NCBI GenBank assembly: GCA_902555435.1
Contig: CACDRL010000003.1
Coordinates: 1 to 64,000 of the forward strand
Source: an uncultured Pelagibacteraceae bacterium
Lineage (GTDB): Bacteria > Pseudomonadota > Alphaproteobacteria > Pelagibacterales > Pelagibacteraceae
Length of the DNA stretch: 64,000 bases
Direction: 5' to 3'
The position numbers were made by a program, and so were the translations under genes. This document shows, in pieces, positions 1 through 64,000 of this stretch; the stretch's first letter is position 1; each line of letters opens with the position of its first letter. The notes beneath the pieces were generated by a model, which had not been told where the DNA came from, did not search any database, and saw only the letters and a program-made list of their open reading frames with translations.

Positions 1-211
1 CCAATAAACCTTCACCAACATAACCTGTAAATACAGGCAAATGTCCGGACCCACCTCCAGTAACAAGACCTACCTTATTAGATGATTTTTTTGCTCTTTT
101 TATTACTCTAGAGTTATCTTCTGCTAGAGAGTAAACATTTGGATGAGATTTAATTAAACCATCTATAGATTCATCTACAAAATTACTTGGTTCATTAATT
201 ATTTTTTTCAT
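1..211 (-). CDS. DhaK-type dihydroxyacetone/erythrulose kinase, N-terminal part (cut by window edge)
   Basis: Reading left from the ATG at 209-211 gives an open frame of 70 codons that runs off the window. The protein begins MKKIINEPSNFVDE and contains VGLVTGGGSGHLPVFTGYVG, the conserved N-terminal glycine-rich block of the DAK1 (DhaK) domain. In that family a downstream histidine, not visible here, binds the triose or tetrose covalently. The GSGHLPVFTGYVG variant recalls the erythrulose-kinase-like branch more than E. coli DhaK (GSGHEP), but that is a judgement from memory. Only about a fifth of the protein is present, so the phosphate donor (ATP or PTS) cannot be decided. It ends just before the duplicated sequence that flanks the restriction-modification island. 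Confidence 0.8.
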   Translation of the reverse strand, partial: MKKIINEPSNFVDESIDGLIKSHPNVYSLAEDNSRVIKRAKKSSNKVGLVTGGGSGHLPVFTGYVGEGLL

Positions 212-242
212 ATTTTAAAATGTATATAAATTAATCATTAAT

Positions 243-311
243 ATGAACAAAGAAAACGCAAGTAAACTCTGGAAAATTATTCAGGAAGCTGGCGATTATT
301 TGGGGTGCTAG
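243..311 (+). pseudogene. Broken N-terminal copy of the small gene at 3834-4067
   Basis: Bases 244-303 are identical to 3841-3900, the first 20 codons of the intact small gene. Here the frame opens with ATG AAC AAA and stops at TAG 309-311 after 22 codons. If about 8 bases around the stop (gggtgcta) are skipped, the frame again reads Leu-Val-Gly-Gln as in the intact gene and then diverges. It is therefore best read as a decayed or partial duplicate. It marks the left side of the R-M island. Confidence 0.75.
244..303 (+). repeat. 60-bp direct repeat, left copy (repeat A)
   Basis: This 60-base stretch matches 3841-3900 at every position. The two copies lie in the same orientation on either side of the R-M genes. 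The unit from one copy to the next is about 3.6 kb. Confidence 0.95.
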
Positions 312-501
312 TGGGACAACCTACTTCACACTACCTCACACTACTTCACACTAGTTATGCAGATAATTAAAAATTGATTGAAAATAATTCGCATAAAGAC
401 TCATCAATTTATTCAAAAAACTATGCCACAGACTATGCCAAATTGAGATAAATCAAAAAGCTATTAAGTAAGAAATTTATCTATAATTTTAAATTTAAAA
501 A
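312..501. other. Gene-free stretch with short tandem repeats and repeat B
   Basis: No gene is supported here. Three 10-bp units ctac(t/c)tcaca lie in tandem at 321-350. The 23-bp repeat B lies at 418-440. A short open frame reads ...YATDYAKLR and stops at 448-450. It could be the tail of a lost gene, but it is too short to identify. The end of the specificity gene follows at 502. Confidence 0.7.
418..440 (+). repeat. 23-bp direct repeat, left copy (repeat B)
   Basis: The core ctatgccacagactatgcca preceded by aaa occurs identically at 3788-3810. The next ten or so bases are similar but not identical. The two copies closely bracket the R-M pair and the unknown 111-aa gene, as attachment sites or duplicated insertion targets would. 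Confidence 0.9.
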
Positions 502-1449
502 TTAAATAATATAGCTGTTATATTTTTTTAAGAGTTTTTGTAGATCTATGTTAGGAAACTCTGGAACTAAAATGCTCGATAATCTCTCTCCTTTTGGCTT
601 TCTGCCATAAGAAAATTTATATCTATATTTAGTTATTGAAAATGCATAAAATAATTTTTCTACAATAGTCATTGATCTTTTAGGAATCAAAACAATAACA
701 TTACTATTAGGAACAAATTCAAAAATTGATACATATGCATATGAATGGCTTCCTTGACCATCTGTTGAAACATATAATGTATTTTTAGGAAAGATATATT
801 TGTTTTGAATATGATTTTTATCAACATATGCATCTATTGAATATCTTTGATCTTTTGTAGGTCTAATATATGGTAAAAAATTATCATTAATTTTACTGTC
901 ATATCTTTTTACTTCTGATGACGCAATTCCATTACATGGATCAAATAAATCTCCAAGAAAGACATTTTTAACAGGAGTGTTCAAAGCTTTAAATGTAAAG
1001 TCATCTTTTTTAAAGAATTCATATTTTTTATTTTCACTGAAGTTAATTTCTTTTGGTAAGTCTTTTAATTTGGGAATTTTTATATATGGCAAAGTTTTAT
1101 TTACCTGTCTACCATAGCTAAATTTATATCTATTAGATGAAATCACTGATGCATAAAATATCATTTGTTGAGTATTAAGCTTTATTTTAGGTTTTAAATA
1201 ATAAAGATCTCTACCGCTGTAATATTCTTCATCTTGATAAAAACACTCCATTACTGAGCCTCCACAAGAAACAGAGATTGTATGTGCTGGATTAATCTTC
1301 TCGTTTGGAATTTTCTTTACTCTTGTAATAACACCATTATTTCTTGAAGTTCTTGCTACAAAAGGAATCCCACTTTTACTCTCCTCAAGTTTATAAAATT
1401 CTAAGTTTGATCCATACACACAATGAAATAAATCCTCTATATTAGTCAT
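502..1449 (-). CDS. BcgI-like restriction-modification specificity (S) subunit
   Basis: This 315-aa protein would provide DNA sequence recognition for the methyltransferase-nuclease encoded just upstream. It has two target-recognition halves. Each ends with the same block RYKFSYGR (residues about 107-114 and 276-283) followed by an IPKL or VPEF strand, which is the internal-repeat layout of type I and type IIB S subunits. The length matches the B subunit of BcgI-type systems (around 340 aa) rather than a full type I HsdS (around 400-450 aa). Its start overlaps the end of the partner gene by 8 bp, so translation is probably coupled. The target sequence cannot be read from the protein. The assignment is strong for the class and moderate for BcgI-type in particular. 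Confidence 0.85.
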   Translation of the reverse strand: MTNIEDLFHCVYGSNLEFYKLEESKSGIPFVARTSRNNGVITRVKKIPNEKINPAHTISVSCGGSVMECFYQDEEYYSGRDLYYLKPKIKLNTQQMIFYASVISSNRYKFSYGRQVNKTLPYIKIPKLKDLPKEINFSENKKYEFFKKDDFTFKALNTPVKNVFLGDLFDPCNGIASSEVKRYDSKINDNFLPYIRPTKDQRYSIDAYVDKNHIQNKYIFPKNTLYVSTDGQGSHSYAYVSIFEFVPNSNVIVLIPKRSMTIVEKLFYAFSITKYRYKFSYGRKPKGERLSSILVPEFPNIDLQKLLKKYNSYII

Positions 1450-3280
1450 TAATTAGTTTGTATCCCATATAAGATTTTAAAGTTTTTTCAAATTCTGAAA
1501 TATCGAAATCTGTATAATCAGTCTCTAAATAATTCTCTATACACCATTCTTCATTTGGTTTAACGACTCTTCTCAATCCAAAACCATTAATACCAATGTT
1601 CTTTATATCTTTCATTTTGACTATACCGTCGGTATTTTTTGTATTCCTGTACGAGTCTAACCAATTTTTTCTTACTTTAGCCCAGGATCCAATATCTATT
1701 CGTCCTAAATTTTTTCTTTTTTCAAACAAATCTTCTCTCCAATATCCAAGATAAGTTTTGAAATTATCAGGATGAGGCTCATGTGCTTTTATAACAAGCA
1801 AACAAGTTACCACGTTAGTTTTGGAATTATGGAATAAATCTTGCGGAACACTCATCACACCCAATACAGTATGTTTTTTTTGTATAATTTCCTTTAACGC
1901 TAGATTATTTCCTGAAAATTCATTAACACAACTGACAGGAATAATAGAAACACAGGTAGCTCCTTTCTGTAAAACTTCTAGGTTATTCAATATAAATTCA
2001 AGTTCCTCTGTATCATCTTTATCAGCTTTATAAGGAGGGTTTAAAAACCCAATATTTGGTTTTAATTTTTTGACTTTATTTATCAAATTTTCGTCAAAAC
2101 AATTTTCATTGTACATTCTACTTTTTCCATCTCCATGCAGAATCATATTACTTGCAGATAATGTAAAAATATCATCCATATATTCTACACCAATAAAATT
2201 ATTGTTCTTTATCTTTAAAATCTCTCTATCTGATTTCACATCTTTTAAAATTTTTTTCATCGATGAAATTAAAAATCCTGCAGTACCACAGCAATTGTCA
2301 AATATTATGCTGTCTTTATTTATTTCGGCTATTTCACAAAATAATTCTGTTATATGTGGTGGTGTCAAAACTATACCTAAGCTTTTATCACTATTGGCAT
2401 ATTTTAAGAATTCTATATAAAATTCTCCCAATAAATCATGATATTCAATACTTTTATTAAATTTATTAATACTTTTATCTATCTCGCTTATCATTGTTAT
2501 TAAAAAATCTTTACTTGTAGTTAAAGTTTTGTGTGTTTTTATAAAAGCATAATTATTTTTAATTACATCCTTATAATTTTCGAAAACATCTGATTGTGAA
2601 AACTCTTCATAAATTGCCGCTAATAACGCATTAGTTAGACTTTTGGGGTTTTTATGTTTTTTATAAGATATTGAAAAAGGTCTGTTTTTTAATGCCACAA
2701 GAATTCCACTGAATAGTAGTGCCCTTTTTGTTTCTTGAATTTTATTTTTATGAAGAAAAGTGTTTAAATGAATCGAAAATTTAAGAATATTTTCATGTTG
2801 AGTTTTTTTTTTCTCATTAGATTTTAAATAAAGTTCAATTAAATCTTCAATTTGAACTAAATCTTTTAATTCAAAATCTGTGTATTCCTCTCCTTTTAAT
2901 TGTAAAAAAAAAGATTTTCTTAATAGATTTTTTTTATTTCCACTAATTGCAATAGACAAAACATCATATTCTTTTGATAAATATTGTGAGTATAGAAGTG
3001 CTCCATCAACTGCGTAATCTTTGAATTTATCTCTATTTTTGCTCTCGTGTTTTTTAATGTCATCTTTGCACTCTACAACAATCAAAAAATCATCAAGTTC
3101 TTTATGTTGAATTATAAACTCTGGACGACCACTTCCTGGTCCAGATTTAGAGGCATTTTGAAGTAATTTTTTAATTCTAGGATTATTGCTTATTTGCTCT
3201 TCAACAATAACCTTATTGCTATAAAATTTATTTTTTCTAAGAAGGTCCCTAAAAATTGCTACTGTTTCTACTTCTACCAT
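1442..3280 (-). CDS. BcgI-like fused restriction nuclease and N6-adenine methyltransferase (RM subunit)
   Basis: This 612-aa protein combines cleavage and modification. The N-terminal domain carries a PD-(D/E)XK nuclease signature: GRPEF at 51-55 and VVECK at 68-72. A helical linker follows. The gamma-class N6-adenine methyltransferase domain starts near residue 300 (LGIVLTPPHITELF) and has SAM motif I DNCCGTAGFL (328-337) and catalytic motif IV NPPY (414-417). Nuclease plus methyltransferase in one chain with a separate two-half S subunit is the arrangement of type IIB enzymes such as BcgI, which cut on both sides of their site. No separate HsdR is present, which argues against type I. The start at 3280 faces the divergent unknown gene across 158 bp. 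All key motifs look intact, so the system may be active. Confidence 0.87.
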   Translation of the reverse strand: MVEVETVAIFRDLLRKNKFYSNKVIVEEQISNNPRIKKLLQNASKSGPGSGRPEFIIQHKELDDFLIVVECKDDIKKHESKNRDKFKDYAVDGALLYSQYLSKEYDVLSIAISGNKKNLLRKSFFLQLKGEEYTDFELKDLVQIEDLIELYLKSNEKKKTQHENILKFSIHLNTFLHKNKIQETKRALLFSGILVALKNRPFSISYKKHKNPKSLTNALLAAIYEEFSQSDVFENYKDVIKNNYAFIKTHKTLTTSKDFLITMISEIDKSINKFNKSIEYHDLLGEFYIEFLKYANSDKSLGIVLTPPHITELFCEIAEINKDSIIFDNCCGTAGFLISSMKKILKDVKSDREILKIKNNNFIGVEYMDDIFTLSASNMILHGDGKSRMYNENCFDENLINKVKKLKPNIGFLNPPYKADKDDTEELEFILNNLEVLQKGATCVSIIPVSCVNEFSGNNLALKEIIQKKHTVLGVMSVPQDLFHNSKTNVVTCLLVIKAHEPHPDNFKTYLGYWREDLFEKRKNLGRIDIGSWAKVRKNWLDSYRNTKNTDGIVKMKDIKNIGINGFGLRRVVKPNEEWCIENYLETDYTDFDISEFEKTLKSYMGYKLIND

Positions 3281-3404
3281 AAAATTTATTAGCTTAATTG
3301 AACTAACTATAAGTTAATAACAAAAAAAATAAATGATGATTTTAAATGATTTTGTTTTTTCAACATATAAATGACACAATTATTGATTATATCTTATATT
3401 GTTA

Positions 3405-3423
3405 AAGTTTATTTCTTAAACTT
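3405..3423. promoter_or_regulatory. Inverted repeat upstream of the 111-aa gene, candidate operator
   Basis: AAGTTTA and TAAACTT form perfect 7-bp arms around a 5-base spacer. The repeat ends 15 bp before the ATG at 3439. It lies in the 158-bp divergent gap between the R-M operon and the 111-aa gene, where control of the system would be expected. Chance palindromes of this size are common in AT-rich DNA. Confidence 0.35.
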
Positions 3424-3438
3424 AAATAACTCCAAAAT

Positions 3439-3774
3439 ATGCAACTAGAACTCTTTGATTATAGACGTGATTGTCTTTTTGACTCAGATAATCAATTTAT
3501 TCACTATTACGATATATTGAAAGAAACAGAAGATACAATTAGTTACTCAGAACATATAGATCCTAAAAAAGGTTACGCTATTTGTGGTATGGAATATGAA
3601 GAATATGTAGATATTAAAAAAAAAAGATTAGGGGGATTAACTTATGATCAAATTCTTGATTATTTAAAAAAAACTAAAAAAGACCAAAGACTTAAAAAAT
3701 ATAAAGAATTACTAAAGTTCAGAAATATTCCTTTTGAGGCAGATCTTTTTACTTGGCATAACGATGACTTATAG
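3439..3774 (+). CDS. Unknown 111-aa protein next to the R-M genes
   Basis: The family is not recognised. The protein starts MQLELFDYRRDCLFDS and is charged, with an acidic, tyrosine-rich first half and a lysine-rich second half (KKTKKDQRLKKYKELLKF). It has no signal peptide or membrane segment. A segment GGLTYDQILDYLKKTKK could form a helix pair, but I do not see a convincing helix-turn-helix. It is transcribed away from the R-M operon and lies inside the two copies of repeat B, so it probably travels with the system. A controller, immunity or anti-phage accessory role is possible. The frame is clean and ends before the right copy of the repeat. Confidence 0.6.
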   Translation: MQLELFDYRRDCLFDSDNQFIHYYDILKETEDTISYSEHIDPKKGYAICGMEYEEYVDIKKKRLGGLTYDQILDYLKKTKKDQRLKKYKELLKFRNIPFEADLFTWHNDDL

Positions 3775-3787
3775 AATTTTATAGGAT

Positions 3788-3810
3788 AAACTATGCCACA
3801 GACTATGCCA
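3788..3810 (+). repeat. 23-bp direct repeat, right copy (repeat B)
   Basis: This copy is identical to 418-440. It sits 13 bp after the 111-aa gene and 30 bp before repeat A. Confidence 0.9.
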
Positions 3811-3833
3811 TATGAGGATAAAACAATAAATGA

Positions 3834-4067
3834 GTGAGAGTGAACAAAGAAAACGCAAGTAAACTCTGGAAAATTATTCAGGAAGCTGGCGATTATTTGG
3901 TGGGTCAATTACCTGACCACCCAAATCACCCTAAGGGAAGAAACCCGTATGCTCATGTTGCTATCTGTGTGAAAAGCAAATTTAACGCAAGTTATAAAGA
4001 CATTCCTGACGAGCAGTACTATGAAGTTATAAAGTATATTGAGTTTTTAAAGGAAAATCCTAGTTAG
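3834..4067 (+). CDS. Small protein of unknown function, intact copy
   Basis: The frame encodes about 77 aa, beginning (V)NKENASKLWKIIQEAGDYLVG. The second half reads PYAHVAICVKSKFNASYKDIPDEQYYEVIKYIEFL. That part resembles, from memory, the short C-terminal module of some phage antirepressor-like proteins (a basic patch followed by YKDIP and a helix), but this is uncertain. No ATG is in frame. GTG codons at 3834 and 3840 are the possible starts, and the broken left copy has ATG at the position equal to 3840. The end overlaps the convergent threonine aldolase gene by 8 bp. Its first 60 bp form repeat A, so it may be the site where the R-M island entered. Confidence 0.55.
   Translation: MRVNKENASKLWKIIQEAGDYLVGQLPDHPNHPKGRNPYAHVAICVKSKFNASYKDIPDEQYYEVIKYIEFLKENPS
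3841..3900 (+). repeat. 60-bp direct repeat, right copy (repeat A)
   Basis: This copy is identical to 244-303. It starts at the second base of the candidate GTG start codon of the small gene. Confidence 0.95.
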
Positions 4068-5109
4068 CTTTAATTGTATCTAACAATTCATCAACATCAC
4101 TAGCTTTAGTATTCCAAGCAGCAACTAATCTTACTGCTTTTCCATCTAATTCTTCTTCGTTCATCTTGTAACCTTCCGAATTTAAATGTTCTATTTTTTC
4201 TCTTGGAAACTTTGCAAATACTTCATTTGCTTCTGTTGGATAAGCAATTTCAATATCATTATACTTGCTTAAACCATCACTTAATTTTTTACCCATTGAA
4301 TTTGCATGCCTAGCGTTTCTCAACCATACATCATTTGAAATGTAGGCGTCTAATTGAGCAGAGACAAAACGCATTTTAGATAACAAGTGCCCTGCTCTTT
4401 TCATTAAAAAAGCAATATCCCCTACTAATTCTTTCTTAAAAAATATAATCGCTTCAGCTGCTAAACATCCATTTTTAGTTGCTCCAAACGACAATACATC
4501 AACCCCTGATTTCCATGTCATTTCAGCAGGACTGACATCTAAAGATACCAATGCATTAGCAAATCTAGCACCATCCATATGTAAATTTAAATTATGTTTA
4601 TGAGTAACTTCTGCAATTTTTTTGATTTCATCTAATTTATAAACTTCGCCTGTTTCACACACTTGAGTAATACTAACTGATGAAGGTTGAGTATGATGAA
4701 CAATACCTTTTCCACCTATCGATTGGTTAAGTTCTTCAGCAGTTATTTTTCCCATTATTCCTGTTAAAGGAACTAATTTACCACCTCCTGTATAAAATTC
4801 AGGAGCACCACATTCATCAGTGTTTATATGAGACATCTTATGACAATAAATATTTCCATATGAAGGTGTCATGGTTGATAAAGCTAAAGCATTAGCTGCG
4901 GTTCCTGATGCAGTTGGAAAAACAATTACTTCTTTTTCAAATATCTCTGAAAACTTATCTTGTAACTCTGTTGATAAAGGATCGTTACCATAAGGAGTAC
5001 TGTCTCCTCCATTTGCTTTTATGATTGCCTCTAATACTTCAGGACAAGCACCCGCAACATTATCTGAGGCGAATTTAACTCGCTCTCTTTTTGTTTTAAT
5101 TTTTGCCAT
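4060..5109 (-). CDS. ltaE: Low-specificity L-threonine aldolase
   Basis: This PLP enzyme splits L-threonine or allo-threonine into glycine and acetaldehyde. The 349-aa protein has the fold type I pattern of the family: FASDNVAGACPEV at the N-terminus, HMDGARFANA near the middle, and the PLP lysine in SFGATKNG. The length is normal. It is cytosolic. The gene follows the amidinotransferase by 2 bp and is last in the run creatinase-amidinotransferase-aldolase. Glycine is a substrate of classical glycine amidinotransferase, so supplying glycine to its neighbour, or making glycine for cells with limited glycine synthesis, are both reasonable roles. Confidence 0.9.
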   Translation of the reverse strand: MAKIKTKRERVKFASDNVAGACPEVLEAIIKANGGDSTPYGNDPLSTELQDKFSEIFEKEVIVFPTASGTAANALALSTMTPSYGNIYCHKMSHINTDECGAPEFYTGGGKLVPLTGIMGKITAEELNQSIGGKGIVHHTQPSSVSITQVCETGEVYKLDEIKKIAEVTHKHNLNLHMDGARFANALVSLDVSPAEMTWKSGVDVLSFGATKNGCLAAEAIIFFKKELVGDIAFLMKRAGHLLSKMRFVSAQLDAYISNDVWLRNARHANSMGKKLSDGLSKYNDIEIAYPTEANEVFAKFPREKIEHLNSEGYKMNEEELDGKAVRLVAAWNTKASDVDELLDTIKAN

Positions 5110-5111
5110 TG

Positions 5112-6227
5112 TTATTGCTTTGGAAAATAATCTTTTAGCTCACCTTCACGGTATACATCTGCTGTACAACAATGAAGTCCTCCACCAAATGCATAAGCAT
5201 CTCTAAGTTCTACTGGTACAACTTCCATTCCTAATTTATCTAATTGCTCAGCTTGATAAATTTCACTTTTCTCAACACAAACTGTTTTAGGATCTAAAAC
5301 TAAAACATTCATTGATAACCATGTTGAAGAATAGCAGAGTGGCGGTGGTTCATTATGTGCTGGTTGAGCACTATCAACAATTTCCCATCCATTATCTTCA
5401 AAAAGTTTTCTTTGCTCTTTTGGCAATCTTCTTTGAGGATTGTTAATAATTAAACCTTCTTTTATTGGTGTAAAGGTTGCATCAATGTGAATAGGATATG
5501 GATCTCCTGGGAAATTTACTGCATGTACCCTGTGATCTTTATAATGTCTCTTTAGCCAATCAATTCCTTTTAAATTAGTTGTAAATCCATGTTGAACAAC
5601 TAAGTCTTTTCCAAATCTCAATACATCTGCCGCATCAAATAAAGGTTCCTCTTCTGTGGTTACAAAATATTTTTTCTCAGTCCACTCTAATCTTTTTTGA
5701 ACACCAATTTTATCCGATAGATAATCTTTTCTATAATCTGCATCAGTTAATCTTGGCTTTGGAGCAGATTCGTGTCTCATTTTAGGATCTTGATTGTAAT
5801 AATCTTTAAGAAGTGGTCGGTAACATAAATATTCAAACCAACGGCAACGGTAACTCATAGTTGCCTCTAGAATTTCATTACCCACGGTTAACAAAACATC
5901 TCTTGGAGGCATACAACCAAACATGGTTTCTGCTTCCCAATCTGGTGTAGAAGTTTTTTGATTAAAATCAATTGGTGTTGGCCGATCAACTTTAATGCCT
6001 CTTTTTTGAAGCATGTTTGAAAAATTATCTAATAATTCATTTGCTTTATCGACAGTGTCTTTAGTTCTTGGACCAAACTGACCTCGCATATCACTATCTT
6101 CAGGAACTTTTGCATCTAATGCTGGCTCTGGTGCTGGTATACAAGTACCATCTGCTCTTCCAACGATAACATGTTTTAACGGATCCCACTCATTCCAACT
6201 ATTAACAATAGTTTTATTCTCACTCAT
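5112..6227 (-). CDS. Glycine amidinotransferase family protein
   Basis: This 371-aa protein belongs to the amidinotransferase family, which moves the amidino group of arginine to an amine such as glycine (giving guanidinoacetate and ornithine). It starts NSWNEWDPLKHVIVG, typical of the family. The histidine/aspartate site appears in PYPIHIDATFTP and the nucleophilic cysteine in GGGLHCCTADV near the C-terminus. It sits 5 bp after creatinase and 2 bp before threonine aldolase. The real acceptor is unknown; relatives use inosamine phosphates or other amines. With creatinase beside it, guanidino-compound turnover is the likely theme. Confidence 0.85.
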   Translation of the reverse strand: MSENKTIVNSWNEWDPLKHVIVGRADGTCIPAPEPALDAKVPEDSDMRGQFGPRTKDTVDKANELLDNFSNMLQKRGIKVDRPTPIDFNQKTSTPDWEAETMFGCMPPRDVLLTVGNEILEATMSYRCRWFEYLCYRPLLKDYYNQDPKMRHESAPKPRLTDADYRKDYLSDKIGVQKRLEWTEKKYFVTTEEEPLFDAADVLRFGKDLVVQHGFTTNLKGIDWLKRHYKDHRVHAVNFPGDPYPIHIDATFTPIKEGLIINNPQRRLPKEQRKLFEDNGWEIVDSAQPAHNEPPPLCYSSTWLSMNVLVLDPKTVCVEKSEIYQAEQLDKLGMEVVPVELRDAYAFGGGLHCCTADVYREGELKDYFPKQ

Positions 6228-6232
6228 AAAGA

Positions 6233-7450
6233 TTAGTTTTTTATAATATTATGCTCAGGCCCGAAAGGAAATTTTGTAATATTTTCTGCTCCATGTTTAC
6301 CAATGACCAAAATATCATGCTCTCTATATCCACCTGCACCAGGATTTCCTTCTGGTATCATTATCATTGGCTCCATAGAAACCACCATATTTTCCTCAAG
6401 AACAGTATCAATATCCTCTCTTAATTCTAAACCAGCTTCTCTTCCGTAAAAGTGTGAAAGCATACCAAACGAATGACCATAACCAAATGTTCGGTACTGA
6501 AGGTAACCAAGTTCAGCAAACAATTCATTTAACTCATGACAAATATCCGAACATTTAACACCTGGTTTAATTAATTCTAATCCTCGTTTGTGAACTTTAA
6601 CATTTGCTTCCCAAGCTTTAATTGATGCATCATCTGCATGATCTAAAAATAAAGTTCTCTCTAGTGCAGTGTAATATCCTGAGATCATTGGAAAAGTATT
6701 TAAAGATAAAATATCTCCTTTAACTAATTTTCTATTGGTCTTTGGATTGTGAGCTCCATCTGTATTAATACCAGATTGAAACCATACCCAGGTATCCATG
6801 TACTCTGCACCTGGATAGCTTTTAACAATCTCTCTTTCCATTCTATCTCTTGCTGCTATTGCCACTTCGATCTCAGTGTTATCTTCTCTAATATTTTTAG
6901 CTATTTCTTCACCACCAATATCTGCAATCCGTGCACCATTTCTAATGATCTCAATTTCCTCATTAGATTTAATCATTCTAAGTTTCATTAAATCTTTTGA
7001 AACATCAGTAAATAAAGAAAAAGTAAAAATAGACCCTATTTTTTCTCTCATATCCAATGTGACATGATCATTTTCAATTCCAATACTTTTAGGAGGCTCA
7101 TCTCTTCCAATAATTGATACAATTGCTCTTAAAAAATTGTCTCTTTTCCAATCTGTATAAATAACATTATCACAATGGGATCTACGCCATGGTTGACTTG
7201 CATCAATATTAGCTGAAATTGTTGAAATTTTATTTTGAGTGATGACACATCCGTATGGTCTACCAAAAGAACAATAAATAAAACCTGTGTAATATGCAAC
7301 GTTATGCATGGATGTTAAAATAACCATATCTAAATTATTTTTATCCATCAAAGATCTAAGTATACTTACTCGATCTTTGTATTCTTTATCTGTAAATGGT
7401 AATTTTACTTTTTCACCATTTTTAAGTTCAAAAAAATCTGGTCGTTCCAT
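6233..7450 (-). CDS. Creatinase (creatine amidinohydrolase), M24 fold
   Basis: Creatinase hydrolyses creatine to sarcosine and urea. The 405-aa length matches the Pseudomonas enzyme (about 403 aa). The protein has the two-domain pita-bread layout. The segment DTWVWFQSGINTDGAHNP and the late GYGHSFG/FYGREAGLELRED region are characteristic of creatinase rather than of Xaa-Pro peptidases. The metal ligands of true M24 peptidases are not all conserved, as expected for this metal-free hydrolase. It heads a leftward run with the amidinotransferase and threonine aldolase, and an EamA transporter lies directly upstream. Urea made here could be used by the urease at 54-59 kb. A related guanidino acid is an alternative substrate. 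Confidence 0.85.
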   Translation of the reverse strand: MERPDFFELKNGEKVKLPFTDKEYKDRVSILRSLMDKNNLDMVILTSMHNVAYYTGFIYCSFGRPYGCVITQNKISTISANIDASQPWRRSHCDNVIYTDWKRDNFLRAIVSIIGRDEPPKSIGIENDHVTLDMREKIGSIFTFSLFTDVSKDLMKLRMIKSNEEIEIIRNGARIADIGGEEIAKNIREDNTEIEVAIAARDRMEREIVKSYPGAEYMDTWVWFQSGINTDGAHNPKTNRKLVKGDILSLNTFPMISGYYTALERTLFLDHADDASIKAWEANVKVHKRGLELIKPGVKCSDICHELNELFAELGYLQYRTFGYGHSFGMLSHFYGREAGLELREDIDTVLEENMVVSMEPMIMIPEGNPGAGGYREHDILVIGKHGAENITKFPFGPEHNIIKN

Positions 7451-7456
7451 AAAAAT

Positions 7457-8362
7457 TTAATTTAGTGCTATGTGGCGCTTGTTCCATCTCATAATTAAGC
7501 TGTAGTAAAATAAAGATACAAATAGAAAAAAACCTCCAATAATCGTATTTGTTGATGGCACTTCGTTAATTCCTAAAATTGGTAACCAAACCCAAAATAT
7601 TCCACCAACTACCTCAGTTAAAGATAGCAATGTCAATTCTGCAGCAGGTATAGCTTTTGAACCAATTGAATATAAAATTAATCCTGAACAAACTAGAAAC
7701 CCGTGAAGTGAAAATAAGGAACTGTTATAACTTGTAGCAAAGAACGTTTGTCCAGTAGACAAAATCATAATTGATGCAAACACAAAACAGAAGAAACCAG
7801 CGAATGCAACTGTTGTAAATTTAGGAGTTTCTTTTCTCCATCTTAGTGAAACTGAAAACACTGAAAATCCTATTGATGAGGTTAGTCCAAATACAAATCC
7901 TATCAAAGATTTCTCACCTGTATTACCTATTGCCATTATCAATATACCGGCTGTTGCAATTATAATTGATATCCAAACATTTAGTGAAATCTGTTCTCTA
8001 AGAAATAAAAATGCCAAAAGAGCTGTAAAAAAAGGCATTGCAGCTAAACAAAGTAAAGTAACAGCGGCACTGGTATTTGTTATCGAATAAATGAAAGTGA
8101 TCATTGCAACTCCAAGTCCCGAACCACCTGCTATTCCTGATAATCCTATTTTATAGTAATTTTTATAGAAGTTTTTTCCTTCTTCAAAATATAAGTAGAG
8201 ATTAAGGAGTATAAAAATAGTTAAACCTCTTCCAAATATATACTGCCAAGGAACAAGATTGGGACTATCCATATATCTAACAACCAATGGTCCAAATGAC
8301 CATAAAATTCCAGCAAACAGCACAATTGGGACAGCAAGTTTTGGATTTCTTAACTCTAACAT
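7457..8362 (-). CDS. EamA/DMT-family transporter
   Basis: This 301-aa inner-membrane protein has about ten hydrophobic segments in two repeated halves, the drug/metabolite transporter pattern. The first half begins VPIVLFAGILWSFGPLVVRY, and AAVTLLCLAAMPFFTALLAFLFLRE is the typical EamA helix 3-4 block. It ends 6 bp before creatinase and is probably the first gene of that unit. It may move creatine, another guanidino compound or a product, but the sequence does not show the substrate or direction. Confidence 0.85.
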   Translation of the reverse strand: MLELRNPKLAVPIVLFAGILWSFGPLVVRYMDSPNLVPWQYIFGRGLTIFILLNLYLYFEEGKNFYKNYYKIGLSGIAGGSGLGVAMITFIYSITNTSAAVTLLCLAAMPFFTALLAFLFLREQISLNVWISIIIATAGILIMAIGNTGEKSLIGFVFGLTSSIGFSVFSVSLRWRKETPKFTTVAFAGFFCFVFASIMILSTGQTFFATSYNSSLFSLHGFLVCSGLILYSIGSKAIPAAELTLLSLTEVVGGIFWVWLPILGINEVPSTNTIIGGFFLFVSLFYYSLIMRWNKRHIALN

Positions 8363-8411
8363 ATGGAGAAATCTAATTCTAAAAAGATTTTTCTACAACT
8401 AAAATACGTTT

Positions 8412-9665
8412 CTAAATTAAAGTTTGATTAGAGTGGTTGGGGAAAAAACAATCTAAGATATCCCCTTTTTTAAATTTTGATTTTCCTGCTGGCAACAATG
8501 ACCAAATGTTTGATTTAACAAAAGATTTAACTCTAAAAGACTCTTGTCCTTGTAAAATTTCAACTTCTATTTTTCCATTTTTAGTTGTGCTTAGTTTACT
8601 TTTTGCAAACCGTGTAAATTTTTGTTTTTTAGAGAAACTATTTTTTAAAATCGCTCTGATAGGCTGTTCTTCACTTAATCCCAAGATATTCTCCATAAAA
8701 GGGATAACAAAAAATCTAAAGCAGGCAGATGATGATATTGGATTTCCAGGAAGTCCAAAGATTGCTTTTTGTTTTCCTCTAATTTTAGCAAATAGAATTG
8801 GTTTTCCTGGTCGGATTGCTACACTTTTAAAATAATTGGATAATTTAAATGTCTTAACAACATTAGGGATATAGTCATATTTTCCTGCAGAAACAGCACC
8901 TGAAGTTATCAATATATCAGTATCACTATTTATAAGTTTTTTAATTTGTGATTTATAAATATTTTGATGATTATCTCTAAGTATACCACCATTTTTAAAA
9001 TTGAATAAAAAGTTTTCTCTAAGATTTTTAATGTAATGGCTATTAGAGTTTCTAACTTTCCAATTTGGAATGTTATCTTGGTCTGTAATTTCATTCCCCG
9101 TTGAAAAAAATAAAATATTAATTTTTTTTTTGACCTTAATTTTTTTAATTCCTAAAGTTTTAAAAGCTAAAATATTATTTGGTTGTATAATTGTATTTTT
9201 CTTAACAACAATTTCACCTTTTTTAAAGTCTGAACCTGCAAATCTTACATAACTAAACTTTTTGATTTTTTGATTAACTAAAATGTATTTTCTATTATTT
9301 TTATTTGGATAAAAATTAATCTGTTCTATTGGAATAATTGTATCAAAACCTTTTGGAATTATACCGCCTGTCATTATTTCAACGGCATTGTATTTTTTAA
9401 TTTTTTTATTTAATGATTTAGTTCCTGCAGCAATAGATCCGATTATTTTAAATTGTTTTGGTGAATTTTTCTTAATCCCATTAGTATCTCTGGAGTTAAC
9501 TGCAAATCCATCAAATGCAGCATTATCTCCTGCTGGATAATTGATCTTTGAATAAATATTGTTTGAAATCACTCTATTAAAAGAGTTTTCACTTAATATA
9601 ATTTCATCTTTGATTTTAATTTTTGCTTTTTTTAAAATTTTCTTAGATTGATTGTAACTAATCAT
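8412..9665 (-). CDS. moeA: Molybdopterin molybdenumtransferase MoeA
   Basis: MoeA inserts molybdate into adenylylated molybdopterin to form Mo-cofactor. The 417-aa protein shows the family blocks in order: NYPAGDNAAFDGFAVNS near the N-terminus, AAGTKSLNKK and EIMTGGIIPKGFDTIIPIEQ in the middle, STGNEI, and then SGAVSAGKYDYIP and FGLPGNPISSSACF in the MoCF-binding domain. It overlaps mobA by 4 bp. The cofactor is needed by the formate dehydrogenase 4 kb away. Confidence 0.93.
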   Translation of the reverse strand: MISYNQSKKILKKAKIKIKDEIILSENSFNRVISNNIYSKINYPAGDNAAFDGFAVNSRDTNGIKKNSPKQFKIIGSIAAGTKSLNKKIKKYNAVEIMTGGIIPKGFDTIIPIEQINFYPNKNNRKYILVNQKIKKFSYVRFAGSDFKKGEIVVKKNTIIQPNNILAFKTLGIKKIKVKKKINILFFSTGNEITDQDNIPNWKVRNSNSHYIKNLRENFLFNFKNGGILRDNHQNIYKSQIKKLINSDTDILITSGAVSAGKYDYIPNVVKTFKLSNYFKSVAIRPGKPILFAKIRGKQKAIFGLPGNPISSSACFRFFVIPFMENILGLSEEQPIRAILKNSFSKKQKFTRFAKSKLSTTKNGKIEVEILQGQESFRVKSFVKSNIWSLLPAGKSKFKKGDILDCFFPNHSNQTLI

Positions 9666-10267
9666 TTTTTTAATAATTCTTTAGCTTGTTCTAAATCTTC
9701 TTTAGTATTTATATTAAAGAAAGGATCTTGGTTTGGAAACTCCATATTAATTGTTTTAACTCCAATACTATTAGCCCACATTTCAACTTTCCTCACTCCT
9801 TTTTCTAAATCATTTTCTAATTGATCCAATAGTTTCATTGACCATATGCCAAAAATGTTATGCCGAGTATTATTTGATTTTATAAAAAACAAGTTACTCT
9901 CATTTTCATTAATTTGTTTAATAAATTCCTCTAAAATCTCTTTTCTAAAAAAAGGAGTATCTACAGGAAAAGTTGCTATCCATTGATAGTTTTTATTATG
10001 ATCTTTGACCCATTTCATTGCTGAAAGAACTCCCCCTAAGGGACCAAGATCTTTTTTGAAATCTCCAATTAATGAAATTTTATCTGAATTATTAAATTTA
10101 GTTGAATTGTTAGATACTATTAATACTTCTTTAAATTGATCGATTATTTCTGCTAAGATGTAATCAATTAATATTTTATCAGCTAGCAATATCTGAGATT
10201 TGTCCTCACCAAACCTTTGTGACTTACCGCCTGCTAGCACTGTTCCTAAAATATTGTTATGTTCCAT
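9662..10267 (-). CDS. mobA: Molybdenum cofactor guanylyltransferase MobA
   Basis: MobA attaches GMP to Mo-molybdopterin, giving the guanine dinucleotide form used by formate dehydrogenases. The nucleotide-binding block LAGGKSQRFGEDKSQ lies close to the N-terminus, and FPVDTPFF is the metal-binding DxD-like block. The frame is open back to 10285, but the ATG at 10267 (MEHNNILGTVLAGG) gives the usual spacing to the glycine-rich loop. The product is then 201 aa. It is divergent from the NifU-like gene across 42 bp. Confidence 0.9.
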   Translation of the reverse strand: MEHNNILGTVLAGGKSQRFGEDKSQILLADKILIDYILAEIIDQFKEVLIVSNNSTKFNNSDKISLIGDFKKDLGPLGGVLSAMKWVKDHNKNYQWIATFPVDTPFFRKEILEEFIKQINENESNLFFIKSNNTRHNIFGIWSMKLLDQLENDLEKGVRKVEMWANSIGVKTINMEFPNQDPFFNINTKEDLEQAKELLKK

Positions 10268-10309
10268 GAATAAAATATAAAACATTCAAAGTTGAATTAA
10301 AGAAATTAA

Positions 10310-10708
10310 ATGGATTTAAGAATTTTAGAAATAGCGGCCCATACTGAGAACAATAAAATTGTTGAAAACTATACTCATAAAGCAAAACACAAAAATCCAT
10401 TATGTGGTGATGAGATGGAAATAAGCTTAGTTGTCAAAGATGATGTTGTAAAAGATATGGGTTACCAGTGTAAATCATGCGTTTATTGCCAGGCATCAGT
10501 CAGCCTTTTGTCCAGAAAAATTAAGGAAAAAAAAGTTGATGATATAAAAAAATTTATAAAAGTTGGTGAGCAACTTTTTGTGGACGCAAAAGTGAGTATG
10601 GAAAAACATTGGAAAGATTTTAAAGAAATTTTAGATAAAAAAAATCTTTCAAGGAAGGAATGTTTGCTTTTACCTTTAAGAACTATTGCTAAAGCTTTAA
10701 AAATTTAA
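10310..10708 (+). CDS. NifU/IscU-like iron-sulfur scaffold protein
   Basis: This 132-aa protein has the NifU N-terminal (IscU-like) fold with cysteines in NPLCGDEM, CKSCVYCQAS and RKECLLLP, positions that match the three cluster-ligand regions of the family. It is likely a scaffold or delivery protein for Fe-S clusters. It is the first gene of a rightward run with an HPP protein, fdhD and the formate dehydrogenase genes, which need many clusters. The extra cysteine (CxxCxxC) is unlike the classic IscU layout, so a dedicated role for the dehydrogenase is possible. Confidence 0.82.
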   Translation: MDLRILEIAAHTENNKIVENYTHKAKHKNPLCGDEMEISLVVKDDVVKDMGYQCKSCVYCQASVSLLSRKIKEKKVDDIKKFIKVGEQLFVDAKVSMEKHWKDFKEILDKKNLSRKECLLLPLRTIAKALKI

Positions 10709-11185
10709 ATGATCAAAATTACAAAACCATTATTGCAAAAAGCATTGATTGCAGGTTTTTTTTCAACAATCACTATAGGTGTTCTTACAGTTCTAACTTA
10801 CAAAAGCACTCTTGGGTATTTTATTGCAGCATCATTTGGTTCATCGATGGTTTTGTTATTTGGTTTTCCTGAAAGTCCTTTTGCTCAACCAAAAAATGTT
10901 TTCTTTGGACATTTGTTAACTGCCTTAACGGGTGTATTGTTTGTAAATTTTATTCCACTTCCAATTTATATGGGCATTGCATTTGCAGTAGGAATTGGAG
11001 TATTTTTAATGATTTTATTAAACGTTGTTCATCCCCCTGCAGGTGGAAATCCAATAATTGTTATAATTGGAAGTGCTTCTTATGATTATTTAATAAATCC
11101 AATTATTTTTGGGTGTATAATAATTTTGTTATTAGCCATCATAATCAATAAATATTTGTTGCAAAAAAACTATCCATTAAAATAA
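10709..11185 (+). CDS. HPP family integral membrane protein
   Basis: This 158-aa protein has four to five hydrophobic helices and the motif NVVHPPAGGNP that names the HPP family. Members in plants have been linked to nitrite transport, but bacterial functions are mostly unknown. Its ATG follows the stop of the NifU-like gene directly, and fdhD starts 3 bp after its end. That places it in the formate dehydrogenase operon, where transport of a small anion such as formate is possible but unproven. Confidence 0.8.
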   Translation: MIKITKPLLQKALIAGFFSTITIGVLTVLTYKSTLGYFIAASFGSSMVLLFGFPESPFAQPKNVFFGHLLTALTGVLFVNFIPLPIYMGIAFAVGIGVFLMILLNVVHPPAGGNPIIVIIGSASYDYLINPIIFGCIIILLLAIIINKYLLQKNYPLK

Positions 11186-11188
11186 TTT

Positions 11189-12028
11189 ATGAATTCAAAA
11201 TACAAAGTTTTAAAATATTCATCTAATAACTTTGAAGATTTTGAAGATTTAGTTTCAATTGAAGAGCCATTAGAAATTTCTTTAAAGTACAAAGAAAAAA
11301 ATAAATGGATTGAACAAACTTTATCAATTACTATGAGAACTCCTGGTAATGATCATGACCTCGTCAGAGGATTTCTATTTAATGAACAAATTGTAAAAAG
11401 TATAAATGATATCGATAGTATTGAAAGTTATGGGGATAAAGTTGGTCAGTACAAAATTCAAAATAAAATATTAGTAACACTCAATAATTCCGAAAATGTA
11501 AATATATCAAAAATTAAAAGAGATTTTTTAACTAACTCCTCTTGTGGTGTTTGTGGGAAATCTTCGTTAGATGCTCTCGAAATTATTAAGACAACTAAAA
11601 CACATGCCTCTGAACCCAAAATTTCAAAAGATGTAGTTATTCAATCACCTAATATTTTAAGAGAAGGTCAGTCTGAATTCAGTAAAACTGGTGGTATCCA
11701 TGCCAGTGGTCTATTTAATAGTGATGGAAAATTGATAGCTCTTAGAGAAGATGTTGGAAGACATAACGCATTAGACAAACTTATCGGTTGTGCTTTGGAG
11801 AAGAAGCAATTTAATCCAAAAAATCAATTTATTACGTGTTCTGGGAGACTTAATTTTGAGCTAGTTCAGAAGGTTTTGATGACTGATATTGGTATTATGA
11901 TCGGGGTTGGTGCGCCAACAAGTCTTGCTATCGATTTAGCTAATAAGTTTGACATTACCCTTATAGGTTTCGTAAAGAGGGACAGTTTTAATATTTACAC
12001 AAATAACAAAAAAGTTAAGGTGGATTAA
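11189..12028 (+). CDS. fdhD: FdhD, sulfur carrier for formate dehydrogenase
   Basis: FdhD passes sulfur from a cysteine desulfurase to the Mo-bis-MGD cofactor, which formate dehydrogenases need for activity. The 279-aa protein has the sulfur-relay CxxC in SSCGVCGKSS and the conserved GGIHASGLF, LREDVGRHNALDKLIG and CSGRLNFELVQK blocks. It sits 16 bp before the formate dehydrogenase genes in the same direction. Confidence 0.95.
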   Translation: MNSKYKVLKYSSNNFEDFEDLVSIEEPLEISLKYKEKNKWIEQTLSITMRTPGNDHDLVRGFLFNEQIVKSINDIDSIESYGDKVGQYKIQNKILVTLNNSENVNISKIKRDFLTNSSCGVCGKSSLDALEIIKTTKTHASEPKISKDVVIQSPNILREGQSEFSKTGGIHASGLFNSDGKLIALREDVGRHNALDKLIGCALEKKQFNPKNQFITCSGRLNFELVQKVLMTDIGIMIGVGAPTSLAIDLANKFDITLIGFVKRDSFNIYTNNKKVKVD

Positions 12029-12044
12029 TAAAAAAAGGGTAATT

Positions 12045-13700
12045 GTGTCAAAAAATATAAGTAATTTATCTGGAAGAATAGGCTTAAAAGACAACCTGTT
12101 TAAGCAAATCTCAGAGAACACTTTGAGTGAAAACCCTCAAGATATTAAAGAAATTGCAAAAAAACATAACCTTGGAGTTTCAACACTTCACGGTGCAGAG
12201 TCTTTTTATGAATTTTTAAGACCTTCACATAGAGAAAAAAAAGCTTTCGTTTGTAACGGTAGCGCATGCATGTGTGCAGGTACTCAAGACAAACTAAAAG
12301 ATAAATTAAAAGAAAAACTAGGTGATGACAAAGTTGGAGAGATGTTTTGTCTAGGTCATTGTTATGAAAACCACGCATTTCACTATGACGGTGAAAATTA
12401 TGCTGGAAAAGATATTGAAAAGATAGATCAAATTTTGAAGGGTGAAGAAATTAAACAAGAAAAGTTTTTCTATAAGAGTTATGCAACAACAAGTTTTTTA
12501 ATGGATGATAAATTATCATCAACAGATCAATTCAAAGAACAATTAAGTAAATTTTTAAAAACAGATAAAAAGGAAATAGTAAAATCATTATTAGACTCAA
12601 ACCTTACAGGAAGAGGTGGAGCAGGTTTTCCAACAGGAATGAAATGGGATTTTTGTAGTAAAGCAAAAGGTGATAAGAAATATGTAATCTGCAATGCAGA
12701 CGAAGGTGACTCTGGAGCTTTTTCAGACAGATACTTGTTAGAGGATCAACCACTAAAAGTTATTTTTGGAATGGTATTGTGTGGATTTGTAATTGGAAGC
12801 GACGAAGGAGTTTTATATATTAGAGGTGAATATCCAAAGTCTATTGAAGCAATTAATGGCTCCATCAATGAACTTAAAAAATTAAATTTATTAGGTGAAA
12901 ATATTTTAGGAACAGATTTTTCTTTTGATCTTGGAATTTGTATTGGTCAAGGTGCATACATTTGTGGAGAGGAAACAGCTTTGATAGCTTCTATTGAAGG
13001 AAGAAGAGCTGAAGTAGATGTAAGACCTCCCTTCCCTGTAACTGAAGGGTTATATAAAAAACCAACTGTAGTTAATAATGTTGAAACTTTAGCTGCTGCG
13101 ACTGGAATTTTATTAAATGGATCAGAAAGATTTTCTTCAGTTGGAAATAAAAAATCAGCTGGAACTAAATTAGTTTGCTTAGATAGTTTCTTTAACAATC
13201 CTGGTGTTTATGAAATTGACATGGGAACACCAATGAAAAAAATATTTAATGAAATTGGTGGTGGATATAAAGAACCTGTTAAAGCTTTTCAAATTGGAGG
13301 TCCGTTAGGTGGAGTTGTTCCTTTAAGTGAAATAGAAAATTTAAATTTAGATTTTCAAGAATTCACTGCAAAAGGTTTTATGTTAGGTCACGCAAGTGTA
13401 GTTAGTATTCCAAAAAATTTTCCAATGGCTGAATACATTCATCATTTATTTGAGTTTTCTGCAGAAGAATCTTGTGGAAAATGTTTCCCAGGAAGACTTG
13501 GATCTTACAGGGGAAAGGAAATGTTTGATCAAGCTAAGAAGAAAACAGCTAAAATTCCTTTAAAATTACTAGAAGAGTTGTTGGTTACTATGCAAAAAGG
13601 CTGTTTATGTGCTTTATGTGGAGCGATCCCAACTCCAATTCAGAACATCCTAAAATACTTTGGTGATGAAATGAAAAATGATATGGTGAAAGATAACTAA
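12045..13700 (+). CDS. NAD-dependent formate dehydrogenase diaphorase subunit (NuoE-NuoF type fusion)
   Basis: This 551-aa subunit passes electrons from the formate-oxidising subunit to NAD. Its first 150 residues are a NuoE-like [2Fe-2S] domain (FVCNGSACMCAG, CLGHC). The rest is NuoF-like, with the NADH/FMN block GRGGAGFPTGMKW and NADEGDSGAFSDR and the [4Fe-4S] cysteines in ESCGKCFPGR and GCLCALCG. It therefore unites what FdsG and FdsB do separately in Ralstonia or Rhodobacter. It starts with GTG at 12045, preceded by AGGGT, and its stop overlaps the next ATG as TAATG. Confidence 0.9.
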   Translation: MSKNISNLSGRIGLKDNLFKQISENTLSENPQDIKEIAKKHNLGVSTLHGAESFYEFLRPSHREKKAFVCNGSACMCAGTQDKLKDKLKEKLGDDKVGEMFCLGHCYENHAFHYDGENYAGKDIEKIDQILKGEEIKQEKFFYKSYATTSFLMDDKLSSTDQFKEQLSKFLKTDKKEIVKSLLDSNLTGRGGAGFPTGMKWDFCSKAKGDKKYVICNADEGDSGAFSDRYLLEDQPLKVIFGMVLCGFVIGSDEGVLYIRGEYPKSIEAINGSINELKKLNLLGENILGTDFSFDLGICIGQGAYICGEETALIASIEGRRAEVDVRPPFPVTEGLYKKPTVVNNVETLAAATGILLNGSERFSSVGNKKSAGTKLVCLDSFFNNPGVYEIDMGTPMKKIFNEIGGGYKEPVKAFQIGGPLGGVVPLSEIENLNLDFQEFTAKGFMLGHASVVSIPKNFPMAEYIHHLFEFSAEESCGKCFPGRLGSYRGKEMFDQAKKKTAKIPLKLLEELLVTMQKGCLCALCGAIPTPIQNILKYFGDEMKNDMVKDN

Positions 13701-16468
13701 TGAGTTCAGAGAAAAGAAAAATTGCATATATTGATGGAAAACCATATGAAATAGGTCCTAATCATTCATCTATTTTAAAGTTCGTTAAAAGCTATGTTGG
13801 TGAAAAAAAGGTGCCAACTTTATGTGATGATCCTAACTTAGCGCCCTATGGAGCATGTAGAGTTTGTTCAGTTGAAGTTGCGTTAGAAAAAGATGGACCA
13901 ACTAGAGTGGTTGCATCTTGTCATACGCCAGTTGCAGAAAACCAGCATATATTTACTACAAATAAAGCACTAACAAGTCTCAGAAAAAATATTGTTGAGT
14001 TAGTTTTAACTGATCATCCAATGGAATGTGATACTTGTGAAGTAAACAATAACTGTGAACTTCAAACAGTTGCAAATGATTTAGGTATTGATGATCATAG
14101 ATACAATAGTCCTAAGCAACATAAAGGAATTCCAAGAGACACTTCTCATGATTACATGAGAATGAATTTAGATAACTGTATTAACTGTGGAAGATGTGTC
14201 AGGGCATGCGATGAAATTCAGGGATCATTTGTTTTAACAATGAGTGGCAGAGGATTTGAATCAAGAATTACAACAGATAACGATATGATGTTTGGAGATA
14301 GTTCTTGTGTATCATGTGGAGCTTGTGCTCACACATGTCCAACAGATGCTATTTCAGATGTATTCCAATCTAAATCTGCAGCTGTAGATAAAAAAGTTAG
14401 AACTACTTGTTCATACTGTGGTGTTGGTTGTAACTTAGAAGCATCAATCAAAGATGATAAAGTAGTAGCAATTGATACTCCTAAGCAAACAGAAGTAAAC
14501 GCAGGTCACACATGTATTAAAGGAAGATATGCATTCAGTTTTTATGATCATCCTGACAGATTAAAAACTCCATTAATAAAAAGAAATGGAAAGTTTGAGG
14601 AAGCTAGTTGGGATGAAGCGTATGACTTTATCAAAAAAGAAATGAATAGAATTACAAAAGAAAACGGACCAGATGCTTTTGCTGGAATATCTTCTGCAAG
14701 ATGTACTAATGAAGAAAATTATGTTTTCCAAAAAATGATTAGAGCTGCTGTTGGGACTAACAGTGTAGATTGTTGTGCAAGAATTTGTCATTCACCTACA
14801 GCTTGGGGTATGCAGCAAACTTTTGGAACAGGAGCTGCAACAAACTCAACAGAAGATATTTACCATGCAGATTTATTTTTAGTTATTGGTGCTAACCCAA
14901 CTAATGCTCATCCAGTTACAGGTGCAAAAATTAAACAGCAAGTGATGAAAGGTAAAAAATTAATTGTCCTTGATCCAGTGACAACTGAATTAGCTAAACT
15001 TGCTGATTATCATATCAAACTTAGACCTGGAACTAATGTTGCGGTTCTAAATATGATGTTACACTTTATTATAAAATCAAAACTGTATAATGCTGACTTT
15101 GTAAGAGATCGAACTGAAGGTTTTGATAATTTCTTGAAAGAAATTGAAAGACAAGATGTTGATAAATTAGCAAAAGTTGCTGGTGTTGATAAACAATTAG
15201 TAAAAGAGGCTGCAATTGCTTATGCAACAGCAAGAAATTCTATGGAATTCCATGGACTAGGAGTTACTGAACACGAACAAGGTTCAAAAACTGTGATGTT
15301 AATTGCTGATTTAGCTATGATTACAGGAAACATTGGAAGAAAAGGTGTCGGTGTAAATCCTCTAAGAGGCCAAAATAATGTTCAAGGTGCAGCAGACATG
15401 GGATGTCAGCCTCACCAAGGTGCAGGTTATTTTCCAGTAGATAAAACAGAAAACCAAAAATTTTATACAGAAAAATATGGCGTAACTCATCCTACTAAAG
15501 CTGGTTTAAAAATTCCTCAAATGTTTGAGGCTGCAATCAGTAAAGAATTAAAAGGTTTATGGATTATTGGTGAAGATATAGTTCAAACAGATCCAAATAG
15601 TGCACATGTTATTGAAGCAATGAACTCATTAGAGCTATTAGTTGTTCAAGAAATATTTATGAGTGAAACTGCTAAACTTGCAACGGTAGTTTTACCTGGA
15701 ACAACTTTCTTAGAAAAAGACGGAACTTTCACGAATACTGAGAGAAGAATTCAAAGAGTTAATAGAGCAGTACCTCCACTACCAGGTACAAAACCTGATG
15801 GTTTAATTGTAACTGAAATGATGCAAAAATTAGGTTTTGATCAACCATCCTATGATGCCGATCAGGTTTTAGAAGAAATAGCTGATATAGTTCCTTTCTT
15901 TAAAGGAGTAACAAGAGAAAGACTTGGAAAATTAGGATTACAATGGCCTGTAAAAGAAGATGGTTCGGATACAAAAATTTTACATACTGAAGAGTTTAAA
16001 CTTGGTAAAGGTAGATTAAAAAACTTTGATTGGAAAGAATCTAGTGAGATAGAGGCTAATCAAAAAGATTATCCATTAATTTTAACAACTAGTAGAGTTT
16101 TACAACACTATAACGCAGCAACAATGACAAGAAGAACAAAAAATATAAACATTGTTGATGAAGATGTTTTATTAATTCACCCTAAAGATGCAGCATATAG
16201 GGATCTGAATACAGGTGATATTGGACGATTATATTCTGGTAGAGGAGAAGTTGCTTTAAAAGTAGAAGTAACAGATAAAGTTAAAGAAGGAATTGTATTT
16301 ACAACATTTCACTTCCCAGAACACATGGTCAATATGGTAACTGGCCATGGAAAAGATGAAGAGACAATGTGTGCTGAATATAAAGTTTCATCAGTTGAAG
16401 TTCAAAAAATTTCTAATCAATTTAAAACAGAAGTTAAGCCAAAAGAACACCAAGCTAAAGTTAGTTAA
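13700..16468 (+). CDS. fdsA: NAD-dependent formate dehydrogenase catalytic subunit (FdsA type)
   Basis: This 922-aa molybdoenzyme oxidises formate to CO2. It starts with a NuoG-like [2Fe-2S] domain (PYGACRVCSVE) and a His-ligated cluster region (CDTCEVNNNCELQ). Two [4Fe-4S] motifs follow, CINCGRCVRACDE and CVSCGACAHTCPTD. The molybdopterin domain begins at TTCSYCGVGCNLE. The Mo-ligating residue is a normal cysteine (TGT codon) in CCARICHSPTAWG, where E. coli FdhF has selenocysteine. No twin-arginine signal is present, so it is cytosolic. The length fits FdsA (about 950 aa). No fdsC or fdsD gene follows, since selO begins 5 bp later. Confidence 0.93.
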   Translation: MSSEKRKIAYIDGKPYEIGPNHSSILKFVKSYVGEKKVPTLCDDPNLAPYGACRVCSVEVALEKDGPTRVVASCHTPVAENQHIFTTNKALTSLRKNIVELVLTDHPMECDTCEVNNNCELQTVANDLGIDDHRYNSPKQHKGIPRDTSHDYMRMNLDNCINCGRCVRACDEIQGSFVLTMSGRGFESRITTDNDMMFGDSSCVSCGACAHTCPTDAISDVFQSKSAAVDKKVRTTCSYCGVGCNLEASIKDDKVVAIDTPKQTEVNAGHTCIKGRYAFSFYDHPDRLKTPLIKRNGKFEEASWDEAYDFIKKEMNRITKENGPDAFAGISSARCTNEENYVFQKMIRAAVGTNSVDCCARICHSPTAWGMQQTFGTGAATNSTEDIYHADLFLVIGANPTNAHPVTGAKIKQQVMKGKKLIVLDPVTTELAKLADYHIKLRPGTNVAVLNMMLHFIIKSKLYNADFVRDRTEGFDNFLKEIERQDVDKLAKVAGVDKQLVKEAAIAYATARNSMEFHGLGVTEHEQGSKTVMLIADLAMITGNIGRKGVGVNPLRGQNNVQGAADMGCQPHQGAGYFPVDKTENQKFYTEKYGVTHPTKAGLKIPQMFEAAISKELKGLWIIGEDIVQTDPNSAHVIEAMNSLELLVVQEIFMSETAKLATVVLPGTTFLEKDGTFTNTERRIQRVNRAVPPLPGTKPDGLIVTEMMQKLGFDQPSYDADQVLEEIADIVPFFKGVTRERLGKLGLQWPVKEDGSDTKILHTEEFKLGKGRLKNFDWKESSEIEANQKDYPLILTTSRVLQHYNAATMTRRTKNINIVDEDVLLIHPKDAAYRDLNTGDIGRLYSGRGEVALKVEVTDKVKEGIVFTTFHFPEHMVNMVTGHGKDEETMCAEYKVSSVEVQKISNQFKTEVKPKEHQAKVS

Positions 16469-16473
16469 TTAAA

Positions 16474-17919
16474 ATGACCATTGGTTGGCATTTTGACAAT
16501 TCATATTCAAAACTATCAAAAACATTTAAAGAAGATATCAAGCCTACTCCAGTTCATGAGCCTGAGCTTGTTATTTTAAATGAAGAACTTTCTAAAAACC
16601 TAAATTTAAACTTTTCAGGAATAGATAAAAAAAAATTAGCTGAAATCTTTTCCGGAAACAGTTTACCTGATGGAACTAATTCAATTGCACAAGCATATGC
16701 TGGTCATCAATTTGGTCATTTCACAATGCTTGGTGATGGTAGGGTTGTTCTATTAGGAGAACATATAGTTAATAAAAATCAACGTTTTGATATACAATTT
16801 AAGGGTTCAGGCAGAACCTCTTTTTCTAGAGGTGGTGATGGAAGAGCTGCTTTAGGTCCAATGCTAAGAGAATATATAATTAGTGAAGCAATTAACGCTT
16901 TAAAAATTCCAACAACTAGAAGTCTAGCTGTTGTTAAAACTGGAGAAAAAGTAGTTAGAGAAAATTTGTTAAATGGAGCAATTTTAACAAGAGTTGCATC
17001 AAGTCATATTCGAGTTGGAACTTTTCAATATATTGCAGCTACTCAAAATACTGAAGATCTTAATACATTGGTTGATTACACAATTGATCGACACTATCCA
17101 GAAATTAAATCCTCTAAAAACAAAGCTTTAGATTTATTAAGTCTTGTAATGGAAAGACAATGTCAATTGGTGATCAATTGGATGAGAGTGGGATTTATAC
17201 ATGGAGTGATGAATACTGACAACATGGCTATTTCTGGTGAAACAATTGATTATGGTCCATGTGCTTTCATGGATCAATATGATCCAAAGACTGTATTCAG
17301 CTCAATTGATAAATTTGGAAGATATGCTTTTTCAAATCAACCACCAATTACTAAATGGAATTTAGCAAGATTTGCAGAATGTTTGATCCCACTTATTGAT
17401 AAAGATGAAGGTAAAGCTATTAAAATTGCATCAGGGTTAATTGATAACTTTCAAAATATTTATGAACAAAAATGGTTAAATATGATGAGAGATAAACTTG
17501 GTTTATTCGGTGAAGACAAAAATGATCAAACATTAATTAATAAACTTCTAGAGTGGATGAAAAATAATAATGCAGATTACACAAATACTTTCTGTCATTT
17601 AATGGATGGTGAGTTTGATGATGAGATTTACAAAAATGATGATTTTAAAGGTTGGACTAATGAATGGCAAAAAAGAATAAAATTGAATAATTCATCTGAT
17701 AAGCATCTAGAAATAATGAAAAAAACCAATCCTTTAGTTATACCAAGAAATCAAAAAGTAGAGGAAGCCCTAGCTGATGCAGATAAAGGAAATCTTGAAA
17801 CAATGAATAAACTTTTAAAAGTTTTAAGCAATCCTTATTCTGATCAAGAAAACATTATTGAATTTCAAAAACCTGCACCAATTGGCAATGAAAAGTATCA
17901 AACTTTTTGTGGAACTTAA
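16474..17919 (+). CDS. selO: SelO (YdiU) protein adenylyltransferase
   Basis: SelO is a pseudokinase-fold enzyme that transfers AMP to hydroxyl groups of proteins and is linked to redox stress. The 481-aa protein carries the family blocks AYAGHQFGHFTMLGDGRVVLLGEH, QFKGSGRTSFSRGGDGRAA and YGPCAFMDQYDP, and FIHGVMNTDNM, which corresponds to the catalytic loop. The length is standard. It lies 5 bp after the formate dehydrogenase gene and may be the last gene of that transcript. No selenocysteine codon is seen. Confidence 0.93.
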   Translation: MTIGWHFDNSYSKLSKTFKEDIKPTPVHEPELVILNEELSKNLNLNFSGIDKKKLAEIFSGNSLPDGTNSIAQAYAGHQFGHFTMLGDGRVVLLGEHIVNKNQRFDIQFKGSGRTSFSRGGDGRAALGPMLREYIISEAINALKIPTTRSLAVVKTGEKVVRENLLNGAILTRVASSHIRVGTFQYIAATQNTEDLNTLVDYTIDRHYPEIKSSKNKALDLLSLVMERQCQLVINWMRVGFIHGVMNTDNMAISGETIDYGPCAFMDQYDPKTVFSSIDKFGRYAFSNQPPITKWNLARFAECLIPLIDKDEGKAIKIASGLIDNFQNIYEQKWLNMMRDKLGLFGEDKNDQTLINKLLEWMKNNNADYTNTFCHLMDGEFDDEIYKNDDFKGWTNEWQKRIKLNNSSDKHLEIMKKTNPLVIPRNQKVEEALADADKGNLETMNKLLKVLSNPYSDQENIIEFQKPAPIGNEKYQTFCGT

Positions 17920-17922
17920 AAT

Positions 17923-18618
17923 TTAATTTATTTTATAATTTTTCTTTACTAATTCTTTTAATCTTTGATCGGGTATCTTAAAATAAATATCCATTAAAAT
18001 TATTTTAAAAATATCTTTAAAGTGCTGAGATTTATGCTCTTCAATTTTATGAGCATTACCAACATTTTGAAATTTCATATTTGATAAATTAATATTTATA
18101 TTTGTCTTATTTTGTGGTGCTTTAACATAAGCGGATGAATTGTTTATTTTAACAATTTTAATAATAAAATTTCTATCTTTTTTCTTCTTGGGATATTCTT
18201 TTGGATTTTCTTTATTAATTGTTTTAATTAAGTCAACGTTATCTTTTAAATTTTTATTTTGATTTCCCTCTTTTTTGTCCTCTAAAATCTCAAAATAAAA
18301 TTTTGGTCCTATTAACAATATAGATTTGATAACGATTAAATCACTAAAAATTGAGGTTAAATCATATTCAATTAAAACTTTAGTTGCCTCAAAAACATTT
18401 TCATTAAAATAATTTTTTTTATTTTTAATTTTAAGATCTGTAATTTCTATCTGTTGGGAAAAATAATTAATTCTATTAATTTTAAACTTTGTATTAAAAT
18501 CGATAATACTAGATAAATTTTTTTCTAATACAAAATTAATTATCTTTTTATCAAAGATAAAAGTAAATATTAAAAATATTAAAATTGAAAAAGAAAAAAT
18601 AATTATAATTTTTTTCAT
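17923..18618 (-). CDS. Membrane-anchored AsmA-like/unknown protein
   Basis: This 231-aa protein has one N-terminal membrane segment (KKIIIIFSFSILIFLIFTF) followed by a soluble, lysine- and asparagine-rich part. The pattern of short beta segments (FKINRINYFSQQIEITDLKIKN, VLIEYDLTSIF) resembles the start of AsmA-family proteins, which shuttle lipids between membranes in the periplasm. It is far shorter than typical AsmA, so function is open. It converges on selO with 3 bp between the stop codons and follows the oxidase gene by 12 bp. Confidence 0.55.
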   Translation of the reverse strand: MKKIIIIFSFSILIFLIFTFIFDKKIINFVLEKNLSSIIDFNTKFKINRINYFSQQIEITDLKIKNKKNYFNENVFEATKVLIEYDLTSIFSDLIVIKSILLIGPKFYFEILEDKKEGNQNKNLKDNVDLIKTINKENPKEYPKKKKDRNFIIKIVKINNSSAYVKAPQNKTNININLSNMKFQNVGNAHKIEEHKSQHFKDIFKIILMDIYFKIPDQRLKELVKKNYKIN

Positions 18619-18630
18619 AATAAAAAAAAA

Positions 18631-19734
18631 TTATAAAACGTAAGGTTCTCTTCTTGCAGTTTTGCCCAACACTCTTTCAACAGCAAAATCACTTATATCA
18701 ATTGTTTGGTATGAACCAGTTGTAATCAATTCAGTTAATGCTCTTCCAATACCCGGGGCTTGCATTAATCCTCTTCCTGTAAAACCAGTAGCCATATAAA
18801 CATTTTCGTACTTAGGATGTTTTCCAACAACAGCATTATTATCTAATCTGTTACAATCGTAATAACCTGCCCATCCTCCAGTTAATTTTAATTCTTCAAA
18901 AGCTGGTATTCTTTTTGCTAGTGCTGGCCAAACTAATTCTTCAAAATCATTCCATGCTGGCTCTAAATCATCTGCACCAAATACTGATAATGGTGATCCT
19001 GCTAAATACTCTCCTCCTTCAGGTCTCCAATAAACACCAGTAGTTAAATCACCAGTTAGTGGCATTTCTTTTATATAAGTTGGACATTTTACTCTAAACA
19101 CAGTGTGTTTTTGAGGCTCAACAGGAATGTCCTCTAACAATTCTTTAGTCCAACAACCAGCTGCAGAGACAATTGTTTTAGCATTTATCTCTGAAAGACT
19201 TTTAACCTCTCCTTTTATAAATTCTGCTCCAAGTTCTATTGCCTTACTTTTAAGTGCACTATGAAACATAAAAGGATCAATCCAACCTTCACTTTGATTG
19301 TCTGTGTAAGTAGCAGTCTCAACACCTTCAACATTTATATATGGAAAAACTTTTGATAGCTCTGAGCCTTTAATATTTTTTGTACCCGCATCACATTCTT
19401 TATGATTTTCTAATGCTTTATATTGTTCTTCAGCATGTTCAGGACCAAACATCAAAAGGTAACCGTTGGTCACCATACTTGCTGTTGGATTAGGATTTTT
19501 TTCAGTTTTCAATAATTCTGGTATTTGAAAAATAAATTCTCTTGCAAATTTACCTAGTAAGATATTTTCTTTTTGAAAAAACTGTCTTCTAAAACCTCCT
19601 AAAGATAAAGGAAATGAAGCTGTTTTGTAAGTTGGATCTCTTTCAATAACTTTGACTTTTCTACCTTCTTTTGAGAGAAAATAAGCGGTTGCTGCTCCAA
19701 TTATTCCACCTCCAACTACAACAACATCATCCAT
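18631..19734 (-). CDS. FAD-dependent oxidoreductase, DAO (D-amino acid/sarcosine oxidase) family
   Basis: This 367-aa flavoprotein starts MDDVVVVGGGIIGAATAYFLSKEG, a perfect Rossmann FAD-binding block at the very N-terminus. For that reason I use the ATG at 19734 rather than the open frame back to 19788. The C-terminus has NVYMATGFTGRGLMQAPGIGRA, the conserved second FAD block of the DAO family. Members oxidise secondary amines or amino acids such as sarcosine, dimethylglycine or D-amino acids. Sarcosine is the product of the creatinase at 6.2-7.4 kb, so it is a candidate substrate, though the sequence alone does not prove it. The tspO stop lies 2 bp upstream. Confidence 0.83.
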   Translation of the reverse strand: MDDVVVVGGGIIGAATAYFLSKEGRKVKVIERDPTYKTASFPLSLGGFRRQFFQKENILLGKFAREFIFQIPELLKTEKNPNPTASMVTNGYLLMFGPEHAEEQYKALENHKECDAGTKNIKGSELSKVFPYINVEGVETATYTDNQSEGWIDPFMFHSALKSKAIELGAEFIKGEVKSLSEINAKTIVSAAGCWTKELLEDIPVEPQKHTVFRVKCPTYIKEMPLTGDLTTGVYWRPEGGEYLAGSPLSVFGADDLEPAWNDFEELVWPALAKRIPAFEELKLTGGWAGYYDCNRLDNNAVVGKHPKYENVYMATGFTGRGLMQAPGIGRALTELITTGSYQTIDISDFAVERVLGKTARREPYVL

Positions 19735-19736
19735 AA

Positions 19737-20204
19737 TTAATTCAAGATTATCAAACTTGTATTCAAAATTAGAGCAAAGCAGCACCAAAGTAAATATGGA
19801 ATCATTAAATACGAACTCATCATTGTGACGCGTCTATATCTTATGATCAGATTGATTATTAATGCAATTAACACAACCAATACCAACAACGCTAAAATCA
19901 TGTTGTGAAATGCAAAGAAAACTATACTCCAAGTTGCATTGAAAAATAAATGAATAAAATAAATATAAACTGTGTTCATCTCTTTATTTTTAGAATGCCA
20001 ATACATCCAAATAGAAAATGTCATCAATGAATACAAAATTGTCCATACTGGACCAAACACCCAATCTGGTGGATTAAAAACAGGTTTATTTAATAAAGAA
20101 TACCAAGGCTCCTTGAAAGTAATTGTAGCTAATCCTCCGATTAATGAGGCTGAAAATGTAATGATAAGAAATAATATAAATGTTACAATTTTGTTTTTTA
20201 ACAT
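19737..20204 (-). CDS. tspO: TspO/MBR family membrane protein
   Basis: This protein of about 155 aa has five hydrophobic helices and the family signature: EPWYSLLNKPVFNPPDWVFGPVWTILY in the first loop and NATWSIVFFAFHN in the third helix. TspO proteins bind porphyrins and are involved in tetrapyrrole or light and stress responses in Rhodobacter. The ATG at 20204 (MLKNKIVTFIL) puts the first helix at the usual place; the frame is open to 20222. Divergent from the SDR gene, whose ATG is only 21 bp away, so the promoters must overlap. Confidence 0.88.
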   Translation of the reverse strand: MLKNKIVTFILFLIITFSASLIGGLATITFKEPWYSLLNKPVFNPPDWVFGPVWTILYSLMTFSIWMYWHSKNKEMNTVYIYFIHLFFNATWSIVFFAFHNMILALLVLVVLIALIINLIIRYRRVTMMSSYLMIPYLLWCCFALILNTSLIILN

Positions 20205-20225
20205 AATGTTTATACATAACAAAAA

Positions 20226-20984
20226 ATGAGTAAAAAAACTATTTGGATAACTGGCGGTAGTACAGGAATTGGCAAAGCCTTAGCAATTAAATTTGCAAAC
20301 AAGGGATGGAATGTCGCTGTTTCTGCAAGAAGAGTTGAACTTTTAGATGATCTTTCAAAAAATTATGAAAATATTTCATCATTTCCTTTAGATGTTACTG
20401 ACAAAACAAAATGTATAGAAGTTTTTAATCAGATTAAAACTAAGTTTGAAAATATTGATATTTGTTTTTTTTCAACTGGTACATGGAATCCAAAAAAAGA
20501 AAAAGAAATCGATGTTGAACAAATCGAAGATGTTTTCAAAGTAAATTTTTTTGGAACAGTAAACTCCATTAAAGCAGTAGAACAATATTACAGGGAAAGA
20601 AAAAATGGTATAATTACTATAGTTTCATCTATTGCTGGTTATAGAGGATTGCCTAATTCAACTGGTTATGGACCATCGAAATCTGCACTAAATAACTTAG
20701 CAGAAAGTTTATATTTTGATTTTCAAAGATATAATGTTCGAGTTTGTTTGGTTTCCCCCGGTTTTATTAAAACACCAATGACAGATAAAAACGATTTTAA
20801 AATGCCATTTTTAAAGACGCCTGAATTTGCAGCTGATCAAATTTATGATGGCTTAATTAATAAAAATTTTTTTGAGATTCATTTTCCAAAAGCACTTACT
20901 TTAACTTTAAAGTTATTTAGTTTTCTTCCAAGTAAACTTTATTTTAAATTAGTAGGAAGGATGACTAAGTTTCAAAAGAAATAA
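20226..20984 (+). CDS. Short-chain dehydrogenase/reductase
   Basis: This 252-aa Rossmann enzyme has the cofactor block TGGSTGIGKALA and arginines after the second strand (SARRVE), which favour NADP. The catalytic Ser-Tyr-Lys set lies in IVSSIAGY and GYGPSKSA. The substrate is unknown. It converges end-to-end (0 bp) with the DUF3833 gene of the lipid-modification cluster. An SDR with DUF3833, DUF1365 and CFA-type genes is a recurring combination in alphaproteobacteria, so it probably belongs to that pathway. Confidence 0.85.
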   Translation: MSKKTIWITGGSTGIGKALAIKFANKGWNVAVSARRVELLDDLSKNYENISSFPLDVTDKTKCIEVFNQIKTKFENIDICFFSTGTWNPKKEKEIDVEQIEDVFKVNFFGTVNSIKAVEQYYRERKNGIITIVSSIAGYRGLPNSTGYGPSKSALNNLAESLYFDFQRYNVRVCLVSPGFIKTPMTDKNDFKMPFLKTPEFAADQIYDGLINKNFFEIHFPKALTLTLKLFSFLPSKLYFKLVGRMTKFQKK

Positions 20985-21524
20985 TTAATCTTTCACAAAT
21001 ACAACAGTAAGTTCTGCAACTTTAAATCCAAACTTTGTCATTGTAGCTCTATTGATTGCAACTCTTTCATCTTGTTTAAAGATCCAATCATCAAAAGTAA
21101 TTTTTAATTCTCTACCTTTAACTGGAACTAATAAAACATACTCAAATTTAAATGCAGGCCCATAAGAATAACCTATCGCTTTTCCAACAACGTCCCCTGC
21201 TGTACCCTCGTAATTATGCTCATCTATTTTAGTAATTGTCCACTCACGATCTTGAACTTCTCCATCATCCCAATTGAATTTTTCTTTTAAAATTAATTGT
21301 TTACCATCCCATGTGCCATCTAAATCAGCTGAGAATTGTCTTGTAACTTTTCCAGATCTATTTTGCAAAACACCCCAGGCTTTCACATTTCCTGATAGGT
21401 ATTCTTCAATTATTAATCTAGGTTCTTTGTTTTTAAAATCTTCTGGTTTCATAGCACTATTATTTGAGCAACTTGTAATTAATAATGCTAAAATTAGCAA
21501 CGAAATTGATTTTAATATTTTCAC
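20985..21524 (-). CDS. DUF3833 lipoprotein
   Basis: This 179-aa protein has a lipoprotein signal (ILALLITSCSNN, with cysteine after the hydrophobic core). The mature part has the DUF3833 pattern, including FNWDDGEVQDREWTITK and a C-terminal TKFGFKVAELTVVF. The family has no proven function but is found beside CFA-type methyltransferase and DUF1365 genes. It is predicted to be anchored on the outer or inner membrane facing the periplasm. It starts 11 bp after the methyltransferase gene ends. Confidence 0.8.
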   Translation of the reverse strand: MKILKSISLLILALLITSCSNNSAMKPEDFKNKEPRLIIEEYLSGNVKAWGVLQNRSGKVTRQFSADLDGTWDGKQLILKEKFNWDDGEVQDREWTITKIDEHNYEGTAGDVVGKAIGYSYGPAFKFEYVLLVPVKGRELKITFDDWIFKQDERVAINRATMTKFGFKVAELTVVFVKD

Positions 21525-21535
21525 AATATTTACCT

Positions 21536-22714
21536 TTATTTATTCTGCATTGAAAATTGTATCAAATCAATATTTTTAGATTTAAATCCAGCTTCACAAT
21601 AAGATAGGTAAAATTCCCACATTCTTTTAAATGTTAAATCAAATCCTTGATTTTTAATTTGATCCCACTTTCTTAAAAATTCTTTTCTCCAAATTGCTAA
21701 AGTTTCAGCATAGTGATCAGCGTAAGAAATATACGAATTAATTGTTAAACCGTTATCAGAAACATATCTATTAATGCTATTTTTATTCGGAAGAAATCCT
21801 CCAGGGAAAATATATTTTTGAATAAAATCTTGTTTATTTTTATATCTATCAAATAAACTGTCATCAATTGTTATTGCCTGAATTGCAGCTTTTCCTCCAT
21901 TCGATAAATTATCTTTAATTGTTTTAAAATAACTCTCTAGATAATTTTGCCCAACTGCTTCGATCATTTCTATTGAAGCGATTGAATTATATTTTCCTTG
22001 AAGATCTCGGTAATCTTTAATTTCAATATTTACTTTTTCATTCAGACCACATTTGTAAATTCTCTCTTTTGCATATTCGAATTGTTTTTTAGAAATAGTA
22101 ATACAGTCTAATTTCACATCGTATTTCTTTCCCAAATATTCTGCAAAACCACCCCAACCACACCCAATTTCTAATACTTTATCTCCAGAACTAGGTTTAA
22201 TTAGATTAATTAATTTTTGGTACTTGTTGTTTTGAGCAACGCTTAAATTTTTTGAATTATCATCAAAAATTGCACTCGAGTAAGTTAAAGTATCATCTAA
22301 CCACAATGAAAAGAAATCATTTCCAAGATCATAATGTTTTGCAATATTTTCCCTACTTCGACTTTTTGTATTCTTAATTATTTTATTTTTTATAAAATTA
22401 ATTGCAGGTAGATCAAGCAAACCTGAGAATTTATATATCACTTGAATATTTCTAGCTGTTAACTCAATTAAATCTGAAAGATTGTCAGTTTCAAACTCTC
22501 CTCGCATATAACTTTCAGCAAAACCAACACTACCACCTCTAATTAAATTATAATTAAAATTTTTATTTTTTATTTTTATGTTTGCTTTTAAAGATTGATC
22601 TGGATCACCAAATTTTAAAATTTTACCATCATGGGTAGTAATTTTGAGGAATCCATTTTTAATCTTGCTTAAAAATGCAAAAACTAATTTATCTGCAGTC
22701 TTATTTATTAACAT
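21536..22714 (-). CDS. cfa: Cyclopropane-fatty-acyl-phospholipid synthase family methyltransferase
   Basis: This 392-aa SAM-dependent enzyme acts on unsaturated acyl chains of membrane phospholipids. It has an N-terminal lipid-binding region and the SAM block VLEIGCGWGGFAEYLG, preceded by YDLGNDFFSLWLDDTLTYSSAIF, which is diagnostic for the CFA family. Because it sits with DUF1365, DUF3833 and a flavoprotein, it may methylate without ring closure, as related enzymes do in methylated or furan fatty acid synthesis. Plain cyclopropanation is the alternative. Start and stop overlap the neighbours closely. Confidence 0.87.
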   Translation of the reverse strand: MLINKTADKLVFAFLSKIKNGFLKITTHDGKILKFGDPDQSLKANIKIKNKNFNYNLIRGGSVGFAESYMRGEFETDNLSDLIELTARNIQVIYKFSGLLDLPAINFIKNKIIKNTKSRSRENIAKHYDLGNDFFSLWLDDTLTYSSAIFDDNSKNLSVAQNNKYQKLINLIKPSSGDKVLEIGCGWGGFAEYLGKKYDVKLDCITISKKQFEYAKERIYKCGLNEKVNIEIKDYRDLQGKYNSIASIEMIEAVGQNYLESYFKTIKDNLSNGGKAAIQAITIDDSLFDRYKNKQDFIQKYIFPGGFLPNKNSINRYVSDNGLTINSYISYADHYAETLAIWRKEFLRKWDQIKNQGFDLTFKRMWEFYLSYCEAGFKSKNIDLIQFSMQNK

Positions 22715-23478
22715 TAATTTTCTACTGTTAAGTTGTTTCTTATTTTTACTTTTTTTTTAATAATTTTAATTCCTTTCATCCATAATTTAAATGCTTCAAA
22801 ATGGATTGCTGATATTACTTTAAAAGTCATTAGAGGATGTTTTAAATAAGACTTTAATAATTTACTGCTATTTAACTCAGTTTTTTTACCATCCTGAGAT
22901 GCAAATAGAATTTTGCCTTCATGATCATATTGATCAATGATTACAGAAAGTTTTTCATCAGGATTAAGAATTCTAAAAAAATACTTGCAATTCATTTCTA
23001 TAAAAGGTGAAACATGAAATTTTTTAGAACAATTATTTTGGATTAATTTATTTTCATTTTCTACTTTAAATACATAAGTGTGCTGCTCACTAAATGTATT
23101 TTTTACCTCATATAAAATAGATATTAATTTATTATTTTGATTGTAAACGAAAAAGATACTTAGAGGATTAAATACATAACCAAAAATTCTTGGATAACAA
23201 AGCAGTTTAATTTTTATATTTGCAGTTTCTATTTTATTTTGTTCTAAATTTTTCTTTACCCATTCTTCAAGAGAAGATCCATCACGTTCACCATGATCTT
23301 TCTCGTAGAAACTAATTAAATTGAATTTATTCAATGAAAAGAAACTGATCTCCTGATCTATTTTTTTCAATTCAGATAAATCAATTAAAAGTGAGAAAAC
23401 GCTATACTTAAAATAGTGTTCTTTAGGTTTAAAACGTTTATGGATTACTTTCCCATTATATATGCATGAATTAATCAT
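22714..23478 (-). CDS. DUF1365 family protein
   Basis: This 254-aa protein starts NSCIYNGKVIHKRFKPKEHYFKYSVF and has YPRIFGYVFNPLSIFFVY, both typical of DUF1365. The family is nearly always next to CFA-type methyltransferases and is assumed to act on fatty acyl groups. It overlaps the flavoprotein gene by 8 bp and the methyltransferase by 1 bp, so all three are translated from one message. Confidence 0.85.
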   Translation of the reverse strand: MINSCIYNGKVIHKRFKPKEHYFKYSVFSLLIDLSELKKIDQEISFFSLNKFNLISFYEKDHGERDGSSLEEWVKKNLEQNKIETANIKIKLLCYPRIFGYVFNPLSIFFVYNQNNKLISILYEVKNTFSEQHTYVFKVENENKLIQNNCSKKFHVSPFIEMNCKYFFRILNPDEKLSVIIDQYDHEGKILFASQDGKKTELNSSKLLKSYLKHPLMTFKVISAIHFEAFKLWMKGIKIIKKKVKIRNNLTVEN

Positions 23479-24709
23479 TTAAGTATTTTAGCATTTCAAT
23501 AGATGATTTTATTCCATCTTCATGAAAACCGTAACCAAAATAACTCCCACAAAAAAGTAAATCTTTTTTATTTTGCAAACTAGATAATTCTGATTGAGCA
23601 TCTAATGCTTGTTGATCATAATAAGGATGAGTAAATTTAACTATTCTAAGTATTTTATTCTTATCAATCTCAAAATAAGGATTAAGAGTTAAAAAAATAT
23701 CCTGGTCACATTTGAGATTTTGCAAAAGATTTAACCAATATGTAATAGAGTTTTTTTCTAAATCTTTGTCATTTATGGATGAATTCCATGAACACCATGC
23801 CTTTTTATTTTTTGGCATCACTCTTTTATCTGTATGTATATATGCAATATTTTCTTTATAACTAAAATTAGATAAAATTTTTGTCTCTTCATTAGTAGGA
23901 TTATCAATCAACTTTAAAGCTTCATCAGCGTGAGCTGCTATTACAACTTTGTCATAATCAAAAAATTCACTCTCACCACCATAATATAAATCTAATCCTT
24001 TAGATTTTCTTATAATTTTTTTTATTTTGTAATTTTTAAAGTATTCACCACTTATCTTTGAAATTACTTTATTAACATAAGTCCTGCTTCTGTTGGTTAC
24101 AGTGTACCACTGAGGTCTATTTTTTAATTTAAATAGCCCATGATTTTGGAAAAATTTTAAAAAGAATGAAATTGGCATCTTGCTTGCTTCATAAGGAGGC
24201 ATAGACCAGATTGCAGATACCATCGGGATAATATGGTAATCAATAAATGTTTTTGATAATTTGTTATTTTCTAAATATTCACCTAAAGTTAATTTTTGAT
24301 CTGTAATATTTATTTGATCACTATTTTTATAAAATTTGATGATATCAAAAAACATTTTTAAGAAATTAATATTGAATAAATTTGATCTGTTAGAAAAAAT
24401 TCCATTCAAACCCTTTCCACAATATTCAAAGCTTGAGTTTTCAACTGATACAGAAAAGGACATGTCACTTTTTTCTATCTGAACATCATTTTCTTTAAAA
24501 AAATTAATTAAATTTGGATAGGTTTGAAAATTAAATACAATAAAACCAATATCTACAGATACTTTCCTTTCGTTAAAAATTAAATCTATTGTATGAGAGT
24601 GACCACCAAAATGATCTTCTTTCTCAAAAAGATCTACATGATGTTTTTTTGATAAATAATATGCTGCACTTAAGCCTGATATACCAGAACCAATTACGGC
24701 AATTTTCAT
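23471..24709 (-). CDS. FAD-dependent amine-oxidase/desaturase-like flavoprotein
   Basis: This 412-aa protein begins KIAVIGSGISGLSAAYYLSKKH, a dinucleotide-binding motif, followed by the FEKEDHFGGHSHTID block of the amine oxidase/phytoene-desaturase superfamily. It ends with LFCGSYFGYGFHEDGIKSS, the second FAD block. Proteins of this type are linked to DUF1365 and CFA genes in many proteobacteria and may desaturate or oxidise modified acyl chains. It starts 6 bp after gcvP ends, so it may be co-transcribed with the glycine cleavage genes. Confidence 0.82.
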   Translation of the reverse strand: MKIAVIGSGISGLSAAYYLSKKHHVDLFEKEDHFGGHSHTIDLIFNERKVSVDIGFIVFNFQTYPNLINFFKENDVQIEKSDMSFSVSVENSSFEYCGKGLNGIFSNRSNLFNINFLKMFFDIIKFYKNSDQINITDQKLTLGEYLENNKLSKTFIDYHIIPMVSAIWSMPPYEASKMPISFFLKFFQNHGLFKLKNRPQWYTVTNRSRTYVNKVISKISGEYFKNYKIKKIIRKSKGLDLYYGGESEFFDYDKVVIAAHADEALKLIDNPTNEETKILSNFSYKENIAYIHTDKRVMPKNKKAWCSWNSSINDKDLEKNSITYWLNLLQNLKCDQDIFLTLNPYFEIDKNKILRIVKFTHPYYDQQALDAQSELSSLQNKKDLLFCGSYFGYGFHEDGIKSSIEMLKYLND

Positions 24710-24715
24710 TAATTA

Positions 24716-27586
24716 TTATGCCGCGTCTTCTTTAAACTCATCCATACTTGGACAAGTACAAAATATATTCTTATCTCCATAAACATTGTCCACTCTTGCA
24801 ACTGGTGGCCAAAATTTATTTGTTTTTAAGAACTTAGCAGGATAAGCAGCTTGCTCTCTTGTATATTTATGATCCCATTGATCCGATGCAAGTTCTATGT
24901 CCGTATGAGGAGCATTCTTTATAGGATTATCTACTTTATCAAACTCGCCAGATTTAATCATATCTATTTCGGACTTGATATTTATTAAAGTATCACAAAA
25001 TCTATCAAGCTCAGACAAACTTTCGCTCTCTGTTGGCTCTATCATCATAGTTCCTGCAACTGGCCAAGACATTGTTGGTGCGTGGAAACCATAATCGATT
25101 AATCTTTTAGCAATATCTTCCTCTGTGATACCTGTCTCACTCTTAATTGATCGAATATCAATAATACATTCATGAGCGACATTGCCATTTGAACCTTTGT
25201 ACAAAATTGGGAAATGATCTTTAAGTCTATGAGCTATATAATTAGCGTTTAATATCGCGACTTGGGTAGCTAGTTTTAAACCTTCAGAACCCATCATTTT
25301 AATATACATCCAGGAAATTGATAAAATACTTGAGCTTCCCCAAGGTGCAGCTGAAACTGCTCCTATTCCTGTGGCAGGTCCACAATCTTTAACAACTGGA
25401 TGATTAGGCAAATAAACTTGTAAATGTCTTTTACATGCAATAGGTCCCATTCCTGGACCTCCTCCTCCGTGCGGAATACAGAATGTTTTGTGTAAGTTTA
25501 TATGACAAACATCTGGACCAAAATTTCCTGGTCTTGCTATTCCAACAAGTGCATTTAAATTTGCACCATCCATATAGACTTGACCACCATGTTTATGAAT
25601 TAATTCACAGATATCTGTAATTTTTTCTTCAAATACACCATGAGTAGATGGGTATGTAACCATTAATGCTCCAAGATTTTCTGAATGCGTTTCAGCTTTT
25701 TTCTTTAAATCATCAAAATCAACATTTCCTTCTTTATCACAATCAACAACTACAACTTTCATTCCAACCATTTGAGCGCTAGCAGGATTTGTTCCATGTG
25801 CTGAGCTTGGTATTAAACAAATATTTCTATTTTCTTCGCCTCTATCTAAATGATATTTTCTAATTACCATTAGTCCCGCATACTCTCCTTGAGCGCCTGC
25901 ATTTGGTTGAAGTGAAACTCCAGAAAAACCTGTAATTGATCTTAACCAATTTTTAAGATCGGTGAATAGTGCTCTATACCCTTCCATCTGCTCTACTGGC
26001 ACAAATGGATGAGGTTCAGCCAATTCTCTCCATGAAATAGGTATCATTTCTGCAGTAGCATTTAATTTCATAGTACATGAACCAAGCGCAATCATAGTTC
26101 GGTTAAGAGCTATATCTTTATCCTCTAATTTTTTTAAATATCTAAGCATCTCAGTTTCAGAATGATATAAATTAAAAACAGGATGTTCTAAATATTTTGA
26201 AGTTCTTAATAAATTTTTTGGTAAATTAGGCAAACTTACTGTTGGGTCTTCTTTTTTAATCGATTCAGCAGCATTAAAAATTTTTAACAATTGATTTACC
26301 CTATAAACATTTTTCTTTTCATCAAAAGAAACAGCTAACATTTCAGAATTTACTCTTCTAATATTTACTTTTTGATCTAAAGCATTTTTATAGATTTGAT
26401 CAGTTTTATCTTTTGTTACAATTGTAACTGTGTCAAAGAAATGATCTGAATAAATTTCATATCCTGATTGTTTTAATTTATCTGCAAAGTTTTTAGCTAG
26501 TTGTGATACTCTTTCTGCAATAGTTTTTATTCCCTCTGGTCCATGGTAAATCGCATATGCTGCTGAAACAATTGCTAACAGTGCTTGTGCAGTACAAATA
26601 TTACTTGTCGCTTTATCTCTTCTAATATGTTGTTCTCTTGTTTGAAGTGATAATCTGTAAGCTTTGTTTCCATGTCTATCTACGGACACACCAATAATTC
26701 TTCCTGGCATAGATCTTTTGAACTCGTCTTTAGTTGCAAAGAAAGCTGCATGAGGTCCACCATAACCCATTGGAATTCCAAACCTTTGAGAGCTTCCGAC
26801 TGCAATATCGGCACCTAATTCTCTTGGTGTTTTAAGTAGTGCTAAAGCCAATAAATCAGAAACTAATACTGCTTTTCCATTTTTTTTATGAATTTTGCTA
26901 ATAGCTTCACTTGGATCTTTGATGTCTCCTAAAGTTCCGGGATATTGAAGAATTCCACAAACCAAATCTTCTTTTAATTGATCTAATACTTTGTCTTCAT
27001 TACCAACGAGCACTTTTAATCCCATTGGCTCTGCTCTTGTTTGAATTACATCAATTGTTTGTGGATGACAATTTTCTGAAACAAATACTAAATTACTATC
27101 CTTTTTATTTAATCTATGGCTTAATCCCATAGCTTCTGCAGCAGCTGTTCCTTCATCAAGCAAAGATGCGTTTGCAATATCCATGCCAGTGAAATCAACA
27201 ATCATTTGTTGGAAGTTTAGAAGCATTTCTAATCTTCCTTGAGCTACTTCAGGCTGATAAGGGGTATAAGAAGTATACCAACCTGGATTTTCTAAAATAT
27301 TTCTTAAAATTACATATGGAGTGTATGTTCCATAGTAACCCATACCGATAAAATTTGAATAAATTTGATTTTTTTTTGAAATTGCTTTCAATTTTCTTAA
27401 TGCTTCATACTCAGAATTAGACTCACCTATATTTAATCCATCTTTCAATTGTATCTTTTCTGGAACTGTGCTTTTGATCAAATCATCTAATGAATTGTAG
27501 TTAAGCTCCTTCAACATTTTATTTTGATCTTCATCTGAAGGTCCAATGTGTCTTTTTAAAAAGTCTTTTTGTGAGTTATGTAACAT
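24716..27586 (-). CDS. gcvP: Glycine dehydrogenase (decarboxylating), P-protein
   Basis: P-protein decarboxylates glycine and loads the aminomethyl group on lipoyl-GcvH. The 956-aa protein is the fused full-length form, with two homologous halves. Family motifs are RHIGPSDEDQNKML at the N-terminus, EGTAAAEAM, and the PLP lysine in INLHKTFCIPHGGGGPGMGPI in the second half. The start codon overlaps the gcvH stop by 1 bp. It is the last of the riboswitch-controlled gcvT-gcvH-gcvP set. Confidence 0.97.
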   Translation of the reverse strand: MLHNSQKDFLKRHIGPSDEDQNKMLKELNYNSLDDLIKSTVPEKIQLKDGLNIGESNSEYEALRKLKAISKKNQIYSNFIGMGYYGTYTPYVILRNILENPGWYTSYTPYQPEVAQGRLEMLLNFQQMIVDFTGMDIANASLLDEGTAAAEAMGLSHRLNKKDSNLVFVSENCHPQTIDVIQTRAEPMGLKVLVGNEDKVLDQLKEDLVCGILQYPGTLGDIKDPSEAISKIHKKNGKAVLVSDLLALALLKTPRELGADIAVGSSQRFGIPMGYGGPHAAFFATKDEFKRSMPGRIIGVSVDRHGNKAYRLSLQTREQHIRRDKATSNICTAQALLAIVSAAYAIYHGPEGIKTIAERVSQLAKNFADKLKQSGYEIYSDHFFDTVTIVTKDKTDQIYKNALDQKVNIRRVNSEMLAVSFDEKKNVYRVNQLLKIFNAAESIKKEDPTVSLPNLPKNLLRTSKYLEHPVFNLYHSETEMLRYLKKLEDKDIALNRTMIALGSCTMKLNATAEMIPISWRELAEPHPFVPVEQMEGYRALFTDLKNWLRSITGFSGVSLQPNAGAQGEYAGLMVIRKYHLDRGEENRNICLIPSSAHGTNPASAQMVGMKVVVVDCDKEGNVDFDDLKKKAETHSENLGALMVTYPSTHGVFEEKITDICELIHKHGGQVYMDGANLNALVGIARPGNFGPDVCHINLHKTFCIPHGGGGPGMGPIACKRHLQVYLPNHPVVKDCGPATGIGAVSAAPWGSSSILSISWMYIKMMGSEGLKLATQVAILNANYIAHRLKDHFPILYKGSNGNVAHECIIDIRSIKSETGITEEDIAKRLIDYGFHAPTMSWPVAGTMMIEPTESESLSELDRFCDTLINIKSEIDMIKSGEFDKVDNPIKNAPHTDIELASDQWDHKYTREQAAYPAKFLKTNKFWPPVARVDNVYGDKNIFCTCPSMDEFKEDAA

Positions 27587-27966
27587 TAGCTAGCATTCTC
27601 CTTTGCAAATTTATCGTATTCTTCTTTATTCATTAAGCTGTCCATTTCAGAACTGTCTTTCAATTTAAGTTTAAAAAACCAAGCTGATCCCTCAGGGTCT
27701 TCATTTATCTTTGCAGGATCATCTACTATGGCTTGGTTAGTATCCACTACCTCACCACTTACTGGTGTATAAACGTCACTTGCAGCCTTAGTTGACTCAA
27801 CTACACCCGCAGTACCATCTTTATCAACATTTGAACCCTTCTCAGGCAATTCAGCAAAAACAATATCTCCTAACATCTCTGTTGCATGTTTTGTAATTCC
27901 AACGGTAGCAACATCTCCTTCCACCGTAATCCACTCATGCTCTTTTGAAAATTTAACTTCACTCAT
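27586..27966 (-). CDS. gcvH: Glycine cleavage H-protein
   Basis: This 126-aa carrier swings the aminomethyl group between the P, T and L proteins on a lipoyl arm. The lipoylated lysine is in [17 protein letters not shown]. The protein starts with [13 protein letters not shown], typical of GcvH. It overlaps both gcvT and gcvP by 1 bp. Confidence 0.97.
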
Positions 27967-29069
27967 TAGTTTACTCCTTTCACGTAACTTTTTTTATAAA
28001 ATGGTAACCTACACACAATTGCAGGATGTTTTTTTTCTCTTACTTCCAGTAAAATTTTTGTATCAACTTTAGAATACTCTTTATTAATATAACCCATTGC
28101 TATTGGACCGTTTACACTTGGACCAAAAGTTCCACTAGTTATTTCGCCAATTTGCTTATCTGCATCATCAAATATTTTAGTTTTTTCCCTAGCAATCAAC
28201 CTACCTTCAGGTTTAATCCCTACTCTTATTTTACTTGCTCCATTATTCATTTGGTTCATAATTTTTTTTGACCCTATAAAATCACCATTTGATAACCTAG
28301 ACTTTGAGATTGCCCATTTAAGGTTTGCCTCAACCGGTGTTTTATTTATATCTAATTCGTGACCATATAAGCACAATCCAGCCTCTAATCTCAAGGTATC
28401 TCTTGCCCCAAGCCCTATAAGTTGTGCTCCCTTTTCTATTAAATTTTCTACAAATTTTTCAGCATTTTCGTTAGATATTGAAATTTCAAATCCATCTTCC
28501 CCTGTATAACCTGATCTAGTAACAAATAATTTTTTATTATCAGAATCAAACCAATTGCCTGTCATAAAATTAAGTTGATCAACCCCATTTATAATTGAGT
28601 TTAAAATTTCAACAGACTTAGGCCCCTGAATTGCTATCAAAGATCTATTGTTGTCTAAATTCATTTTAAATTTATTGCCTAATAGATTAGATAAAATCTC
28701 AAAATCTTTATCTTTACATGCAGCATTTAGTATAATTAAATATCCTTCCTCTATTTTGGTAATGATTAAATCATCATAAATTCCAGCATCTTCATTCATT
28801 AAAAAACTATACTTAGAGCAGTTTTGTTTTAAATTTTTTAAATCTAATGGAAAAATTTTTTCTAATTCTTCTGTTAAACCTTCATCACCGTATATGAATA
28901 ACTGTCCCATGTGAGATACATCAAATATTCCAGAGTGGGATCTTGTAAATTTGTGTTCTTCAATAATACCTTTGCTATACTGAATGGGCATTTCATAACC
29001 AGCGAATTCAACAAATTTAGCGTTGTTACTTTGATGAAGTTTATTTAGTGATGTTTTTTTTATTTCCAT
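27966..29069 (-). CDS. gcvT: Glycine cleavage T-protein (aminomethyltransferase)
   Basis: T-protein releases ammonia and passes the one-carbon unit to tetrahydrofolate. The 367-aa protein has [13 protein letters not shown], the FDVSHMGQ block, and [11 protein letters not shown], all conserved in GcvT. Its ATG lies directly behind a tandem glycine riboswitch. The start region can pair with the riboswitch linker, so translation is probably controlled by glycine. No gcvL (lipoamide dehydrogenase) gene is near. Confidence 0.96.
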
Positions 29070-29078
29070 ATTAACTCT

Positions 29079-29228
29079 TCTGTGCCCCCTCTGTCTTGGT
29101 GCCTGAGAGATTTGCTCCTTCGGCGAGAATAATTCTCTTTCCAGAGTTAATATGTACGGTCCTTTTGCCTGAGAGTTTCCGGGGTGGTTGCTCCTTCGGC
29201 GCTACAAAAGTAGTCTCTCCCGTGTATA
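29079..29228 (-). ncRNA. Tandem glycine riboswitch upstream of gcvT
   Basis: Read leftward, two glycine aptamers are visible. Each has the conserved GCCGAAGGAGCAA segment (complements at 29189-29201 and 29112-29124) and CTCTCAGGCA (about 29165-29174 and 29099-29108). The first aptamer spans about 29155-29228 and the second about 29079-29147. The second ends only about 10 bases before the gcvT ATG, leaving no room for a terminator, so control is most likely at translation. The linker CATATTAACTCT (29143-29154) is the exact complement of AGAGTTAATATG (29067-29078), which contains the start codon. Glycine riboswitches are known in SAR11. Confidence 0.95.
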
Positions 29229-29262
29229 AATTTATAGCACATTTAAAATGTTTATGTGAAAT

Positions 29263-30135
29263 TTATTTAGCTACCCTTTTGACAAGTAATGGAGACAAAA
29301 ACTGTATAACTACCGCTGTTATAACTACCGCTCCACCAAAAAGCACTGTAAGTGGCGGGTTTTCGTTTGCAAACATCCATGCCCACAAAGGTCCTAAGAC
29401 AGCTTCAGTTAACATAATTATTCCAACAAATGCTGAGGGAGTTGATCTTGCTCCAATTGTTATAAGTATAAAACCAAGACCAACTTGAAAAAATCCTGCA
29501 ATAAAACCTAAAAAAATATCATTTGCTGAAACAATAACACTTGGTGACATAAACAAACCTATTAATGTTGCAAAAATTCCAGCAACTAATTGTAAAGGTA
29601 TCATGTCGACTTTAGGATATTTTCTAACAATTAAAATTAAGATCGCAAATGATATTGGCATAATGAAAGCAACTAAATTTCCTGTCATTTGACCAGGTGT
29701 TAGTGAGGTTCCTAACATTAAAATAATACCAACTACTGCTGTAATAATACAAGTTAATGTAAGTTTAGAAATTTTCTCTTTTAAAAAAATATAACCAAAA
29801 ATTGCTAAAAATAATGCCTGAGTTTGTATAATAAAGTTTGCATTTGCTACTGTTGTTTCATACATAGCAAATACATAACTAGCAAATCCAATAGATAAAA
29901 TTATCCCACCTACAAATCCTGGTATTCCAGATTCATAAAGAGCACTGAAAATTTTTCCCTTGTATGTAAGTAATAAAAAAATTGTAATTATTCCAATAAA
30001 GAATAGTGATCTCCAAAATAATATTTGCCAGAGTGTAGATCCATCAAAAGACTTGACTATTAAGCCTCCAAAACTTAATGCACATGCTCCTAAAAAGACT
30101 AAAAAAGGCCCCGGTATTTTTGATAAAAAAATCAT
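29263..30135 (-). CDS. EamA/DMT-family transporter
   Basis: This 290-aa protein has ten hydrophobic helices in two EamA repeats, e.g. LVFLGACALSFGGLIVKS and TVANANFIIQTQALFLAIFGYIFLKE. Its start overlaps the stop of pxpC as TAATG, so it is co-expressed with the 5-oxoprolinase genes. It may move 5-oxoproline, glutamate or a related amide, but no residue proves the substrate. Confidence 0.83.
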   Translation of the reverse strand: MIFLSKIPGPFLVFLGACALSFGGLIVKSFDGSTLWQILFWRSLFFIGIITIFLLLTYKGKIFSALYESGIPGFVGGIILSIGFASYVFAMYETTVANANFIIQTQALFLAIFGYIFLKEKISKLTLTCIITAVVGIILMLGTSLTPGQMTGNLVAFIMPISFAILILIVRKYPKVDMIPLQLVAGIFATLIGLFMSPSVIVSANDIFLGFIAGFFQVGLGFILITIGARSTPSAFVGIIMLTEAVLGPLWAWMFANENPPLTVLFGGAVVITAVVIQFLSPLLVKRVAK

Positions 30136-31076
30136 TAAATTTGTAATAGTAAATTTTGAGTTTCCATCTCATATAATTTAAAAAGTGTTTCAGCATCAGA
30201 TAAGTTTATCTCTTTAAATTTGATTTTTGAACCAGGTGATATTTGTACTAATCGGTCATAATCAACACTTGCAACAACACCAATTTTTGGATAGCCGCCA
30301 ACAGTTCCGTGATCTGAAAGCATGATAATTGGATTCCCATCAGCAGGTACCTGAATGACACCTTTAATTAATCCTTCTGATTTAATATTGGTATTTACAA
30401 TATTTTCGATTTTTGAGCCTTCTAAACGCATTCCCATTCTGTCTGAAAGTTTTGATACAGTAAATTCTTTTTCAAAAAATATCTTTTTTCCTTCTTCAGA
30501 AAAATAATCAAAGTTTGGTCCTTTTATTACTCTGATATTTTCAACTTTAGAATTAATATAACTGGTCTTTTTTTTAGTTTGGTCTGAATTAATATTTAAG
30601 ATATTTATTTTTTGACCATTTTCTAATTTCTTTCCATCGTTTGATCCAATATTTGCTTTAGTATTTATTGAACAACTGTTCCATTGTAATTTTAAGTCTA
30701 ATCCTCCACCAATTGCCAGATATCCATATACTGATTTATTTGTTGAGATAAGATTAATTTGATCTCCACTTTCAATTTGATAACTTTCATAACAATTGCC
30801 ATCAATTTCTGTACCACTTTTAATAATTTTAAAAACTACATCACCAGTAACTGCTATATTTATTTTTTCACCAGTATATTTTAAATGTGGTCCTTGATAT
30901 GCAAATTCTATCACTGGTGAAGTTAACTTGTTACCCGTTAACTTGTTAGCTAAACTATAATTTCTATTATCCATTGCTCCACTAAATGGGATACCTATGT
31001 GATATAAGTTACTTCTTCCTTGGTCTTGAAAAGTTGTATTAACTCCGGCCCTAATAATTTCGAAATTATTTATCAT
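30135..31076 (-). CDS. pxpC: 5-oxoprolinase subunit C (KipA-type, biotin-dependent carboxylase-like)
   Basis: PxpABC opens 5-oxoproline (pyroglutamate) to glutamate at the cost of ATP. The 313-aa subunit has the KipA/UreA-amidolyase middle-domain pattern: GVNTTFQDQGRSNLYHIGIPFSGAMD, the SDRMGMRLEG block, and DGNPIIMLSDHGTVGGYPKIG. The ATG at 31076 (MINNFEIIRAG) is preferred to the open frame back to 31097, and it gives an 11-bp overlap with pxpB. Confidence 0.88.
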   Translation of the reverse strand: MINNFEIIRAGVNTTFQDQGRSNLYHIGIPFSGAMDNRNYSLANKLTGNKLTSPVIEFAYQGPHLKYTGEKINIAVTGDVVFKIIKSGTEIDGNCYESYQIESGDQINLISTNKSVYGYLAIGGGLDLKLQWNSCSINTKANIGSNDGKKLENGQKINILNINSDQTKKKTSYINSKVENIRVIKGPNFDYFSEEGKKIFFEKEFTVSKLSDRMGMRLEGSKIENIVNTNIKSEGLIKGVIQVPADGNPIIMLSDHGTVGGYPKIGVVASVDYDRLVQISPGSKIKFKEINLSDAETLFKLYEMETQNLLLQI

Positions 31077-31743
31077 TATAACTATTATATTCTTCAATAT
31101 TTATTTGTTTAAAAACAACTGTATCTCCTGGATTAATTACATTTGGCTCTACTTCTTTTGAATTATCAAAAATATCTAATGGTGTATTGCCAATTATGTT
31201 CCATCCTCCAGGGCTCTCAAATGTATAAATATTTGCAAATTGTTCGGTTAAAGCGACTGACCCTTTTGGAACTTTTACTCTTGGTGTTTCTAATCTCGGT
31301 ACTCGCATATTTTCATCTAGATCCCCTAAAAATGGCATACCAGCAATAAATCCAGTCATGTAACAAAAGTATTCTTTTCTGAAAAAATTTTTTAAAATTT
31401 TATCTCTATTGATTTTTAATTTTTCTTCTAATCTTTTTATATCAAGAGAAAATTGATCATCACAACAAACTGGAATTTCTATTTTAGTATTATTTTTATC
31501 TTGAGTTTCATTGATATTTAAATTTTCAATTAACTTTTTAACTTCTTTAAAGTTTGTTTTTCTAAGATCATAAGAAACTATTAATTTATTATAAGAAGGC
31601 GTAAGATTATTTATACTTTCAACGTTTTCTTTTTTTAAAGCTTTAAAATATTTTATTACTTCAGAGTTAACTGATTTATTTACCTCTGTGCCAAAATCAC
31701 AATAAACAGCTGCGTCACCAAGATTTGATATATTTTTTATCAT
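31066..31743 (-). CDS. pxpB: 5-oxoprolinase subunit B (KipI-type)
   Basis: This 225-aa protein has the allophanate hydrolase subunit 1/KipI fold. The hallmark YCYMTGFIAGMPFLGDLDENMRVPRLETPR (about residues 125-155) and the C-terminal ESPGGWNIIGNTPLDIFD block are clear. It works with PxpC and PxpA on 5-oxoproline. Its start is 28 bp from the divergent pxpA, an unusual split of the operon. Confidence 0.9.
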   Translation of the reverse strand: MIKNISNLGDAAVYCDFGTEVNKSVNSEVIKYFKALKKENVESINNLTPSYNKLIVSYDLRKTNFKEVKKLIENLNINETQDKNNTKIEIPVCCDDQFSLDIKRLEEKLKINRDKILKNFFRKEYFCYMTGFIAGMPFLGDLDENMRVPRLETPRVKVPKGSVALTEQFANIYTFESPGGWNIIGNTPLDIFDNSKEVEPNVINPGDTVVFKQINIEEYNSYNDK

Positions 31744-31771
31744 GGCATGTTATACTTCAACAATTAGTACT

Positions 31772-32545
31772 ATGGAAATTAATATAAATTGTGATTTAGG
31801 TGAAAAATCAAAACACCATTCAAATAAATATGATCCAGATTTACTTGATATAGTTAATTCTGCTAACGTTGCATGCGGATTTCATGCTGGTGATGACGAA
31901 TCCATGAAACAAGTAGTTCAAATATCAAAAAAAAATGGTGTTAGTATTGGCGCCCATCCATCATTTAATGATCCTGAAAACTTTGGAAGACAAAGAATGG
32001 ATCTTCCGCCTGATGAGATTAGAAAACTAATTATTGATCAATTTGAAATTTTACAAAAGATTGCTCAAGATCATGGAGAAAATGTTACTCACATAAAACC
32101 ACATGGAGCATTAAACAATATGGCATGTGAGGATATTGATCTAGCTACCACTTTAGCAAAAGCAATAAATGAGATAAGTAAAGATTTAATCTATTTAGTT
32201 CCAACAGGTTCTAAAATGGAACAAGCAGCTAAAAAACTAGATATGAAAATTGCATGTGAGATTTTTGCAGATAGAACCTATGAAGATGATGGAAATTTGG
32301 TTTCTAGAAAAAAACCACATGCATTAATTACTGATCCTGAAGAAGCCAAAAAACATGTATTAAGCATGGTAAAAAATCAGGCACTGAATTGTCACAGTGG
32401 AAAGCAAATACCTTGTGAAATCGACTCTGTATGCATACATGGGGATAATGAGAGTTCGCTTGCTACTGCAAGATCAATTAGAGAAAATTTAATTGAAAAC
32501 GGACTTAATTTAAAACCCTTAAGTAAAATGGAGAAATTTTTATAA
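31772..32545 (+). CDS. pxpA: 5-oxoprolinase subunit A (LamB/YcsF family)
   Basis: This 257-aa protein has the family start MEININCDLGEKS and the blocks NVACGFHAGDD, GAHPSFNDPENFGRQ, HIKPHGALNN and EIFADRTYEDDGNLVSR. The frame is open ten codons further upstream, but the ATG at 31772 matches the family start. It is transcribed away from pxpBC, and the three products should still form one ATP-dependent 5-oxoprolinase. The stop overlaps the next gene as TAATG. Confidence 0.92.
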   Translation: MEININCDLGEKSKHHSNKYDPDLLDIVNSANVACGFHAGDDESMKQVVQISKKNGVSIGAHPSFNDPENFGRQRMDLPPDEIRKLIIDQFEILQKIAQDHGENVTHIKPHGALNNMACEDIDLATTLAKAINEISKDLIYLVPTGSKMEQAAKKLDMKIACEIFADRTYEDDGNLVSRKKPHALITDPEEAKKHVLSMVKNQALNCHSGKQIPCEIDSVCIHGDNESSLATARSIRENLIENGLNLKPLSKMEKFL

Positions 32546-33030
32546 TGATTAGAAAAATATTTATTACACTAATATTAATTTTATTTACAACAACCTCATT
32601 TGCGGCTGGATCAGATCCTAAGCCAAAAAAAGTAAAATCAGATTATGACAAGGCAGTTGAGTCGGTTAAATGGGCTAAAAAATATGAAAAAAAAGGTAAA
32701 TTAGAAAAAGCTAAAAAGAGATATCAAAAAGCTAAGAAGCTTCTTCTAAAATCAAATAAAGAAAAGCCTCTTCAAGCGGATACTTTAAATTATCTTGGTT
32801 TTACGACTAGAAAACTTGGAGATTTTGAAAATGGAGAAAAGTATTATCTTTTAGGTTTAGAAATTGATCCAAATCATGTGGGTATTAACGAATATTTGGG
32901 TGAACTATACGTGGTCACAAATAGATTAGATTTAGCTAAAGAAAGACTAAAAATATTAGAAAGTTGTAATTGCGAAGAGTATACAGAGTTAAAAGAAATT
33001 ATTGATGGAACAAAACAATCAAAATATTAA
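32545..33030 (+). CDS. Exported TPR-repeat protein
   Basis: This 161-aa protein has a signal peptide (IFITLILILFTTTSFAAG, cleavage after SFA). A lysine-rich helical part and two tetratricopeptide-like repeats follow (ADTLNYLGFTTRKLGDFENGEKYYLLGLEIDP and the next helix pair). It is expected in the periplasm as a protein-binding adaptor. It overlaps pxpA at its start and converges on dctM with a 4-bp overlap. The partner is unknown. Confidence 0.75.
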   Translation: MIRKIFITLILILFTTTSFAAGSDPKPKKVKSDYDKAVESVKWAKKYEKKGKLEKAKKRYQKAKKLLLKSNKEKPLQADTLNYLGFTTRKLGDFENGEKYYLLGLEIDPNHVGINEYLGELYVVTNRLDLAKERLKILESCNCEEYTELKEIIDGTKQSKY

Positions 33031-34337
33031 TTTATATTTTGTACCATTTGTTGAGGCATCCATAATGCAATTTCAGGAAAAATAACAACTAGAATTACTG
33101 CAAGTATCATTAATAAAAATAATGGAAAAGCACTTCTTGCAATAAATCCCATATCTTTGTCGGCCATTCCCTGCAAGACAAATAAATTGAAACCTACAGG
33201 TGGTGTAATTTGAGCCATCTCAACTACAATAACTAAAAATATTCCAAACCAAATCATATCAAACCCAGCTTGCCTAATCATTGGTTCAATGATTGCCATT
33301 GTTAATACTACTGCTGAAATTCCGTCAAGAAACATTCCAAGAATAATATAAAAAATCATTAAGACAAAAATTAATACATAAGGTGATAAATCCATATTTT
33401 GTATCCAGATAGCTAAATTTCTTGGAAGACCAGTAAAACCCATCGCTAATGATAAAAATGTTGAGCCAGCTAAAATAAAAGCAATCATGCAAGATGTTTT
33501 GGTTGCACCTAATAATGATTGTTTAAATGTTTCAATAGTTAAACTCTTTTGAAAGTAAGATAAAATTAAAGCACCTACTACACCTAAAGAAGCAGCCTCT
33601 GTTGCTGTTGCAACTCCAGTGTATATTGATCCAATCACTGCTGATATTAAAATAATTACAGGTAATAATTGTTTAGATTTTTTTATTTTTTCTAAAAAGG
33701 TGAAATTTTCCACATACTTTGGCATACTTTTTTTATTAATTAAAGACCAGATGATCACGTAAGACATAAATATGATTGCAATCATTATACCTGGAATAAT
33801 TCCTGCAATAAAAAGCTTTGCTATAGACTCTTGAACGGTTACACCATAAATTATTAATATTATTGATGGGGGTATAAGAAGCCCTAAAGTTCCGGAACCC
33901 GCTAGACTGCCTAACAAAATTTTTTCGGGATATTTTCTTTTTCTAAGTTCAGGGATAGACATCTTGCCAACTGTCGCAACAGTTGCCGCTGAGGAGCCTG
34001 AAATTGCAGCAAAAAGCGCACATCCAACAACATTTACATGAATTAATCCACCAGGTAATTTTTGCATCCATGGTGATAGTCCAGCAAATAAATTTTCAGA
34101 TAGCTTGGTTCTAAATAATATTTCACCCATCCAAACAAACAATGGCAGAGCTGTTAATGTCCATGATGATGAGGTTCCCCATATTGTAGTTGCCATAGCA
34201 TCTCCAACTGGTCTTGAAGTAAATAACATCATCCCAATTGTTGAAACTGCTATCATGCTTATAGCTACCCAGATGCCAGACCCAAGAAAAAACAAAAGTA
34301 CACTTATAAAAAATATTATAAGAAATATTTCAGTCAT
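33027..34337 (-). CDS. dctM: TRAP transporter large membrane subunit (DctM type)
   Basis: This 436-aa protein has about 12 hydrophobic helices and forms the sodium-driven transport channel. DctM signatures include PLFVWMGEILFRTKLSENLF, CALFAAISGSSAATVATVGKMSIPE and GSGTLGLLIPPSIILIIYG. It overlaps dctQ by 8 bp. The substrate class cannot be read from it; organic acids are usual for the family. Confidence 0.93.
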   Translation of the reverse strand: MTEIFLIIFFISVLLFFLGSGIWVAISMIAVSTIGMMLFTSRPVGDAMATTIWGTSSSWTLTALPLFVWMGEILFRTKLSENLFAGLSPWMQKLPGGLIHVNVVGCALFAAISGSSAATVATVGKMSIPELRKRKYPEKILLGSLAGSGTLGLLIPPSIILIIYGVTVQESIAKLFIAGIIPGIMIAIIFMSYVIIWSLINKKSMPKYVENFTFLEKIKKSKQLLPVIILISAVIGSIYTGVATATEAASLGVVGALILSYFQKSLTIETFKQSLLGATKTSCMIAFILAGSTFLSLAMGFTGLPRNLAIWIQNMDLSPYVLIFVLMIFYIILGMFLDGISAVVLTMAIIEPMIRQAGFDMIWFGIFLVIVVEMAQITPPVGFNLFVLQGMADKDMGFIARSAFPLFLLMILAVILVVIFPEIALWMPQQMVQNIN

Positions 34338-34818
34338 TCTTACTTAAAATTGTTAAAATAAATTTATGCAAAACAGCTATAAAAAAAATTAGAGATCCAA
34401 TAGCTACACTGGTTTGAGGAATCCATATTAAGATCTCATCTGCACCCTCGCTTCTCTCTTGAAAATCATAAGAAATTAATAACATTTTCCATAAGTAAAA
34501 AGACAAATAGCCTGAAAAAATTGTTGCTACAATCAAACACCATATTTCTAAAAATCTTTTATAAGATGAAGAGGCTTTTTCTAAGAAAAGGGTAATTCGA
34601 ATATGTCCGCCTTCAACAAAAGTAAACGCTAAAGCATAAAAGGAAGCTGCAGCCATGCAGTAACCTGAATACTCAGCTAAACCTCTTATATAAAAACCAA
34701 AAATTCTTGAAGAAATTCCAATTAAAATAAAAACCACAACGAGTATTAAAAAAAAAGCAGCTAAATATCCTGAAAATTTATAGAGTTTATTTAGATTGTT
34801 ATTTATTGATTGAAGCAT
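34330..34818 (-). CDS. dctQ: TRAP transporter small membrane subunit (DctQ type)
   Basis: This 162-aa protein has four hydrophobic helices and the DctQ pattern AFTFVEGGHIRITLFLE before helix 3. It pairs with DctM. It starts just behind the hairpin that separates it from the binding-protein gene, with no clear Shine-Dalgarno sequence. Confidence 0.9.
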   Translation of the reverse strand: MLQSINNNLNKLYKFSGYLAAFFLILVVVFILIGISSRIFGFYIRGLAEYSGYCMAAASFYALAFTFVEGGHIRITLFLEKASSSYKRFLEIWCLIVATIFSGYLSFYLWKMLLISYDFQERSEGADEILIWIPQTSVAIGSLIFFIAVLHKFILTILSKND

Positions 34819-34823
34819 TTAGT

Positions 34824-34856
34824 AAAAAGGCCAACTTACTACAAGTTGGCCTTTTT
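34824..34856 (-). terminator. Hairpin between dctP and dctQ, probable partial terminator
   Basis: AAAAAGGCCAACTT and AAGTTGGCCTTTTT form a 14-bp stem around the loop ACTAC. Read leftward, the stem ends in five U residues. It lies 11 bp past the dctP stop and 5 bp before the dctQ start. Partial termination or 3'-end protection here would raise the amount of binding protein over the membrane subunits. Confidence 0.8.
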
Positions 34857-34867
34857 TTTAAGATTAT

Positions 34868-35839
34868 TTATTTGTAAGCAGATAAAACTGCAGCACCTCT
34901 GTCTCCAGCTTTTGCTTTCCATTCTTCAGACATTGTTACTCCAACTTTTTCAAAATGTTTTTTCAAAGCTGAATTAACTTCGCCTACTTCCATTCCAGCA
35001 TCTGCTAAAGCTTTCTTATCTCCAGTATTACCTTGTTTAGATAATTCCCAACCTTTTTCCTCAGCAATTGCTGCCTGATTCATTACAAGATCCTGAGTTG
35101 CTTTATCAAGTTTATTCCAAGCGGCTTTATTAGCTATTATCATATTTTTTGGAAACCATGCTGCTATATCATAAAAATATTTAACACCATTTTCCCAAAT
35201 TTTACTATTTTTACCAGTTGTGGGAGAAGTTATCATACTTTCCACTGCACCTGTAGAAAATGCTTGGCTAATTTCTGCTGCCTCAATTTTAGTTGGTGCC
35301 ATTCCTGTTAACTCTGCAATTCTTATTGTTGCAGAGTTGTATGCTCTAAATTTTAAACCATTTAGATCACCAACTTTATCAATTTGCTTTTTACTGTAAA
35401 GTCCTTGAGCAGGCCATGGCACTGCATAAAGAAATACCAACCCTTTTTCATCAAGACTTTTAACAATATATGGTTTTGAAGCTTCATATAATTTCATAGC
35501 ATCATCATAGGTAGTTGCTAAAAAAGGTAATGAATCAATTTCATATAAAGGGTCTTCTTTTCCAAGAGCTGACATAAATCTTTCACCGATAGGTGCTTGA
35601 CCTGTTCTTACAGCTCTAAAAATTTCCCCACCTTTAAACAATGATCCCCCTGGGTGAGTAACAATTGTAAGTTTTCCACCACTTTTTTCAGTTACATTCT
35701 TTGCAAATTCTGTTGCATTAGCAGAATGAAAGTTTCCTGCACCATACGCTAGTGCCATATCCCATTTCTCAGCTAAAGAAACATTAACAAACAACAAGAC
35801 TGAAATAATTACAGATATAAATAATTTGAACAATTTCAT
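34868..35839 (-). CDS. dctP: TRAP transporter substrate-binding protein (DctP type)
   Basis: This 323-aa periplasmic protein has a signal peptide (LFISVIISVLLFVNVSLAEKW). Its DctP pattern includes HPGGSLFKGGEIFRAVRTGQAPIGER and GLKFRAYNSATIRIAELTGMAPTKIEAAEISQAFSTGAV, where an arginine binds a carboxylate ligand. It is the first gene of dctP-dctQ-dctM and has a strong ribosome site (AAAGGAGG) 4 bp before the ATG. The ligand is unknown. The adjacent 5-oxoprolinase genes make 5-oxoproline or another small acid worth considering. Confidence 0.92.
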   Translation of the reverse strand: MKLFKLFISVIISVLLFVNVSLAEKWDMALAYGAGNFHSANATEFAKNVTEKSGGKLTIVTHPGGSLFKGGEIFRAVRTGQAPIGERFMSALGKEDPLYEIDSLPFLATTYDDAMKLYEASKPYIVKSLDEKGLVFLYAVPWPAQGLYSKKQIDKVGDLNGLKFRAYNSATIRIAELTGMAPTKIEAAEISQAFSTGAVESMITSPTTGKNSKIWENGVKYFYDIAAWFPKNMIIANKAAWNKLDKATQDLVMNQAAIAEEKGWELSKQGNTGDKKALADAGMEVGEVNSALKKHFEKVGVTMSEEWKAKAGDRGAAVLSAYK

Positions 35840-35950
35840 CTATCCTCCTTTTTAATATTCATATTTAATAATCTATCAAAAAGTAAATCAATAAAATTAT
35901 CATTATAGTCTCATTGAAAATCTGCCAGTTTATACTATTATAATAATATA

Positions 35951-36562
35951 TTGATTGAAGAGCTCATAATTCTAACCCAAATTATTTTTATCACTATTAT
36001 CTTAACAGCAGATAATGCAGTGATAGTTGGTTCTATAGCATCAAATTTTGTACCTAAAAATAGAAAACAAATTATTTTATGGGGTGTAATTGGAGCATTT
36101 GTTTTTAAAATCTTTTTTGCAATCTTCGCTACTTTTTTATTTGAATTTTATTTTATAAAAATTTTAGGAGGTTTGTTGTTAGTGTGGATAGTTAATGATT
36201 TAAGAAAAGACCTTGTTGATATTAAAAATATAAAACCTTCAATTAAAAAAACAAAACAACCTTCATACATAAATAGTATAGGTAAAGTATTATTTGCAGA
36301 TCTGATGATTAGTTTTGATAATGTAATAGGTGTTGTAGCTGCTGCCCAAGGATACTTTGGTTATATGATTTTTGGTCTTGTCTTATCAGTCGTTCTTACA
36401 GGTGCGTTAGCCACTTACATGGCTAATTATATTCAAAAACATATCTGGATAGCATACATTGGTTTAATATTTATTTTAATTGTTGGTCTACAATTAATAA
36501 TAGGTGGTTTGGTAGATCTTGAAATATTAAAAATTAATGAAGAATTTAAAAAATACTTTTAA
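35951..36562 (+). CDS. TerC/YjbE-family integral membrane protein
   Basis: This 203-aa protein has about six or seven hydrophobic helices and two acidic motifs inside helices, TADNAVIVGSIA near the start and ISFDNVIGVVAAA in the middle, as in TerC-type proteins implicated in metal (e.g. manganese) export. No ATG is available near the start. The TTG at 35951 (LIEELIILTQ) is the best guess, and the precise start is uncertain. It stands alone between the dctP promoter region and the panB end, overlapping the latter by 4 bp. Confidence 0.8.
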   Translation: MIEELIILTQIIFITIILTADNAVIVGSIASNFVPKNRKQIILWGVIGAFVFKIFFAIFATFLFEFYFIKILGGLLLVWIVNDLRKDLVDIKNIKPSIKKTKQPSYINSIGKVLFADLMISFDNVIGVVAAAQGYFGYMIFGLVLSVVLTGALATYMANYIQKHIWIAYIGLIFILIVGLQLIIGGLVDLEILKINEEFKKYF

Positions 36563-37335
36563 TTAAAAGAGTATTTTTTCGAGGGAAATTTTCTTGTTTT
36601 AACCTCAGTTACATATTTAGAGACTGCTTTTGATATTTCTGCCTTTATATTTAAATATTTTTTAACAAATCTAAATTTAATTGGATTTAATCCTATTAAA
36701 TCATCAAAAACTAAAATCTGACCATCACAATTGTTGGATGCACCTATCCCAATTGTTGGAATACTTACGCTTTTAGTTACTTGTTTTGCCAATAATGTTT
36801 GAACACATTCTAAAACCATACAAAATGAACCAGCTTCTTCAATTAATTTTGCGTCTCTCATAATATTTTCTTTTTCACTTTGTTTCTTACCTTTGAATTT
36901 AAATGTTTTATCTGATTGAGGTAAAACTCCAATATGGCCCATTACAGGTATATTATTTTTAACTAAGGTTTTAATAGTATTTATAATCTTCTTACCTCCC
37001 TCTAATTTGACCCCATCACATTTAGTTTTCTTCATAATTAATTTTGCATTTTTCAATGCCTCTTTAGGATTTCGATAAGTGTTATGAGGCATATCAACAA
37101 TCATTAAACTTTTTTTAATACCCATACGAACACTTTTGGAATGTTCAATCATTGTGTTCAAAGTTACTTCTCTAGTAGATTTATAATTATATAAAACTGA
37201 TCCAAGTGAGTCCCCTACTAAAATTAGATCACAATAATTATCTAGTACTGAAGCAATATTTTTAGAGTAAGCAGTTAAGGTTACTAATTTTGTTTTATTT
37301 TTTTTTTTTATAAATTCTGAAATCTTTTTATTCAT
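36559..37335 (-). CDS. panB: 3-methyl-2-oxobutanoate hydroxymethyltransferase
   Basis: PanB makes ketopantoate from 2-ketoisovalerate and methylene-THF for pantothenate and CoA. The 258-aa protein has KLVTLTAYSKNIA, LVGDSLGSVLYNY, DMPHNTYRNPKEA, KLEGG, and VMGHIGVLPQS, in the family order. It starts 4 bp after gloA ends, as the last gene of a long leftward run. panC is not in the window. Confidence 0.95.
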   Translation of the reverse strand: MNKKISEFIKKKNKTKLVTLTAYSKNIASVLDNYCDLILVGDSLGSVLYNYKSTREVTLNTMIEHSKSVRMGIKKSLMIVDMPHNTYRNPKEALKNAKLIMKKTKCDGVKLEGGKKIINTIKTLVKNNIPVMGHIGVLPQSDKTFKFKGKKQSEKENIMRDAKLIEEAGSFCMVLECVQTLLAKQVTKSVSIPTIGIGASNNCDGQILVFDDLIGLNPIKFRFVKKYLNIKAEISKAVSKYVTEVKTRKFPSKKYSFN

Positions 37336-37339
37336 CGAC

Positions 37340-37759
37340 TTACCAAGAGCCGGTATTTTCCATGGAAGCCCAAGGCTCTTTAGGCTCTAAATTTCCTTCT
37401 TGAAGTATTTCTATTGAAATTTTATCAGGCGATCTGACAAATGCCATATGGCCATCTCTAGGAGGTCTATTTATAGTGTAGCCCATGTCCATTAATCTTT
37501 GGCATGTTTCGTAAATATTATCTACTCTATACGCAAGATGCCCAAAATTTCTTGAACCTTCTCCTAGCTCATCACCATCCCAATTGTATGTTAACTCAAT
37601 TTCTGCCTTTTCATCATTAGGAGCAGCAAGAAAAATTAGAGTAAATCTACCTTTTTCATTTTCCATTCTTCTTGTCTCTTTTAAACCAAGACCTTCACAA
37701 AAAAATCTTAAAGATTCATCTACATCTTTAATTCTGATCATTGTATGTAAATATTTCAT
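37340..37759 (-). CDS. gloA: Lactoylglutathione lyase (glyoxalase I)
   Basis: This 139-aa VOC-fold enzyme detoxifies methylglyoxal with glutathione. Family residues are visible: HTMIRIKDVDESLRFFCEGLGLKETRR, EIELTYNWD (a metal-ligand glutamate region), NFGHLAYRVDNIYETC (a histidine ligand) and the terminal KISIEILQ glutamate. The length is normal. It lies between guaA and panB in the same direction. Confidence 0.9.
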   Translation of the reverse strand: MKYLHTMIRIKDVDESLRFFCEGLGLKETRRMENEKGRFTLIFLAAPNDEKAEIELTYNWDGDELGEGSRNFGHLAYRVDNIYETCQRLMDMGYTINRPPRDGHMAFVRSPDKISIEILQEGNLEPKEPWASMENTGSW

Positions 37760-37780
37760 CGGTTGTTTTTATAATTAAAA

Positions 37781-39343
37781 TTACTCTAATTCAATAGTAC
37801 TTGGGGGCTTAGAAGTAATATCATACACTACTCTGTTAATTCCTCTTATGCTATTAACAATTTTGTTAGAAATGGTCTGCATGAATGATTTTTTAAATTC
37901 ATAAAAATCCGCAGTCATTCCATCTTCAGAGGTAATTGCTCTTAGTAAGCATAGATATTCATATGTTCGGTTGTCACCCATAACTCCAACTGTTTTAACT
38001 GGAAGTAATGCAGCATAAGCCTGCCAAATCTTATGGTAGAGCCCATGATCTCTTAAAGCTTGAATAAAGTAATAATCAGCTTCTTTTAAAATTTTTATTT
38101 TTTTATTGGTAATTATACCTGGCATTCTGATTGCTAGACCAGGACCAGGGAATGGATGTCGTGAAATTATTTCATTACTTAAATTTAACTCTAAACCTAA
38201 TTTTCTTACTTCATCTTTAAATAAAAATTTTAAAGGTTCTAATAATTTTAAATTCATTTTTTTAGGTAAACCACCAACATTATGATGCGATTTGATTTTA
38301 GAAGTTTGACTGCCTGTAACAGACTTGCTTTCAATTAAATCTGGATACAAAGTTCCCTGTGCTAGAAACTTTACATTTTTTATTTTCTTTGCATACCTTT
38401 CAAATATTTTGATGAATAGATTTCCAATTATTTTTCTTTTTTTCTCAGGATCAGATACATTTTTTAACTTATTTAAAAATTCCTTTTCAGCATTTACATA
38501 AATTAAATTCATTTTTAATCTTTTCTTAAAAGTTTGAACTACCTGAACTTCCTCATTTTTTCGAAGCAAGCCGGTATTAACAAAAATACAATATAGTTTT
38601 TTACCTATTGCTTTATTCAATAACTGAGCGACCACACTACTATCTACACCACCTGATAGAGCACAAATTACTTTATTATCTCCAACTTGGGCTCTAACAT
38701 CTTTAATCAATTTTCTCTTTTGATCTTTTGAGGACCAATTTCTCCTAATTTTACATATAAGAAAAATAAAATTACTAATTAGTTTTTTTCCATTTTCTGT
38801 ATGAGTTACCTCTGGGTGAAACTGTACACCATAAAAATTTTTGATTTTATTTTCTACAATTGCAAATTTTGAATTTGAGCTTGAAGCAATTACTTTAAAA
38901 TTCTTTGGTAGTTTTGATACTTGATCTGCATGGCTCATCCAGACCACTTTAGATTTTTTTGTACCAAAAAAATTACTAGTTAAGAGGCTATTATTTTTTT
39001 TTATTACATTTGCTAAACCAAATTCACGGTGTTTTGATTGTTTAACTATACCCCCATTAAGTTTAGACAATATTTGATGCCCAAAACAAATACCAAGAAC
39101 AGGAATATCTAATCCCAAAATTTTTTTATCAAACGAATACTTATTGATTTGATAAACGTTCAGAGGACCACCTGATAAAATGATGCCTTTTACACTTTGG
39201 TTAACTTGATTAAGTTTAATTTTTTTATGACTTACAATATCTGAAAAAACACCCAGTTCTCTTATTCTTCTTGCTATTAATTGAGTAAATTGTGAACCAA
39301 AATCTACAATTAAGATTTTGTTAAGACTATTATCAAGACTCAT
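37781..39343 (-). CDS. guaA: GMP synthase (glutamine-hydrolysing)
   Basis: This 520-aa enzyme converts XMP to GMP. The class I amidotransferase domain has the cysteine in [11 protein letters not shown] and the histidine in [11 protein letters not shown]. The ATP pyrophosphatase domain has SGGVDSSV. The C-terminal dimer domain ends [14 protein letters not shown], the conserved tail. Its start overlaps the TPR gene by 11 bp, and guaB lies just upstream. Confidence 0.97.
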
Positions 39344-39770
39344 TGCTTGGTTCTAGATTTTTTAAAGACTCTAAAATTTCGTTATTTTCATCACATAATG
39401 TTTTACACACTTGAACAAATGTTTCGGATAGTTCTTGAACTTTATCGTAATTAGATTTTTCTAAAGCAATTTTCATCATCATTAGAATAGCTTCTTCATT
39501 TTGTGGGTCAATTAACAAAGTAGTTTCTAAATTGTATTCTTCTTTTCTTTGATCTTCTTCATGATTATAAATTTTTGCTAAATACAAATATGAATTTGCA
39601 TCCTTTGGATTAAATACGATATTTCTCTCAAATAAAAATCTTGCATCCTCATATTTTTCTTTTTCATACAATTTAATTGCTTCCTCAAAAAAATTTTCTT
39701 TTGAAAATGAATTTGATTGAATTAAAAAAATTAAAACTATCAGTGAAATTAATTTAGAAATTTTATTCAT
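39333..39770 (-). CDS. Exported TPR-repeat protein between guaB and guaA
   Basis: This 145-aa protein has a signal peptide ([18 protein letters not shown]) and about three TPR-like helix pairs ([42 protein letters not shown]). It is probably a periplasmic adaptor with no direct link to purine synthesis. It shares 1 bp with guaB and 11 bp with guaA, so it is certainly in the same transcript. The partner is unknown. Confidence 0.75.
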
Positions 39771-40846
39771 TAATATTTACTATCATTTTTAATTACATCC
39801 ACATTATGAACCATACTTTCATAAAATCCAGCTTTAGTAATTTTAACAAATTGTGGTTTATTTCTCAATTTTACAATTTCTTTAGAACCAAGATAACCCA
39901 TAGATGATTTAAGACCACCAATTAATTTAAATATAATGCTACCAACATCTCCTTTATATTTTACAAAACCTTCTACTCCTTCTGGAACATATTTAGATGT
40001 ATCTTTTTGCTTAGTTTGAAAATATCTATCTGCTGATCCTTTATTCATGGCACCGACTGATCCCATCCCTCTAAAACTTTTAAAAAATTTTCCATTTTTT
40101 TTAATTAGTTTACCTGGCGTTTCATCTGTACCTGCAAACAAGGAACCTATCATAACTGCATCTGCCCCAGCTGCAAAAGCTTTTGCCAAGTCACCAGAAT
40201 ATTTTATTCCACCATCAGAAATTATTTTTACATTTTTGTTTTTAATTCCATTTCTTACGGATAAAATTGCACTCAACTGTGGAACACCTATTCCAGCAAC
40301 TAATCTTGTAGTACAAATTGATCCTGGTCCAATCCCTACTTTAATAATATCTACACCTAACTTAATCAAAAATTTTGCTGCTTCCGGTGTTGCAATGTTT
40401 CCAGCACATAAAGCGGTATTCTTAGCTTTAATTTTTTTTATATATTTAACTATTTCTCCTACTTTTTTGGTATGACCATGAGCAGTATCTACTACGATTA
40501 AATCAACTCCTTCTCTAAGAATAGCTTTAGCTCTATCAAATTCAGCAATTGATGCTCCAACTGCTGCACCAACAAATAATTTTTGTTTTTTTACTTTTTT
40601 AATTTCTAAGATTTGTTTTGAAATATCTAAATTTCTATGAATAACCCCAATTCCCCCAGCTTTACCGATTGCAATAGCCATTTTGCTTTCCGTAACAGTG
40701 TCCATTGCAGAAGACAATAGCGGAATTTTAAGCTTTAAATTTGTTGTTAAATTAACTGATGTATTTACCTCAGATGGCAATATTTCCGAGTACTTTGGGG
40801 CAAGAGTAACATCATCAAAGGTAAGTGCTTCTTTTATGGGAACCAT
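39770..40846 (-). CDS. guaB: IMP dehydrogenase lacking the CBS (Bateman) module
   Basis: IMPDH oxidises IMP to XMP, the first step to GMP. The catalytic barrel is complete: EALTFDDVTLAPKYSEILP, SSAMDTVTESKMA, the active-site loop GIGPGSICTTR, SDGGIKYSGD, and the flap GMGSVGAMNKGSADRYF with a following RYFQ-type arginine-tyrosine region. The protein is 358 aa, against about 490 in most bacteria. After IHRNLDISKQILEIKKVKKQ it goes straight to LFVGAAVG, where the two CBS domains normally lie. The protein should be active but without adenine/guanine nucleotide control. GMP reductase is an alternative, but the flap and the guaA context favour IMPDH. Confidence 0.88.
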   Translation of the reverse strand: MVPIKEALTFDDVTLAPKYSEILPSEVNTSVNLTTNLKLKIPLLSSAMDTVTESKMAIAIGKAGGIGVIHRNLDISKQILEIKKVKKQKLFVGAAVGASIAEFDRAKAILREGVDLIVVDTAHGHTKKVGEIVKYIKKIKAKNTALCAGNIATPEAAKFLIKLGVDIIKVGIGPGSICTTRLVAGIGVPQLSAILSVRNGIKNKNVKIISDGGIKYSGDLAKAFAAGADAVMIGSLFAGTDETPGKLIKKNGKFFKSFRGMGSVGAMNKGSADRYFQTKQKDTSKYVPEGVEGFVKYKGDVGSIIFKLIGGLKSSMGYLGSKEIVKLRNKPQFVKITKAGFYESMVHNVDVIKNDSKY

Positions 40847-40883
40847 AATCTTTTATATACGATTCCTTTTAATTTTAAAGTCT

Positions 40884-41495
40884 CTATCTAAGTATTTTAC
40901 AAATTATAAAACTTTCTTTAGAATCTTTTCTACTTGATTTAGGTTTGAAAACCTTAACTTCTTTAAAATATTTTTTACCCTCTGCGACTATTTCGTTAAA
41001 TGTTCCTCCCATAAAAATTTTTGAGATGAAATATCCATTTTTAGATAATAAATCTTTTGCAAATACCATTGCCTCTTTGCAAAGCTCGCCTGTTTGAATT
41101 GAATCAATATTTTTAATTCCTGTAGTATTTACAGCCATATCTGACATCACAACTTCTACTTTAGAGTTTATGTTTTTTTTTATTTCTTCTTGAGTATCTT
41201 CATCAGTGAAATCACCTTGTATTTGAAGACTAGAACCAATTGGCTCCATCTTTTTTAAATCAATTGAAATTAATTTTCCATTCTTAGCTACTTTATTAGC
41301 ATATTGCGACCAGCTTCCAGGAGCAGCTCCAATATCAATAACTGTTAATCCACCTTTAAAAATTTTAAATTTTTCATCAATTTCTATAAGTTTGTAAGCA
41401 GATCTAGCTCTATAACCATCAACTTTTGATTGTCTGACGTAAGTATCTCTTCGTTGTTTATTAACCCAATTTTTTGAAATTTTATTTTTTTTCAA
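40884..41495 (-). CDS. rlmE: 23S rRNA 2'-O-methyltransferase RlmE (FtsJ/RrmJ)
   Basis: RlmE methylates U2552 of 23S rRNA late in large-subunit assembly. The 203-aa protein has RSAYKLIEIDEKFKIF, the SAM block VIDIGAAPGSWSQYA, and the catalytic lysine/aspartate residues in SDMAVNTTG and KIFMGG. The length is typical. It starts right at the end of the glycosyltransferase-like gene. Confidence 0.93.
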   Translation of the reverse strand: MKKNKISKNWVNKQRRDTYVRQSKVDGYRARSAYKLIEIDEKFKIFKGGLTVIDIGAAPGSWSQYANKVAKNGKLISIDLKKMEPIGSSLQIQGDFTDEDTQEEIKKNINSKVEVVMSDMAVNTTGIKNIDSIQTGELCKEAMVFAKDLLSKNGYFISKIFMGGTFNEIVAEGKKYFKEVKVFKPKSSRKDSKESFIICKILR

Positions 41496-42407
41496 TTAAT
41501 TTTCAAATCTTAAGCTTTTATTTAATGTCTTGCCATCAAGAGTTTTAATTTCTATTTTGACATCCTTATTTAATCTCATGTCTTGATTATCTTTCCAAAT
41601 ACCTGCTGCAAGATGCATTATCCCAATTTTGTTATTGGGTAAATATGGTTCAACAAATGTATCATTTATCTCATCAAATTTTGGTAAAAGATTGCTTGTT
41701 ATCCAATTACAATTTAAAGGTAAAAATTCAGTTTCAATATTATCATGATAAACCGAAATATTCATTGCAAGTTGTTCAGAGCCAAAAATATCTCCACCTT
41801 TTAATGTTTCTCTGAGATTATTTTGCCAAATCTCCCAAGATTTAGAATTTTTTTCTAAAGAAAAAACACCTATATTTATATGAGGTGCAAAGGCTAATTT
41901 TCTAGCTTTATCCAAACTAATATTCGATTTTATTGCATGCTTAAAATTTTGAGATTTAATTATTGCGAGTTTTCCAAAAACCCAATCAACTTTAGAAGTT
42001 ATTTTGTAACCTGGTCCTATGGTTTGTGTAATACCCAATTTATTATTATCGCAGGCTTTGAAATATAATTCTATTGTTTGCCAATCGTTGACCCAAGCAT
42101 CACAATCAATCCATAGATATTTTTCATAATTAGGAAAATATTTTGGGAGAAATGCCCTTGAAACTTGACTTTTTAACCACTCTCTTCCTTCAATTTTGCT
42201 TTCAGGAACTTTAATATCCCACTCTGCAGATTTAATTTCATCTACTTTTGATAATAATTTATTTTTTTGTTCTTCTGATAATCCAGCATCCAAAACACAT
42301 ATTGCTATATCTTTGCTAGCTTCAAACTGTTTGATAGAGTCTATTAATTCATCCAATAAAGGAAAATAATTAGAGTCTGCTAAAGAAACAATGGTGTTTT
42401 TTTGCAT
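41496..42407 (-). CDS. Glycosyltransferase family 8-like protein
   Basis: This 303-aa protein begins NTIVSLADSNYFPLLDELIDSI, and the motif YLWIDCDAWV (about residue 100) resembles the metal-binding DxD of GT-A glycosyltransferases. The C-terminal IGIMHLAAGIWK recalls the HxxG-type motif of GT8 enzymes. It has no membrane segment. It lies between pssA and rlmE with overlapping or adjacent ends, possibly serving lipid or surface glycosylation. The acceptor and sugar are unknown. Confidence 0.6.
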   Translation of the reverse strand: MQKNTIVSLADSNYFPLLDELIDSIKQFEASKDIAICVLDAGLSEEQKNKLLSKVDEIKSAEWDIKVPESKIEGREWLKSQVSRAFLPKYFPNYEKYLWIDCDAWVNDWQTIELYFKACDNNKLGITQTIGPGYKITSKVDWVFGKLAIIKSQNFKHAIKSNISLDKARKLAFAPHINIGVFSLEKNSKSWEIWQNNLRETLKGGDIFGSEQLAMNISVYHDNIETEFLPLNCNWITSNLLPKFDEINDTFVEPYLPNNKIGIMHLAAGIWKDNQDMRLNKDVKIEIKTLDGKTLNKSLRFEN

Positions 42408-43213
42408 TACAATACATCTTCAAGATCGTCATCTTCATCGTCATAATTCTGACCTTCGTTTTGTTTTTTAAGTTTTTGATAATGAAAAAAGCTTATTGGA
42501 AGCATAGTTAGATAAATTAAAGCACTCACAGAAATTACATTAAAAGGGTATATTAACAAAAGTCCAAAAAATAGAACAATTCCGAATAATAAGAAAATTG
42601 TTGCTTTTCTTTGAATTACAATTTTTTTAAATGAATAACTTGGAAACTTACTGATCAATAAAAAGGAAGTGGCAATAAAAAATATTGGCACAACAACTGC
42701 ATAATCTATTTTAAATAACTCAATACTAGATATGCTAAATATCAGTGGAGTTAATACTAAAATTCCACCTGCTGGAGACGGAACACCTTCAAAAAAATTA
42801 TCTCTCCAAGATGGTTCACCTCCAGTATTTACATTAAAACGAGCCAATCTTAATGCAACGCAAATTACATATATTAAACAAACTAACCATCCAAACCTTC
42901 CAAGTTCATTTAATTTCCAAAAATACATTATAAAAGCAGGAGCAACCCCAAAGCTTATCATATCAGTCAAAGAATCTAATTCCTTTCCTACTTTAGATGT
43001 ACCTTTGATTAATCTTGCTATTCTTCCATCTAATCCATCAATGACTGCAGCAATTATTATTGCTATAATTGCAAATTCATATCTTCCATCTAAAGCAAAT
43101 CTTATAGAAGTAAGACCAATACAAACACCTATAAGTGTGAGCATGTTAGGTAAAATTACTCTAGCACTCCTCTTTTCATGAACTATTTTAAAATTTTTTT
43201 TGGGTTGTTGCAT
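42407..43213 (-). CDS. pssA: CDP-diacylglycerol-serine O-phosphatidyltransferase
   Basis: This 268-aa membrane enzyme makes phosphatidylserine, the precursor of phosphatidylethanolamine. The CDP-alcohol phosphatidyltransferase signature is complete: DGLDGRIARLIKGTSKVGKELDSLTDMISFG (about residues 60-90). About eight hydrophobic helices and a short acidic tail (DDEDDDLEDVL) are visible. It follows psd by 2 bp, the standard psd-pssA order of alphaproteobacteria. Confidence 0.93.
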   Translation of the reverse strand: MQQPKKNFKIVHEKRSARVILPNMLTLIGVCIGLTSIRFALDGRYEFAIIAIIIAAVIDGLDGRIARLIKGTSKVGKELDSLTDMISFGVAPAFIMYFWKLNELGRFGWLVCLIYVICVALRLARFNVNTGGEPSWRDNFFEGVPSPAGGILVLTPLIFSISSIELFKIDYAVVVPIFFIATSFLLISKFPSYSFKKIVIQRKATIFLLFGIVLFFGLLLIYPFNVISVSALIYLTMLPISFFHYQKLKKQNEGQNYDDEDDDLEDVL

Positions 43214-43215
43214 AT

Positions 43216-43864
43216 CTATCTTTTGGCTAGCAGAGTTTCTCCTGATATTGCAGTCTGACCAATTTTAACCAATGGTTCATAATTTTCATAATATACATCT
43301 GCTCTACTTCCAAATCTTATCATTCCAATTCGGTCACCTTGATTAAGTGTTTGATCTTTATTAGTCTCGCAAACAATTCTTCTTGCAACCAAACCTGCTA
43401 TTTGAACTATGACGATATCATTTCCATGATTATCTTTTAATTTATAATAATTCCTCTCATTGTCTTCACTCGCTTTATCGAGTGAAGCATTTAAAAATTT
43501 TCCTGGTTTATATAAAATATCTTCAACTTTTCCTGAACAAGGAGTTCTATTGACATGACAATCGAATACGTTCATGAAGATACTAATTTTTTTAAATTTC
43601 TTGTTTTCTAAATTTAATTCTTTCGGTCCATCCACCTCTTCAACTTTAATTATTTCTCCATCCGCTGGGCTTACTAGATAATCATCATCTCCAATGATTG
43701 TTCTTTCAGGATCTCTAAAAAAAATAATAAACCCATATTGTTAACAGCAACCCTATTAATCCTAAAAATCCATTCACGATTAATAAGATGATTGTAATGA
43801 AACCTGCAATTACAATAAACTTGTAACCTTCAGTGTGTATCTTTGGAAATATCTTGGTAAACAT
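43216..43864 (-). pseudogene. psd: Phosphatidylserine decarboxylase interrupted by a frameshift in an A8 run
   Basis: Psd converts phosphatidylserine to phosphatidylethanolamine. The ATG at 43864 gives MFTKIFPKIHTEGYKF plus a hydrophobic anchor, and that frame stops at 43715-43717 after 49 codons, inside the base run A8 (43717-43724). In the next frame the family sequence continues without a gap as RDPERTIIGDDDYLVSPADG and runs to 43216, including the self-cleavage site in MIRFGSRADVYY. Removing one base joins the two parts into about 215 aa, the normal length of this short Psd class. A sequencing or assembly error in the homopolymer, transcriptional slippage, or true loss are possible. The intact pssA behind it makes real loss less likely. 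Confidence 0.88.
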
Positions 43865-43940
43865 ATTCTTCTATTTGCTAATTTTCGATTAATATGTATA
43901 TAAACCAATCAAATTCAATTATTAAGATAAATTTAATTTA

Positions 43941-45155
43941 ATGAGCAAAATCAAGGTAAATAACCCAGTTGTCGAGTTAGATGGCGATGAAATGACTAGA
44001 ATTATTTGGGAGTTTATTAAGAACAAATTAATCCTTCCATATATCGATCTTGGTATTGAATATTACGATCTTGGAATGAAAAGTAGAGATAATACTGATG
44101 ACCAGATCACAATAGACTCAGCAAATGCAATCAAAAAAATTGGTGTTGGAATTAAATGTGCAACTATCACTCCAGATGAAGCAAGAGTTGAAGAGTTTGA
44201 TTTAAAAAAAATGTGGAGATCTCCTAATGGAACAATAAGAAACATTATCGGAGGAACAGTATTCAGAGAGCCAATTATTTGTAAAAATATTCCAAAGCTA
44301 GTGCCTTCTTGGACAGATCCTGTAATTATTGGAAGACATGCTTTTGGAGATCAATATAGAGCAACTGATTTTAAAGTACCTGGTAAAGGTAAAATGGAAG
44401 TTAAATGGACTTCTGAGGATGGAAAAGATGAAATAAAATACGAGGTATTTAATTTTACAGGTCCAGGGGTAGCATTATCAATGTATAATTTAGATAAATC
44501 TATTCAAGACTTTGCAAGATCATGCTTTAGCTATGGCTTAATTAAAAAATGGCCTGTGTATATGTCGACAAAAAATACAATTTTAAAACAATACGATGGA
44601 AGATTTAAAGATATTTTCCAAGAAGTTTTTGACAATGAATATAAAAAAGAGTTTGAAAAACATAATTTAACTTACGAGCACAGATTAATCGATGACATGG
44701 TTGCATGTGCAATGAAATGGAGTGGAAAATATATTTGGGCGTGTAAAAATTATGATGGTGATGTTCAATCAGATACTATGGCTCAAGGTTATGGGTCATT
44801 GGGTTTGATGACAAGTACCCTATTAACTCCTGATGGAAAAGTTATGGAAGCTGAAGCAGCTCATGGAACTGTAACTAGACACTACAGAATGCATCAACAA
44901 GGAAAAGAAACTTCGACAAATCCGATAGCATCTATATTTGCATGGACAAGAGGATTAGCGCATAGAGGAAAGTTAGATAACAATCAAGAATTAATTAAAT
45001 TTGCTCAAACATTAGAGGCAGTATGTATTGAGTGTGTTGAAAATGGTTCAATGACAAAAGATTTAGCAATTCTTGTAGGTCCAAATAGTAAATTCTTAAC
45101 TACAAATCAATTTTTAGATGAAATTGATGGTAATTTAAAAAAGAAATTAAACTAA
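43941..45155 (+). CDS. icd: NADP-dependent isocitrate dehydrogenase
   Basis: This TCA-cycle enzyme oxidises isocitrate to 2-oxoglutarate. The 404-aa protein is of the eukaryote-like homodimeric class: [16 protein letters not shown] at the N-terminus, [20 protein letters not shown] for substrate binding, [10 protein letters not shown] for the metal site, and [12 protein letters not shown] for NADP. The stop overlaps the convergent alaS end by 9 bp. Confidence 0.96.
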
Positions 45156-47813
45156 ACTCTTAAGCTTTCCAAAAGCTTCTTCAATTTTTGATTGATCCTG
45201 TCCACCAGCTTGAGCAAAGTCTTTTCTTCCTCCGCCGCCTTTACCACCAATTATTTCAGATCCAACTTTAACAAATTGAACTGCATCAAACTTATTGGTT
45301 AAATTGTCTGTTACTCCAACAGCTAATCCAACCTTGTCATCTTTATTTGCAAATACAACCACAATACCTTCGCCTAAATCCTTTTTACCTTTATCTACAA
45401 GTTTTCTTAATTCTTTTGGAGGCAATCCATCTATTTTTTGAAGTCTTAACTTAACTCCATTAATTTCTTCATCTTTAATAATATTTTTTGATTTATCCTC
45501 TAAAATTGCATTTACGGAGATAGTTTCTAATTGTTTAGTTAAATTTTTTATTAAAGTTTTTTGATCAGCTTCTTCTAAACTTGGTTTTCCTCCTAATTTA
45601 ATAATTTGCTGACTTAAATCTTTTATTGTTTCTTCGTCTTTTTCTGCAGATAGGTTTGATAATTTCTCTTTATTTTTTAAATATTCCTCTAATTGCTTGT
45701 CTCTTAAAGCCTCAATTCTTCTAACACCTGCAGCAATTGATGATTGGCTGACGATCTTAAATTTACCAATATCACCAGTGTTTTTAACGTGTGTTCCACC
45801 ACATAATTCTGTTGAAAAATATTTTCCATCCTCGTCTCCCATTGAAAGAACCCTTACTTCATCACCATATTTTTCCCCAAATAATGCTAAAGCACCATTT
45901 TCAACTGCTTCATCAGGTGTCATTAATCTAGTTTTTACATCAGATTTTTTTGAAACCATGCTGTTTACAAATTCTTCAATTTTATCAATCTCTTCATTCT
46001 GTATCGGCTTCATATGACTAAAATCAAATCTTAATCTACTTGGTTCAACTAAAGAGCCTTTTTGGGTTACGTGATCACCCAGAACTCTTCTTAATGACTC
46101 ATGTAGAAGATGTGTCGCGGAGTGATAAGCTCTGGTATTATCTCTTCTCTCAATATCTATTTTTAGTTCAACATTATCTTGTAATTTTAAAGATCCACTA
46201 ACAACTTTTCCATAATGAACAAATAAATCACCTAATTTTTTTTGAACATCTGTTACTTCAAATTTAAAGTCATTTGATATAATTTCACCAATATCTCCTA
46301 CTTGACCTCCCGACTCTCCATAAAAAGGTGTTTGATTTACAATAATCATTCCTTCATCATTTTCGTTTAATTGATCAACTTCTTTATTGTCTTTTAAGAG
46401 AGACAACACAACACCTTCAGCTTGATTAGTTTCGTATCCCAAAAATTCAGTTGCTTCTAGCTTGTCTTTTATTCCAAACCAAATATCTTCAACTGCAGCA
46501 TCACCTGAACCTTTCCAATTTTTCTTAGCAAGCTCCCTACTTTCCTTCATCAAAGATTGAAACTTTCCAGTATCAATTGACATTGATTTATTTCTTAAAA
46601 TATCTTCTGTAAGATCTAATGGGAAACCATAAGTATCATACAATTTAAATGCAACTTCTCCAGGTAAAACTTTATCTATTTTAGATATTTCATCATTTAA
46701 AATTTTTATACCTCTATCTAATAGAACTAAGAATTTTTCTTCTTCCATTTTTAGAGTTTCTTTAATTAAAGATTCTGCTCTAACTAACTCTGGATAGTTT
46801 CCAGACATTTCATTTTTAAGAGTATCGAACAAATTATAAAAAACTGGTTCCTTAGAACCTAATAAGTGAGAATGTCTCATCCCTCTTCTCATTATTCTTC
46901 GTAGAACATATCCTCTACCTTCATTAGATGGCAAAACACCTTCAGCTATTAAAAAAGAGCTTGCTCTTAAGTGATCAGCAATAACTCTAAAACTTGAAAG
47001 ATTAGATTTATCTGATTTAACTTTTACAATTTCTGATGTGGAATTTATTATTTTTTTAAAATGGTCTGTTTCATAATTATCATGCGTACTCTGCAATAAA
47101 GCTGCAATTCTCTCTAAACCCATACCAGTATCAACAGATGGCTTTGGAAGATTTATTCTTTTATCCTTTGTAACTTGTTCAAATTGCATAAAGACTAAAT
47201 TCCAGATTTCAATAAATCTATCTCCATCCTCATCTTTAGTTCCAGGTAAACCTCCTGGTAAATGATCTCCGTGGTCAAAAAAGATTTCTGAACAAGGGCC
47301 GCATGGACCTGTCTCACCCATTGACCAAAAATTGTCTGATGTAGCAATTCTAATTATTCGATCATCGCTAAAACCCGCTATTTTCTTCCAAAAATTAAAG
47401 GCTTCATCATCTTCATGAAATACAGTTACATAAAGTCTACTTTTATCTATTCCAAAATCTTTTGTTATTAAGTCCCAAGCATAATGAATTGCTTGTTCTT
47501 TAAAATAATCTCCAAAAGAAAAATTTCCTAACATTTCAAAAAATGTATGGTGACGAGGTGTATAACCAACATTTTCTAAATCATTGTGCTTACCACCTGC
47601 CCTTACACATTTTTGTGAAGTTGTGGCTCTCACATAATCTCTTTTTTCTAATCCTGTAAAAACATTCTTAAACTGAACCATTCCAGAATTTGCAAACATC
47701 AATGTAGGATCGTTGTTAGGAACTAAATTACTAGACTCAACAATCTTGTGATCGTTCTTTTCAAAATACTTTAGAAAAGTACTACGTATTTCATTTAAAG
47801 TTTTGTCTGCCAT
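45147..47813 (-). CDS. alaS: Alanine-tRNA ligase
   Basis: This 888-aa enzyme charges tRNA-Ala. It contains the class II core ([36 protein letters not shown]), the editing domain with [12 protein letters not shown] and [14 protein letters not shown], and a C-terminal region ending with [18 protein letters not shown]. The length is normal. It lies downstream of recA, separated by a terminator. Confidence 0.97.
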
Positions 47814-47862
47814 ATTTTTAAAATACAGCTTTTTTATTCTATGTCTAGATATCGAAGGGAAA

Positions 47863-47888
47863 AAAGGCGCTTAAATTAAGCGCCTTTT
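47863..47888 (-). terminator. Rho-independent terminator after recA
   Basis: Read leftward, AAAAGGCGCTTAA and its complement form a stem of about 12 bp, followed by UUUUUU. It lies 18 bp past the recA stop and 50 bp before the alaS start. Confidence 0.88.
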
Positions 47889-47906
47889 ATTAATAAAGAT
47901 GACTTA

Positions 47907-49061
47907 TTAATTCTTTTTAGATGGAGGAGTAGCTTCTGCTTTTTCAGCTTCTTCTTTTTCAGCTACTTTCTTTTCTTTCTCCAATTTTTCAGGATCTATC
48001 GGGTTTCCTTCTATTTTCTTAGAAATCACACCTGCTTTTTCCCTAATTGCCATTTCTATTTCTGCAGCAACTTTAGGATTTTGAGCTAGATAAGTCTTAG
48101 CATTCTCTCTACCTTGACCAATCTTCTCACCTTTGTAAGCATACCATGCGCCTGACTTTTCAATTATATCTGCTTTAGAACCAAGATCGACTAATTCACC
48201 CATCTTGCTAATTCCTCTTCCATACATCAAATCAAATTCAACAACTTTAAATGGTGGTGCTACTTTATTCTTAACTACCTTCACTCTTGTAGAGTTACCA
48301 ATAATTTCATCTTTATCTTTGATGGCACCAATTCTCCTAATATCCATTCTTACAGATGAATAAAACTTAAGTGCATTACCACCTGATGTTGTCTCTGGAC
48401 TTCCAAACATAACTCCAATTTTCATTCTGATTTGGTTGATGAAAATCATCATTGTATTTGTATTTGAAATTGAACCTGTTAATTTTCTCAAAGCCTGACT
48501 CATTAATCTTGATTGAAGACCAACATGATGATCTCCCATCTCTCCTTCAATCTCAGCTTTTGGTGTTAAAGCTGCAACAGAGTCAATTACAATAACTGAA
48601 ATAGAGCCTGATTTTACCAGTGTATCAGCGATTTCTAACGCTTGTTCACCAGTATCTGGCTGTGAAATTAAAAGTTCTTCTGTATTTACACCTAATTTTT
48701 TTGCATAAACTGGATCTAAAGCATGCTCTGCATCAACAAATGCACAAATGCCTCCAGCTTTTTGAGCTTCAGCAACAACTTGTAATGCTAATGTTGTTTT
48801 TCCAGATGACTCTGGTCCGTAAACTTCGATAATTCTTCCTTTTGGTAATCCGCCTATACCTAAAGCTAAATCAAGACTTAAAGAACCTGTTGAAACAGAC
48901 TCGATATCCATCGCTCTCTTTTCACCAAGCTTCATTACAGAGCCTTTTCCAAAATTATCTGTAATTTGAGCTATTGCAGCATCTAGTGCTTTGTTCTTTT
49001 CTTTACTATCCATTTCTTGATCTTTAGTAGATTTAACTACTTTTAGGTTACTTTTCGTCAT
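47907..49061 (-). CDS. recA: Recombinase A
   Basis: RecA forms the DNA-strand-exchange filament and triggers the SOS response. The 384-aa protein has the P-loop [14 protein letters not shown]-type Walker B ([15 protein letters not shown]), the [14 protein letters not shown] loop, and a charged C-terminal tail. Upstream (49111-49125) lies an SOS-like motif also found before umuD. A terminator follows the gene. Confidence 0.98.
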
Positions 49062-49110
49062 TTTTTGCCTCTTTTTTTACGTTTTTTAACAGTCGAATCA
49101 TGATTTAAAT

Positions 49111-49125
49111 GTACACATTTTGTTC
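49111..49125 (-). promoter_or_regulatory. Candidate SOS operator upstream of recA
   Basis: On the + strand the site reads GTACACATTTTGTTC, i.e. GTAC-N7-GTTC. The known alphaproteobacterial LexA site is GTTC-N7-GTTC, so seven of eight positions agree. It is 50 bp before the recA start and shares GT(A/T)CAC(A/G)TTTTG(A/T)T with the site before umuD. Confidence 0.55.
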
Positions 49126-49168
49126 TCATTAGCAAGATCTTTGTTTTTAATGGGTAAAAAAGACTGAA

Positions 49169-50467
49169 TTACTTAAGATTTAAATAGTCGCTATTTAAAA
49201 GGCCTGCTGATTTTAAAACTCTATATTGAGATAACAAATAGCTTCTTTCAGCTTCAGCAAGATTAATTTTTGCGTTAATTAAGTTTGATCTAGATTGAAG
49301 AACATCAAAAGTAGATCTTCCAGATCCACTTTCATACTCAAAGCTAATTCCTTCAGTTGCAACTTCTGAAGCTTTAACTTGTGACTGTACAGCTTGTAAA
49401 AAGCTTCTTGAAGATTGTAAAGTTGACCAAGAAGAAGTCACTGATTGTGTATTATTTTTCTGAGCATTCTCTAATAATAATCTTTTCATACCTTTAGCTT
49501 GAAGATTTTTGGTTACATTAGATTTATTTTTTCCTCCAAATTGAAAAGGCCATGAAACAGTTGCTTGTAAAACATCTTTCTCTCTTTCATCGTAAGTTGA
49601 ACTTAAATCATCAGTGTAAGTTCTTTCTAATGAAATTTTTGCTGTAGGTGAAAGATCTGATCTTGCAATTTTTACATCTAGTTCTGATTGTCCATATTCT
49701 ATTTCTGCAATAATCAGTTCTGGGCTTTTCTCCAAAGATATTTTTTTAGCTTCACTCAAATTTTTAGGGATAGTTACTTGTGCATTATATATTTTTTTTA
49801 ATTTTGCCTCTTCTGCAATAGTACCAATTACATTTTCATAATTTAGTTTACTCGTAACTATATTATTTTGTGCCTCAATATATCTTGCTTGTGCACCAGC
49901 TAGAGAGGATTGGGATTGTGCTAAATCAGATGCAGTGATTTGTCCTCTACTTAATCTAGCATTATCTAATTCAAATTGTCTTTGAAGTAAGTTTACGTTT
50001 TCTTCATTTATATTTAATTTTTCATAAGCCAAAATTAATCCTGTATATGCCTCAATAGCTCTTAAGAATATTTCTTGTTCTTTTTGTATTAATTTTGCTT
50101 CTGTTAAATTTAGTCCTAATTTACTTTTTTCGTATTCTGTTTTCCTTCCACTACCATCAAGTAATGTTTGCTCAAGTTTAATTGAAGCTGATGATGTGTC
50201 CACATCTGTAACTGATGCATCTGCACCAGCTTGTGTAGTAATTTCATTTGTTTCCTCAAAATTTTTTTTACCAGTAAGAGTTAAGGTAGGTAATAAATCA
50301 CTTCTAGACATATTGATTACTTCTTGCTGAATTTCTAAATTTTTTCTCTCTGCCTGAAGTTCTAGATTGTTATTAAAAGTTTGTTTTAGTGCTTCTTGTA
50401 AAGTAGCTGAAAATGCGCTTAATGGAAAAATGATTGTGCAAAAGATAATTAATAAAAATTTTTTCAT
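49169..50467 (-). CDS. TolC-family outer membrane efflux protein
   Basis: This 432-aa protein has a signal peptide (LLIIFCTIIFPLSAFSATL). It has the two-repeat coiled-coil/beta-barrel TolC layout, with long heptad-rich helices (RSDLLPTLTLTGKKNF in repeat 1; RSDLSPTAKISLERTYTDD in repeat 2). It would form an outer-membrane channel for type I secretion or drug efflux, but no ABC or RND partner is in the window. It overlaps the glycerate kinase gene by 4 bp. Confidence 0.88.
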   Translation of the reverse strand: MKKFLLIIFCTIIFPLSAFSATLQEALKQTFNNNLELQAERKNLEIQQEVINMSRSDLLPTLTLTGKKNFEETNEITTQAGADASVTDVDTSSASIKLEQTLLDGSGRKTEYEKSKLGLNLTEAKLIQKEQEIFLRAIEAYTGLILAYEKLNINEENVNLLQRQFELDNARLSRGQITASDLAQSQSSLAGAQARYIEAQNNIVTSKLNYENVIGTIAEEAKLKKIYNAQVTIPKNLSEAKKISLEKSPELIIAEIEYGQSELDVKIARSDLSPTAKISLERTYTDDLSSTYDEREKDVLQATVSWPFQFGGKNKSNVTKNLQAKGMKRLLLENAQKNNTQSVTSSWSTLQSSRSFLQAVQSQVKASEVATEGISFEYESGSGRSTFDVLQSRSNLINAKINLAEAERSYLLSQYRVLKSAGLLNSDYLNLK

Positions 50468-51390
50468 TTATTATATTTTATTGTCTTAATTTGATGGTTG
50501 CTATTTAAATTTAAAATAATTGTAGAATATTTTGGAGCAAATTGAAACATGTTCTGTGTAATTCTTTGGTAAGTTTGCATAAAATTAATCACATCTCCTT
50601 TACTCATTATTTTATGACTAGATTTATTTTTAGTATTTAACCACAACTTGTACTCTTGTTTAAGTCTCCATTTCTGAAGCAAATTAAAATTTTTAGCTTT
50701 TAAATAAATCAAACAATTTAGTTGAGAATACAATTTTTTGTATTTTGTCTTTAGTTGATCATTTACATATTTTCTCCAAATTTGTTTTGGATCCTTAGTT
50801 CGTTCAAGAGAATTAATTGACTTTTTAAGTGTTTTGTTAACTTCTGCTCTTGCTCCAACACACCAGCCCTCAAATATAATTACATCTGGTTGCGCTTTAA
50901 TATTATACCAATTTTTTTTGGGTGATCGGTCATCAACTGCCTTGTTAAAACTTGGTAACTTAATTGATTTAAAGTTTTTGTTTTTTGATTTTTTAAAGAA
51001 ATCCAACATAATTTTTACATCATGTGTCCCTGGTACTCCCCTCGTCATTAACATTGGATGAACTTTTTTTGACAAAATAGATCTTTCTTTTCTAGTTTTA
51101 TAAAAATCATCAATAGAAATTTTAAATACTTTTAATTTAAAATATTTTTCTAATATAATTTGTATAATTGAGCTTATTGTTGTTTTGCCAGTACCTTGTC
51201 CTCCTGCTAAACCAACAAAGTAAGGTTTTTTATTATTTGCTTTTTTTGCAATCCAAAAACTTACTGGAATTAGAAAAGATTTAAGCATCTTATCTTTATT
51301 GCTAAATTTTTCTTTTGAAGTCTCTTGTGATTTAATAAATTTTATACAATCACTTTTAACTTTTTTAAAACACTCAGCAGTATATTGCAT
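50464..51390 (-). CDS. D-glycerate 3-kinase (GLYK/YggC-type P-loop kinase)
   Basis: The protein of about 308 aa has a P-loop GLAGGQGTGKTTISS, then KISIDDFYKTRKER, RGVPGTHDV and DVIIFEGWCVGAR, the pattern of plant-type glycerate kinases. It would phosphorylate glycerate to 3-phosphoglycerate, linking glycolate/glyoxylate or serine breakdown with glycolysis. The ATG at 51390 (MQYTAECFKK) lies 7 bp after the GFA gene ends; a longer frame to 51435 would overlap that gene. Confidence 0.82.
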   Translation of the reverse strand: MQYTAECFKKVKSDCIKFIKSQETSKEKFSNKDKMLKSFLIPVSFWIAKKANNKKPYFVGLAGGQGTGKTTISSIIQIILEKYFKLKVFKISIDDFYKTRKERSILSKKVHPMLMTRGVPGTHDVKIMLDFFKKSKNKNFKSIKLPSFNKAVDDRSPKKNWYNIKAQPDVIIFEGWCVGARAEVNKTLKKSINSLERTKDPKQIWRKYVNDQLKTKYKKLYSQLNCLIYLKAKNFNLLQKWRLKQEYKLWLNTKNKSSHKIMSKGDVINFMQTYQRITQNMFQFAPKYSTIILNLNSNHQIKTIKYNK

Positions 51391-51397
51391 TGAACTT

Positions 51398-51763
51398 TTA
51401 TTTTTCTTGATCCATTGGATGGTTGAGACCATCAAATTGAGCTATTTCTTTTATATCTTCAACTTTAATCTCATCGACACATCCTAAATTAAAACCAGTC
51501 ATAGCGGGTGCACTTCTTGGATTGTGATGAGTATAAATTCCACATTCAGTACAAAAATAATGGTTGGCAACTTTAGTATGATATTGATAAAGTTTTAATT
51601 TATCTTCTCCTTTAGTAACTTTAAAATCCTCATTTTTAACCATGCCCATTGTTGCATTTTTTCTTTTACAAATAGAACAATTACATCTTACAATTTTTGC
51701 TAATTCATTAACTGTAGCATTAATTTCTGCTTCGACAGCTCCGCAATGACAATTTAGTTTCAT
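51398..51763 (-). CDS. GFA-family (glutathione-dependent formaldehyde-activating enzyme-like) zinc protein
   Basis: This 121-aa protein has the zinc-binding cysteines of the GFA/CENP-V domain: CHCGAVEAEI, RCNCSICKRK, and FCTECGIYTHHNPRS. The family includes an enzyme proposed to couple formaldehyde with glutathione, but most members have unknown substrates. It lies between the VOC gene and the glycerate kinase in one leftward unit. Confidence 0.82.
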   Translation of the reverse strand: MKLNCHCGAVEAEINATVNELAKIVRCNCSICKRKNATMGMVKNEDFKVTKGEDKLKLYQYHTKVANHYFCTECGIYTHHNPRSAPAMTGFNLGCVDEIKVEDIKEIAQFDGLNHPMDQEK

Positions 51764-51776
51764 ATAGCTCCTATTT

Positions 51777-52160
51777 TTATTTTAAAATACTTTTAGCTGC
51801 AATCTTATTTCGATCTAAGTCACGAATATATCCATAATAATTTCCATCTTTTCTGACTCCAGGTGCTCCTTCATCTGTTGCTCCTTTTGAAATTGCAATT
51901 TCATAAAATTTATCTACCGCTTCTTTAGAGTCTGCTAATAAAGTTATTTGTGTTCCATTTCCAAAAGTTGCAGGTTCACCATTTACAGGGTGCGTTACAT
52001 AAAATTGAACTTTATCTGGATTACTTGAATGAGCGTAACCAAGATACTTTTCTGTTTTCAAAACTCTCTTTAATTTTAGAGGCTCAAACACTGCATCGTA
52101 AAAATCACCTGATTTTTGATGATCATCAGAACCAACCATTACAAAATCTAAAACATTCAT
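51777..52160 (-). CDS. VOC-family (glyoxalase-like) protein
   Basis: This 127-aa single VOC domain begins VLDFVMVGSDDHQKSGDFYDAVFEPLKLK, a typical beta-alpha start. It ends GYIRDLDRNKIAAKSI, where the usual last metal glutamate is replaced by alanine or serine. It may therefore bind rather than catalyse. It is the first gene of the unit that ends with the TolC-like gene. Confidence 0.75.
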   Translation of the reverse strand: MNVLDFVMVGSDDHQKSGDFYDAVFEPLKLKRVLKTEKYLGYAHSSNPDKVQFYVTHPVNGEPATFGNGTQITLLADSKEAVDKFYEIAISKGATDEGAPGVRKDGNYYGYIRDLDRNKIAAKSILK

Positions 52161-52217
52161 AATTAAACTCAGAATTTATATATTTAAATAATTAACTTAA
52201 ACTATCTATGGTTGAAG

Positions 52218-52246
52218 TTATCCACAAGTCCACAATATGTGGATTA
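52218..52246. promoter_or_regulatory. Cluster of three DnaA-box-like sites
   Basis: TTATCCACA (52218-52226) matches the strong E. coli DnaA box exactly. AAGTCCACA (52226-52234) and, on the other strand, TAATCCACA (52238-52246) are close variants. The last two form a palindrome TCCACA-ATA-TGTGGA (52229-52243). A very AT-rich stretch lies at about 52165-52210. The cluster may control umuDC or the leftward VOC gene, or mark an origin, but the flanking genes are not typical for an origin. Confidence 0.4.
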
Positions 52247-52249
52247 GAT

Positions 52250-52281
52250 GTTCACGTTTTGATTCACTTTTGATTCAGTTA
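52250..52281 (+). promoter_or_regulatory. Candidate SOS operator with iterated TTCA units before umuD
   Basis: GTTCACGTTTTGATTC (52250-52265) resembles the motif before recA. The unit TTCAC(G)TTTTGA then recurs once with an 11-12 bp step and continues as TTCAGTTACAGA. The array ends about 37 bp before the ATG at 52319, where a repressor would block transcription. Confidence 0.5.
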
Positions 52282-52318
52282 CAGACTCAAAATACAACCT
52301 CTTGAGTGTATTCCATAA

Positions 52319-52744
52319 ATGGTCTATAAATTAGAACAAAACAAGAACATGAAACTAACAATCCCATATTATCTACATAAAGCAGGCGCTGGTTTTCCTT
52401 CTCCTGCAACAGATTATATCGAAGAAGATATCGATCTAAACATGCATTTAATAAGAAATGTTCCAGCAACTTTCATCATCAGAGTTCAAGGTAAATCAAT
52501 GGTCGATGTTGGCATTAATGATGGAGATTTATTGGTCGTTGATAAAAGTTTAAAACCAAAAAACTTTTCAACAGTGATTGCAAATGTTCACGATGAACTT
52601 GTAGTTAAAACTTTAGTTCAAGAAAGAGATAAAAAATTTTTAACCTCTGGATCTAAAGAGTTTTCTGACAGAATTTTAATTAATGAAGAACAAGATGTTT
52701 TTATTTGGGGAGTAGTTACTTATGTCATCCACTCAGTATACTAA
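52319..52744 (+). CDS. umuD: UmuD-like S24 peptidase, translesion polymerase subunit
   Basis: UmuD is self-cleaved under RecA filaments and then activates UmuC as polymerase V. The 141-aa protein has the cleavage region GAGFPSPATDY, with cutting expected between Ala and Gly, then the catalytic serine in GKSMVDVGI and the lysine in LVVKTL. The upstream DNA-binding domain of LexA is absent. A second ATG at 52349 (MKLTIPYYLHKAG) is also possible. It overlaps umuC by 23 bp. Confidence 0.92.
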   Translation: MVYKLEQNKNMKLTIPYYLHKAGAGFPSPATDYIEEDIDLNMHLIRNVPATFIIRVQGKSMVDVGINDGDLLVVDKSLKPKNFSTVIANVHDELVVKTLVQERDKKFLTSGSKEFSDRILINEEQDVFIWGVVTYVIHSVY

Positions 52745-53999
52745 AAAAATAGCACTCGTTGATTGTAATTCTTTTTATGTTTCTTGTGAAAGATTATTTA
52801 ATCCTAAAATAAGAAAAAAACCTGTTGTCGTTTTATCCAATAATGATGGCTGTATAATTTCAAGATCGAATGAAGCAAAAGCTTTAGGAATTAAAATGGG
52901 TGAACCTTATTTTAAAGCAAAAGATATTATCATTAAAAATAACGTAAATGTATTTTCATCAAACTATTCTTTATATGGAGATTTATCTAGAAGAGTAATG
53001 CGTACCCTTAAAAGATTTAATTCTGAAATAGAAGTTTATTCAATTGATGAAGCGTTTTTAGATTTAACAAACTTTAAAGATCAAGATGTAGAAAAAGTTG
53101 GAAAAGAAATTAGAGAAACAGTTTTGCAATGGACAGGTATTCCAACTAGTATTGGGATCGCAAAAACAAAAACTTTAAGTAAAGTTGCAAATCATATTGC
53201 GAAGAAAAAACAATCAGGTGTAACAAGTTTAATTGGAATAGATAATTTAGATCCTATTTTAGAAAAAGTTGAAATCAATGATATTTGGGGAGTTGGCAGA
53301 CAACTTACTAAATTTTATCAAAAGCATGGAATTTATAATGCAAAGCAATTAAAAAATAAATCTAACACTTGGATTAAGAAAAGTTCCAATGTTTTAAGTT
53401 CAAGAACAGCGATGGAACTTAGAGGAATTCCTTGTATTGATTTAGAAACAACTACTACTAAAAGAAAGAGTTGTGTTGTTTCAAGATCATTTGGAAAAAG
53501 AATTAAAACTTTTCAAGAATTAAAAGAAGCAGTTGCAAACTATTGTTTAAATGCATCTGAAAAAATTAGATCAGAATCTTTAGTTGCAAAAGCAATTACA
53601 GTATTTGTTAGAACAAGCCCTTTTCATAGAAACTTTGGATATTATTCAAATACAAAAACAGTAGATTTTCCAATTGCAACAAACAACAGTATAGAAACAG
53701 TTAAGACAGCAGTTTCAATATTAGAAAGTATTTTCAAAAATGGTTATCGTTATCAAAAAGCAGGTGTAATGCTAACAGGATTGTCGAATGCAAGTAATAA
53801 AACAAATTTATTTACTTCTGAAAAAGATGAAAAAATAAATAGCTTAATGAGATCAATTGATAATACTAATCATAAATATGGAAGATCTACTTTAAGTGTT
53901 GCTAGTGCTGGTGTTCATAAAAAGTGGAATATGAGAAGGCAATACTCATCTAAAATAGATACAGCTGATTTTTATTGTTTACCAACGATTAGAGCTTAG
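52722..53999 (+). CDS. umuC: UmuC-like Y-family DNA polymerase
   Basis: This 425-aa protein is the catalytic part of error-prone polymerase V. Y-family motifs are clear: ALVDCNSFYVSCERLFNPKI near the N-terminus, YSLYGDLSRRVM, and the metal site EVYSIDEAFLDLT. The C-terminal little-finger part contains SCVVSRSFGKRIKTFQEL. It converges on ureG with 11 bp between the stops. Confidence 0.95.
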   Translation: MSSTQYTKKIALVDCNSFYVSCERLFNPKIRKKPVVVLSNNDGCIISRSNEAKALGIKMGEPYFKAKDIIIKNNVNVFSSNYSLYGDLSRRVMRTLKRFNSEIEVYSIDEAFLDLTNFKDQDVEKVGKEIRETVLQWTGIPTSIGIAKTKTLSKVANHIAKKKQSGVTSLIGIDNLDPILEKVEINDIWGVGRQLTKFYQKHGIYNAKQLKNKSNTWIKKSSNVLSSRTAMELRGIPCIDLETTTTKRKSCVVSRSFGKRIKTFQELKEAVANYCLNASEKIRSESLVAKAITVFVRTSPFHRNFGYYSNTKTVDFPIATNNSIETVKTAVSILESIFKNGYRYQKAGVMLTGLSNASNKTNLFTSEKDEKINSLMRSIDNTNHKYGRSTLSVASAGVHKKWNMRRQYSSKIDTADFYCLPTIRA

Positions 54000-54010
54000 A
54001 TCAAAAAAAT

Positions 54011-54622
54011 CTATAGTCCACCTGATGAAAATAAAAATTTAGCAACATCTTCAACACCAATTTGTTTTTTCATCTGACAAAAAACATAAGGTAAGCCATT
54101 TCGGGCCTTTTTTACGTCTTCTTTCATGGTTTCAAGATTAACTTCTACATGGGGAGCTAAATCTGTCTTATTAATAATTAACAAATCTGACTTTTGGATA
54201 GCAGGACCGCCCTTTCTAGGAATATCTCCACCCATACCAACATCAATAATATAAATAGATAGATCTACTAATTCTGGACTAAAAGTTGCTGCTAAGTTAT
54301 CTCCACCAGACTCTATTAAAATCAAATCAAGATCAGGAAATTTTTTTTTCATATTTTCTACAGCAAGCATATTAATTGAAGCATCTTCACGTATCGCTGT
54401 GTGTGGACATCCTCCTGTTTCAACTCCTTTAATTCTCTCAAGAGGTAAGGCTTGAACTTTCATTAAAAATTCCGCATCTTCTTTTGTATAAATATCGTTT
54501 GATATTACTGCCATAGAAATTTTCTTAGATAAAAATTTACATAATTCAGCTGTCAAACTTGTCTTTCCAGCACCAACTGGTCCTCCTATTCCAACTTTTA
54601 ATGGTCCATTTATATTTTTCAT
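54011..54622 (-). CDS. ureG: Urease accessory GTPase UreG
   Basis: UreG hydrolyses GTP to drive nickel insertion into urease. The 203-aa protein has the P-loop [13 protein letters not shown], the [15 protein letters not shown] metal (Cys-Pro-His) motif, the [15 protein letters not shown] switch, and NKTDLAPHV for guanine. It is the last gene of ureDABCEFG and overlaps ureF by 4 bp. Confidence 0.97.
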
Positions 54623-55299
54623 GTTTTATAAATTCTTGTTTTCAAATTTTCATGCTTGATACTATAAATATCGCTATTAAAACAAATTCCACCTAGGTCT
54701 TCTAAATTTAAATTTTCGCTTTCTTTTTCTATTTCTCTAATTAAATCATAAGTTTGAATTATACAGTCTTGTCCAATTTTTTGTCCAATTGGTATGTGTT
54801 TGATACAAACATTTATTAGATTTGATACAAAAGATTGCAGATAAGATACAATCGTTAAATTTAAGGGTATATCAAAATGTTTAGCTGCTTTAGCAACAGC
54901 AATTGGATAAGCAGTATTTTCTTGAATATTAAAATCCCAACTATCAGCTAAAACTTTTCTAAATGCATTGCCTATCTCTATGGATTCTATTTTTCTTTCC
55001 TTGCTTGGACAAAGCGATAATGCAAGTTCATTTAACTCTTCTCCCTGATAGGTATATTTCATTAAAATTACATCATTTTTACCAGTTCCATATTTTAAGA
55101 TACATTTTAAATAATCCAAAATATCTTCTTTTGACTTAATAAAATTATCATTAATCATTGCCTCTAAACCATGAGAATATGAAAAACTTCCAACAGGAAA
55201 TGATGGTGAAAACCAAGTTTGAAGAATTTGCAAAGCTTCTTTTAAATCTTTTTTACTTTTTATTTTAGTGTTTATGGCTATGGGTTCTACCAATTCCAT
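54619..55299 (-). CDS. ureF: Urease accessory protein UreF
   Basis: UreF is the all-helical partner that controls the UreG GTPase in the nickel-loading complex. The protein has [21 protein letters not shown] near the N-terminus and [10 protein letters not shown] near the end. No ATG lies close to the ureE stop. The ATG at 55299 gives about 226 aa and a 35-bp overlap with ureE, and the frame is open to 55350. Confidence 0.92.
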
Positions 55300-55708
55300 A
55301 TGCTCCTCCCTCTGGTTTAAAAGGTCTTGAAACTTTCTTAACCTTTCCACCTAATTTTAATATCATTTTTTTTATTACTTCATCATACTGAATAAAAATT
55401 CTATCTTTTTCAATTTGGCATGGCATATGCCTATTTCCAATATGCCAAATTAATTGCATTAAATTTTTTCCTTTTATTTCTAATAAATTTTCTTTTTTGT
55501 TTTTGATTAAAATCAAATTTCCACTTTGAAGCCTAAACGCTTGATTTTCTGATAGTGATTTTGTCTCTGGTAAATTGACTAAAAATTCAAAACCATTATC
55601 TGAAACAAGTTTTTTTCTTCTTAAAAATCGTTCATCATAGGATAAAGATATGTGATCTTTTGCTTTATTTTTGGCTATTTTATTTACTATTAAAAAACAA
55701 TTATCCAT
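55265..55708 (-). CDS. ureE: Urease accessory protein UreE (nickel chaperone)
   Basis: This 147-aa protein has the UreE layout: an N-terminal peptide-binding domain and a C-terminal metal domain with LIWHIGNRHMPCQIE, the conserved dimer-interface histidine. The tail GRTHSHKH is short but histidine-rich, as nickel carriers often have. Its start follows ureC by 3 bp. Confidence 0.93.
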   Translation of the reverse strand: MDNCFLIVNKIAKNKAKDHISLSYDERFLRRKKLVSDNGFEFLVNLPETKSLSENQAFRLQSGNLILIKNKKENLLEIKGKNLMQLIWHIGNRHMPCQIEKDRIFIQYDEVIKKMILKLGGKVKKVSRPFKPEGGAYGIGRTHSHKH

Positions 55709-55711
55709 AAG

Positions 55712-57418
55712 CTAAAACATAAAATATCTTTGTGCTAAAGGAAGTTCTTTAGCTGGTTCACATGTAATTATTTCACCATCTGCTTTTACCTCGTATGTCT
55801 CGGGATTAACCTCAATCTTTGGACACTTATTATTTAAAATCATGTCTTTTTTAGAAATAGCCCTTGTATTTTCTACAGGTAATAAGTCTTTTCTTATACT
55901 TGCATCTTTAAATGAATTCTTTTCAAGAGCTAATTTACTTGTGAAAATTACTGAAGATTTCTCTAAAGAAGTTCCAAATGATGAAAACATTGGTCTAGTG
56001 TATACTGGTTGTGGAGTTGGAATTGATGCATTTGGGTCTCCCATTTGTGCACAAGTTATACTTCCACCTATTAATATCATCTCTGGCTTTGCGCCAAAGA
56101 ATGCTGGGTCCCATAAAACTAAATCTGCACGTTTATTTTTTTCAATACTACCAATATGTTTCGAAATTCCATGAGCGATTGCTGGATTAATTGTATATTT
56201 TGCTAAATATCTTTTAACTCTAAAGTTATCATTGTCTCCTTTTTCCTCTGGTAAACTTCCTCTTTGAACTTTCATTTTATGTGCAGTTTGCCAAGTTCTT
56301 ATTATAACTTCTCCAACTCTACCCATAGCCTGACTATCTGATGCAATAATGGAAAAAGCACCCATATCATGAAGAATATCTTCTGCTGCGATTGTTTCTC
56401 TTCTTATTCTACTTTCAGCAAATGCTACATCCTCTGGAATAGATTTATCAAGATGGTGACAAACCATTAGCATATCCAAATGTTCTTCTATTGTATTAAC
56501 TGTATATGGTCTGGTTGGATTTGTTGAAGAGGGAATAACATGCTCTTCTCCACAAACTTTAATTATATCTGGTGCATGTCCACCGCCAGCACCTTCTGTA
56601 TGAAAAGCATGAATAGTTCTTTTGTTAATTGCTTTTATAGTATTTTCTACAAACCCACTTTCATTTAAAGTGTCTGTATGTATCATTACTTGAACATCAT
56701 TTTTATCAGCAATATTTAAACAATTATCAATCGCTCCAGGAGTAGTACCCCAATCCTCATGTAGTTTAAGAGCTGAAGCTCCAGCTAAAATTTGTTCCTC
56801 AAGACCTTCCGGCAACGAGGAATTTCCTTTTCCAGCAAAAGCTAAATTCATAGAAAAACCATCAGCAGATTGAATCATTCTTTGAATATGCCACGGTCCT
56901 GGTGTACACGTTGTTGCAAGTGTACCATGAGCCGGTCCAGTTCCTCCTCCTAGCATAGTTGTAATTCCTGAGTGCAAAGCATCATCAATTTGTTGGGGAC
57001 ATATATAATGAATATGACTGTCAAAACCTCCAGCTGTTAAAATTTTTCCTTCTCCAGCAATTATCTCTGTTCCTGGACCAATAATAATATTTACTTTTGA
57101 TTGAGTATCTGGATTACCAGCTTTACCAATTTCAAATATTTTTCCATCCTTTAAACCTACATCAGCTTTATAAATTCCATTTACATCAACTATTAAAGCA
57201 TTGGTAATAACAGTATCAGAAGCTCCTTTTTTTCTACTAATTTGTGATTGGCCCATCCCATCTCTAATTACTTTTCCGCCACCAAACTTTACTTCTTCAC
57301 CATAAGTAGTTAGGTCGTTCTCAACTTCAATAAATAAGTCAGTATCTGCAAGCCTTACTTTATCTCCTGTAGTAGGCCCATACATATCTGCATAAGCTGC
57401 TCTAGAAATTTTAGCCAC
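55712..57418 (-). CDS. ureC: Urease alpha subunit
   Basis: UreC holds the nickel site that hydrolyses urea to ammonia and carbamate. The 568-aa protein has [14 protein letters not shown] (nickel histidines), [11 protein letters not shown] (lysine to be carbamylated), [13 protein letters not shown], and [22 protein letters not shown] with the catalytic flap histidine. The length is standard and no key residue is missing. It overlaps ureB by 1 bp. Confidence 0.98.
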
Positions 57419-57723
57419 TATAAATTACCCATAACTTTCTTATTGAACCCATATATTTTTTTTAATCCATTTATTTCTATAAGCTCAACATCTTTAGATT
57501 GACCTGGCTCAAATCTTACAGCGGTTCCTGAAGGTATATTTAATCTCTTTCCATATGATAATTGCCTATCAAATACTAAATACTCATTTGTTTCAAAAAA
57601 ATGATAGTGGCTTCCAACTTGCACAGGTCTATCTCCAGAATTAGAAATTTTAATTTTAGTAATTTTGGAGTCTTTATTTAGATTAATTTCCTCTTTTTTT
57701 GTAATTACTTCGCCTGGCTTCAT
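57418..57723 (-). CDS. ureB: Urease beta subunit
   Basis: This 101-aa structural subunit starts [16 protein letters not shown] and has [20 protein letters not shown] and [18 protein letters not shown], all characteristic. It sits 8 bp after ureA and overlaps ureC by 1 bp. Separate A and B subunits are the usual proteobacterial arrangement. Confidence 0.97.
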
Positions 57724-57731
57724 AATAATTA

Positions 57732-58034
57732 TTACCTTATAGGTTTGTGCACAGTTACTAATTTAGTTCCATCTGGAAAAGTAGCTTCTACTTGAACTTC
57801 CTTCACCATGTCTGGAATACCTTCCATACAATCCTTTTTTTTAATGACATGAGCTCCTGCCTCCATTAATTCTGCAACACTTTTACCTTCTCTAGCTCCC
57901 TCGACTACAAAATCTGTTATTAAAGCTATAGCCTCTGGATAATTTAATTTTATACCTTTTGACAATCTATTTTTAGCAACAATTGCTGCTAGACTTATTA
58001 AAAGTTTATCTTTTTCTCTAGGAGTCAATTTCAT
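57732..58034 (-). CDS. ureA: Urease gamma subunit
   Basis: This 100-aa subunit begins [24 protein letters not shown] and has [24 protein letters not shown] and [20 protein letters not shown], nearly canonical. It follows ureD directly. Confidence 0.98.
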
Positions 58035-58844
58035 TTAGATATTCCATATTTTTGGTATTTTTGAACCTTCAAAAAAATATGATAAAATTTTATCAATTGC
58101 AAATTTAAGATTATAACTATCTTTAGATAAAAATCTTATGATCAATTTATTATCCCATTGAGAATAATTTGAAGTTGTATTTTCATCGTTAGTTAAAGTT
58201 TCAGATAGATTATCAAGATTATTCAAAAACTTATTTCCTACAATAATAATTGTCGCAACTGCAGAATTGTTATTTAAAGTTGAAAAGCTATTCAAATATT
58301 TTTTTTCAAATAAACCTGTATTTATTGCTTCAGTATGAATTAATTTTTTATCAACATTAATATTCCAAAAATCAGAAAAATGTCCTTTTTTAAACTCCTC
58401 CTTCATAGATGTTCGTCCAAAAATTATATTTTCACAAAGCAATAAATTTGAGTCTTTTGATAAATTAAAATTAATTTTTCGTTTTAAATTACAATTATTA
58501 AATAAAATTAATTCTTTAGGTAACCAAAATAGACTAGAATTGTTTAATAAATTTAAATTAATTTCTAGATTGGCTGGATTACCAAACCCACTGTAAATTT
58601 TTTCTGCCGCCTGTGTTGAAATACAAAGTTCCGATTTGTCAATCTCTATATCTTGTTTGTATTCATCTCCGCTAGTAATTCCACCAGCTGTATTTATAAG
58701 CATTAATTGTTTTAAATTTTCATGAAAATCTGGCATCAAAGCTTTTAAAGATCCTTGTTGATAAAGTTTTTGTAAATTTTGATCTTTTATTTTTATTTCC
58801 AATCTGCCTTTGGATTTTTCTAGTTTTTTTTGACTTATATTCAT
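58035..58844 (-). CDS. ureD: Urease accessory protein UreD
   Basis: UreD is the scaffold that joins UreF and UreG on apo-urease. The 269-aa protein is diverged but has LMLINTAGGITSGDEYKQDIEID and QAAEKIYSGFGNPANLEINLNLLNNSSLFWLPKELILFNN, the conserved core. It is the first gene of the urease operon, divergent from the BKACE gene. No urea transporter is adjacent. Confidence 0.92.
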   Translation of the reverse strand: MNISQKKLEKSKGRLEIKIKDQNLQKLYQQGSLKALMPDFHENLKQLMLINTAGGITSGDEYKQDIEIDKSELCISTQAAEKIYSGFGNPANLEINLNLLNNSSLFWLPKELILFNNCNLKRKINFNLSKDSNLLLCENIIFGRTSMKEEFKKGHFSDFWNINVDKKLIHTEAINTGLFEKKYLNSFSTLNNNSAVATIIIVGNKFLNNLDNLSETLTNDENTTSNYSQWDNKLIIRFLSKDSYNLKFAIDKILSYFFEGSKIPKIWNI

Positions 58845-58911
58845 CCTGTTATCCTAGCACAAAAAATAGAAATCTTTTTACAATATAGCTAAGTTAAACT
58901 AATATAAATCT

Positions 58912-59697
58912 ATGGGTTTTTATCAGCCAGAAAAATTACCTAAAATTATGATAGCTCCTAATGGAGCGAGACCTAAAAAAAAAGATCACATTGAAGTCCC
59001 TGTAACCATTGATGAGGTAGTAGAAACAGCAAAATTATGTTTTGCTCAAGGAGCAGAAGGAATACATTTTCATCTAAGGGATGAAAAAGGCGATCATATA
59101 CTCAGTTCAGAAATGTGTTTGAAAGCTTTAAATGATTTACAATTAAGTGTCCCTAACATGCATCTACAAGTAACTACAGAAGCTGTAGGGAGGTACTCGC
59201 CAAGTGAAATGAGAAAACTTGCATATGAGGTAACACCTCCAGGCATTTCTATTGGAATAAGAGAGATGATACCTTCAAGGAATCCAACTGAAGAAGATAT
59301 TAAATTATATCAATCTCTAACCGAAAATGGGACAAAAATTCAACACATATGTTATGAGCCTGAAGATTTAGATTTACTTTCCGATGTATTGAATAAAGGA
59401 AAAATTTCTAAAGATGGAACATGGTGTTTATTTGTTATTGGTCACTACTCTGGAAAAATAAGCGATCCAAATAAAATTCCATTATTTTTAGATAAACTAA
59501 ATAATAACAATTTGAATGCAGATTGGGCTGTTTGTGCTTTTGGCAAAGAAGAGATTGATTGTTTAAAAAAAGCCATAAGTTTAGATGGAAAAATTAGAAT
59601 TGGATTTGAAAATTCAATGCTAATGCCAAATGGCGAAATAGCTCCAAATAATCATACAAAAGTTAAGGCTGTTAAAGAGTTTTTAAATTTAAATTAA
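58912..59697 (+). CDS. BKACE family (DUF849) beta-keto acid cleavage enzyme
   Basis: This 261-aa TIM-barrel protein resembles 3-keto-5-aminohexanoate cleavage enzymes, which condense a beta-keto acid with acetyl-CoA. Visible zinc ligands are in GIHFHLRD, and IMIAPNGARPKKKDH marks the N-terminal strand. Its substrate is not obvious, and the protein is a little shorter than average. Divergent from ureD across 67 bp, it converges on the FAD hydroxylase with a 9-bp overlap. Confidence 0.8.
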   Translation: MGFYQPEKLPKIMIAPNGARPKKKDHIEVPVTIDEVVETAKLCFAQGAEGIHFHLRDEKGDHILSSEMCLKALNDLQLSVPNMHLQVTTEAVGRYSPSEMRKLAYEVTPPGISIGIREMIPSRNPTEEDIKLYQSLTENGTKIQHICYEPEDLDLLSDVLNKGKISKDGTWCLFVIGHYSGKISDPNKIPLFLDKLNNNNLNADWAVCAFGKEEIDCLKKAISLDGKIRIGFENSMLMPNGEIAPNNHTKVKAVKEFLNLN

Positions 59698-61146
59698 TAA
59701 TTTTAAATTTCCTTTTGTTATTAATTTAACATCTTTTAAGTTTTTAATTGATGCAAGAATAAATCTATCAGGTCTAACAATTAGACCTTCACAATTTGCA
59801 TTTTCTAAATATCTTGAAAGATTAGTATTACTTTTATTTCTATAAAAGTTAATCTTATTTGATATTGATTGTTTGAATTTGTCTGAAAGAACTAAAATTG
59901 GTTTTTTTGAAAATTTTATATCTAAATTTTTTCCATTATTTCTAAATTGTGGAAAAATGTTTCCTCTAAATTTATCCTTTGGTTTTCCTAAACCACGTCC
60001 AAGCTTAGGTTTTATTGATTTCATGCTTTTTCTGCCTTTGCTATCTGCAGAAATATTATTTGTTATTGGAGATTTTCCTACTGCATTTACAAATTCTCCC
60101 ATACGCATTGTAGTTTCTATATACTCTTTAACATTTGAAGATCTCTCAGATTGGTAAGTATTTAAAAGCTTATCATCATGTTTTTTTCTTAAACAATGTG
60201 AAATCTTCCATGCAAGATTTGAAACATCTCTTATACCAGCACACATTCCTTGACCCATAAATGGCGGCATCAAATGAGCAGCATCTCCAGCTAAAAAAAT
60301 TCTGCCTTTTTTCCATTTTTTAGCTAATGCAGATTGGAATGTATAGATTGTTTTTCTTTCCATTTTAGCTTCATTTCTTTTGAGCCAAGGTTTTAAAAAA
60401 TTCCAAATATATTTATCAGAAAGAATAGTATCTATTTTTTCTGTTTTTTTAATTGCAAACTCCCATCTTCTTCTTTTACCTACATTTCTACAGTAAGTAG
60501 CGGGCCTTGTAGGATTTGAATATTGAATAGTCCTGTCAGGTAAATTTTTTTTATTTTTTTTTAATATTAAATCTATAACTGCCCATTTTTGAGTAAAACC
60601 AAGATTATTCATTTTTGTTTTCATTTGCGATCTAGTTATTGAATTAGCTCCATCACAACCAATTAAATATTTTGATTTTATTTCAAATATTTTTTTTGAA
60701 TTAATGTCTTCAAACGTAATATCTACATCATTTTTATTATTTATGATTTTTTTGACATTAGAACTTTGTTTAATCTCAACCTTTTTGTAAGACTTTAGTT
60801 TCTTTCTAAGCTCTCTTTCTAAATCAGGTTGGTTAAATCTATAACTAGGATACCATCCATTCTCTGTGATTTCTCTTGGTCTTGGCCAATCTAAAATTAC
60901 TCTATTTTTTTTATCAACAAACTTTGTTCCTTTATTAATTATTGTATGTTTTAAAAAAGTGTTGGTTATGCCGATTGTTTCAAAAACTCTCATAACCTCG
61001 TCATCAAAATGTACAGCTCTTGGTAATGGATAAAAACTTTTTTCCTTTTCCAAAACTAAAATTGAAAAACCATGCATTGCTAATAAATTTGCTAAAGTGC
61101 CCCCTGTTGGACCGAAACCTACAATTACAACATCATACTTTTTCAT
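59689..61146 (-). CDS. FAD-dependent aromatic hydroxylase (MhpA/PheA-like)
   Basis: This 485-aa flavoprotein monooxygenase starts YDVVIVGFGPTGGTLANLLAMHG (FAD block), has the ...YLIGCDGANS motif in the middle and GDAAHLMPPFMGQGMCAGIRD near residue 290. This is the class A phenol hydroxylase pattern. It would hydroxylate an aromatic ring using NAD(P)H and O2. The adjacent extradiol dioxygenase could open the resulting catechol-like ring. The substrate is unknown. Confidence 0.85.
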   Translation of the reverse strand: MKKYDVVIVGFGPTGGTLANLLAMHGFSILVLEKEKSFYPLPRAVHFDDEVMRVFETIGITNTFLKHTIINKGTKFVDKKNRVILDWPRPREITENGWYPSYRFNQPDLERELRKKLKSYKKVEIKQSSNVKKIINNKNDVDITFEDINSKKIFEIKSKYLIGCDGANSITRSQMKTKMNNLGFTQKWAVIDLILKKNKKNLPDRTIQYSNPTRPATYCRNVGKRRRWEFAIKKTEKIDTILSDKYIWNFLKPWLKRNEAKMERKTIYTFQSALAKKWKKGRIFLAGDAAHLMPPFMGQGMCAGIRDVSNLAWKISHCLRKKHDDKLLNTYQSERSSNVKEYIETTMRMGEFVNAVGKSPITNNISADSKGRKSMKSIKPKLGRGLGKPKDKFRGNIFPQFRNNGKNLDIKFSKKPILVLSDKFKQSISNKINFYRNKSNTNLSRYLENANCEGLIVRPDRFILASIKNLKDVKLITKGNLKLLI

Positions 61147-61165
61147 TTACAAAATAATAATACTG

Positions 61166-62140
61166 TTATTTTTTGTTAATAGTATTTGAATATAACCAAG
61201 GGCAATCAATAAAAAGTGGAGCCTGTTTTCCTTCTGAAGCGGTTTCTAATCTTTTGTTTCTAAATTTCATTCTTTCTTCATCTGGTAAATATAATCTTTC
61301 ATGACCCCAAAAACTTGGTCCTTCAAAAGTTTCAATGGCTTTCCATGTTTTAGGATCAATAATTCTTCCACCCCATCCATTTTCAATAAAAAAACCAGAT
61401 GGTGTTATTGAATAAAATGACGTCATATAATCATTGGTATGTCTTCCTAAAGTATAAGCGATTTTATTTTCCTCATATTGTAACAAGTCATATCCTTGAC
61501 CAACATCATCAAGACTGTTGTACTCAACCATAAAATGATGAAAGCCTGTTCTTCCAGATCCAAATAATGCTAAACTATGGTGTCTGCCGTTAACATGAAA
61601 AAAACATAAAGAAATAGGTGTGTGGCTATAGTCACTAATTTTAAAACCTAAAACTTCAGTATAAAATGGGATTAAGTCATCAATTTTTTTTACATGAATA
61701 ACTGCATGACCCATCCCTAATGCACCAGTTTTAAATCCTGAAATTGGACGACCTGGTTTGAATGGATCAGTATCGTTCATTGGTTTATAAACTAATTCAA
61801 CTCTATTACCTTGTGGGTCATTGAAATAAATTAAATCTTCAACAAGCCTCTTGTCTGCAAACGAATTTTTCCCTTGGTTTACCTCAATGTTATTTTTTTC
61901 TAGTTTTGTTGCAAACAACTCCAAGTCTTCTTTATTTTCAACTTCCCAACCCATAAATCCAAGATTATCACCTTTATCTCCAGTTATTGTTAAACGCTGT
62001 TTTTGATCATCCATTCTAAAAGACAGAATGTCTTTACCTCTATCAACTAACTGCATTCCTAAATTTTTTTGACTGTAGTCAGACCAGTCTTCAAATTTAT
62101 CTGAATTTACTCCAATGTAGCTTAGAGCTGTTATGGCCAT
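61166..62140 (-). CDS. Two-domain extradiol ring-cleavage dioxygenase (VOC superfamily)
   Basis: The protein (about 324 aa) has two VOC domains. The C-terminal one carries the iron ligands of class I extradiol enzymes: ALGMGHAVIHVKK (His), RTGFHHFMVEY (His) and SGFFIENGWGG (Glu). It likely cleaves a catechol-type ring next to the hydroxyls. The ATG at 62140 (MAITALSYIGVNSD), preceded by AAGG, fits the family. A GTG at 62170 lies inside the upstream hairpin and is unlikely. It starts after the TRAP binding-protein gene and is followed by the hydroxylase. Confidence 0.86.
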   Translation of the reverse strand: MAITALSYIGVNSDKFEDWSDYSQKNLGMQLVDRGKDILSFRMDDQKQRLTITGDKGDNLGFMGWEVENKEDLELFATKLEKNNIEVNQGKNSFADKRLVEDLIYFNDPQGNRVELVYKPMNDTDPFKPGRPISGFKTGALGMGHAVIHVKKIDDLIPFYTEVLGFKISDYSHTPISLCFFHVNGRHHSLALFGSGRTGFHHFMVEYNSLDDVGQGYDLLQYEENKIAYTLGRHTNDYMTSFYSITPSGFFIENGWGGRIIDPKTWKAIETFEGPSFWGHERLYLPDEERMKFRNKRLETASEGKQAPLFIDCPWLYSNTINKK

Positions 62141-62160
62141 TTGAAAATTCCTTAAATTAT

Positions 62161-62186
62161 ATGAGCCCACTCTAATGTGGGCTCAT
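62161..62186 (-). terminator. Hairpin after the second dctP-type gene
   Basis: ATGAGCCCAC and GTGGGCTCAT form a perfect 10-bp stem around the 6-base loop TCTAAT. It lies 15 bp after the binding-protein stop. Read leftward, the sequence after it is AT-rich but lacks a clean U-run, so it may act as an mRNA 3'-end stabiliser or weak terminator before the dioxygenase gene. Confidence 0.65.
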
Positions 62187-62201
62187 AAAAATATTTACTT
62201 T

Positions 62202-63212
62202 TTAACGTTCAATTGAAGTGATGATCTCTCTTGCTCTTGTAAGAACAGCATCACCATCAAGACCTTTGCCACTCATTTCTTTTAACCAATCAGATTCAAT
62301 CGGTGCTAAAATTTGTTTATATTCAGCAATAACATCATCTGATGCAATAATGATTTCATGGCCATCTCTTTTTGAGATTTCAGTTTTCATCTTAGCATTT
62401 TGGTTGTCAATTAAGCTTGATGCCCAATCACCGAAATCATGTCCACTAAATTTGTTTATACAAGCTTGATCTCCTGCTGGTAAACTATTGAACTTATCTT
62501 CATTCATTATCAAACCAAATGTTGCATTCGTTAGATTAACTTCAGTATGATATTTAGTTACGTCAAACAATCTAAATGATCCAACAGCAGTATACGGAAA
62601 TGGAGTTCCATCAACTACACCTTTGCTTAATGCCTCAGATGTTCCTGGAGCAGGAACTTTAACTCCTGTTGCACCTAAAGTTTTTAAAATTGTTCCAGCA
62701 ATTTTGCTTGGTACTCTCATTTTCATACCTTTAAAATCTGCTGGTCTAACCACTTTTTTTTCTTTCATGTGTATTTGGTATCCAGGATTAGAATGTAATC
62801 CAATTACTTTAATTCCTGCCATCTCTTTATCCAAATATCCTTCATTGAACAAAGTGTTCAAAGCAGTCGTTCCAGCTTTTGAAGATTTTGTAAGAAATGG
62901 TAATTCAATTACTGAACTCAATGGAAACTGACCACCAATATAACCTAGAACTGTCCAAGAAATATCTGCAACTCCTGAAGTTACGATATCATACTGCTTA
63001 GGAGGACTTCCTAGTACTCCACCAGCATACATTTTTACATTTAATGTTCCTGAACATTGATTAACTTTTTTTGCCCAACCTGCAAGAATTTTACTTGCGA
63101 TAAATGCTTTTGGTGGTTCAAAAGTTGCTAGCTTAAGTTCAGTTGCAGCAGATGCACTGACTATACTTATAGAAAATAATCCAATTACTAATCCGATAAG
63201 TTTCTTTTTCAT
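62202..63212 (-). CDS. TRAP transporter substrate-binding protein (DctP type)
   Basis: This 336-aa protein has a signal peptide (LIGLVIGLFSISIVSASAATEL) and the TRAP binding-protein pattern YAGGVLGSPPKQYDIVTSGVADISW and FKGMKMRVPSKIAGTILKTLGATGVKVPAPGTSEALSKGVVDG. It has one arginine at the usual ligand position. Membrane subunits are not in this window. Its place between an FAH hydrolase and aromatic-ring enzymes suggests an aromatic acid or derivative as ligand. Confidence 0.9.
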   Translation of the reverse strand: MKKKLIGLVIGLFSISIVSASAATELKLATFEPPKAFIASKILAGWAKKVNQCSGTLNVKMYAGGVLGSPPKQYDIVTSGVADISWTVLGYIGGQFPLSSVIELPFLTKSSKAGTTALNTLFNEGYLDKEMAGIKVIGLHSNPGYQIHMKEKKVVRPADFKGMKMRVPSKIAGTILKTLGATGVKVPAPGTSEALSKGVVDGTPFPYTAVGSFRLFDVTKYHTEVNLTNATFGLIMNEDKFNSLPAGDQACINKFSGHDFGDWASSLIDNQNAKMKTEISKRDGHEIIIASDDVIAEYKQILAPIESDWLKEMSGKGLDGDAVLTRAREIITSIER

Positions 63213-63263
63213 AAAACACCCCTCATAGTTGTTTATAATTAATCTAAAATAGTAACTTGAAAT

Positions 63264-64000
63264 TTAAATTATTTCATCTTTAATTGTGTTAGATAAAACA
63301 CCAATTTGTGTCACTTCCACCTCAACTTTGTCTCCTGGTTTCATAAAAATTGGTGGGTTTCTTTTAAAACCAACACCACCTGGTGTTCCAGTAACTAAGA
63401 CATCGCCTGCTCTCCAAGCCATAGCTTTTGAAACGTATGAAATTAAAATAGGTATATCAAAAATAAGTTGGCTAAGTTTTGCGTTTTGCATCACTTGACC
63501 ATTTAATCTTGTTTCAAGGGTAAGCTCTTTGTAATCTTTAATATCTTCTGCAAGCACCATATGTGGTCCAAAGCTTCCTGTCTTTTCAAAATTTTTTCCC
63601 ATTCCAAATTGTCTAGTATGTCTCTGCCAATCTCTAATTGTACTTTCATTATAACAAGAATAACCAACTATATGTTTTAAAGCATCTTCAGGTTTTATAT
63701 GTTTGCCAGCTTCACCCATAATTACAGCCATCTCTCCCTCAAAGTCTAAATTATCAGAGGCAATTGGTCTTTGTATTGATTGTAAATGTGCAGTTTGACT
63801 TTCAGGGAAACGATGAAAAATTACAGGATTTTCTTCTACTGTTCGATTGGTTTCCTTAACATGTTCACTATAATTCAAACCAACACAAATAATTTTTCCA
63901 GGATTTGGTATTAGTGGCAAATACTCAATATCGTTAACGCTCAAATCGCCAGGATTTGCAGTAGCATATTTTTTTGCATCGGAAATACCTTTTTTTAAAA
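63264..64000 (-). CDS. Fumarylacetoacetate hydrolase (FAH) family protein, 5' end outside the window
   Basis: The frame runs past the right edge, so the TTG at 63944 is not a needed start. The visible part has IPNPGKIICVGLNYSEHVKE, LDFEGEMAVIMGEAGK (metal glutamates) and GDVLVTGTPGGVGFKRNPP, typical of FAH-fold hydrolases and decarboxylases of ring-cleavage products. It precedes the TRAP gene by 51 bp. It probably acts on the product of the extradiol dioxygenase or a later intermediate. Confidence 0.88.
   Translation of the reverse strand, partial: LKKGISDAKKYATANPGDLSVNDIEYLPLIPNPGKIICVGLNYSEHVKETNRTVEENPVIFHRFPESQTAHLQSIQRPIASDNLDFEGEMAVIMGEAGKHIKPEDALKHIVGYSCYNESTIRDWQRHTRQFGMGKNFEKTGSFGPHMVLAEDIKDYKELTLETRLNGQVMQNAKLSQLIFDIPILISYVSKAMAWRAGDVLVTGTPGGVGFKRNPPIFMKPGDKVEVEVTQIGVLSNTIKDEII

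What the first reader, a model, noticed from the sequence alone, without database searches (positions are those of the whole stretch)
502..3280. BcgI-like (type IIB) restriction-modification system in a streamlined marine genome
The 612-aa subunit fuses a PD-(D/E)XK nuclease (GRPEF...VVECK) to a gamma N6-adenine methyltransferase (NPPY). The partner has two similar recognition halves. This is the layout of enzymes that cut on both sides of a bipartite site. R-M systems are expected to be sparse in SAR11-like genomes, so an apparently intact one in a repeat-bounded locus is notable for phage defence.
Basis: partly seen in the sequence, partly recalled or inferred. Interest (0 to 1): 0.6.

Follow-up and report, generated by a model that had tools for sequence, protein, structure and literature searches.

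The report
Restriction enzyme on SAR11 cargo cassette
A two-gene phage-defence enzyme in a tiny-genomed ocean bacterium sits inside a small mobile cassette that slots into one exact spot of the chromosome, which suggests how these very lean bacteria could trade defence genes.

Summary
1442-3280(-) encodes a 612-aa nuclease/N6-adenine methyltransferase fusion, 502-1449(-) a 315-aa specificity subunit with two similar halves. This is the two-chain (BcgI-like) layout with intact motifs; double-sided cutting, the hallmark of type IIB, cannot be tested from sequence.

The more interesting part lies around it. The pair, plus an unnoticed 111-aa gene (3439-3774), is the cargo of a ~3.6-kb integrative cassette bounded by a 60-nt duplicate of the 5' end of a 75-aa gene. 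In relatives this site holds other cargo or none. Cassette ends carry iterons and an element-specific repeat pair that matches left to right. Similar core and ends lie beside tyrosine-recombinase-like genes in two ~9-kb viral-collection contigs; no such gene was found in 85 cargo ORFs or the window's own genome.

A 93.5%-identical R-M pair sits inverted in an equivalent cassette at tRNA-Leu(TAA) in a Pelagibacteraceae single cell. The 111-aa family, found only in this genus in my searches, often lies near unrelated R-M genes.

R-M: new member of a known kind. Cassette: new variant of satellite-like integrative islands. Mobilisation in trans and defence are inferred.

The parts
243..302 (+). 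Truncated ('ghost') copy of the first 20 codons of the 75-aa gene, followed by stop codon TAG at 309-311: left attachment-site core
   Evidence: (perfect 60-nt repeat with 3841-3900); equivalents in relatives
303..360 (+). Conserved left end of the cassette: TGCTAG...GGGAC then about three iterons of (C)ACACTACCT type, period about 10
   Evidence: similar arrangement after most ghost copies in relatives and in L077/L105 attP-like regions
419..456 (+). Left element-specific repeat pair ACTATGCCACAG/ACTATGCCA plus GAGATAAATCAA (inferred recombinase arm site)
   Evidence: left-right match test over elements
502..1449 (-). Specificity (S/B) subunit, 315 aa, two similar target-recognition halves
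1442..3280 (-). Restriction-methylation (RM/A) subunit, 612 aa: N-terminal PD-(D/E)XK nuclease, helical linker, N6-adenine MTase (NPPY)
3439..3774 (+). 111-aa protein of an undescribed family, divergent from the RM genes; homologues often near other R-M genes in this genus
3789..3826 (+). Right element-specific repeat pair ACTATGCCACAG/ACTATGCCA plus GGATAAAACAA (inferred recombinase arm site)
3840..4067 (+). Complete 75-aa target gene (GTG start); its first 60 nt are the right attachment-site core
   Evidence: no family match better than E 0.02

Best explanation
A BcgI-type two-chain restriction-modification system is carried as cargo by a small integrative cassette of SAR11 bacteria. Enzyme: two RM chains would bind one S chain; S reads a bipartite DNA site with its two recognition halves; the MTase marks one adenine per half-site on host DNA; the N-terminal PD-(D/E)XK domains cut unmarked (phage) DNA near the site, on both sides if it behaves like BcgI (inferred). 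Cassette: a circular form carries a copy of the first ~60 nt of a 75-aa host gene as crossover core, flanked by iterons and by an element-specific repeat pair on each side. A tyrosine recombinase exchanges core for core at the chromosomal copy, so the host gene is rebuilt on the right and a 60-nt ghost is left on the left. No recombinase was found in the cassettes, so it is probably supplied in trans by ~9-kb satellite-like elements with a similar core and iterons, the repeat pair deciding which recombinase fits. Shown: motifs and layout, target-site duplication, empty and differently filled sites, left-right pairing, recombinase-like genes beside such sites. Inferred: circular form, trans supply, role of the pair, cleavage pattern, defence.
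For: R-M: full-length family matches; P53/E54/E70/K72 and NPPY invariant in 25 selected homologues; in 28 of 30 viral loci examined (of 63 found) an ORF of 170-545 aa follows the RM ORF, and a Staphylococcus phage pair is annotated bcgIA/bcgIB; AF2 model pLDDT 83 with matches to type I M subunits and to BsaXI over model range 1-547. Cassette: perfect 60-nt repeat; 32 of 201 genus genomes have two or more matches to the 75-aa gene, the extra ones mostly its first 20-37 codons; ghost-junction pattern in 44 of 399 genus genomes and in none read backwards; 24 distinct elements have left and right pairs matching at 5.54 of 6 variable bases against 2.99 shuffled, 0 of 20,000; five ghost-bearing loci have an allele without ghost sharing about 470-700 nt of left flank to within 9 nt of the gene. 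Recombinase: L077 and L105 hold pair + core + iterons directly before a 581/571-aa recombinase-like protein; L105's first pair equals that of a G165 cassette. Five positions expected of tyrosine recombinases (R396, K517, R520, H544, Y554 of L077) are invariant in four relatives (roles recalled). Independent copy at tRNA-Leu in L036, the target also used by the recombinase class in L107/L108.
Against: No integrase-bearing element with the window's own pair was found: 0 exact hits, and 9 relaxed hits that look like chance. No integrase homologue in the 94%-complete host genome. The pair rule is not perfect: L105's second pair, inside its recombinase gene, differs from its first; one of 24 elements (L047) does not match left to right, and 9 of 34 intervals lacked a detected pair at one or both ends. 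The left end of many cassettes (18 of 34 by one regular expression) reads like the degraded 5' end of the integrase gene, so some cassettes could be decayed elements. No empty allele with the window's own left flank was found. No expression, methylation or excision data. The window's left boundary lies 242 nt from a contig end.
Confidence: 0.65

Rival explanations
1. The cassette is the decayed remains of an autonomous integrative element that lost its integrase and replication genes; it is no longer mobile and the R-M pair is simply stranded there.
For: Left ends of 18 of 34 elements read in frame like a degraded integrase start; G158 (L106) shows an integrated element with integrase pieces and stops at this very site; only 4 of 201 genus genomes hold an integrase homologue.
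Against: Both ends stay matched in 23 of 24 distinct elements with different cargo (4-6 of 6 bases); no longer integrase remnant in 85 cargo ORFs or by tblastn; the R-M pair with a 111-aa-type gene sits in two cassettes of different target class.
Confidence: 0.3
2. The 60-nt repeat comes from homologous recombination or a tandem duplication of the 75-aa gene, not from site-specific recombination.
For: A short identical repeat near a contig end could arise that way.
Against: Nearly the same boundary recurs with unrelated cargo in many genomes, alleles without ghost exist, and viral-collection contigs carry the same kind of junction beside a recombinase-like gene.
Confidence: 0.04
3. The enzyme is a type IIG-like or type I-like system that cuts on one side only, or an enzyme that now only methylates.
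For: Best PADLOC model is labelled type IIG; fold matches include type I M subunits and the type IIG enzyme DrdV; most marine MTases in one survey lacked a nuclease partner (PMC9516812, passages seen).
Against: Separate two-half S chain and intact nuclease motif as in two-chain type IIB enzymes; model match to BsaXI from residue 1 to 547.
Confidence: 0.3

Closest known systems
BcgI (two-chain type IIB R-M archetype; PMC4027205, passages seen)
   Same: A chain with nuclease and MTase, separate B chain resembling a type I S subunit
   Different: Source, and here cargo of a small integrative cassette with a 111-aa companion; recognition sequence, stoichiometry and double-sided cutting unknown
BsaXI (type IIB, cryo-EM; PMC11997821, passages seen)
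   Same: Separate RM and S chains; profile match to RM.BsaXI at 4.4e-17, mainly MTase; model alignment Z 27.3, range 1-547
   Different: BsaXI RM chain is 916 residues with extra 'knob' and 'paddle' parts; the window protein has 612
Tycheposons and VEIMEs (marine satellite-like islands; named in PMC11389934 passage; tycheposons described second-hand in PMC10872708 passages; original papers not held)
   Same: Marine islands at tRNA-type targets, tyrosine recombinase, cargo genes, streamlined hosts
   Different: Target is also the 5' end of a protein gene; ~3.6-kb integrase-free cargo unit with element-specific paired end repeats; direct comparison with tycheposon ends was not possible
Islands in the 5' end of dusA (PMC4482086, search listing and start of abstract seen)
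   Same: Integration into the 5' end of a conserved protein gene
   Different: Those were recognised by an integrase gene at the site; here none of 85 cargo ORFs matched the integrase profile

Membership tests
Two-chain type IIB (BcgI-like) R-M | One chain with PD-(D/E)XK nuclease plus N6-adenine MTase motifs | tested here: met
   (P53, E54, E70, K72, NPPY invariant in 25), model with strands at the motif
Two-chain type IIB (BcgI-like) R-M | Separate S chain with two target-recognition halves, encoded next to the RM gene | tested here: met
   same layout in most relatives examined, (not annotated in L115 and L122)
Two-chain type IIB (BcgI-like) R-M | Sequence relationship to BcgI itself | not tested
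   BcgI's own sequence was not compared; only a phage pair annotated bcgIA/bcgIB (27.6% identity) was
[quoted passage not shown] m6A in each half | not testable with these tools
   needs protein or methylation data
Two-chain type IIB (BcgI-like) R-M | (RM)2S assembly | not tested
   no complex was modelled
Tyrosine-recombinase integrative element | Target duplication with one gene copy restored | tested here: met
Tyrosine-recombinase integrative element | Encodes its own recombinase | tested here: not met
   no integrase among the cassette's three ORFs, in 85 cargo ORFs or in the host genome
Phage satellite / tycheposon | Packaged in particles by a helper phage | not testable with these tools
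   L077, L105 and L078 are contigs of a viral collection, which suggests but does not show packaging

The most novel reading that the evidence does not exclude
SAR11 bacteria exchange defence and other genes as integrase-free cassettes that accumulate at fixed sites (5' end of a 75-aa gene; tRNA-Leu). They are moved in trans by small satellite-like elements whose recombinases recognise an element-specific 'address' pair at both cassette ends. R-M cargo travels with a previously undescribed 111-aa partner that is shared by otherwise unrelated R-M types and may regulate or license them.
Probability: 0.4. Interest if true: 0.78.

Novelty: new variant of a known kind. Interest (0 to 1): 0.6.

Why it matters
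[quoted passage not shown] If such lean genomes acquire R-M and other genes through addressable cassettes, that gives a concrete route for gene exchange in a streamlined clade. The match between cassette ends and recombinase-bearing elements makes the prediction directly checkable. The 111-aa family would be a new R-M-associated protein.

Tried and rejected
1) A helper element with the window's exact repeat pair: none in viral contigs. A relaxed pattern gave 9 stretches, none with the flanking GAGATAAA motif and none with an integrase match; judged chance.

2) Host gene dhaK as part of the site: the left-flank fragment (2-208) looks dhaK-like by eye only (no family search). In the 31 other genus genomes with a homologue (32 of 201), it lies on another contig than the listed 75-aa gene copies, far from them on the same contig (G193), or in a genome where no 75-aa gene was listed. 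Fragmented assemblies leave adjacency open. No empty allele matches the window's own left flank.

3) A generic right-end motif search in the own genome was uninformative: 42 matches against 51 for the control.

4) The 111-aa protein: no family match in Pfam, NCBIfam or PADLOC, and only weak ones in PHROGs and across the alignment; no solved relative (best E 0.08); a poor AF2 model (pLDDT 47, two-row alignment), so no fold search was made. Its N-terminal Q(L)ELF resembles a beta-clamp-binding motif (recalled, not tested). The co-location statistic assumes uniform placement, does not control for shared hotspots or related loci, and used 69 typed MTase hits: the stronger PF00145 matches and the 17 strongest PF02384 matches; weaker and fragment rows were left out.

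5) A close-relative scan of genome contigs found a single locus; viral contigs none with the single sequence, 63 loci with the alignment. Of these 63, 30 were examined; 7 of the 30 were left out of the 25-row alignment (L171, L172, L179 over-long; L174, L176 near-duplicates; L192, L218 with a start inside the nuclease region as I chose it), so the invariance count does not cover them.

6) The Charybdis preprint (PMC12324425, part 1 of 7 read) describes a different marine element.

7) Foldseek/VIA rows outside R-M and MTase proteins were not pursued; the list is dominated by the MTase domain, and the nuclease domain was not folded alone.

8) Novelty searches: among the listed titles and abstract starts I saw none describing these cassettes; the lists are capped and most subscription papers are not held.
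Full report
WHAT WAS CLAIMED AND WHAT IS THERE. The 612-aa protein matches N6_Mtase (1.9e-22, residues 281-569) and the PADLOC type IIG REase-MTase model PDLC03608 along its whole length (4.6e-145). The 315-aa protein matches Methylase_S and PADLOC Specificity_II (4.2e-65), and its halves align with each other (27% identity, E 4e-10). No Pfam model above its cut-off covers the N-terminal nuclease part. In an alignment of 25 homologues (window, L036 and 23 proteins chosen from 63 viral loci), P53, E54, E70, K72 and NPPY 414-417 are invariant. In nine proteins (window, L036, six plasmid and one phage relative), P53, E70, K72 and NPPY are invariant and position 54 is E or D. AlphaFold2 gives a model with mean pLDDT 83 and pTM 0.73. 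Its best matches are type I M subunits (2okc, Z 29.2) and the type IIB enzyme BsaXI (8w2p, Z 27.3, 495 residues, model range 1-547, rmsd 19 A, presumably because domains are placed differently); another BsaXI entry, 8w0p, aligns only over 161-549; DrdV (type IIG) matches over 1-579 (Z 20.1). In print, four residues of BsaXI's nuclease domain (E73, D90, E105, K107) are essential (PMC11997821, passages). The window's E54, E70 and K72 plausibly correspond to the last three (inference; not aligned residue by residue).

KNOWN KIND OF ENZYME. Relatives are spread over plasmids (483 records with a match, 22 covering at least 80% of the query, all under 60% identity), phages (61 records) and viral contigs (63 loci). 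Of six plasmid regions read, four have an annotated S gene directly after the RM gene and one a 320-aa hypothetical protein there; in L115 no S gene is annotated at that place. A Staphylococcus phage pair is annotated bcgIA/bcgIB; a Mycoplasma phage relative is a longer ORF without an annotated S gene beside it. Of 30 viral loci examined, 28 have a following ORF of 170-545 aa near the RM stop, and L171 and L172 have none. A and B roles and A2B assembly of BcgI are described in PMC4027205 (passages). So the R-M system is a new member of a known kind.

HOST AND RARITY. The window lies at the start of contig C3 of a 1.29-Mb, 24-contig assembly. In 61 genus genomes only the own genome has this enzyme; three others have 28-30% matches, at least two of them to type I-like methylases. 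In print, 19 of 172 'Ca. P. ubique' genomes had R-M systems (PMC11066056, passage) and eight Pelagibacterales genomes had none (PMC9516812, passage). Here 42 of 201 genus genomes have an over-cut-off m5C MTase match.

THE REPEAT IS AN ATTACHMENT-SITE REMNANT. 244-303 and 3841-3900 are identical and lie in the first 20-21 codons of a 75-aa gene at 3840-4067(+) that has no convincing family match. That gene is found in 122 of 201 genus genomes; 32 of the 201 have two or more matches, the extra ones mostly only its first 20-37 codons, typically on the same strand a few kb away. I fetched 40 loci, chosen mainly for extra copies and therefore not random. With the window, 27 of 41 loci had at least two copies, giving 34 intervals. 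Most ghost copies end at about the same place (...GGCGATTATTTGG) and continue into a conserved left end with iterons of the CACACTACCT type; exceptions include the first copy in L041 and the single copy in L056. A pattern across this junction occurs in 44 of 399 genus genomes and never when read backwards. In five ghost-bearing loci (L040, L043, L044, L049, L054) the left flank is 83-95% identical, over about 470-700 nt and to within 9 nt of the gene start, to loci of genomes in which only the complete gene was found (copy numbers): the same site empty.

ELEMENT-SPECIFIC ENDS. Most elements have a tandem pair of the form ACT+6-7 nt, period 11-12, followed by a GAGATAAA-like motif, near both ends. 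The window's is ACTATGCCACAG/ACTATGCCA at 419-440 and 3789-3810. Of 34 intervals, 25 had both pairs detected and 24 remained after removing one duplicate. Left and right second copies match at 5.54 of 6 variable bases on average, against 2.99 (sd 0.26) when right ends are shuffled among elements, 0 of 20,000. One element (L047) matches at only 1 of 6; the nine intervals without a detected pair at one or both ends were dropped.

THE RECOMBINASE IS ELSEWHERE. Scans of viral contigs for the core, for the junction and for relatives of the L077 protein point to L077 (9070 bp) and L105 (9003 bp). Both have pair, a similar core and iterons directly upstream of a 581/571-aa protein. Pfam Phage_integrase matches L077's at 8.6e-06, just under the curated cut-off, and the positions expected for a tyrosine recombinase are invariant in four relatives (roles recalled). 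L105's first pair is identical to that of a cassette in G165; its second pair, inside the recombinase gene, is not. A third hit, L078, has the complete 75-aa gene near the end of the stretch held. G158 has an integrated element of this type at the same 75-aa gene, with its integrase in pieces. None of 85 cargo ORFs matches a profile of the four integrases, and tblastn finds none in the loci. The own genome has none, and only 4 of 201 genus genomes do. Other cassettes at this site carry a type IIG-like enzyme (L045), a type II REase/MTase pair (L042), helicase-type defence genes (L044, L052), or ORFs I did not identify. Hence the trans-mobilisation model. The alternative is that cassettes are decayed elements, since 18 of 34 left ends read like a degraded integrase start.

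SAME CARGO, OTHER ADDRESS. In L036 the A-S pair (2,814 aligned nt, 93.5% identity, from the S stop to 33 nt before A) and a 110-aa gene (about 76% identity in DNA over 404 nt) lie between a ghost 5' half and the complete gene of tRNA-Leu(TAA). Their own iterons and a CTCGGAAC pair flank them, and the whole block is inverted relative to the cassette ends. L107 and L108 hold recombinases 31% identical to L077's right after a tRNA-Leu ghost; L108's iterons resemble those of L036, L107's less so, and no pair was detected in L107. The pair of genes has thus been placed in two cassette classes with different targets.

THE THIRD GENE. The 111-aa protein (3439-3774) has a match in 35 of 201 genus genomes. 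In a sample of 308 genomes of the class, only the own genome matched; at least two others there are of the same genus without a match. It was not found in plasmids, phages or viral contigs; genome contigs was not searched with it. In 20 loci fetched around its better matches, 12 have a DNA-methyltransferase gene nearby, of at least four different kinds (m5C, N6_Mtase, D12, N6_N4); two more have a Z1-domain gene. One of the 12, L164, is the same cassette as L036. Of 35 homologues, 14 lie within 5 kb of a listed PF00145 or PF02384 hit, against 0.13 expected for random placement; 21 of 35 do not, and 55 of 69 methylase hits have no such neighbour. Shared hotspots and related loci inflate this figure, so I treat partnership as a lead.

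VERDICT. R-M identity is strong, type IIB behaviour likely but untested. Cassette nature is strong, trans mobilisation probable, defence function inferred. In searches of the held library I saw no listed title or abstract start describing these SAR11 cassettes or the 111-aa family, but the lists are capped and the tycheposon and VEIME originals were not held, so overlap with them cannot be excluded.

Noticed in passing
window 3439-3774(+): 111-aa gene of an undescribed family found only in this genus in my searches, frequently near unrelated R-M genes.
   Followed up: partly
window 3840-4067(+): 75-aa gene without convincing family match, present in 122 of 201 genus genomes, used as insertion target through its 5' end; its own function is unknown.
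   Followed up: partly
L077:5724-7469, L105:5126-6841: About 9-kb viral-collection elements with a large tyrosine-recombinase-like protein and a primase-helicase-like protein (DUF5906 tested in L077, not L105); a second address pair lies inside the first codons of the recombinase gene.
   Followed up: partly
L106 (G158), 779-8775: Integrated element with a primase-like ORF (by eye) and recombinase pieces at the same 75-aa gene; the recombinase matches contain stops.
   Followed up: no
L041 (G129), oriented 1803-8650: A 6.8-kb cassette at the same site whose ORFs look like a metabolic or transporter set (by eye), so cargo may not be only defence.
   Followed up: no
L165, L166, L167: 111-aa gene in the same fetched stretch as tmRNA, with N6 methylase genes in L165 and L166: possibly another hotspot.
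   Followed up: no
L160:6449-7802(-): Macro-domain protein (Pfam) next to a 218-aa ORF that looks DarT-like by eye, about 2 kb from a 111-aa homologue.
   Followed up: no
L171, L172, L179: Viral-contig relatives in which the RM ORF is 768-786 aa, possibly carrying extra C-terminal sequence.
   Followed up: no
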